From the IMG/VR virus record IMGVR_UViG_3300032287_001775, positions 1 through 29,775 of that record: DNA of 29,775 bases; one strand, 5' to 3'. The notes under the pieces were generated by a model, which saw only the letters and a list, made by a program, of their open reading frames with translations, had not been told where the DNA came from and ran no database searches. Positions 1 through 29,775 of the stretch are shown here, piece after piece. The translations under genes were made by a program, and so were the position numbers. Positions within the stretch are counted from its first letter, which is position 1. The number at the start of each line of letters is the position of its first letter. The DNA is from a virus.

Positions 1-123
1 CGGTGCCGGTTGCGGACCAGCCACGGAAATCGTCGTTTTTGGAGTCGAGAGTTTCGTTTGTCCAAATTCCCTTTCCAGAAATGCCAGTAATTCCAGAAAC
101 TGTTGCGCCTGGATTAAAGGGAC
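1..123. repeat. Terminal overlap, copy 1 (same as 29653-29775)
   Basis: The first 123 bases are identical to the last 123. Both copies lie within one reading frame that joins perfectly when the ends are merged, giving a 29,652-bp unit. The simplest reading is assembly overlap of a circular or circularly permuted phage genome. A true short terminal repeat is possible but would have to cut through a tail gene. Confidence 0.95.
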
Positions 124-295
124 AAGTGTCTCCCTTGCCTCTGACACTTATGGTGTAGGAGGTGTCGTAAGTTTTAGCCTCCGAATGTTGCCCAACACTG
201 TTTATGAGCTGCTTGAACTCACCCTTCATCTCTACATCAAGAGATTCAACAATGCTGCCTGATGGCGTAGCCAATGTAATTCCGAAGGTTGCCAT
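1..295 (-). CDS. Tail-tube-like protein B, N-terminal part (gene crosses the joint)
   Basis: ATG at 295 opens a frame that leaves the window at base 1 and finishes at 29633 after closing the circle, giving 104 aa. It begins MATFGIT and ends KNAS. It resembles the preceding 99-aa protein (298-597): both have an FG(V/I)T start, a PSG, a conserved ES, a KG in the middle, several Gly-Thr turns and an NDDF near the end. The two look like tandem duplicates. Its place after the tail-terminator candidate and before the G/GT chaperones is that of the lambda V tube gene. The tube role is inferred from order, not from a recognised domain. Only 2 nt separate it from the upstream stop. Confidence 0.8.
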   Translation of the reverse strand, partial: MATFGITLATPSGSIVESLDVEMKGEFKQLINSVGQHSEAKTYDTSYTISVRGKGDTCPFNPGATVSGITGISGKGIWTNETLDSKNDDFRGWSATGT

Positions 296-297
296 AA

Positions 298-597
298 TTA
301 TTCAAAAAGTGTGTAGGTTGCTTCGGCGGTGGAAAAGTCGTCGTTAGTTTGCGACACCTTTGAGCCTGTAAGTTTTGCCCCAGTAAAGGCACCTTCTGGC
401 ACTGCCAACAAATCGTCTTCGCCTTTGGTTTTGACAGTGGTGGTGCTTGTGCTTCTGGGTTTGGCCTGAACAATAACAGTCTGCCCTTCAGCGTCTCGAA
501 TTGTCGCAAGCTCAACAACAGTCTCAACCGTTGACTCTTGCAAATAACCGCTAGGCGCGGTCACTCCAAATGTTACTGCTCCAAATGATACAGGCAT
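298..597 (-). CDS. Tail-tube-like protein A
   Basis: A 99-aa protein starting MPVSFGAVTFG and rich in Thr, Val and Gly, as expected for a small beta-rich tube subunit. It aligns by eye with the next protein (start 295), sharing FG(V/I)T, PSG, ES, KG and NDDF in the same order. It sits between the tail-terminator candidate (604-984) and its paralogue, the position of lambda V. One copy may form the tube and the other a variant ring or decoration. The function is inferred from position and composition; the reading frame itself is secure. Confidence 0.75.
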   Translation of the reverse strand: MPVSFGAVTFGVTAPSGYLQESTVETVVELATIRDAEGQTVIVQAKPRSTSTTTVKTKGEDDLLAVPEGAFTGAKLTGSKVSQTNDDFSTAEATYTLFE

Positions 598-603
598 GGT
601 TTT

Positions 604-984
604 TTAAGGTTTGGGGCCAAAGCCCACGATGTAAGGCATCGAAGTTCGCCAGTGGCGTTCCTCGCGTAGGTTGTCGGTTGATTGTGCTACCACGCCGTAA
701 AGTTGGACGGCGTCAGAAACTAGTACTAACGAGCGCATTGCAGCGTCTACCTCGGCAGTAAACTCTGCCTGGTCCGCTTTGCTGTAGTCGTCAGCCTGAG
801 AAAGCACGTTAAGCGTCAGCGTGCCGCGCTGGAGAGGACTGCCCACCACTACATCGGTTTGTAGTTCCATCAGCACGGATTTTGCCGGAATTGGTTGATC
901 GTCTTGAGGCTCACCAATGTAGACGCCGGGAAGCTCCAATGACAACGCATCTTGAACCGCTGCGGAGAAAACGCCGTCAATCAT
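604..984 (-). CDS. Putative tail terminator / minor tail protein (lambda Z/U position)
   Basis: A 126-aa protein starting MIDGVFSAAVQDAL. The ATG at 984 overlaps the upstream TGA as ATGA, which decides this start over a longer one at 1014. Its form, with an N-terminal helix and then mixed strand and helix segments ending IVGFGPKP, and its place just before the tube genes suggest the U-like tail terminator or a neck protein. No diagnostic motif is visible. The ATGA overlap implies translational coupling with the 100-aa protein upstream. Confidence 0.6.
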   Translation of the reverse strand: MIDGVFSAAVQDALSLELPGVYIGEPQDDQPIPAKSVLMELQTDVVVGSPLQRGTLTLNVLSQADDYSKADQAEFTAEVDAAMRSLVLVSDAVQLYGVVAQSTDNLREERHWRTSMPYIVGFGPKP

Positions 985-1283
985 CGCGTGATGTCCTCCA
1001 AATACAGCTTCCACGAAATAGGGTCTTCATCCCAACTCGTAATGCGGCGTTCAGTCCCGTTGACAGTCAGTTTTGCGCCCTTAACTGGATCAGGAAAGCC
1101 AGCCTTCAGTAGTCGCACAAAGCCCGCAAAGTGCTGTTCAAAACCGCCCATTGCCAAAAGGTCAGAGGTTTTCTCGCTCGCCACCGAAAACACCGTCACA
1201 CCGTTGTAAGTAACGGTATCGGCCTGCATATAGTCCAGTGCTTGGCTCATTGCAGATTCAGTGATGGCGAGAAACTCAGACAT
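981..1283 (-). CDS. Putative head-tail joining protein (lambda FII position)
   Basis: A 100-aa protein starting MSEFLAI. Its ATG overlaps the upstream TAA (TAATG at 1285-1281) and its stop overlaps the next start (ATGA). It has a helical N-terminus followed by a beta-rich half with VNGTERRITSW, a pattern typical of small siphovirus neck proteins. Between the capsid and tail-tube genes it most likely acts as a head-completion or head-tail connector. The assignment rests on gene order. Confidence 0.55.
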   Translation of the reverse strand: MSEFLAITESAMSQALDYMQADTVTYNGVTVFSVASEKTSDLLAMGGFEQHFAGFVRLLKAGFPDPVKGAKLTVNGTERRITSWDEDPISWKLYLEDITR

Positions 1284-1510
1284 TAGAGCAGGCTCTCTTT
1301 GTTGCGTTTAGGCGCGGGTCGCGGTGCAGGCTGTACGTTTGCCACCACTAGAGAACGGCCTTTCTTGCGATCAGGACGATTCAGGATGTGCAGCGAAAGC
1401 TCTCCCTTGTCGGCAGTTAGCGTTTTGAACTCTCGCACCGCTGCGTCGTAATCTGTAAAGCTGGCAAGAATCTCCTGCCCCTGAAGGATAACTGTAATCG
1501 GTTTGGACAT
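1283..1510 (-). CDS. Small basic-tailed head-region protein
   Basis: A 75-aa protein starting MSKPITVILQG. ATG 1510 is preferred to an in-frame GTG at 1525, which lies nearer a hairpin (1528-1555). The N-terminal half is beta-like with a hydrophobic core; the tail is Pro- and Lys/Arg-rich (PAPRPAPKRN). It is the first gene after the major capsid gene and is separated from it by a terminator-like hairpin, so it may be made at a lower level than capsid. Function unknown; lambda FI position. Confidence 0.6.
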   Translation of the reverse strand: MSKPITVILQGQEILASFTDYDAAVREFKTLTADKGELSLHILNRPDRKKGRSLVVANVQPAPRPAPKRNKESLL

Positions 1511-1527
1511 AATCGGTTTACACAAAA

Positions 1528-1555
1528 GGGCGGGCAGCGGTTAAGCCACCCGCCC
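1528..1555 (-). terminator. Terminator-like hairpin after the capsid gene
   Basis: Read on the minus strand, GGGCGGG pairs with CCCGCCC (7 bp) around a loop with a short inner GG/CC pairing, followed directly by TTTTG. It lies between the capsid stop (1569) and the next start (1510). It probably works as a partial terminator or as 3'-end protection for the capsid message, because essential head genes lie downstream. Confidence 0.6.
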
Positions 1556-1568
1556 CAGAGTTTAGAAA

Positions 1569-2447
1569 CTACTCAGCAACAATGCGGATTCCCATTTCAG
1601 TGCGGCCAGCCTGCACGCCGTATAGGACACCCATGACGTAATTCAAAGAACCACCGAGGTTGTCGTAGAAGCGGCGGAACTGGATCGGGAGGTTAAGCCC
1701 GGGAACCAGCACGTCGGCAACTTCAGTGCCCATCTGCTGGGCGCCGGAAGCATCAACACGGCGGGCAGCCATGAGCAACGCGGACTTGTGGAACGCAAAG
1801 CCACCCAAGCCCTGGCCGTTTGCGTCAGCGAGGTCAGACTCGTAAACATCAAACCCAGCAACGCGGGGAATGAAGCCTTCGGTCTTTTCGCGGATGAAGC
1901 CGGGAAACTCAGCACTGTTCAAGCTCTTCACAAGGCTCGCGAAGTAGGTCGGGTTTAGCACAACTGCGCGGCCCATCTGCGGAGCACCAGCAGCGTTCAG
2001 CGTTGCGCGCAGGTCGGCAAGATCGTCACGGTTGAAGTTTCCGGCGTTGATTCCAACGCTGTTGAAATTGCTCGAGGTCACCAGATTCCACAGGTCGGAA
2101 AACACCTTTGCGCCGGTAGCCTGCATGGCGGGCTCCACAAAAAGCTGGTTGAGGTCGATCGCGGACTTAGAACGCTCCAAATCCGTGAACCCGTAAGGGA
2201 ACCCGTAGAAGTTGGAAAGCGTGATGGTCTTGGCAACCGTTTCAACGCCCTGGGGGCTGTACCCGCTCGAAAGGTCCACCGCAGTGGGGCGGACAGGGTA
2301 GCGAGTTGTTACAGAAGCACCTGCGGCAGAAATGTCTGAAGAGAAATCTACCGTGATGCCATTTAATGGCGCAAACAAATATTGCAGCGCGGGCAATGAC
2401 TCCTGAGCGATGGCGGCGAGGTTAACCCCCGCGATGGTATTGGACAT
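1569..2447 (-). CDS. Major capsid protein
   Basis: A 292-aa protein starting MSNTIAGVNLAAIAQ and ending GIRIVAE, assigned as the HK97-fold coat protein. Support comes from its length, its place after protease and scaffold candidates, an N-terminal arm, and a long middle region that reads like phage coat proteins: a helix with DRSKSAIDLN-type spacing near residues 90-105, then ALLMAARRV near 225 and a beta-rich C-terminus with MGVLYGVQAGRTEMG. I see no N-terminal delta domain; a separate coiled-coil scaffold is encoded just upstream. The start is 26 nt from the upstream stop with no clear SD. A hairpin follows the gene. Confidence 0.8.
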   Translation of the reverse strand: MSNTIAGVNLAAIAQESLPALQYLFAPLNGITVDFSSDISAAGASVTTRYPVRPTAVDLSSGYSPQGVETVAKTITLSNFYGFPYGFTDLERSKSAIDLNQLFVEPAMQATGAKVFSDLWNLVTSSNFNSVGINAGNFNRDDLADLRATLNAAGAPQMGRAVVLNPTYFASLVKSLNSAEFPGFIREKTEGFIPRVAGFDVYESDLADANGQGLGGFAFHKSALLMAARRVDASGAQQMGTEVADVLVPGLNLPIQFRRFYDNLGGSLNYVMGVLYGVQAGRTEMGIRIVAE

Positions 2448-2472
2448 AATGTTATGTGTGTGTGGGGTTTAA

Positions 2473-2877
2473 CTAGCTGAGCTTGAGCGCGGCTTTGTGC
2501 TGCGCATAAAATTCGTTTCGAGTTTCGAGCGGGAGGCTGTTGTACTCGGCCCAAAGTTCCGCAACCGTTTTGGTTGCCGTGGTCTGCTCGGATTGAATTG
2601 CCACAGGAGCAACTCCCAGATTGGCGACGATTGCGTTAGCCTTTGCGGAAGCTTCAGACTCGGCGAGCTTTGCGGCATCAAGTGCTTTTGCCAGCTCCAT
2701 TTTTTCGCCGGACAAAGCCTGCACTGCGGCGGCGAGGTCCAAGTTAGATGCCTTGAGTGCGTCAAATTGAGCTACAAGCGCGGTGTGCTCTGCGGAGAGA
2801 GCGTTAAGCGCGGCAACGTCTGCCTGCGCGGCAGATAGCGCGGCCAGCGCATCGGTCAGTGTTGATGGAAGCTCCAT
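2473..2877 (-). CDS. Putative capsid scaffold, coiled coil
   Basis: A 134-aa protein starting MELPSTLTDALAALSAAQ. ATG 2877 is chosen because an earlier in-frame start would lie inside the terminator-like stem at 2906-2935. Residues 5 to about 85 are an Ala/Leu-rich heptad-like helix without prolines, then a short linker and a second helical segment ending AALKLS. Long alpha-helical proteins between protease and capsid are typically scaffolds, cleaved or expelled during head maturation. No sequence signature proves this. It is preceded by the repeated hairpin/leader module. Confidence 0.65.
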   Translation of the reverse strand: MELPSTLTDALAALSAAQADVAALNALSAEHTALVAQFDALKASNLDLAAAVQALSGEKMELAKALDAAKLAESEASAKANAIVANLGVAPVAIQSEQTTATKTVAELWAEYNSLPLETRNEFYAQHKAALKLS

Positions 2878-2935
2878 ATACCTACACAATTCGGAGCAAG
2901 AAAAAGCCCGCTGGAGCATGCACTCTCCAGCGGGC
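2874..2935 (-). promoter_or_regulatory. Hairpin plus conserved leader, copy A
   Basis: Minus-strand stem GCCCGCTGGAG/CTCCAGCGGGC (2935-2925 with 2916-2906, perfect 11 bp, 8-nt loop) is followed by TTTTTC, then TTGCTCCGA and TAGGTATATGG containing the scaffold start codon. The 32 nt after the stem match those at 5527-5558 without gaps at 22 positions, with the ATG in the same place. The stem and T-run look like an intrinsic terminator, but the matched leader reaching the start codon suggests a module that also controls expression of the next gene. Confidence 0.65.
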
Positions 2936-2955
2936 CAAACAACAAATGAAACAAC

Positions 2956-3771
2956 CTACGCGCCTACCATACCAAGTAATTCTGCGTACGCAAGCTCTTG
3001 GTTTCCGATGCCGTCAATCAAATTCGCAGCCCTTGCCCTAGGAGCCAAATAGGCGGCCCCGGTCATAAACTCATCGGCCACGCGGCGGTTGCGCAACACG
3101 TTGTCGCGGAACTGAGCAAAAGAGTCATCCACAAGCTGTTGGAGGCTTGCGCGCTGTGCTGGAGTTAGAGACGGTCCCATCCCTGCGCCCTTTAGTGGGC
3201 CTGAGGTAATTGGGTCCCACACAAGCCCCTCTTCTGCAAACATTGCGGACTGGTCCACCCAAGGGATGATCGTTCCGATTGAGCCCCAGGTTGATCCAAT
3301 GGAGCCAAAAACTTTGTCGCAACTGACTGCGATATTGTACGCCGCAGAGCAGGCGGTGTCGTCCGAGTAAGCCACGATTGGAACCTTCAAAAACTGGATC
3401 AGGTCAGTAATCTCTGAACATCCCGAGCAGCTCCCACCTGGGGAATTGATCTCCAACAGCACGCCACGGACATTGGCTTCCATCGCGGACTCAAGGTCTT
3501 CAGCGACCCACTCGTAATCCCACGCGCCGCAGCACGCCTCAATCGCGCTTATGCCCTTGGCAAGAGTGCCCTCGATGCAGATGTGAGCAATCCCCTGCCC
3601 GTCAATCTCCATGGGCTCGCGTTGGGACATCATGCCCGTCATTTTTTCGTAGTCGTCACCATTGGCGCGCACTAGCCTGCCCTCAACAAGTTTGCGGACG
3701 GCTGCGTAGCCGCCGGGAGTGATCAGCCACGGACGATAAAAAACCTGTTCGATGATGCGTTGAAACTTCAT
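2956..3771 (-). CDS. S49 (SppA/ClpP-fold) capsid maturation protease
   Basis: A 271-aa protein starting MKFQRIIEQVF. The ClpP-like core carries INSPGGS at residues 108-114 (oxyanion-hole loop), the nucleophile in ACSAAY (Ser142) and the general base in GPLKGAG (Lys194). These match the Ser-Lys dyad of S49 proteases. It lies between portal and scaffold/capsid, the place of lambda C-type head proteases, which cut scaffold and portal or capsid N-termini during assembly. Its ATG overlaps the portal TGA (ATGA), so it is probably coupled. Unlike lambda C it does not carry a long C-terminal scaffold; that role seems to be in the next gene. Confidence 0.9.
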   Translation of the reverse strand: MKFQRIIEQVFYRPWLITPGGYAAVRKLVEGRLVRANGDDYEKMTGMMSQREPMEIDGQGIAHICIEGTLAKGISAIEACCGAWDYEWVAEDLESAMEANVRGVLLEINSPGGSCSGCSEITDLIQFLKVPIVAYSDDTACSAAYNIAVSCDKVFGSIGSTWGSIGTIIPWVDQSAMFAEEGLVWDPITSGPLKGAGMGPSLTPAQRASLQQLVDDSFAQFRDNVLRNRRVADEFMTGAAYLAPRARAANLIDGIGNQELAYAELLGMVGA

Positions 3772-5267
3772 AATTCTTGCACCGATGTTGCAGGATTTCC
3801 GTTCGGGGTCAAAAGTCCAAATACGTCCCGAGTCAGCCCAGAGCGTTCAACGCGCTTTTTGATCTCCAACTCCTCGCGCTCAACCTCATCAAGGTGCTCC
3901 TCCAATGTCTTGGAGCCGGAAGCCAGAATGTCAGTCATGCTGCGCATTCCCGCACGGTAAGCCTCGATGGCGTCGCGGGAAGCGTAGCCGGAATCGGCGG
4001 TTAAGCGAGCCGGTTCGGTGAACCGGAACTGATACGCACCGCCCCGGTTCCGATCGGTTCCCCGATACTCTGGCAAAATGCCCATCTCCACAAACTTGGC
4101 AATCGCGTAGGCGCACCGGCGTTTGCAAAATGCGGCTAGGTAAGCGTGCCGTTCAGACGTGATGCGGTTGACTTGCTCCAACACGATTCTGGCGGAAGCG
4201 CCGCCTAATTTCGACATGTCCCAGCCAAACTCAGGCGGCCACTGTGCAGCCAGTAGTGCGTTGCGGATGAGTCGCTCTTGCAAACGGTCCTGCGCTTCAG
4301 TCGGAATCTTTGCGTCGATCTGGTTGATGGACTCGCCAGCATTGGCTTGCAAGTATTCAATTCGGCCACCAGCCATCGGCGTAATCCGAAGCCCCGGTGC
4401 GCAATTTGGAATAACGTTGTCACTTAGTGCTTGGTACGCGTCAGAAGCATCCGCCATGCCTTGTTGGTTGGTCACCAAAAGCCCAATCTTTGCAGCCATA
4501 CGGGACGCAGACTGGATGTCGTCACCAAGGTCTTTAAGGCTCAACAGATCGCGAATTGCTGGGGCAAATGCGGAGATGCCGCGAACTTGGTCCACCTCAC
4601 GCGGGTCCATTGTCAGCATTGCAGATTGCACTGGAATATCCCTGTCCTCAGACCCATCCAATGATTCGCCCAGGACACGATAAGCGACAGCACGGTTGGT
4701 TTTGGAAAGGATGACGCCATTGTAAATCCGCAGTCCACGGTAGCGGCCAGATTGCAAAATGCCGTCATCTACTCGGCTTCCAATCTGGTGCCAGGGCACT
4801 TGCTGGAGTTGAGGGTAACCAGTCTGCGCAGTTGTCAGGATGGTCAACAAATCGCCTTCGCGGTCAATGGCGGTGGACTCTAGTCGGAGCCCCTCCCACC
4901 AGCTTTTCCCGTCAATGTATGCAATCTGAAACCAGTCCAAAAGCATTGCCTCGGCTTGTTTGCCCCATTCTTTATCGTCGCCAACAAATATGGGACGCAT
5001 AGCCATGCCTACGGACAGCATGCTTTTTTGGTCAATCGCGGCATTAACGAGCCCGTTGTTCCAGTAAAGTTTGCGCGCCGCCGAGTTGAGCGTGCGCCAC
5101 TCTGAGACGTTTAACTCCTTGGAAATGCTCTGAGTGTGCGTCCTCCAATACGGTTCGCCCCATACACCGCCCTCAATAAGACGCTGCCTGCGGTAAGAGT
5201 CGTACGCCGCTTGCACTTTTGGGCCTTTAAATCCCATCAAGTTTTTTACTCGGTCAAGAAAACTCAT
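3768..5267 (-). CDS. Portal protein (lambda GpB family)
   Basis: A 499-aa protein starting MSFLDRVKNLMGF. Length and sequence fit lambda-type portals: an aromatic N-terminal region (SYRRQRLIEGG, EWRTLNSAARKLYWNNG near residue 60-70), a mid-region with IDREGDLLTI and a VDQVRGISAFAPAIRDL segment near residues 230-245, and a helical acidic C-terminus with EEHLDEVEREELEIKKR. The dodecameric ring at one capsid vertex is the DNA entry channel and terminase docking site. Its start overlaps the upstream TGA (ATGA at 5267-5264) and its stop overlaps the protease start. Confidence 0.9.
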   Translation of the reverse strand: MSFLDRVKNLMGFKGPKVQAAYDSYRRQRLIEGGVWGEPYWRTHTQSISKELNVSEWRTLNSAARKLYWNNGLVNAAIDQKSMLSVGMAMRPIFVGDDKEWGKQAEAMLLDWFQIAYIDGKSWWEGLRLESTAIDREGDLLTILTTAQTGYPQLQQVPWHQIGSRVDDGILQSGRYRGLRIYNGVILSKTNRAVAYRVLGESLDGSEDRDIPVQSAMLTMDPREVDQVRGISAFAPAIRDLLSLKDLGDDIQSASRMAAKIGLLVTNQQGMADASDAYQALSDNVIPNCAPGLRITPMAGGRIEYLQANAGESINQIDAKIPTEAQDRLQERLIRNALLAAQWPPEFGWDMSKLGGASARIVLEQVNRITSERHAYLAAFCKRRCAYAIAKFVEMGILPEYRGTDRNRGGAYQFRFTEPARLTADSGYASRDAIEAYRAGMRSMTDILASGSKTLEEHLDEVEREELEIKKRVERSGLTRDVFGLLTPNGNPATSVQEL

Positions 5268-5530
5268 ATAAAGAACGCTTGAGTCCTGCGCACTGGCGCG
5301 TTAATGCCTGCGGCTTTGTAGTTTAGCGCCATCTGAGCCAGCATCATTACGTCTAGCGGGCTTAGTGTGCCTCCCACATTAAATTGGAAAGCTGCGCCGT
5401 CAATCGAGCTGGAAACGAGAGAGCTTTTTCCCGCAGATACCAGGTCAAATTTCTGCGAAACGATGGCGCGAAGCTCTGCCACGTCTCTAGTTAAGAACAC
5501 TTGCAGCAGCAGTTTTTGATCGGGAGCCAT
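5264..5530 (-). CDS. Small head-tail joining protein (lambda W position)
   Basis: An 88-aa protein starting MAPDQKLLLQVFLTRD and ending RRTQAFFI. It lies between large terminase and portal and is stop-start coupled to portal, exactly where lambda W lies. W-type proteins are short helical connectors added after packaging. The first half is helical and a Gly/Ser turn follows near residue 50, which is compatible. No diagnostic motif is present, so the call is positional. It is preceded by copy B of the hairpin/leader module. Confidence 0.65.
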   Translation of the reverse strand: MAPDQKLLLQVFLTRDVAELRAIVSQKFDLVSAGKSSLVSSSIDGAAFQFNVGGTLSPLDVMMLAQMALNYKAAGINAPVRRTQAFFI

Positions 5531-5588
5531 CTATCTAGCGGCATCAGAGCAAGGAAAAGCCCGGACATCCACACACGTGGAGCCGGGC
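5527..5588 (-). promoter_or_regulatory. Hairpin plus conserved leader, copy B
   Basis: On the minus strand GCCCGG/CCGGGC (5588-5583 with 5564-5559) encloses a second stem TCCAC/GTGGA with a 4-nt loop, followed by TTTTCC. The opposite strand also has a T-run (5591-5595), so the stem could terminate in both directions. After the stem come TTGCTCTGA and TAGATAGATGG holding the W-like start codon, aligned without gaps to copy A at 2874-2905. The stem sequences differ between copies while their shape and the leader are kept. Confidence 0.65.
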
Positions 5589-5634
5589 AGTTTTTCCGCC
5601 ACCCGCCCTTTTCGTGTTTGGGTGAGCCTTAAAA

Positions 5635-7413
5635 TTACTCTGGCTTTTGCGGTTCGTCAACCTCTGGTGCAGCAGAAACCATATCTGGCAAGATGCCGAG
5701 AATCTGAGCGGCCAGCACGTTCATCGCTTCAGCATCCCACATGTGGTTTGGTCTGCCTGTAGCGGTCCACCTTAGCCGCGTTTTCTTGCTACGTTTGTCT
5801 ACGGTTGCCCGTTTGCGCTCTGAGTTGAGATGCCTCACATACTCCGGCGGAGCGTCTTGAGGAAACTCCCACACCGGCGAGCCAGTGTTGCGCAAATTTG
5901 CGAGAATGTCTTTGATGGGATCAGACGACCAATAGAAAAAAGTGACAAAGACTCTTTTGCCAGCAGCGTCCCGAGTGGTAGGCGCGACCACGCGATCCGG
6001 GGCAGAGTAATAGCGGCGGATGGGTTTGCCGTCCTGTCCTCTAACCGTAAAGTGATCTTCGGCGCGGCCTACCAAAGCAGTCCATCCAAACTTTGCACAA
6101 GTGTCGTAAATGCGGCCATGAAACGAGTTTCCAGCGTCTAGCAGCGTCCTCTTGTCTGGCACTTTTAGCTTGGTCTGTATTTCTCGAAGTTGATCTACGG
6201 TCAAAATCTTCCCAGCCCACAAAAGCCGAGAATGCCCGTTCTTTAACCAAACGCGCACGATGCCCCAATAATGGTCCTGCTGGCAGTCTACCGTGAATAC
6301 CCTAGCGGCCTCGTCCGGCATCGGTCGCCCGTCTTGCCATTCGTTTACAAAATACTCGGAAGCCTCTAGTTCCAGCGCCGGCAGTTCTTCCTCCTGCTTC
6401 CACGGTTCTGCGAGCCTCTGCATCCTAAAATCCTTGGTCGGTTGCAGCACTCCAAGATGCCGGGCGTCGGAAGCTTGGCACCATTGAATGACAAGGTCGG
6501 CCCAGCGAATCCAGTAGACCGATTGAGCCGAAACGCGCCGAGATCGGTAGCCTTCCACGTGGTCATTGCCCTCCGATCTCCATTCACTGCGCTGAGTCAA
6601 TCCCCGGCGGGCTGCGGTAGTGTCAGGAGTAACGTGCCCGCAGTGCGGACATTCATGCCGGACAGTTTTGACAAGTGCGCCCCAGTTCCATTCGCCGTTC
6701 TCGTTTTTGGCTTCGTCGTATTTGATGTCTACCCAAGCAGGTTTGACCCATTCATCGCACTTCGGGCACCGATGGCACCATTGAAACTCTTCGCCCGATC
6801 TCCACTCCTCGGTTAGTTGATGAGGTTCCTCAAAGCTCTGGCTGGTCAAAAGCGCGTAGCCGTTCCATCGGTCATGGAGCCGTTTTTTGAACTGGGTAAT
6901 GAGGTCGCTGTACTGCCAGCACTCATCCAAAAACAGAACCTGCACGGATTTTTCTTGAGCGTTGCTGGTGTTTGCCCCGCCTAACATTAAGGGCATGTGA
7001 GGAAAGTAAATGCCGTCTTTTTTGACGTGATGCCGGTTGCTCGGCATTAGCCCACGCAGCGGTTCGCACGCCCCGAGCACCGGCTTGAGTCGCGTCTCCA
7101 TCCATTCCGCGCTGGTCGCGTCGGTCTGAGTGATGGAAAGCATCGGCCCAGGCTGTTGAGCCACTGCCCAGCATACTAGAGCCTCTAGTGCCGTGCTCTT
7201 TCCGGCCCCAGTGCAAGCTTGCACAAAAGTCTGGCGACAAGAAGGGTCCGCAAAGTCAGCAAACACAGCATTCCACCAAGGCGCGGTGCTGCGGTCAAAA
7301 TGTGTGCTTCTGGAGCTGTGCGGGAAGCGGACGTTCTGCTCCATCCAGTCCAGCGGGTCGCCGGTGTACGCGAGGCGGATGCCGGTTCGTGAACCATCCA
7401 AAATTGGGTTCAT
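5635..7413 (-). CDS. Terminase large subunit (lambda GpA family)
   Basis: A 592-aa packaging ATPase and nuclease. Walker A is ACTGAGKST at about residues 66-74, Walker B is LFLDE at about 160-164. A zinc cluster follows: CHRCPKC near 213-219 and CPHCGH near 255-260, characteristic of the GpA family. The C-terminal nuclease half begins around VFTVDCQQDHYWG with an acidic residue in the RNase H-like core. It pumps DNA into proheads through the portal and cuts concatemers. Lambda GpA makes staggered cos cuts; whether this one does is unknown. Its ATG overlaps the small subunit TGA (ATGA). A terminator-like module follows. Confidence 0.93.
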   Translation of the reverse strand: MNPILDGSRTGIRLAYTGDPLDWMEQNVRFPHSSRSTHFDRSTAPWWNAVFADFADPSCRQTFVQACTGAGKSTALEALVCWAVAQQPGPMLSITQTDATSAEWMETRLKPVLGACEPLRGLMPSNRHHVKKDGIYFPHMPLMLGGANTSNAQEKSVQVLFLDECWQYSDLITQFKKRLHDRWNGYALLTSQSFEEPHQLTEEWRSGEEFQWCHRCPKCDEWVKPAWVDIKYDEAKNENGEWNWGALVKTVRHECPHCGHVTPDTTAARRGLTQRSEWRSEGNDHVEGYRSRRVSAQSVYWIRWADLVIQWCQASDARHLGVLQPTKDFRMQRLAEPWKQEEELPALELEASEYFVNEWQDGRPMPDEAARVFTVDCQQDHYWGIVRVWLKNGHSRLLWAGKILTVDQLREIQTKLKVPDKRTLLDAGNSFHGRIYDTCAKFGWTALVGRAEDHFTVRGQDGKPIRRYYSAPDRVVAPTTRDAAGKRVFVTFFYWSSDPIKDILANLRNTGSPVWEFPQDAPPEYVRHLNSERKRATVDKRSKKTRLRWTATGRPNHMWDAEAMNVLAAQILGILPDMVSAAPEVDEPQKPE

Positions 7414-7910
7414 AGGCTCGCAAAGCCCTCCCGTGCGTTGCTCTTCAGAAGCTCAATTCGGCTTCGGAGCTTTGGCTGGATTTCAGCCTCGGTCAATCCA
7501 GCCAATTGTCCAGGCAGGTCGCCAACCAGCGCATCTAGTTCAGAGCACCAGACTGCCACCACGCGAGTGGCTGTCTCGCGCATTTCGTCTGCCAATACGA
7601 GCTCGCCCTTTTCGCGTTTGATTATTAAATCAAGTCGCTCAATTTCCTTCTGAAGCTTGGCGGTGCGCGCTTCTTTGTAGTCAACGGGAGGCGCGGCAGT
7701 CTTTGCCGGTTTTGGCTCGTCAGGTTTCGGCTTTGCCAGCGGCGGCTCTACAATTCTGTCGGCAGTGTAAGCCTTTCTCCATGCTTCCTGCTCCTCTGTA
7801 GACCAGTTTCGGTCAAAGCCTTTTTTCTCCCAAAACTGTACGGCAGATGGGTTTACGCCGAAATGCTTGGCGACTTGGCTATACGATGCACGTTTATTCT
7901 GATTTGCCAC
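7410..7910 (-). CDS. Terminase small subunit (Nu1-like)
   Basis: A 166-aa protein read from GTG at 7910; a stop lies two codons upstream and the next ATG is deep in the protein, so GTG is the only sensible start. Residues 9-32 (SYSQVAKHFGVNPSAVQFWEKKG) form a helix-turn-helix like that of Nu1, which binds the packaging site. A Pro/Lys-rich linker (about 56-75) is followed by a long helical region typical of the oligomerising and TerL-contacting half. It is stop-start coupled to the large subunit and is the first gene after the 7911-8064 gap. Confidence 0.85.
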   Translation of the reverse strand: MANQNKRASYSQVAKHFGVNPSAVQFWEKKGFDRNWSTEEQEAWRKAYTADRIVEPPLAKPKPDEPKPAKTAAPPVDYKEARTAKLQKEIERLDLIIKREKGELVLADEMRETATRVVAVWCSELDALVGDLPGQLAGLTEAEIQPKLRSRIELLKSNAREGFASL

Positions 7911-8034
7911 ACATCAGTAGTAGACCCAGCAATATCTGCCGGTCAATACCCTACTTGGCTTATCTACAATGGCCACTTTTTGCCGATTGCACAAAAAATG
8001 GTGACACGTCCATAAGCTCACCCCGATGAAAACC
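7911..8034 (-). other. Intergenic region before the packaging genes
   Basis: This non-coding stretch, with the hairpin at 8035-8060, separates the early block from the packaging genes, so a late promoter and the packaging site are both plausible here. On the minus strand TTGACC (7946-7941), 17 nt and CTACTA (7923-7918) make a weak sigma70-like pair. It would start transcription almost on the terminase start codon, so I do not trust it. There are also T- and A-runs around 7977-7998. Confidence 0.3.
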
Positions 8035-8060
8035 CCCTCTAGGAGACTCCTTTAGGAGGG
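8035..8060 (-). terminator. Terminator-like hairpin at the end of the early block
   Basis: Minus strand: CCCTC pairs with GAGGG, with an interrupted inner stem (TA/TA and GGA/TCC), followed by GG and TTTTC. It lies just after the stop of the 112-aa HTH protein (8065) and before the packaging genes. It is a modest intrinsic terminator, judged by eye. Confidence 0.45.
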
Positions 8061-8064
8061 TGGG

Positions 8065-8403
8065 TCACCCCAGTAGTGCCCTAGCAGCCTGTTTAGCCGC
8101 ATCCTTAACCGCAGCATGGCTCACTCCCAGTGCAGCCGCTGCCTGGCTCATGTCCTTGTGCCCCGTGAGATGCCCCAGCCCAGTGCCAAATGCCACAGCG
8201 TTTAGCCTAAGCCTCAGGTTCGCATCCCTGTGTCCACCTGCCAAGTAAGTGAGTAGTCTGACAATGGCAATGCCCCCGGCAGTCTGAGCCTGTGCCTCTG
8301 CCGTTATGCGATGCCATCCCCAGACGTTTTCGGCTTGCTCCTCGGTCAGGCCGAGGTCGAGCAAGTCTTCAAGTGCAGCTTCAAAATCTTCTGGAGTTGT
8401 CAT
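8065..8403 (-). CDS. Small helix-turn-helix protein
   Basis: A 112-aa protein starting MTTPEDFEAALEDLLDLGL. The N-terminal 25 residues are acidic and helical. Residues about 84-111 (SQAAAALGVSHAAVKDAAKQA) read as a helix-turn-helix, with Ala-rich first helix, GVS turn and recognition helix. As the last gene before the packaging operon it could be a DNA-binding regulator of the early-late switch, or a packaging or replication accessory factor. No family can be named. A T-run and A-rich leader (TTTTTAA before ATG) replace an SD sequence. Confidence 0.7.
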   Translation of the reverse strand: MTTPEDFEAALEDLLDLGLTEEQAENVWGWHRITAEAQAQTAGGIAIVRLLTYLAGGHRDANLRLRLNAVAFGTGLGHLTGHKDMSQAAAALGVSHAAVKDAAKQAARALLG

Positions 8404-8432
8404 TTAAAAATGCCCCCAGTCTCTCCTGAGTG

Positions 8433-8594
8433 TCACACCATTCGTGGTTGCAATCCACGCACTATCGGTTTGATGCCGTGTCTGTGGCAGGTGTCGCAAA
8501 GCTCGTGCTGTCTCTCCAGCAGTCGCACCACTTTTGCCCCCACAAGGTCAGAGCCGCAGGTGTCGCGGAAGTTATGGCCCGCCGGTTTGAGCCA
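8433..8594 (-). pseudogene. Zinc-ribbon-like frame without its own start
   Basis: A 53-codon open stretch beginning right after a TAG and ending at TGA 8433. It encodes GHNFRDTCGSDL, then VVRLLERQHELCDTCHRHG and ends QPRMV. The spaced Cys residues and amphipathic helix look like real protein, but there is no ATG, and the first GTG falls after the first Cys. It can be joined to the 8620 start by a -1 shift at base 8591, giving a 62-aa product. A single-base deletion, an assembly error or a recoding event would explain it. Confidence 0.4.
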
Positions 8595-8620
8595 CTAGGC
8601 TTGGCAAGCTCTGTCGTCAT
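8462..8620 (-). CDS. Small ORF overlapping the zinc-ribbon frame
   Basis: ATG at 8620 overlaps the upstream TGA (TGATG at 8622-8618) as neighbouring genes do, and opens 52 codons starting MTTELAKPSG and ending at TAG 8462. After about residue 12 the product becomes low-complexity (Ala, Thr, Ser), while the overlapping frame at 8433-8594 looks more protein-like. The start is probably genuine and the downstream part is probably the wrong frame. Confidence 0.35.
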   Translation of the reverse strand: MTTELAKPSGSNRRAITSATPAALTLWGQKWCDCWRDSTSFATPATDTASNR

Positions 8621-8802
8621 CACTGATGCACACTAGGCTGCACTTCGTCAAGGTCAGCCTGCGTCCAGCCCTCGCGCCGCATCTGTTGTTCCAGCGCTGC
8701 TGCCCTAGCCTCTGCCCGGAGTGCTCTAGCTTTGGCCTCCTGCAAGTGCATCTTCAGTGCCTCGATGAGGTAATGGTTTTCCAAGCGTTCGATAGGTGTC
8801 AT
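8620..8802 (-). CDS. Small coiled-coil protein
   Basis: A 60-aa protein starting MTPIERLENHYLIEALKM. ATG 8802 overlaps the upstream TGA (ATGA), which favours it over ATG 8823. It is almost entirely helical, with Ala/Arg/Glu-rich heptads (EAKARALRAEARAAALEQQ) and a WTQADLDEV tail. It is part of the run of coupled small early genes. Function not recognised. Confidence 0.65.
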   Translation of the reverse strand: MTPIERLENHYLIEALKMHLQEAKARALRAEARAAALEQQMRREGWTQADLDEVQPSVHQ

Positions 8803-9128
8803 AGCAATTGTGTCCTCGCCCATGACTCGCGGATTGCCTGCACTCTCGCAGCCTTTTCCGCATTTAGGCTGTGCAATTTGTTTTGCTGGTACTCTTTTGC
8901 GCGCAAAGATTTTTCAGCCCGTAACCCAGCAAAAAATTGATGTCGCACTGCACGTTTATATTCGTGCTTGTTCATCGCCCCAATAGTGTCGCCGGTATCT
9001 TTTGCGATCTTTTTTACAGAGGCGCGCAACTTAATCAAATCGGCCTTTACCCGCTTGATTTCAGGTTGCCCCAGTTTTTCAAGTCTCGCGCCTGTTGCTG
9101 GTCCACGTAATGGACAATCCATGCTCAT
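8799..9128 (-). CDS. Small basic helical early protein
   Basis: A 109-aa protein starting MSMDCPLRGPATG. It is Lys/Arg-rich and predicted helical through KRVKADLIKLRASVKKIAKD and the RAEKSLRAKEYQQNKL segment, so nucleic-acid binding is possible. Its start overlaps the upstream TGA (ATGA at 9128-9125) and its stop overlaps the next start. No family recognised. Confidence 0.65.
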   Translation of the reverse strand: MSMDCPLRGPATGARLEKLGQPEIKRVKADLIKLRASVKKIAKDTGDTIGAMNKHEYKRAVRHQFFAGLRAEKSLRAKEYQQNKLHSLNAEKAARVQAIRESWARTQLL

Positions 9129-9286
9129 TCCTGTGCCCCCTCCAGTTCACGGATGCCCTCAAGCAAATCGTCGATTGCCTGCTGTATCCGTGGATGAGGC
9201 GGCCTAAGGTTAGTTAGGTCGTCAATTACTGACATGGCTCGGTGAAGCATGTCCCAAACTTCGTCGAGTTCTTCTTTGGTTTTCAT
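9125..9286 (-). CDS. 53-aa early protein
   Basis: ATG 9286 opens MKTKEELDEVWDMLHRAM and ends LEGAQE at TGA 9125, overlapping the next start as ATGA. It is acidic and helical. The leader reads GCCAACAAATG, the CAA-rich type shared by other early genes. Support comes from this leader and the coupled stop; function unknown. Confidence 0.6.
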   Translation of the reverse strand: MKTKEELDEVWDMLHRAMSVIDDLTNLRPPHPRIQQAIDDLLEGIRELEGAQE

Positions 9287-9319
9287 TTGTTGGCTGTGGT
9301 CATACTGGTTGAGTGTGTC

Positions 9320-9358
9320 AGGCCATCAGAAAGTGCCATTCTGTGCGTTCTGTGGCCT
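9320..9358 (-). other. Long imperfect hairpin across a stop codon
   Basis: AGGCCATCAGAA (9320-9331) pairs with TTCTGTGGCCT (9348-9358), an 11-bp stem with one bulged base and a 16-nt loop. It covers the stop codon of the 98-aa gene and lies in the gap before the 53-aa gene. There is no T-run, so it is not a standard terminator; it could protect or segment the early message. Confidence 0.5.
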
Positions 9359-9653
9359 ATTCGTGCTTCCCGTTAATTGCGGCAAGTTCGTGCGAGATTT
9401 CCGCAATCTCGTTTTGCAGCCTAGCATTTGGAACAACGAGCAGAGTCAATTCTTCAACCACGTCGAGTGCCCGGTATACGAGCTGGAATGCAACCTCCCC
9501 GTCAGCCGGACTCAGTGCGCACATTAGGCAAGGGCGGGCTGCTTGGCTGCGTAGTTCGGCGCGCAATGTCTCGGAAACTTGTTTCTCGCGCTCTAGTCGC
9601 TGCGCCAAGTCCTGCGCAATTTGGTAAACGTCGGTGCTTAGGTCGTGAGTCAT
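9357..9653 (-). CDS. 98-aa helical early protein
   Basis: Starts MTHDLSTDVYQIAQDLAQRLE. An N-terminal coiled-coil segment (about residues 10-35) is followed by PCLMCALSP, a possible metal or redox CxxC, and another helical region ending AINGKHE. Leader ATAAAACAAAAATG, with no SD. Function not recognised. It follows the replication initiator gene by 32 nt. Confidence 0.6.
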   Translation of the reverse strand: MTHDLSTDVYQIAQDLAQRLEREKQVSETLRAELRSQAARPCLMCALSPADGEVAFQLVYRALDVVEELTLLVVPNARLQNEIAEISHELAAINGKHE

Positions 9654-9685
9654 TTTTGTTTTATCGGTTCGGTACGGTCTGAGCT

Positions 9686-10345
9686 TTAGTCAAAATCTTC
9701 TGCACTTTGAGCTGCTTTCTGCTCGACAATGATGCGGTCAGTCTCCTCGGCTTGAGCCCAGGCAGTGCGTAGCCATTGCTGATCGCGTTCGGAAAGATGC
9801 GAAATATCTGGATGCTGTTTTTTTGAGCCGCTGTCGCCCGTCAGGGGCGAGCAAGCGGACTCAGTTTCTTCCTTCTCTGTTACTCCCGCTGCCGCTGGCG
9901 GCGGCGCGGAGTAACTGTTCTCTTTCTCTCTAAAGCGTCCAAACTGTGTACTCACGTGCCGTCCATGTGGTGTACTCACGTGCCGTTCATTTGGTGAACT
10001 GCCGCGTCCATGTGGTGTACTGCTAATCGAGGTCAAAAAAAAGGCATTTCGGGTCGCCCGGTGTGCTCCATTTGAGCCGGAAAACTTGCGGATTAAACCC
10101 GCTTTTTCGAGTGCATCGAGTGCCGTTTTGACAGTCCCGCGAGAGCATCCCACGTGCTCTGCCAACTGCTCATATGATGCCGAAAAACGTCTTTTGTGTT
10201 CGGTTGCTGCTGCACTTTGAAAGTGTGTAAGTGCGCAGTAAATGGCGTAAGCGTTGATGCCTACTTTGCCAGCTTCAACGGCAGCTTCTCGGGTCTGCCA
10301 GGCAAAAGGGCCTTCATCTTTTGGGTTTTCTGAACGTGGTTTCAT
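9686..10345 (-). CDS. Replication initiator-like winged-helix protein
   Basis: A 219-aa protein starting MKPRSENPKDEGPF. Residues about 25-90 form a winged-helix DNA-binding domain: a helix around NAYAIYCALTHF, SYEQLAEHVGCSRGTVKTALDALEKAGLIRK as helix-turn-helix and wing, as in phage initiators and helix-turn-helix_36 proteins. A repetitive His/Ser/Arg stretch (about 108-137, with STPHGR twice) is encoded by the iteron-like repeats at 9946-10029. The C-terminal third is acidic and helical. The organisation, DNA-binding initiator, origin repeats within the gene and helicase next door, recalls lambda O and P. Its start overlaps the helicase stop (ATGA). Confidence 0.75.
   Translation of the reverse strand: MKPRSENPKDEGPFAWQTREAAVEAGKVGINAYAIYCALTHFQSAAATEHKRRFSASYEQLAEHVGCSRGTVKTALDALEKAGLIRKFSGSNGAHRATRNAFFLTSISSTPHGRGSSPNERHVSTPHGRHVSTQFGRFREKENSYSAPPPAAAGVTEKEETESACSPLTGDSGSKKQHPDISHLSERDQQWLRTAWAQAEETDRIIVEQKAAQSAEDFD
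9946..10029. repeat. Iteron-like tandem repeats, probable replication origin
   Basis: Four head-to-tail units start at 9946, 9970, 9994 and 10015 (spacing 24, 24, 21). Units 1 and 2 share GTGTACTCACGTGCCGT and units 3 and 4 are shorter variants beginning GTG(A/T)ACTGC. Two carry the palindrome CACGTG. They lie inside the initiator gene, keep its frame and encode its STPHGR repeats. Repeats inside the initiator gene are the lambda O arrangement, so these are the best origin candidate. Confidence 0.6.
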
Positions 10346-11667
10346 TTGCGTTTCTTGTTGTCTTCTGGTGGTTCCGGTTCAGGACACATCTGCCAAATCA
10401 TGCCGTGCTTTTCCGGGTTCGGACTGTGCCTGATAAAGATTCGTGCGCTAGGCTTGCCATCCCAGCTTTGCATTCCAGCCCGCAATCTGCGCTTTGTTGC
10501 GGTCAGTGAGCAGGTCGGCGGTTCGCCTGGTTGCGTCTCTACGCGCTGCAATGTCACGACTTCGCGGGCCCAGTTTGTCAGTGCGCTAGATCCAAACCCA
10601 GCATAGGCCAAATCGGAATCGGTACGTGCAGTACCTTCTCGCGGCTTCGGCAGGTGATGAATGAGCACCAAAAGCACCCCGGTTTTGCTGCTGATTCGGT
10701 TGAGCCCGTTGCAAAACTCTGTCACCACTTTCTGGTCTGAGATGTCGTCGCCCAAATAGCACATTAGCGGGTCGATCCAAGCCACGTCTGGACGATGCCG
10801 CACCACTAACGCTTCAAGCATTCGGAGAAACTCTGAGCCCGAATGCACATTGTCGCGGTAAAAAACTAGCCGCTCGTTGAGTGCTGCCTTTTCTTCCTCG
10901 CCGCAATCAGTTTTCCCGTATTTGCAAATCACGCTTTGCAAAATCTCGGCCTGGTCGCCAATGTCGTTTTCGGCTTGCAAAATTAGACTTTTGAGAGCTT
11001 TGACCGGCTTGATGCCAAAGGTGAGCACGTCGGAAAACGTCCCACTCCCCAGCGCCCACCCGATTGCCAGTTGCATCGTCAGAGAGCTTTTGCCGATTCC
11101 GCTCTGAGCGTTAATAAGCAGCGAGCCTCCTTTGCAGAGCCAGCGGTTGCCTATGAGCGTGTTTGGGTCTGTGTCAGTCTTGTATGTCAGCAGGTCAGCA
11201 AAAGAGGTCTGTTTGACATCTCCAAGCCCCTGCTCGGCACTCGCCACTGTGACGGCGTCACCAAGCCCGGCTACGATGTCCCCAGTTGGTAATCCGTCAC
11301 CAAGTGCCTTTGCTGCGTCCCTGAGTTGCGCCAGTAACTTTCGGCGCCTTGCGGCATCTTGCACCAGTCCGCACCAGCTCGGCAGCGGTTCGAGGCTCGG
11401 CATCCCGGTCGACAGGTCTGAGATAGTCGCAAACGGAATGCCCTGATGCGCTAGTTGTGTCGCTAACGAAAGCGGGTCTAAACTTTGGCCTGCATCTGCT
11501 GCGGCTTGAATCCCCGCAAAGATCGTCGCAAAGCTTGGATTGAAAAAGTGCCCAGCGGTCAGTCCAGATGCGACAACTGCGGGAAATGCGGTGTGAGGTG
11601 CAAAAAGTAGACACCCCAGCACCGCCCGCTCAGCCTGCTCGGCCTGCGGGATGGCTTGTACGCTCAT
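10342..11667 (-). CDS. Replicative helicase (DnaB-N plus RecA-like ATPase)
   Basis: A 441-aa protein starting MSVQAIPQAEQAERAVLGCLL, the classic DnaB N-terminal domain pattern (residues about 7-110). The RecA-like ATPase follows: Walker A AQSGIGKSS at about 187-195, Walker B VAWIDPL at about 295-301, and a sensor-like IHHLPKPREG near 340. The ATPase half resembles the RepA/AAA_25 family more than full DnaB. It should unwind DNA at the origin. No primase domain is visible, so priming is probably by the host. The stop overlaps the initiator start (ATGA), so the two are coupled. Confidence 0.85.
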   Translation of the reverse strand: MSVQAIPQAEQAERAVLGCLLFAPHTAFPAVVASGLTAGHFFNPSFATIFAGIQAAADAGQSLDPLSLATQLAHQGIPFATISDLSTGMPSLEPLPSWCGLVQDAARRRKLLAQLRDAAKALGDGLPTGDIVAGLGDAVTVASAEQGLGDVKQTSFADLLTYKTDTDPNTLIGNRWLCKGGSLLINAQSGIGKSSLTMQLAIGWALGSGTFSDVLTFGIKPVKALKSLILQAENDIGDQAEILQSVICKYGKTDCGEEEKAALNERLVFYRDNVHSGSEFLRMLEALVVRHRPDVAWIDPLMCYLGDDISDQKVVTEFCNGLNRISSKTGVLLVLIHHLPKPREGTARTDSDLAYAGFGSSALTNWAREVVTLQRVETQPGEPPTCSLTATKRRLRAGMQSWDGKPSARIFIRHSPNPEKHGMIWQMCPEPEPPEDNKKRK

Positions 11668-11670
11668 CGT

Positions 11671-11883
11671 TTAACGAGCGTCGTGTTGCCTTTGACTGCG
11701 GGCTAGTTCCGAGAGGATTTCTGGCTCGGCAGTGGCTGAAAAAATGTGGATTGCGCGAGCCAGCTTAAAAGTCTGCATCGCGTGCGGTTGAAGCCCAGGT
11801 TGTCCAGAAGTCACAAGTGCAGTGTGCGTCTTCATCAGTTCGTCGGCAATGCGTTCGGCTTCTGTCAATTCTGCTTTGTTCAT
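11671..11883 (-). CDS. 70-aa early protein upstream of the helicase
   Basis: Starts MNKAELTEAERIADELMKTH, ends SQRQHDAR. It is all helical with a central Gly-Gln-Pro turn. Leader GGGAACAACAAATG is of the CAA type. It is 3 nt from the helicase start, so it is translated with the replication module and might be a helicase loader or modulator, although nothing in its sequence shows that. Confidence 0.6.
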   Translation of the reverse strand: MNKAELTEAERIADELMKTHTALVTSGQPGLQPHAMQTFKLARAIHIFSATAEPEILSELARSQRQHDAR

Positions 11884-11928
11884 TTGTTGTTCCCGCGTTG
11901 GTCAGATGCGCGGCCCCCAGTTGCCGAA

Positions 11929-12330
11929 TTAGAACGGAATCTCGTCAGACTCTAGCTCCGTGCCATCAGATGGCGGCAACCAGCGTTTAATCTCAAGGTA
12001 CGGCTTGCCGGTCTTCTCGGAAATGCGTTTGCCAGGCGCGAGTTCAACCTTGGCAATCTTGCCGATGCAGTCCTCGGTTTCGATTGCCAGGGTTCTCCCT
12101 TCGACTACCTTTTTGCCAATTGCCGTAGCAAACTCGGCCACGTTGCGAGAATTTTTAGCGGTAAACACAACCCAGCTTTTGAAGGTAAGTGGTCCGACTT
12201 TGACTTCGAGTTGCAGCATCTCATTGCCCGCCTTTGAAACTGCGTCAATAGCGTGCTCGATGCGGGCCAAATGAATTCCGGCATCGATGGACTGTTGCTG
12301 TTCTGTTAGTTCGATTTTTAGTGATGGCAT
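11929..12330 (-). CDS. SSB-tipped DNA-binding accessory protein
   Basis: A 133-aa protein starting MPSLKIELTEQQQ. The middle is beta-rich (LQLEVKVGPLTFKSWVVF, RTLAIETEDCIGKIAKVEL), compatible with an OB-like fold of the DUF669 type common in phage recombination modules. It ends ESDEIPF, an acidic tip with terminal Ile-Pro-Phe like the SSB tail that recruits repair and replication proteins. It lies between the RecT-type protein and the helicase. It probably coats ssDNA for annealing and replication. The fold is inferred; the C-terminal tip is directly seen. Confidence 0.7.
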   Translation of the reverse strand: MPSLKIELTEQQQSIDAGIHLARIEHAIDAVSKAGNEMLQLEVKVGPLTFKSWVVFTAKNSRNVAEFATAIGKKVVEGRTLAIETEDCIGKIAKVELAPGKRISEKTGKPYLEIKRWLPPSDGTELESDEIPF

Positions 12331-12336
12331 ATGTAT

Positions 12337-13062
12337 TTAGATGGAAAACGCTGCAAAGAATCTTTCTGGAAATGCAACTGCCTGAGTCGCGATGTCGGCC
12401 GGAATATCGAGGTAGGTTTCGTTTTCCTTGATCCATCCCCGTTTAAGTGATCCTGCCGTGACTTTTTCACGCGCCGCGTCTGACTTGTCAGCGAGCAGTC
12501 GCTGCATCGGGTTGATCCGCTCGATCGCCTCGCGAATCGGTTGCGCTGTGGCCTCAATGGCTATTGGTTCCGTCTCGGTCTGCACCTGGACCGGCGCAAA
12601 CTCGGCAACCTCTTCGGGAGCGTAGCACCCAGACAACACGGCTGGGTAGATGCTGCGCACGGCCTCGGAAATGCAGCGAGCCCGGAGCATCTGACGCGGA
12701 AACTTTTTCCACGTGGGATTGCTGCCAAGCCCGGCTCGCTCTGCGTCTTTGGTGGTCCAGGTGACTCTCAACGTCGCTCCCTGCGGATGCGTAAACGTGC
12801 CTGACACAGATTCATGCGTATATTCGTGCCACTCAACACGGCCCCCTGCTTGTTGAAATCGTGCCAGCATGGCCTCGGACTTGAGCGACGGCTTGCCGTT
12901 GATGATGTGGTAATCCCTCGCGGCTTCGGCTGGATGTCGCCCTTCGGCCTGGCATAGCAAGCCCAATGCTAAAGCCTGCTCGGCGGTCTGGATTCCAAAG
13001 AGTTTGGATTTCGCGATGGCCTCGGCCATCAGTTTGGTTTGTTCGAACGGTATTAGTTGCAT
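12337..13062 (-). CDS. recT: RecT-family single-strand annealing protein
   Basis: A 241-aa protein starting MQLIPFEQTKLMAEAIAKS. RecT-family features: an N-terminal helix, the conserved HIINGKPSLKSEAMLARF block (about residues 51-68) followed by GGRVEW, then NPTWKKFPRQMLRARCISEAVR (about 115-136) and CYAPEEVAE. It anneals complementary ssDNA after end resection, with the nuclease, SSB-like protein and resolvase encoded beside it. The C-terminal third (VQTETEPIAIE onwards) is divergent. It overlaps the resolvase stop by 10 nt. Confidence 0.85.
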   Translation of the reverse strand: MQLIPFEQTKLMAEAIAKSKLFGIQTAEQALALGLLCQAEGRHPAEAARDYHIINGKPSLKSEAMLARFQQAGGRVEWHEYTHESVSGTFTHPQGATLRVTWTTKDAERAGLGSNPTWKKFPRQMLRARCISEAVRSIYPAVLSGCYAPEEVAEFAPVQVQTETEPIAIEATAQPIREAIERINPMQRLLADKSDAAREKVTAGSLKRGWIKENETYLDIPADIATQAVAFPERFFAAFSI

Positions 13063-13514
13063 TTGGTTTTCATTTTTAGGCCCGCCTCAAGGATGAGGAG
13101 AGCGTCTGCTGTTTTTAGTGTCACTGACAGTTGTGGATAAAGCGCCTGAGCGCGGCCTTTGAGATGAGCTTTCCAGCGGTTCCCGTGCGTTTTCTTGTCG
13201 CCCAACCCGAGAGCCTGCTGCCACTTCTTAGGAGGCAGATACTCAATCCTGGCACTGTACGCGGCAAGCATGCCCTCAATTCTTCCGTAATTTCGGAACA
13301 TTGTTGCCATGCTGCTGCCGGACATTTTGCCAGCAAACTTGGGCAACTCTTCGAGAAACACGGTTGTGATTCCTTTGCACAAAATCCAAAGTTGCCGCTC
13401 TAGGTCGTGCAAAGTCGCTGGCATTGGCAAAGCATGCACGCTGCCATCGGTGTCAATGTAAGCAATCCCGCCGCCCACACCAGGGTCGATTGCAATGTAG
13501 TTTTGTTCGCTCAT
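13053..13514 (-). CDS. RuvC-like Holliday junction resolvase
   Basis: A 153-aa protein with an RNase H-fold layout: IAIDPGVGGG at the N-terminus (Asp10), VFLEELPK around 52-59 (second acid), a PPKKWQQALGLG segment near 95, and KTADALLILEAG near 135-146 supplying the last acid. This matches phage RuvC-like resolvases, which cut branched DNA before packaging. Only one Asp is visible in the last motif where E. coli RuvC has two. It starts with ATGA overlap on the nuclease gene. Confidence 0.85.
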   Translation of the reverse strand: MSEQNYIAIDPGVGGGIAYIDTDGSVHALPMPATLHDLERQLWILCKGITTVFLEELPKFAGKMSGSSMATMFRNYGRIEGMLAAYSARIEYLPPKKWQQALGLGDKKTHGNRWKAHLKGRAQALYPQLSVTLKTADALLILEAGLKMKTKCN

Positions 13515-14500
13515 TTTGATGCCACAAGTGGAGCCTGCCCGATTTTCCGTTGCACAATCTCATCCGGCAGCACCGCACCGGCTGCACTCCAAAGCGCTTG
13601 AGCCTTTTTGAGGCTCATTGAGCCTTGCGCGAGAATCGCGTCACCCGCACCGATTGCACCGTTGCGCACTGCCTGCGCGATGTGTTCGGCCTCGATGTAC
13701 TCGCTCGCACGCGGCTTTTGCAGCCTCCAGCCAGCCACTTTCTGCCCCGCTTCGAGCAACTCGCGGGCCTTGGTTTTGGCAGCGTCGCGAAAATCATCCA
13801 ACGTCTGACACGCTGCCAGAAACTGCCCGAGTCTGTCAGGGTCGTTTAAAAGCGCCAAAAAGCCCTCGTCCTGCACTGTCGGTGCGAGCCCGGCAACTGT
13901 CACCATTGCGCTGTCCTTGCTGGCAACGCGAGCCGGACATGTCAGCGATTTGGCGCACCAGCCGCAGTAATCGTTTTCGGTCGGTGCTGTTCCAACATTT
14001 GCCAACACTCTGGCGACTAAATCGGCTGCACTTTGGTATGTCCAGCGGTGTGTCACAACCTGCCGTTGATCGCAAAAGAGCAGGTGAGTTGTCCACTCGC
14101 CCACAAAGTGCTCCTGCATGAGGCCCAAAGCGTAGGCTGCCATTTGTGCCTGGTAATCGTAGATTTGGCCTGACTTAAGGTCGATCAGGAACCGGCCTTT
14201 AAGCGCAACGCCGTCAGCGGTGCCTCTATGCTCAATTCCAAAAGTATGAATGCGGCAACGGTCCTCGTCCGTTACCAAATCGTTGACGCCACCGAATTGG
14301 ATGCACTGGTTGATTGCCCACCGAACTGCCTGCGCGTCTTCCTCTAACAGTTGCCAGTCAGGAAACTCTCCGTGCGTCCAGGCGTGCCTGAATGCCGCGT
14401 CGAGCTTGGTTCCGCGCGCTGCTGCCGGACTGGTGCCTGGTGAGCCTTCGTATTGCCCGCAGAGCGCGAGCTTGGGGAGGGATGAGTGTCGGATTTTCAT
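13511..14500 (-). CDS. Cas4/RecB-like PD-(D/E)XK nuclease with Fe-S cysteines
   Basis: A 329-aa protein starting MKIRHSSLPKLALCGQYEG. The nuclease core shows GTADG (Asp96), IDLKSG (Asp107, Lys109) and QAQMAAYALG (Gln117-Tyr123). One Cys near the N-terminus (C14) and a C-x2-C-x5-C set (C179, C182, C188) match the four-cysteine Fe-S layout of Cas4 and AddB nucleases. It is probably an end-resecting exonuclease for the RecT protein. There is no Cas1, Cas2 or CRISPR array, so this is a recombination role. The ATGA overlap with the zinc protein upstream and the resolvase downstream ties the three together. Confidence 0.85.
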   Translation of the reverse strand: MKIRHSSLPKLALCGQYEGSPGTSPAAARGTKLDAAFRHAWTHGEFPDWQLLEEDAQAVRWAINQCIQFGGVNDLVTDEDRCRIHTFGIEHRGTADGVALKGRFLIDLKSGQIYDYQAQMAAYALGLMQEHFVGEWTTHLLFCDQRQVVTHRWTYQSAADLVARVLANVGTAPTENDYCGWCAKSLTCPARVASKDSAMVTVAGLAPTVQDEGFLALLNDPDRLGQFLAACQTLDDFRDAAKTKARELLEAGQKVAGWRLQKPRASEYIEAEHIAQAVRNGAIGAGDAILAQGSMSLKKAQALWSAAGAVLPDEIVQRKIGQAPLVASK

Positions 14501-15090
14501 TTCGTTGTTCTGGATTGTTTATATTCCGCGCCCTTTTGCTTTCGGTACACGCTTGCGCATTCCTTTGAGCACGTCTTGGCAAATGTGCTGCCTGCCTGGC
14601 GGCGAGGCTTCATCTGGTGGCAAATGATGCACTCGGCTAGGATCGCCGGTTTTGTGTCAGCCCCGTGCTTTGCCTTAAAGCTGGCAATCTGGCGAGCTTT
14701 TGCACATTCCACTGAACAGCTCTGTGCCTTGTTTTGAGCAGGCTGGAATTGCTTCCCGCAGAAACAGACTCTGGTTCCGAGCCTGCATACAGAGCATTTG
14801 GTGATGCCAATGTGACCTCGAAAGAATGCAATGCCGCACTGTGCGCAGTTAATCTGCCTCCAGCCTGCGCCGTATTTTTCAGTTTTGGGCGGTTTAACCG
14901 GCTTTGGAGCCTCGGCTGGCTGCACCAGCCCAGCGCGCACCCCGGCGCGCACTAGGTCAGCGGCTTCTGCCAATAATGCTAGGCGCTGCTCTTCTGGATC
15001 GCACGCCATTCCAAAATCGGAACTGCCAGTCCGTGCCGATGGTGACCAGCACGGTTTGCCGTTCATTGTGCCTGCAAAAAATCCACTCAT
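14497..15090 (-). CDS. Multi-zinc-cluster early protein
   Basis: A 197-aa protein starting MSGFFAGTMNGKPCW. After a helical N-terminal part and a Pro/Lys linker (about 58-72), three Cys clusters follow: NCAQCG...KCSVC; CFCGKQF...SCSVECAK; and CIICHQM...TCSKECASVYR. The last two have the C-x(1-2)-C...C-x3-C form of treble-clef fingers seen in HNH-associated and DNA-binding proteins. No nuclease motif (HNH, GIY) is seen. It is probably a DNA- or protein-binding adaptor. Start overlaps the previous stop (TAATG). Confidence 0.7.
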   Translation of the reverse strand: MSGFFAGTMNGKPCWSPSARTGSSDFGMACDPEEQRLALLAEAADLVRAGVRAGLVQPAEAPKPVKPPKTEKYGAGWRQINCAQCGIAFFRGHIGITKCSVCRLGTRVCFCGKQFQPAQNKAQSCSVECAKARQIASFKAKHGADTKPAILAECIICHQMKPRRQAGSTFAKTCSKECASVYRKQKGAEYKQSRTTK

Positions 15091-15299
15091 TAGCGTGAAT
15101 AGTTGAGGGCCCAGAGGTTAATGATCACCAAACAAGCCAGCGCAATAGACTCGCCTAGGTTGGTGCTGCCGATGAGTGCCAGCAGGTCCACGATCAATAG
15201 CGCGCCGATTGTAGCCAATTTCGCAACGGTCCATTTGCGCGTGTTGCGCGGCAGTGTAGGGCCCTGGAAAGGGCGGGAAGAGTAGTGTGAGGTGCTCAT
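15090..15299 (-). CDS. Small two-TM membrane protein
   Basis: A 69-aa protein starting MSTSHYSSRPFQGP. Two hydrophobic segments, around residues 25-43 (VAKLATIGALLIVDLLALI) and 49-66 (ESIALACLVIINLWAL), joined by a short SNLG turn. It is the only clear membrane protein in the early block. It might act on the host envelope, such as superinfection exclusion; it is not in the lysis block. Leader ACAACAAACCAACAAATG. Confidence 0.65.
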   Translation of the reverse strand: MSTSHYSSRPFQGPTLPRNTRKWTVAKLATIGALLIVDLLALIGSTNLGESIALACLVIINLWALNYSR

Positions 15300-15377
15300 T
15301 TGTTGGTTTGTTGTTTTACTCTGACGGCCTCGTCAGTGCCCGCATTACGGGTCAGACGCCCCGGAGGGCGTTTCGGC
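15300..15377 (-). other. Intergenic stretch with three consecutive small hairpins
   Basis: Within 51 bases there are CTGACG/CGTCAG (15321-15336, 4-nt loop), CCCG/CGGG (15339-15351, 5-nt loop) and ACGCCC/GGGCGT (15356-15371, 4-nt loop), followed by a CCTAGG palindrome near 15377-15382 that overlaps the stop codon of the 45-aa gene. There is no coding ORF and no T-run. The stems are short but closely spaced, so a structured RNA segment is likely. Confidence 0.5.
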
Positions 15378-15515
15378 CTAGGCTCCCCACACTTCTGCCA
15401 GAGCTTTTGCTCCGGCGATTCGGGCCGCCTCAAAACTTTTGGCAACTCCGTTGCCTGCCAAGTTTTCCCATACCCATTCAAATCCGTTTACGTGCTTGTA
15501 GATTGTGGTCTTCAT
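15378..15515 (-). CDS. 45-aa early protein
   Basis: Starts MKTTIYKHVNGFEWVWEN and ends KALAEVWGA. It has a beta-hairpin-like aromatic first half and a helical second half (SFEAARIAGAKAL), the size of many phage small modulators. ATG 15515 is favoured by the CAA-rich leader ACCAACGAACAACAATG; an in-frame extension upstream would run through that leader. Function unknown. Confidence 0.5.
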   Translation of the reverse strand: MKTTIYKHVNGFEWVWENLAGNGVAKSFEAARIAGAKALAEVWGA

Positions 15516-15584
15516 TGTTGTTCGTTGGTTTGTTGTTGTGGTTACTGCTAACGACGCCAACTCTACCCAACCAAACGCGCTTGG

Positions 15585-15758
15585 CTAGCTTTTTTGTAAA
15601 TTATTTTTAGCCCGCCTCAAAGCGTTCCGTTCCCGCGCTTTAGGACGCGGTTTGCTGGCATTCCGGCGCGCTGCCTCTGCTTTTTTTTCGGATTTTGCTG
15701 CGCCGCCTAGCTTGCCAATCTCCCGGCAGTGCTCTCGGAGTGTCTTTTCAGTCGCCAT
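15585..15758 (-). CDS. Small basic KGG-like protein
   Basis: A 57-aa, strongly basic protein starting MATEKTLREHCREIGKLGG. It has GGAAKSEKKAEAARRNAS, reminiscent of short Gly-Gly/Lys-rich repeat proteins in phages and bacteria. Its start lies inside the end of the DUF3310 gene (11-nt overlap, different frame). It may bind nucleic acid; role unknown. Confidence 0.55.
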   Translation of the reverse strand: MATEKTLREHCREIGKLGGAAKSEKKAEAARRNASKPRPKARERNALRRAKNNLQKS

Positions 15759-15957
15759 AGTTTTGTAGTCGGTCAATTTCGCGTTCGATGTACCAAATCG
15801 CCTTACGGAGATCCTGCACTGGCTCGCCTTTCTTCTGGTGCCTCAACAGGTACTTGAGCGCATTGCCGATGCAGAAGTTTTCGTGGATGCAAATAGTAAT
15901 AGCCTCAATCCCAGAGGGATGGCTGTTGTAGTGCGGTGGATGGTTTACTAAGTCCAT
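15748..15957 (-). CDS. DUF3310-type small phage protein
   Basis: A 69-aa protein starting MDLVNHPPHYNSHPSGIEAI. It carries the hallmark NHPPHY motif, a GNALKYLLRHQKKG segment and DLRKAIWYIEREI, all typical of DUF3310 proteins found near phage replication genes. Their function is not established. ATG 15957 is preferred to an upstream TTG because the perfect hairpin at 15962-15986 ends 4 nt before it. Confidence 0.8.
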   Translation of the reverse strand: MDLVNHPPHYNSHPSGIEAITICIHENFCIGNALKYLLRHQKKGEPVQDLRKAIWYIEREIDRLQNYGD

Positions 15958-15961
15958 GCCG

Positions 15962-15986
15962 CAGCCTAGCAAAGCCTGCTAGGCTG
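15962..15986 (-). other. Perfect 10-bp hairpin at the DUF3310 start
   Basis: CAGCCTAGCA (15962-15971) and TGCTAGGCTG (15977-15986) are exact complements around a 5-nt loop, ending 4 nt before the ATG of the DUF3310 gene on the minus strand. It has no T-run on either side. It may regulate initiation, mark an RNA-processing point or act as an operator. Confidence 0.6.
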
Positions 15987-15987
15987 T

Positions 15988-16074
15988 CTACTGCGTGTTT
16001 TTCATTGAAGGCGCAAGTGCCTTTGTTTCATGGGGTAAACATGCAACCCGTCGCAGGCTCTCCCTGCGCACCAT
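15988..16074 (-). CDS. Possible 28-aa ORF in the late-early gap
   Basis: ATG 16074 opens 28 codons starting MVRRESLRRVACLPH and ends TAG 15988. It is basic, with no recognised motif, and spans the two small hairpins at 16008-16023 and 16052-16068. It may be chance; listed because it fills the gap between the endolysin and the DUF3310 gene. Confidence 0.2.
   Translation of the reverse strand: MVRRESLRRVACLPHETKALAPSMKNTQ
16008..16068 (-). other. Two small hairpins after the endolysin gene
   Basis: AAGGC/GCCTT (16008-16023, 6-nt loop) and CGCAGG/CCTGCG (16052-16068, 5-nt loop) lie in the 130-bp gap between the end of the late block (16088) and the start of the early block (15957). Neither has a T-run, so no strong terminator is evident. 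An early promoter should lie near here, but I see no convincing one. Confidence 0.4.
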
Positions 16075-16087
16075 ACGGCAAATTGTG

Positions 16088-16702
16088 CTATTCGCCAGCC
16101 GGGACTAGGCCAGAGTCGAGGCCAGACTGAAACAAGTCGGCCTCCTCCTGCCTCCTGCGCCTAAGCCCCTTGGAATTAGGCCACAGCCGCACCATCTCGC
16201 GGAACTGGTTGGGAATCTCCTTAAAGTTGCCGGTCTTGAGCAGCGCCTGGATGTTTGCCATTTCCCGTCTGCGTTCGCCGGTTAAACTGGCCCCTCGATT
16301 GAAAACCAGCGAAACCAATGCCGCAGCACAATCGCCATGCAGTGCCTGCGCTTGTGGGTAAATTCTAAGTGTCCGTAGATACCAAGTCGGCAGCGTGACG
16401 TCCTCAAATACTGCCAGCGCGGCAGTCCACGGGATTGAGATGTGCCGAACGTAAGGCAGCACTGTCTGCGCTGCTTCCCCACACCGGCCAGACACGCCAA
16501 TGAGTGCGGCGAGCTTTGAGGCTGATAGGTGCGGCCCCCATGCCCTGGTCGTTTCAGTTGCTGGAGTCATGCCGAGGTCCCAGCCAATCCCAATGGTCAC
16601 GCCAGACTGCTCACCGGGCCACTCAGGTTGCGCGTCGTAATAAGACTCGCCGCCTGTTTCCCAACCAATGATTGCTTCAATTCCGCGTTTACTCAGATTC
16701 AT
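16088..16702 (-). CDS. Endolysin, pesticin/T4-lysozyme-like muramidase
   Basis: A 204-aa protein starting MNLSKRGIEAIIGWE. The N-terminal part matches the pesticin-type lysozyme core: GWETGG (Glu15) and SGVTIGIGWDLG (Thr36, Asp42), spaced like the pesticin Glu-Thr-Asp set, so it should cut peptidoglycan glycan chains. LVFNRGASLTGERRREM near residue 140 and MVRLWPNSKGLRRRRQEE near 170 are typical of the rest of the fold. There is no signal peptide, so export relies on a holin. It is the last gene of the late block. ATG 16702 is chosen over TTG 16717. Confidence 0.85.
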   Translation of the reverse strand: MNLSKRGIEAIIGWETGGESYYDAQPEWPGEQSGVTIGIGWDLGMTPATETTRAWGPHLSASKLAALIGVSGRCGEAAQTVLPYVRHISIPWTAALAVFEDVTLPTWYLRTLRIYPQAQALHGDCAAALVSLVFNRGASLTGERRREMANIQALLKTGNFKEIPNQFREMVRLWPNSKGLRRRRQEEADLFQSGLDSGLVPAGE

Positions 16703-16910
16703 TATCGTCTCCCTCAACGGTTTCTTCCTGCCGGTCTTGTGACCAAGTCATGGCTTGATACTCGCGGGCAAACAAACTGCCAACTCCAGCCGAAAAAGTT
16801 GTGTAACTCTCAGAGTCAGAGTCGTGCGCGAGTATTTGGACGGCATCAAAATGTTCGCCAATTTCGGCAGCTATGCGGTCAATAAAAACCTGTTTTTCTT
16901 CAGCGGTCAT
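16689..16910 (-). CDS. Small acidic protein before the endolysin
   Basis: A 73-aa protein starting MTAEEKQVFIDRIAAEIGE. It reads as a helix, then short strands (AVQILAHDSDSE, YTTFSAGVGS), and an acidic tail EETVEGDDNESE. It overlaps the upstream gene (ATGA) and the endolysin start (14 nt). Not recognised. Its size and place suggest a lysis regulator or accessory. Confidence 0.6.
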   Translation of the reverse strand: MTAEEKQVFIDRIAAEIGEHFDAVQILAHDSDSESYTTFSAGVGSLFAREYQAMTWSQDRQEETVEGDDNESE

Positions 16911-17131
16911 AGTTTGCCGATGTGGTAATGGTTTATCTTCAGCGTTTTGCCGTCTTTGGTTACTGCATTGTATTTACGCACCTCAAAGCCTTTGCGCTGC
17001 ACGAAATTCTCAACCGCTGTGCGCTTTGCGCCTAGCAAATCCATAAGTTGTTGCAGGTTGTACCAGCCTTCCGGCGCAGGCTCGCCCATCAGTTCGAGCT
17101 TTAACTCTTCGAGCAGCGTGCGCCTTTTCAT
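16907..17131 (-). CDS. Small winged-helix-like protein
   Basis: A 74-aa protein starting MKRRTLLEELKLELMG. WYNLQQLMDLLGAKRTAVENFVQRKGFEVRKY (about 23-54) fits a helix-turn-helix with a following wing. It is basic and small, and is coupled by ATGA to the metallophosphoesterase upstream and to the acidic protein downstream. It may regulate the lysis block or bind phage DNA. No family named. Confidence 0.6.
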   Translation of the reverse strand: MKRRTLLEELKLELMGEPAPEGWYNLQQLMDLLGAKRTAVENFVQRKGFEVRKYNAVTKDGKTLKINHYHIGKL

Positions 17132-17877
17132 ATGGGTAATTTAAAATCACCGGCTTTGGTTTCCTTGGCGAGCCAGACCACGGTTTCTGAGTCGCAGTAT
17201 TCTCCCCATGCAAAACCACGGCTCCAAGACGCAGTTGCGCGACGGTTTGCTGCGTACCCTATCGCGTTAACGTCGCCAAGCCACCCGACGCAGTAGCCAG
17301 TTGGGTGTGCTCTGTTGCGCCCTTCGGCCTGCGTAACACGGTGTAGATGTGCGATAATAACCTTAGTTGTTCCGTTTAAGCCACATACAGATTCTGCGTG
17401 ATCGCGCACGGCAGCCTCATTGTGCATATATCCATGGCCCAACAGGCAATCCCCTAACTGTCTCCAGCCGTTCTGGAAATTGTAGTCAATCACCTCGCAT
17501 TTCATGCGTTTAGCCTGGTCGGTGATTTGGCTCATCACACGGCCTGCTAGTGCGGCCACAATAGCACGGGGTGATTCCATCAAGGTGTTAAGGCGAGCCT
17601 CGTGGTTGCCTAAGAAATACAACTTGGGCTCAAGCTGGTAAAGAAACGCCAGCCCGTCTTGGAGATCGCCCTCGGGGTCTACGGCTGAGTCCGCACTTTC
17701 CCCTACGCCCCCGCGAAGGCACGCGAGGTCCACAGCATCACCTAAATGAATCGTGGTGTGCGGCTTCCAACGAGCCTTAAACGCCAGCACCTTTTTTAGA
17801 AGCGCCTGATCCGCGTGGTGCCCATGGCTGCACCCTACGGCCAAGAATCTCTTCCAGCTTCGGGTGATGTTAGCCAT
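17128..17877 (-). CDS. Calcineurin-like metallophosphoesterase
   Basis: A 249-aa protein starting MANITRSWKRFLAVGCSHGHH. Metal-binding motifs: HLGDAVDL (motif II, residues about 44-51), FLGNHEARL (motif III), LLGHGYMHNE (motif IV) and IIAHLHR (motif V). Motif I, normally DxH, reads CSH here, an odd loss of a metal ligand. Substrates of phage members include nucleotides and phosphoproteins; this one is unknown. It sits inside the lysis cassette, between holin candidates and the endolysin, an unusual place. Confidence 0.85.
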   Translation of the reverse strand: MANITRSWKRFLAVGCSHGHHADQALLKKVLAFKARWKPHTTIHLGDAVDLACLRGGVGESADSAVDPEGDLQDGLAFLYQLEPKLYFLGNHEARLNTLMESPRAIVAALAGRVMSQITDQAKRMKCEVIDYNFQNGWRQLGDCLLGHGYMHNEAAVRDHAESVCGLNGTTKVIIAHLHRVTQAEGRNRAHPTGYCVGWLGDVNAIGYAANRRATASWSRGFAWGEYCDSETVVWLAKETKAGDFKLPI

Positions 17878-17880
17878 CGG

Positions 17881-18063
17881 CTACAGCAATGGTTTCTGCC
17901 CCCGCTCGTTACGAATCACATCAATAACGCCAAAAATGCCCAAAATCGCATCAGCGGCACTATTTCCAGTGCCCACCGAATAAAGCCCGATGGCTGCACC
18001 GAGCTTTGCAAGTCCCAGCCAAGTTGATGGCTGCCTAACGTAGTTTTTCAGAGTCGTTTTCAT
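17881..18063 (-). CDS. Putative holin, single-TM
   Basis: A 60-aa protein starting MKTTLKNYVRQPSTWLGL. One long hydrophobic stretch around residues 17-50 (LAKLGAAIGLYSVGTGNSAADAILGIFGVIDVI) could be one or two close helices, and the C-terminus is charged (RNERGQKPLL). It lies 3 nt before the metallophosphoesterase and overlaps the preceding small TM gene by 29 nt, as lysis genes do. The endolysin lacks a signal peptide, so a holin is needed and this is the best candidate. Confidence 0.55.
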   Translation of the reverse strand: MKTTLKNYVRQPSTWLGLAKLGAAIGLYSVGTGNSAADAILGIFGVIDVIRNERGQKPLL

Positions 18064-18220
18064 TTTCTGTGTGTTCAAAAAGTCTTTCCCAAAGTGCCTT
18101 GCGGTCAGCTTCGCACTCGCGAATTTTGCCATTGAGATACCAGACTGCCGCAAGCGTCAGAGCCATTGAGAGCCCCTGCGCGGCTGCTTGTTGAGCGATG
18201 AGGTCGAGCAGTTGTGTCAT
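18035..18220 (-). CDS. Small TM protein of the lysis block
   Basis: A 61-aa protein starting MTQLLDLIAQQAAAQG. Residues about 17-29 (LSMALTLAAVWYL) can span a membrane, followed by a charged helical tail with a KIRECEADRKALWERL coil. The layout (N-terminal anchor, helical tail) resembles an XhlA-like holin partner or an inner-membrane spanin. It starts one base after the fibre stop (TAACATG). The precise role is not clear. Confidence 0.55.
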   Translation of the reverse strand: MTQLLDLIAQQAAAQGLSMALTLAAVWYLNGKIRECEADRKALWERLFEHTENENDSEKLR

Positions 18221-18221
18221 G

Positions 18222-20141
18222 TTACACAGCGACTAGTGCAGTTTTTTTCCAAGTGTTGTTTGCCGTGCAAATGTACATAAAGTTGGCGTCAAACGCCATC
18301 TGCCCCGGACGCCCCACAGATGTAGCAGTTGCGGGCACCGCGCCAGTTCCACCAGCAGCGCCATTGATAAACGTGCCAACAATGCAGCGTGTCTGTCCCG
18401 TGATCGTTGTGGACGCTACAGTCTGCGCTGCCGAAACCGTATAGGTGCCCGTTCCACCCGTGCCTGTGCCAAGTGCGGTGATCGTCGTCCCAGCGGTCAC
18501 GCCGGTGCCTGTGATGAGCATGCCCACTTGGATTACTCCGCTGGAAACCGCTGTAACGTTAAGTGATGTTCCGCCACCAGCGATTGCGCCGGTAAAAATT
18601 GCTGCCGTCGTGATGTATTGGTTGGTGTTGTCCCACTCCAAACAATTTCCCACAGGCGTGCCCATTAAACCAACAGAGGTCTGAAAAATCAGCGGGCAGT
18701 TTTGTGCTCCAGTACCATTTGCGCGTAGTGTTTGCGGGCCAGTAAATATGTTGCTTCCAAGACTCGCAGGTGACGCTCTTAGATTAACGCGCACCATTGA
18801 AATGTTGGTTGTTCCAACAGTGATCTCAGTGTTTCCTGATCCCGTTGGGGACACAAAAGTCTGAACAAAGCCAGATTGCAATGACCCAAAGCGGGTCATG
18901 TACATCGAATTTCTGACGACTCCCGTGTACCAAGCTGGACGCGTAAAAACAGCAGAGACACTCGCAGTGCCAAGCGTTGTCAGTTCCCAAAATCCGTTTT
19001 GGGTTGTTGTGGTCTGTACTGCAAACGCAATAATATTGCCTAGCACTGGGGTATAGCCATCAGTGATAAATACTCCTGTTGCGGTGACTGTAAACGTGTT
19101 TGGAGACACGCCAGTGTTCATTGTGCCCACAATATTGGCAGTGGTCTGCGCCTCGACCATGCGCATGCCAATTCCTAAACTTGAAATGGCAGCTTGAGCA
19201 GTTGATTGCCCAGTTCCCCCGTCAGCAATCGCTAACTGCGCCGATGCGGTTACTGCGCCGGTGCCGTTGCCTTTGAGCACGCCGGTGAGCGTAGTGGCAC
19301 CAGTTCCTCCCTGCGCCACTTCAACGGTCGCAAGTTTGCTGGATGCAATAGCCGCGTTGGCGTCCACATCTGCATCAACCAGCAGGCTCGCAGGCGATTG
19401 CAGCGTGCCAGCCACGTTTTTCCAGAGTCCCGTGCCGGCCACCAGCCCCAGGGAAGTGTGAACGTGACTGGGCGTGTTGCCGCCAAACTGCCCAGTGACG
19501 CTGTGGTTATTTCCGGTCGCGTACGCCTCAAGCGTGATGAAAATCCGGTCGGTGACGAGCATCGTGGTTTCGGGCACCAGCACCGTGAGCCCCACAAGTG
19601 CGGAGGTCGTGCCAATCGTCACCGCAGCAGAGGTCGCAAGCAGGGTCGGTGCGTTGGTGCCGTCGTACTTAAACACTTTTACGCGAACTTGGTTGGCTTG
19701 GTTTGTTCCGGCGACGCCGTACATCCACACGTTAAAATCCCACAGCCCCGCCGGGATGTCGGTAGTCCCCGGATCCTGCGGGCTTACCTCGGAGACGAAA
19801 CCGGCAAACTGCGTCCACGTTGTCGGAGTCAACGTGCCACTCGCAGCCGTCGTTTGGCTCGCGTCTGCACTGCGCCCGAGCTGTTTGACAGTGCCGGGAA
19901 GATTGGTAGTCGGCGCGTCAGCGTCGGTGCCCTGGTTGAGATAATACGTCAAGCCGTTGGCCCCGCCTCCGCCACCGCCACTTGGCGTTGCCGGAGTCCA
20001 GGCCGTGCCATCCCACACAAGCGTCTGCCCGCTGGTTGGTGCAGTTGCTGCGACGTTTTTGTTTTGCAGCTTTTCGACCTTGGTCGTGTGTACCCCGCCG
20101 GTGACATCACCGAGAAAAATTGGAGAGTTTAGGTCAGCCAT
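18222..20141 (-). CDS. Tail fibre protein
   Basis: A 639-aa protein starting [17 protein letters not shown]. Residues about 20-55 carry the module [20 protein letters not shown]...AWTP, which also occurs three times in the collagen-like protein. A glycine linker (six Gly near 57-62) leads into a beta-rich region. [13 protein letters not shown] and [11 protein letters not shown] near the middle are typical of tail-fibre shafts. The C-terminus has [13 protein letters not shown] and ends [16 protein letters not shown]...WKKTAL, a common fibre-tip signature. It should form a trimeric receptor-binding fibre. Confidence 0.85.
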
Positions 20142-20146
20142 AAATT

Positions 20147-21295
20147 TTACCTGTAAAGTGCCGCGTAGTTGAGCCCTAGGCCAGTGCCTAGCGGCCTATT
20201 GTGATCCTCGTACCAGCCATTGCCGTCCCAGATGTCTTTAAAGTCGGCAAATGCCCGCTCAAACTTTGAACGCACCGCCACGAGGCTAAAGTTCTCCATT
20301 GCAAAATTGACCATTCTGGAGCGGTCAATGCTGTCGATGTTGCGTATAGCTCGCAGGATGTCGCCCATCGTGTTGCAGCGAAATCCATTGGTGCCGTCTA
20401 CGATGTATTCGGTCATCGCACCGAAATCAGTAGTGATCGGAACACATCCGCTAAGCATCATTTCCACGGCAGTGCCGCCAAAAGGCTCCCAGTAGGTCGA
20501 AAGCAGGAATCCAAACTTGGCGCGCGCCATGAGTGCTTTGCGTGTCTCGATGTCAGCGTACCCAACAAAATCCACATGGTCAGGCCACTCAGTGAACCCA
20601 ATGCCCTCAGGCCCGCCCTGCCCGGCAACCTTAAGCCGGATGCCAGCGCGCTTGCATGCGTCAATCGCGATGTCCAAGCCCTTGTTAGGGCCTAGGCGCC
20701 CAATAAACAGCGCGTAATCTTCGCGCTCTTGCGTTGCGTCAAAGTCTCGCGCATCAAAGTAGTTTGGCACCACTCGGTGATACCATTTTGGATCACAGTG
20801 CGAAACGCCGCCCGTGCCTGCGTAGGCTCCCTTGAGCGGGTAAGACTCGTAGCAACGAAACTGTGCAAATGCCCAGCCTGAGCCAATGCCAGGCTCAACC
20901 ACGATCACATCGCCATCAGCATTTGCAATATCGCACGCGCCTTTTGTGCCTGCCCAAAATGCCAACACCAAGTCGCCGCGCTTTTTGCGCTTAAGAATCT
21001 CAGCCCCTGCGCTAGCATTGAAAACCTTGTGAGCGTGATCGTTGCTGCTGTGCCGAAACTGGTTTTTGCGCCAGTCGTAGTTTCCGTAAGTTTGCTCCAG
21101 CACCTCGTTTGAGGTCACGTTTACATGCTCATGCGCAGCCGTTAGCGAGTCTGGGTGCCCGTAATGGATCACATTGTACTCGCTGCTGCTTTTGAACATC
21201 TCGCAGAATTTCAGCACCTTTTGCGTGAAAGCGCACGCCGAGTAATCGGGATGCGTCACGGTGTGCGGAACTGCAAGTGCGTGAATAGTCGTCAT
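20147..21295 (-). CDS. Family 4 glycosyltransferase
   Basis: A 382-aa GT-B enzyme starting [15 protein letters not shown]. The C-terminal donor-binding half is clear: [18 protein letters not shown] (about 194-211), LKVAGQGG, an HVDFVGY segment, and [14 protein letters not shown] carrying the E-x7-E pair of GT4 enzymes, then [14 protein letters not shown]. The N-terminal acceptor domain is less typical. It transfers a sugar from a nucleotide-sugar. Its gene lies between the collagen-like fibre and the other fibre, 3 nt after the former's stop, so the fibre is the likely acceptor; modification of phage DNA or host surface is less likely here. Confidence 0.9.
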
Positions 21296-21298
21296 TAA

Positions 21299-23671
<2,373 letters not shown>

Positions 23672-23672
<1 letters not shown>

Positions 23673-23905
23673 TATATTCTGTGCCTCTGGGGCAAGTAAT
23701 TTTCCGCACTGTCGCAGCACCCGCTCACGGGCTGCGCCCCGGCAGGCCACGCTCTGGCTGCGACCTCATCGTCCCAGCTCGGCAGTTTTCCGAGCGGGCA
23801 ATTGGGAGCGTCCGCGAGGATATCCCAGCGCGTAGGACATCCTGCACGATGGTCGCAGTTTAAGCAGGTCTGCGCCCTTTTGTCAGCAAGCCATTGCGGT
23901 ATCAT
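23672..23905 (-). CDS. Small Cys-rich tail-region protein
   Basis: A 77-aa protein starting MIPQWLADKRAQTCLNC. Cysteines at CLNCDHRAGC (three), NCPLG and GCCDS are spaced as in a small zinc or rubredoxin-like knuckle. It has a Pro/Trp-rich middle. It is not a typical structural protein, yet lies inside the tail operon between two beta-rich proteins. It may be a metal-stabilised tail-tip knob or chaperone. Not recognised. Confidence 0.55.
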
Positions 23906-23908
23906 GCG

Positions 23909-25336
23909 TCAATTCAGATTTTCGACTCGTATGTTGATGCTCAGGCTACTTGTGAGCACAACCTTTCCGTCTTTGTCTTTGATCTCAATTACAGTAGTTT
24001 CTCCATCCCTAAAGGTTTGCGATGGTGCAAAAATTGTAAACTCTTCTAGCGGTTCTCCTGTCTCAGGGTCAATTTCTGGCGGAGTAGTGGCTGACCAGCC
24101 GAAAGTGTAAATCGTTTCATACTCTGTAGTTATTGCATCTCTCCAATCTTTATTACCTTGAAGGTATCGGCTCCAAGCGTCTCCAAAATCGTACAGTAAA
24201 TAAAAAACCGCCCTTGGTGGGGAATCTAGTGACAATGTCACATCTTGACCTGCGTCCACAGGTGTGCCGTCACCAGACGGTGGTGGAGTAGCGGCAGTTA
24301 AATTTGCTTGTCCAGATGGAGAACTTTCAACAGGCGCACTCAATATTATGTTTGGCCTATTTGCGTAAAAACTTTCAGTCAACGCAATGTAGGGCTGGTC
24401 TTCATCGATGTACTTTGAAGCTAAACCTTCGTTCCTGCGAGCGTAAGTGCCGTCCTTTTTCAGTAGTCTTGTCGGCACACCACTCAATGTGACCCAGTCG
24501 TCGCCGTCAAACATGAGGCCCTGCCCAGCGTACACATAATCTATCGGTAAAACCTTATCTGGCGGAATCTCAGGAGGTGGAGGAATGCCACCGTCATACG
24601 CACGGAGGCTAGTTGTAAATGTAGGTATCATTACCGTGCCCGGCTTTGCCAATACACCATCAACATATCCTCCCTTAGTTAAAACTGGCGAAGTGTTTGG
24701 GATCCAATAAAACGTCCTGTCTGGTTTAGGGTAACGCTTTTGTCTTATTATTCTGACAAGAAAGTTTTCTGGATCATCTGGGTCTATAACAATATTGTTA
24801 GGATATATGTAAATAATATCTCCTTCATACACAATGGCTGGAACATTAACTGTAACAATTCCAGCCGGTAACAATATCGGCGCATCTTTTCCTAAGTCGT
24901 CAGGATGCTTGACAATGTAAACTCTTTTAACTGTTGTGTACTCTCCGTCTACTTCAACCTTGCCCCTAAAGTCAGGAGTCCGCTCATATTTCAGCTCTGG
25001 CTTGTCATTTGGAATCCATTCACCGTAATTTGAAAGCACATTTTTATTTAGAAAAGTTCTTTCAACATAGTTGGGAAATCCCAAATTTGTAAATCCTGAC
25101 TCTGTAATGCCAGAAATAAACGCAGGTCTAACATAATCCTTTGTCGTGTCTGGTAATGGATCACATGTCTGCTGTTTAATAGTAAGCGCAGTCCCTTGAG
25201 TTTGATACTCAGCTTGAAAATTGCCATTAAAAGCGCTGTATATTTCATTTCGCCAGATAAACCCTTCTGTTCCAGCCGCCGAGCCAGTTAGTTTAACAGA
25301 CGCTGAAAAGTTGCTGTTAAAACTTGCAATCGACAT
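23909..25336 (-). CDS. Tail-tip / baseplate structural protein
   Basis: A 475-aa protein starting MSIASFNSNFSASVKLTG. It is beta-rich, with Pro-rich loops (PPPEIPPDK near residue 255) and a C-terminal Ig-like segment ending SLSINIRVENLN. Position after tape measure and before the fibre suggests the tip hub or a spike. I do not recognise lambda J-type or Dit-type signatures. Base composition is notably AT-rich compared with the head genes. Confidence 0.65.
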   Translation of the reverse strand: MSIASFNSNFSASVKLTGSAAGTEGFIWRNEIYSAFNGNFQAEYQTQGTALTIKQQTCDPLPDTTKDYVRPAFISGITESGFTNLGFPNYVERTFLNKNVLSNYGEWIPNDKPELKYERTPDFRGKVEVDGEYTTVKRVYIVKHPDDLGKDAPILLPAGIVTVNVPAIVYEGDIIYIYPNNIVIDPDDPENFLVRIIRQKRYPKPDRTFYWIPNTSPVLTKGGYVDGVLAKPGTVMIPTFTTSLRAYDGGIPPPPEIPPDKVLPIDYVYAGQGLMFDGDDWVTLSGVPTRLLKKDGTYARRNEGLASKYIDEDQPYIALTESFYANRPNIILSAPVESSPSGQANLTAATPPPSGDGTPVDAGQDVTLSLDSPPRAVFYLLYDFGDAWSRYLQGNKDWRDAITTEYETIYTFGWSATTPPEIDPETGEPLEEFTIFAPSQTFRDGETTVIEIKDKDGKVVLTSSLSINIRVENLN

Positions 25337-25337
25337 A

Positions 25338-25883
25338 TCAACTTAAAGAACAAGGACTTGGAAATGGCTGAACACAAATGCTCTTAATGCTATCAATGAC
25401 CTTTGGGTCAGCATCTGGGTCTATTTTTACAACAGCAATCAAATTATACTGAGTCGTTGAAGTGTTGGTTTTTAATTCTGTTTCAACAGAAATTAAAACT
25501 TCATTTACAATAAGCGTGCTTGTGTTAAACACGATTTGAATGTATATGTAGCAAGTTTCCGAAACGTCCAGTTTGAATTTAGGGTCATCGGTAGGAGACA
25601 TGCCAGTAGGCAACATGTTCCAGACTAAGCCCCATGCCACCTGTACCTTCAAATCCTCTCCTACAGAAACATCAGTGACTTTAAACGGGCAAGAAATTTG
25701 AGAACTACCGGCTCCCTGGCCTCCAAAGGTGCCCGAGTTGATGTTTATGCTAGTTCCGCCAATTGAGCGGTTAAAAGTGCCGCCCTTGATGCTGGTGATT
25801 TGATTTGACCGCACCTCATCCATTAGCGCGTTAAACGCATTTGGCGAAATAGGTTGGCCGCGTTGTTGTGGTGGCGGAAACAT
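25338..25883 (-). CDS. Tail-tip protein, 181 aa
   Basis: Starts MFPPPQQRGQPISPNAF with ATG 25883 overlapping the upstream TAA as TAATG; a longer TTG start exists but would overlap further. After a Pro-rich start, NAFNALMDEVRSNQITSIKGG is helical then the rest is beta-rich with a Gly/Ser stretch (SINSGTFGGQGAGSSQ-like). It is probably a fibre or tip subunit. The last residues are PSPCSLS. Function unknown. Confidence 0.6.
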   Translation of the reverse strand: MFPPPQQRGQPISPNAFNALMDEVRSNQITSIKGGTFNRSIGGTSININSGTFGGQGAGSSQISCPFKVTDVSVGEDLKVQVAWGLVWNMLPTGMSPTDDPKFKLDVSETCYIYIQIVFNTSTLIVNEVLISVETELKTNTSTTQYNLIAVVKIDPDADPKVIDSIKSICVQPFPSPCSLS

Positions 25884-26563
25884 TAGTAAAGGATTTCGTT
25901 CCAAGCAGTCCCAGTTGGAGACGACTGGTATTCGTAGGTTGTGCGAAATCTATTGCCTTCTTGCTGCGAACGAACCCCAGACAAAATAAAAGTTGAGCCT
26001 TCTGGAGCGATAAACCCAGCAGGCCAGTCAGCCCACTGATCGATCATTCCAAGCTTGGTCATGTCTGGCGCGCCATCTTCAAGCACAGTGACTCTGGCTG
26101 TGACTCGGCCCACATAGTAACTTTCCTGCCCGGCTTTCCAAAATGTATAAAACACCTTGAAACTAGGGTCATCTTCTTCAGCAGGTTGCCACAGGTTTAA
26201 GGGATTTGAGTCGGTCGCTCCTTTTCCTTTCCCAGCCAAATAGGGGTCTGTTGGGTTGCGCTTGTAAGTAATCCACTGTTTCTTGATTTCGTCCGAAAGC
26301 TCAAAATCTCCGTCTTTGTTAAACTTTGGATGCGTTTCAAGCGGCTCAGTGCCGATATTGCCATCAAAGGCAAATTGCGGTTCTCCTTGCTCAATCAAAA
26401 ACTCTTCGACCAATGTGTAGACGCCATCAGCCTGATCTTGGCGGTAGCTTCTGGCTTCAGGATTTTTTGGAATCTCTCCAGAAAGGCTCTGCTGCGTGAT
26501 CGTCTCCATCACGCACCGATCAATCCCCATCGATTTTTCAAGTCGAACTTCAGTGGCTGGCAT
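25883..26563 (-). CDS. Tail-tip protein, 226 aa
   Basis: Starts MPATEVRLEKSMGIDRC and ends TAWNEILY. It is mixed, with a helical N-terminus (MGIDRCVMETITQQSLSGE), charged loops, then a beta-rich C-terminal half with FYTFWKAGQESYYVGRVTARVTVLED. Position after tape measure is that of distal-tail proteins (Dit-like or lambda M/L). Similarity not established. It is coupled to the next gene. Confidence 0.6.
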   Translation of the reverse strand: MPATEVRLEKSMGIDRCVMETITQQSLSGEIPKNPEARSYRQDQADGVYTLVEEFLIEQGEPQFAFDGNIGTEPLETHPKFNKDGDFELSDEIKKQWITYKRNPTDPYLAGKGKGATDSNPLNLWQPAEEDDPSFKVFYTFWKAGQESYYVGRVTARVTVLEDGAPDMTKLGMIDQWADWPAGFIAPEGSTFILSGVRSQQEGNRFRTTYEYQSSPTGTAWNEILY

Positions 26564-26564
26564 A

Positions 26565-27875
26565 TTAAATGATTCCTAATTGAGGCGTTACACCGCTAAG
26601 ATACGGGTTGTTTTCTGGTTTTGCAGTTTGCAGGAATCGGTCGATGCTGTTGGCGATACGCTGCTGCACTGCCAGGATGTCGCGCTGGACGTTTATGTCT
26701 TGCTCGCCGCCCCACACTGCCCCGCCAAGGGCTCCTACTTTTGCGGCACTGCTCGCGATCATTTGAGGCATCGAGGTCGGCGCAAGTTTTCGCAAAATAT
26801 CCATGCCAGTAGGCGCGGCCCCAGGCGTTGCATATTTTTTGCGTGCTTCTGCGGCATTTGCTTCTTTGGATGCGTTGATTGCGTCCATAGTGGCCTGAAT
26901 TGACTTTTCAAGATTAGTCGTGTCAACAACTAGACCTGATGTTCTTGCCTGAATCTCAGCTTCTTGCATTGCTTTAAATTTTTTTTCATCGGATGAAAAA
27001 TAATTGCGCAAGCCAGCCGCTGAAACTGCCATATTTACTGCCAATTCTTCTGCAAAAAAATTAATGGCATTGGCAAAGGCTAATTTTAACGTGTTGTAAA
27101 TTAAATCACCAGTTGCTCCAAAGTTGTCAAAGTAATTTATCCAAAAAGCAACACCGGCACCAATGCCTTGTCCTATTTTACTAAAATCAAGTTTTGCACT
27201 TTTTTCTAAAACGTCCATGATTTGAGGCACAATTTCAGATGCAATCCCAACAAAGAATCCACGAATTTTGCTACCTGTAAGCCCAAGAATATCGCTGGCT
27301 TTTCCAAAGACTCCGGCATTTTCGAGCAGTAAGGCTGTTTGATTTCCAAGCACTTTACGCACTTCTTCCATGCCACCAGCGGCAAAAACGGAAAGCAGCT
27401 TTGCTCCGCTCTTTCCAAAAATTTCCATCGCCATTGCAGAGCGTTGTGCCGGGTTCTGGATTTTTTCGATTGCCTCCCCGATCTTCATCAACTGCTCATC
27501 AGCGTTAAGCCCTTGGATGTCGGCAATCTGAATTCCCATCATAGAGAATTTAGCCGCAGCTTCTGCACTTCCAGAACCAGCCTCGGCAATAATTCGCTGC
27601 ATTTTGGCAATCACTGGTTGCAATTGGTCAGCCTTCATGCCGTTAAGGTCAAAGGCCATTTGCAGTTCGATTAGCTTGTCAATAGCAACGCCGGTTTGCG
27701 CATTAAGGTCCACCAAGTCATCGCCAAACTGGATGGCATCATAAAATCCTTTAACCGCTATTGTAAGCGCACCAAAAATTGAAGCACCGCCACTCAGCAT
27801 TTGGATAGACGATATTGCCCCTTGAATGCCGCTTTGAAAATTAGACCAATCAAGCCCAAGAGATGCTGTAATCAT
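26565..27875 (-). CDS. Tail tape measure protein
   Basis: A 436-aa protein starting MITASLGLDWSNFQSGIQGAI. It has the hallmark N-terminal helical region (GDDLVDLNAQTGVAIDKLIELQMAF), Ala/Gly-rich hydrophobic segments (around 30-55 and 220-270), and a long helical body with EKIQNPAQRSAMAMEIFGKSG. At roughly 0.15 nm per residue it implies a tail of about 65 nm, short for a siphovirus. It controls tail length and probably helps DNA ejection. It lies after the chaperone pair and an unknown protein, as in lambda. Confidence 0.85.
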   Translation of the reverse strand: MITASLGLDWSNFQSGIQGAISSIQMLSGGASIFGALTIAVKGFYDAIQFGDDLVDLNAQTGVAIDKLIELQMAFDLNGMKADQLQPVIAKMQRIIAEAGSGSAEAAAKFSMMGIQIADIQGLNADEQLMKIGEAIEKIQNPAQRSAMAMEIFGKSGAKLLSVFAAGGMEEVRKVLGNQTALLLENAGVFGKASDILGLTGSKIRGFFVGIASEIVPQIMDVLEKSAKLDFSKIGQGIGAGVAFWINYFDNFGATGDLIYNTLKLAFANAINFFAEELAVNMAVSAAGLRNYFSSDEKKFKAMQEAEIQARTSGLVVDTTNLEKSIQATMDAINASKEANAAEARKKYATPGAAPTGMDILRKLAPTSMPQMIASSAAKVGALGGAVWGGEQDINVQRDILAVQQRIANSIDRFLQTAKPENNPYLSGVTPQLGII

Positions 27876-27876
27876 T

Positions 27877-28644
27877 TTATGGAATACGTTGACTGTTTAC
27901 AAAAGCAGCAGTGCGGCGAGCCATTGCATTAGCCTGCATGGTAAATGCTGTCGCAAGTTTTTGCTGAATATTTGTCGAATCAGAATGGTTAGTGTTGTTT
28001 TGGGCAATAATTTGCATTGCGGTTTGCGTGTCATTTATAATAACACTGCCACCAACTTTTGATCCATGTCGAGTGATCCATTTTGGAATGCCACGAACAT
28101 TAAATCGTGATGCTGCTGGCAACCAGCCGGAAGCTGTCAAGCCTTGTTCTTTTAAGAGTTGTTTATAAACCCATTTTACTGTGCTTTCCCACATTGGAAA
28201 CTTTGGACTGCCAGCAATTCTGCGCCTATTGTTTCTCCTGCTTTTGTACCAAGCCAGAACTTGATCGCGAGGCTGTTCCATAAAAGAACGAATAAACGAT
28301 GGCTGAAATCGTTGATTAAAATAATAAACTAGGCTCCAATCATTTCCGCGCTTCCATTGTTTGGGAACTATGCGAAACGCTCGCGAAAGATCTTTTCGCA
28401 TTGCTTTTTGCCCCTGATTTTTTCCTTTTGCGTAATCAACTCGAATATTTGTTCCGCTTCTTGTAGTTGAAGCGTTTCTGCCACCCATTGGAGGAGTGAC
28501 AGCAAAACAAAACCGAAGCATGCCTTTGAAGTTTTCCATAACTTCATGACGCGCTCCTCTTCGAGAATTACGGATGACTTGCTGAAGTTCTCGCGTAAAC
28601 CTTGCTTGAGCAGCGGAAAAATCCAATCTAATGCGGTCACTCAT
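27877..28644 (-). CDS. Basic tail-region protein, 255 aa
   Basis: Starts MSDRIRLDFSAAQARFTRELQ. It is rich in Arg, Lys and aromatics (QRFQPSFIRSFMEQPRDQVLAWYKSRRNNRRRIAGSP) with a helical C-terminus. It lies between the frameshifted chaperone and the tape measure, where lambda has no gene. Its own ATG overlaps the end of the chaperone frame by 8 nt and follows a GAGGAGGAA run that is also coding. Possibly a tail assembly or capping protein. Not recognised. Confidence 0.65.
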   Translation of the reverse strand: MSDRIRLDFSAAQARFTRELQQVIRNSRRGARHEVMENFKGMLRFCFAVTPPMGGRNASTTRSGTNIRVDYAKGKNQGQKAMRKDLSRAFRIVPKQWKRGNDWSLVYYFNQRFQPSFIRSFMEQPRDQVLAWYKSRRNNRRRIAGSPKFPMWESTVKWVYKQLLKEQGLTASGWLPAASRFNVRGIPKWITRHGSKVGGSVIINDTQTAMQIIAQNNTNHSDSTNIQQKLATAFTMQANAMARRTAAFVNSQRIP

Positions 28645-29199
28645 CGTCTTCCTCCTCTTGTTGCGGTCTCACAAACAGTGTTTCTAGGCTTGTTTGCTTG
28701 CGCTTGATAGTCCATGCCCCATTGCCCCAGATCACGGCGTGGTACAGCCTCAGAAGCTGCGCCAATGGTGCTCTGCGTTGAATGTGGTCTTGCGTCCATC
28801 CAGTTTCACGCGCCAGCACTAAAAGGAAGGACTCCTCCCAGCCTGGCGCAGTTAGTTTTTTGGCGCGTCCTCCTTGCCACTTCCGGGCTGCGGCAAAATT
28901 TCCACGCGACCCGATTCTACGGCTTCAGCCTGCGCTCGGCACCATTCCGCCACCGGCTTTGCTAAAGCCAGCGGAAACGACCTTGTGAACGCTTTAATGG
29001 CATCCAGAGCAGTCTTGTCTGAAATTGCCTGCTCCACCTCTTCGGGCTCGCGGCTTTGTAGCCATGCGCACGCAATAACCTGCTGTTGGTCATTAAGCGT
29101 AGAAAGTCCAAGCTCTGTAATTGCAATCTGAGTTGTCAGAGTCCACGGACGCAGTTCCAGCGGACCAATCACCGTGTTTTTGAGAAAGAATGGATTCAT
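28637..29199 (-). CDS. Tail assembly chaperone GT, -1 frameshift product
   Basis: Ribosomes that slip back one base on the heptamer at 28855-28861 leave the G frame (115 codons) just before its stop and read 72 more residues in the second frame, starting LTAPGWEESF and ending EEEDDE, for about 187 aa. The T domain has WTQDHIQRRAPLAQLLRLYHAV. As in lambda, the G domain would load the tape measure and T recruit tube subunits. The second frame has only a weak internal GTG, consistent with expression by frameshifting. Confidence 0.8.
28810..28861 (-). promoter_or_regulatory. Programmed -1 frameshift signal
   Basis: Minus strand: heptamer A AAA AAC (28861-28855) in the right phase, immediately followed by the G stop TAA; spacer of five bases TAACT; then a hairpin with GCGCCAG (28849-28843) pairing with CTGGCGC (28816-28810), containing an inner GGAGG/CCTTCC-type stem. 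This is the standard slippery site, spacer and stimulator arrangement. Confidence 0.85.
28852..29199 (-). CDS. Tail assembly chaperone G
   Basis: A 115-aa protein starting MNPFFLKNTVIGPLELRPW. ATG 29199 overlaps the upstream TGA (ATGA), so the much longer open frame upstream is ignored. It has a beta start then a helical body, with DAIKAFTRSFPLALAKPVAEW, and ends EDAPKN. The gene has the position and size of lambda G. Its last two codons, AAA and AAC, form the slippery site that yields the fused GT form. It would bind the tape measure during tail assembly and not be in the virion. Confidence 0.8.
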   Translation of the reverse strand: MNPFFLKNTVIGPLELRPWTLTTQIAITELGLSTLNDQQQVIACAWLQSREPEEVEQAISDKTALDAIKAFTRSFPLALAKPVAEWCRAQAEAVESGRVEILPQPGSGKEDAPKN

Positions 29200-29621
29200 G
29201 CGAAGCGAGCTTGAAACTCCTGCTTGAGCCATTCCGGCGAGTCTGGGTAGCAAATGCCGAATGTCCGGCCATCCTTGCGCGAGATGCCCACCGCTGCGGA
29301 TTTGGCAAAACGCTTTAGATCGCGAGCATTGTCCCGATAGCCTCGCATCCAAGAAATATCGGAGTCAGCATTGGCCTTGCACCATTCAAGGTTCTCAAAC
29401 CGTTTGCGGAACTCGTCAAAGTCAATGTCCTCGCCGTCCACCTTTGCGAGCACGTCACAATTCACGATCCAGCGAACGTGAGCCTTTCCAGCTTCATCCA
29501 CAAAGTGCTGGAATCCGCCGCGTTCAATAAGTGCGCCGCCTGATGTTAGCCAGGCAGCGATAATGTCAGTGTTGAAACTCTTGCCGGGAGCTTCGTGGTC
29601 CTCAAGTAATCGGAGGCGCAT
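29196..29621 (-). CDS. Tail-region protein, 141 aa
   Basis: Starts MRLRLLEDHEAPGKSFNTD and ends WLKQEFQARFA. It is acidic-basic mixed with many Asp (KVDGEDIDFDEFRKRF) and a DISWMRGYRDNARDLKRFAK helix. It sits between the tube candidates and the chaperone pair, where lambda has no gene. It might be an alternative tail tube or chaperone partner. Not recognised. Confidence 0.6.
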   Translation of the reverse strand: MRLRLLEDHEAPGKSFNTDIIAAWLTSGGALIERGGFQHFVDEAGKAHVRWIVNCDVLAKVDGEDIDFDEFRKRFENLEWCKANADSDISWMRGYRDNARDLKRFAKSAAVGISRKDGRTFGICYPDSPEWLKQEFQARFA

Positions 29622-29632
29622 ATTTTATTTGG

Positions 29633-29775
29633 TTAGCTTGCGTTTTTGTAAACGGTGCCGGTTGCGGACCAGCCACGGAAATCGTCGTTTTTGGAGTCGA
29701 GAGTTTCGTTTGTCCAAATTCCCTTTCCAGAAATGCCAGTAATTCCAGAAACTGTTGCGCCTGGATTAAAGGGAC
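29633..29775 (-). CDS. Tail-tube-like protein B, C-terminal part
   Basis: This is the end of the gene that starts at 295. The TAA is at 29635-29633 and the last residues are VYKNAS. All of it except 29633-29652 duplicates bases 1-123. The next gene starts at 29621, 11 nt downstream of the stop, so the tail operon continues without a break. Confidence 0.8.
   Translation of the reverse strand, partial: PFNPGATVSGITGISGKGIWTNETLDSKNDDFRGWSATGTVYKNAS
29653..29775. repeat. Terminal overlap, copy 2 (same as 1-123)
   Basis: This is the second exact copy of bases 1-123. It carries the C-terminal part of the tail-tube-like gene whose N-terminal part starts at base 295. It should be counted once when the genome is closed. 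Confidence 0.95.

Follow-up and report, generated by a model that had tools for sequence, protein, structure and literature searches.

A probable lambda-like replication origin within the initiator gene of an uncultivated tailed phage

In the IMG/VR record IMGVR_UViG_3300032287_001775, analysed at its full length of 29,775 bases and hereafter called the window, a replication origin very probably lies inside the coding sequence of the initiator itself, in the manner of lambda ori, with the initiator binding a set of dyadic iterons. We assign this reading a probability of roughly 0.88, a figure that also covers the view that the record belongs to an uncultivated tailed phage. The sequence-only reading had already likened these repeats to the iterons inside lambda gene O, and this proves to be the best explanation, because the gene belongs to O-like families, the recognition helix covaries with the iterons, synonymous sites in the iterons are frozen, and the spacing and order of the elements match those of lambda. 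As judged from the sequences, support extends to the dyads, their register, the helix covariation, the synonymous constraint, and the covariation within two adjacent hairpins. The features are as follows.

10342..11667, minus strand: replicative helicase gene, with a DnaB N-terminal domain (PF00772, E=4e-11) and AAA_25 (RecA-like; PF13481, E=2e-18); DnaB-like phrog_19
9686..10345, minus strand: initiator gene, 219 aa, with a winged-helix N-terminal domain, predicted disordered linker, and C-terminal helix
10118..10144, minus strand: recognition-helix specificity codons (aa 68-76, SRGTVKTAL), which covary with the half-site
10006..10020, no strand: iteron dyad 1, GTCCA-TGTGG-TGTAC on the plus strand; 4/5 symmetric arm pairs, register kept in relatives
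9985..9999, no strand: iteron dyad 2, GTTCA-TTTGG-TGAAC on the plus strand; perfect dyad, 5/5 arm pairs
9976..9984, no strand: linker between dyads 2 and 3, containing CACGTG; sequence independent of initiator type
9961..9975, no strand: iteron dyad 3, GTCCA-TGTGG-TGTAC on the plus strand
9952..9960, no strand: linker between dyads 3 and 4, containing CACGTG; sequence independent of initiator type
9937..9951, no strand: iteron dyad 4, GTCCA-AACTG-TGTAC on the plus strand
9916..9936, minus strand: purine-rich, moderately A+T-rich tract adjoining dyad 4, candidate unwinding element
9879..9915, minus strand: hairpin H1, 9 common pairs in 44 sequences
9824..9863, minus strand: hairpin H2, bulged, from covariation and its resemblance to the H1 core
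9695..9790, minus strand: C-terminal helix codons (aa 186-217), AlphaFold2 helix with pLDDT ~81-85 over most of its length

An exact 123-base direct terminal repeat (1-123 = 29653-29775) indicates that the record is probably complete, as a circular or terminally redundant genome. A RecT-like annealing protein, a Holliday-junction-resolvase-like protein, and an exonuclease-like protein are encoded in a row (12337-14500) upstream of the replication genes. Farther along, a glycosyltransferase group 1 gene (PF00534; 20147-21295) lies amid structural genes, a 692-aa protein (21299-23377) is rich in collagen-like repeats of the GATGATG type, and the tape-measure and neighbouring genes (24001-28500) have a GC content of ~0.40-0.49 versus ~0.55 elsewhere. 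Against 50,697 records of annotated phages, the initiator found no match at either the DNA or the tblastn/protein level, and the helicase found two weak ones, both in Arthrobacter phages. A host search of genome contigs returned one weak match, and Rfam returned none.

The best Pfam match of the initiator is HTH_36 (PF13730, E=1.8e-7), and its gene overlaps that of the helicase by 4 bases, which together bear out the earlier description of the repeats as lying in a winged-helix gene coupled to a DnaB-type helicase. Its family matches are to phrog_270 (replication initiation, E=8e-13), phrog_678 (O-like, E=4e-9), and phrog_391 (E=1e-7), and its profile matches also include Crp and MarR regulators; no RepA_N domain appears among the 25 Pfam families listed as matches. 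The AlphaFold2 model has a confident winged helix at about residues 19-90, with confidence declining towards residue 107, and pLDDT values below 50 for residues 108-177, the segment that encodes the iterons and hairpins and is thus a predicted disordered linker. At the other end of this linker, the modelled C-terminal helix is a candidate contact for the helicase or replisome. A Foldseek search placed 4pql, 4pt7, and 5kbj among the top matches, two of these three being labelled as an initiator or Rep-DNA complex, with none reaching an E-value of 0.001. As for the helicase, it gave weak matches to primase/helicase families via its helicase domain; no primase was found among the searched open reading frames of the window. 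Nor was a lambda P-like gene identified, the gene adjoining the initiator being the one for the DnaB-N/AAA_25 helicase.

That the repeats are real is confirmed both by Tandem Repeats Finder (9946-10021, period 24, 3.3 copies, score 96) and by an excess of the pattern GTNCANNNNNTGNAC, which has five matches in the window against 0.46 expected, a count reached by none of 100 shuffles. Four of the five matches make up the array. The fifth, a perfect GTCCA-N5-TGGAC dyad at 9101-9115 near the start of a 109-aa open reading frame, was rejected as an iteron; it looks unrelated, since the sole homologue found, in L062, which has an initiator of another type, has this sequence unchanged. In the window, the repeat unit is a dyad of two five-base arms about a five-base centre, GTNCA-N5-TGNAC. 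As a dyad centre, YCACA or its complement is frequent. Taking the dyad GTCCA-N5-TGTAC as the natural unit sets the array at 9937-10020. The interval proposed earlier, 9946-10029, is off in register, as it begins within the first dyad met along the window, and the proposed GTGTACTCACGTGCC core is not the unit, as it spans the right arm of one dyad and a linker.

All four dyads lie inside the initiator reading frame, and their symmetry exceeds what the protein sequence would impose. Together they have 17 of 20 symmetric arm pairs, whereas synonymous recodings give 7.2 (P=0.0002); elsewhere in the gene the score is at most 12. In 13/13 representatives the dyads likewise beat their synonymous recodings (P 0.0002-0.0012), with recoding destroying the dyads. 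Among initiators of type A, synonymous differences per same-amino-acid codon amount to 0.026 in the dyads versus 0.426 in the winged helix (about 16-fold), with intermediate values for the tract plus H1 (0.188) and for H2 (0.243); types B and C give a similar pattern.

For comparison, scans of IMG/VR yielded 28 initiator and 54 helicase loci, with further ones brought in by alignments, and from these metagenomic contigs we assembled 50 distinct initiator genes, 44 of them close (the window's own included) and six distant. Throughout the close family, every helix type has the array at the same offsets, array indels aside. Copy number does vary, with three dyads in L055 and five in L014 and in the L041 group, as might be expected of a functionless tandem repeat made by slippage, but four dyads with fixed offsets and strongly diverged sequences, their covariation with the helix, and the 16-fold synonymous constraint refute this explanation. 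Some distant relatives have sites 21-23 bp apart. Here, L133 has perfect GGCTC-N5-GAGCC dyads spaced 23/23/22 bp, and L077 has GTGAA-N5-TTCAC dyads spaced 21/21/22 bp, a spacing resembled by those of L073 and L075. The array of L074 is interrupted, and the half-site of L076 was read from the sequence, because the automatic one was a base out of register. Among 1064 open reading frames of distant helicase relatives, gathered with L133 as the seed, four chains of at least three dyads were found, none of them convincing. In L273, many TGTCAGTT-type (TGTCAG) repeats come after the gene of a distant DnaB-like helicase (5570-5820) and possibly represent a different type of origin, although no initiator gene could be identified there.

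It had also been suggested that CACGTG, present in two repeat units, might be the binding core. Instead, this hexamer belongs to the linkers, and in relatives it changes (GACGTG, CTCGTG, CGCGTG, etc.) without following the initiator type. When relatives with array indels are set aside, most types share the linker nnnnCGTGA regardless of their half-site, though the type D linker differs; being independent of the half-site, CACGTG is therefore not a specificity element. A similar outcome awaits the dual protein and DNA role that was proposed for the STPHGR peptide. The repeats do encode this peptide in frame in the window, and the main-family spacing of 21/24/24 is a multiple of three, which would suit selection for a repetitive linker peptide. 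Yet the corresponding peptide is wholly different between types (NAPQAR, KPSQGH, NATQSY, KDCESL), the synonymous sites are frozen, the dyads exceed their synonymous recodings, and the linker is predicted to be disordered. Moreover, dyads 22 or 23 bp apart occur in some distant relatives, so that spacing is not always a multiple of three, and it is the DNA that is repeated rather than the peptide; in L133, perfect dyads fall in different reading frames, which makes STPHGR a by-product. As the main explanation, a peptide repeat is refuted, and this segment of the gene is one where DNA function overrides protein sequence.

The iteron half-site and the recognition helix change together across relatives in lock-and-key fashion, as their sequences attest. 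Among the 44 close relatives, helix (aa 67-78) and half-site distances correlate with a Mantel r of 0.87, the permutations leaving shared ancestry in, and the partial correlation is 0.84 when the intervening 17 aa are controlled for. Conversely, the intervening segment gives -0.07 against the half-site once the helix is accounted for, and the distances between helicases show no relation to those between half-sites (r=0.05, not significant). As the helix codons and iterons are only ~100 bp apart, physical linkage does contribute to the association, though the partial tests disfavour linkage alone. No pair shares a helix and has distant iterons, and in phages whose helicases are nearly identical, such as L081 and L036 (97%), the helix and iterons both differ, as expected of a swapped module. 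The arms are of the ACCC kind in L081 and of the CGCC kind in L037. At the level of single residues, Arg or Lys at the equivalent of CRP residue 185 (aa 74 in the window's initiator) goes with C as the innermost arm base (eight types), and other residues go with A (four types). For this post hoc rule, Fisher's test gives P=0.002, a value to be read with the types not being fully independent and the position having been picked after looking; a search for new types on which to test it, among the same 1064 open reading frames, gave none.

The same evidence for binding would also fit operators, i.e., dyads through which the initiator autoregulates the replication genes, with replication starting elsewhere. 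Winged-helix proteins are often repressors, and the Crp and MarR profile matches agree with this. We nonetheless consider operators very improbable, given that the sites are in the middle of the gene and not at its start, that the array, tract, and hairpin follow in the order seen in lambda, and that the gene falls in replication-initiation families. A regulatory side effect of the dyads may accompany the origin. GC skew, put forward as a check on the origin, was uninformative: the detrended extrema lie at 15382 and 29540, none here, though nearly all likely genes are on one strand. AT skew gave no useful extremum.

Beyond dyad 4, the first 20 bases of the tract are 60% AT and 75% purine on the minus strand, with the gene as a whole at 48% AT; the lambda equivalent is 78% AT and 75% purine. 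There follow two covarying hairpins, absent from the sequence-only reading and found here, which are present in 50/50 sequences. In H1, two sequence classes share nine pairs, and these are Watson-Crick in 396/396 cells across 44 sequences, with changes on both sides at seven of the nine and no G-U pair in any cell. H2 is paired in 91% of cells, with both-side changes at eight of 16 pairs. Covariation in the hairpins scores 0.433, whereas shuffles give 0.160 and sliding gives no more than 0.077. A second purine-rich stretch, kept in relatives, occupies 9864-9878 (minus strand) between the two hairpins. With a covariance model, the module was found once in each close relative searched (an extra match in L042, E 1.8, is at chance level). 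By rough E-values, the model also matches at the right place in L073, L074, L075, L077, and L133 (E 0.001-0.009) and weakly in L076 (E 0.14). In lambda, its match just after the iterons is not significant (E 4.6).

The reverse complement of H2 aligns better to the H1 core in 34 of 44 sequences, and a mirrored bulge pattern is seen in 37/50, though it is absent from the window's own predicted fold; a same design on opposite strands is, for this reason, suggestive only. Counts of G-T versus A-C pairs do not decide the strand of H2. Since both hairpins fold stably on the mRNA strand, they could have an RNA-level role instead, as mRNA structure or in transcription attenuation, independent of the origin. 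We regard this as unlikely, for the lack of any G-U pair in 396 H1 cells is unusual for an RNA helix, and lambda has a hairpin in the same place, adjoining its unwinding region; such a role would in any case be no obstacle to reading the iterons as part of an origin. The perfect pairing in H1 could also stem from template-switch correction of palindromes.

Assembled into a mechanism, the winged-helix N-terminal domain would bind the four dyadic iterons encoded in its own disordered linker, probably as one dimer per dyad, a binding to which the helix covariation lends indirect support, and would thereby destabilise the purine-rich tract next to them. The DnaB-N/AAA_25 helicase that the phage itself encodes in the overlapping gene upstream would then be recruited, probably through the initiator C-terminal helix, and loaded at this tract. 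H1 and H2, situated past the tract, would work within the region so exposed, perhaps as sites for priming or loading. The fullest version, in which three coevolving parts lie in one gene, with helix-matched, swappable iterons and a melting tract joined to opposite-strand hairpins of one design that serve priming or helicase loading at each fork, and with a phage helicase needing no separate loader, is one that we offer tentatively, as a possibility rather than an expectation.

An in-gene origin of initiator and iterons is a kind already known from lambda, pSK41, and SPP1. What is new is the large series of matched initiators and iterons, together with its twin-hairpin extension. About a dozen natural specificities are found on a nearly constant backbone, some with 97% identical helicases, so that the initiator recognition code and changes in origin specificity become directly testable; likewise, the role of the twin hairpins, conserved here within an in-gene origin, is open to testing. 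Differences from the known systems are the adjacent helicase of the phage's own, no identified P gene, the many specificity types, and the two hairpins.

Foremost among the systems compared is lambda, whose iterons are inverted repeats in gene O, bound by O dimers beside an AT-rich region (PMC5043065, PMC6022878). Lambda ori (J02459) likewise has four imperfect inverted-repeat iterons within the initiator gene, and with the same code these are located at O offsets 348/368/392/415 (spacing 20/24/23), compared with 325/346/370/394 (spacing 21/24/24) here. In both, a purine- or A-rich tract and then an inverted repeat come after the iterons. In contrast, the half-sites differ, the AT bias is weaker here, and one strong hairpin is seen in lambda versus two here. 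Moreover, the P gene adjoins O in lambda, whereas here no P was identified and the phage has its own DnaB-N/AAA_25 helicase, for which reason we describe the origin as working like lambda ori and do not class it as a lambdoid O/P module. Matched O specificities among lambdoid phages are named by Furth and Yates (1978), as cited in PMC6022878.

In the RepA_N plasmid pSK41, the origin is central in rep, with four Rep boxes and a dispensable encoded linker, and Rep has a winged-helix N-domain and a C-domain that recruits a replication protein (PMC5703833). The winged-helix N-domain and the origin inside rep are shared with our initiator, although the pSK41 C-domain binds host DnaG, and the likely partner here is the adjacent phage helicase. 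Another RepA_N plasmid protein, from pPR9, has its N-domain in PF13730, also the best Pfam match here, but this alone is not proof of recent common ancestry, and similarity to the RepA_N family is at the fold level only. For the RepA_N/ori modules of the Vibrio PLE satellites, the DNA-binding domain and iterons covary and swap as modules, with cognate pairing experimentally shown (PMC8263062); their origin is a noncoding one with two described groups, as opposed to an in-gene origin with many types here. With SPP1, where the initiator binds direct repeats in its own gene 38 at oriL, beside an AT-rich unwinding element (PMC6316719), the likeness is in the sites lying within the initiator's gene, and the differences are that SPP1 loads its helicase with a separate protein, gp39, and has oriR as a second origin. 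Lastly, the nearest model for H1 and H2 is the ssiA/ssiB pair of RSF1010 oriV, with one hairpin priming site per strand (PMC4434180), even though RSF1010 has its own primase, RepB', and none was found in the open reading frames searched here.
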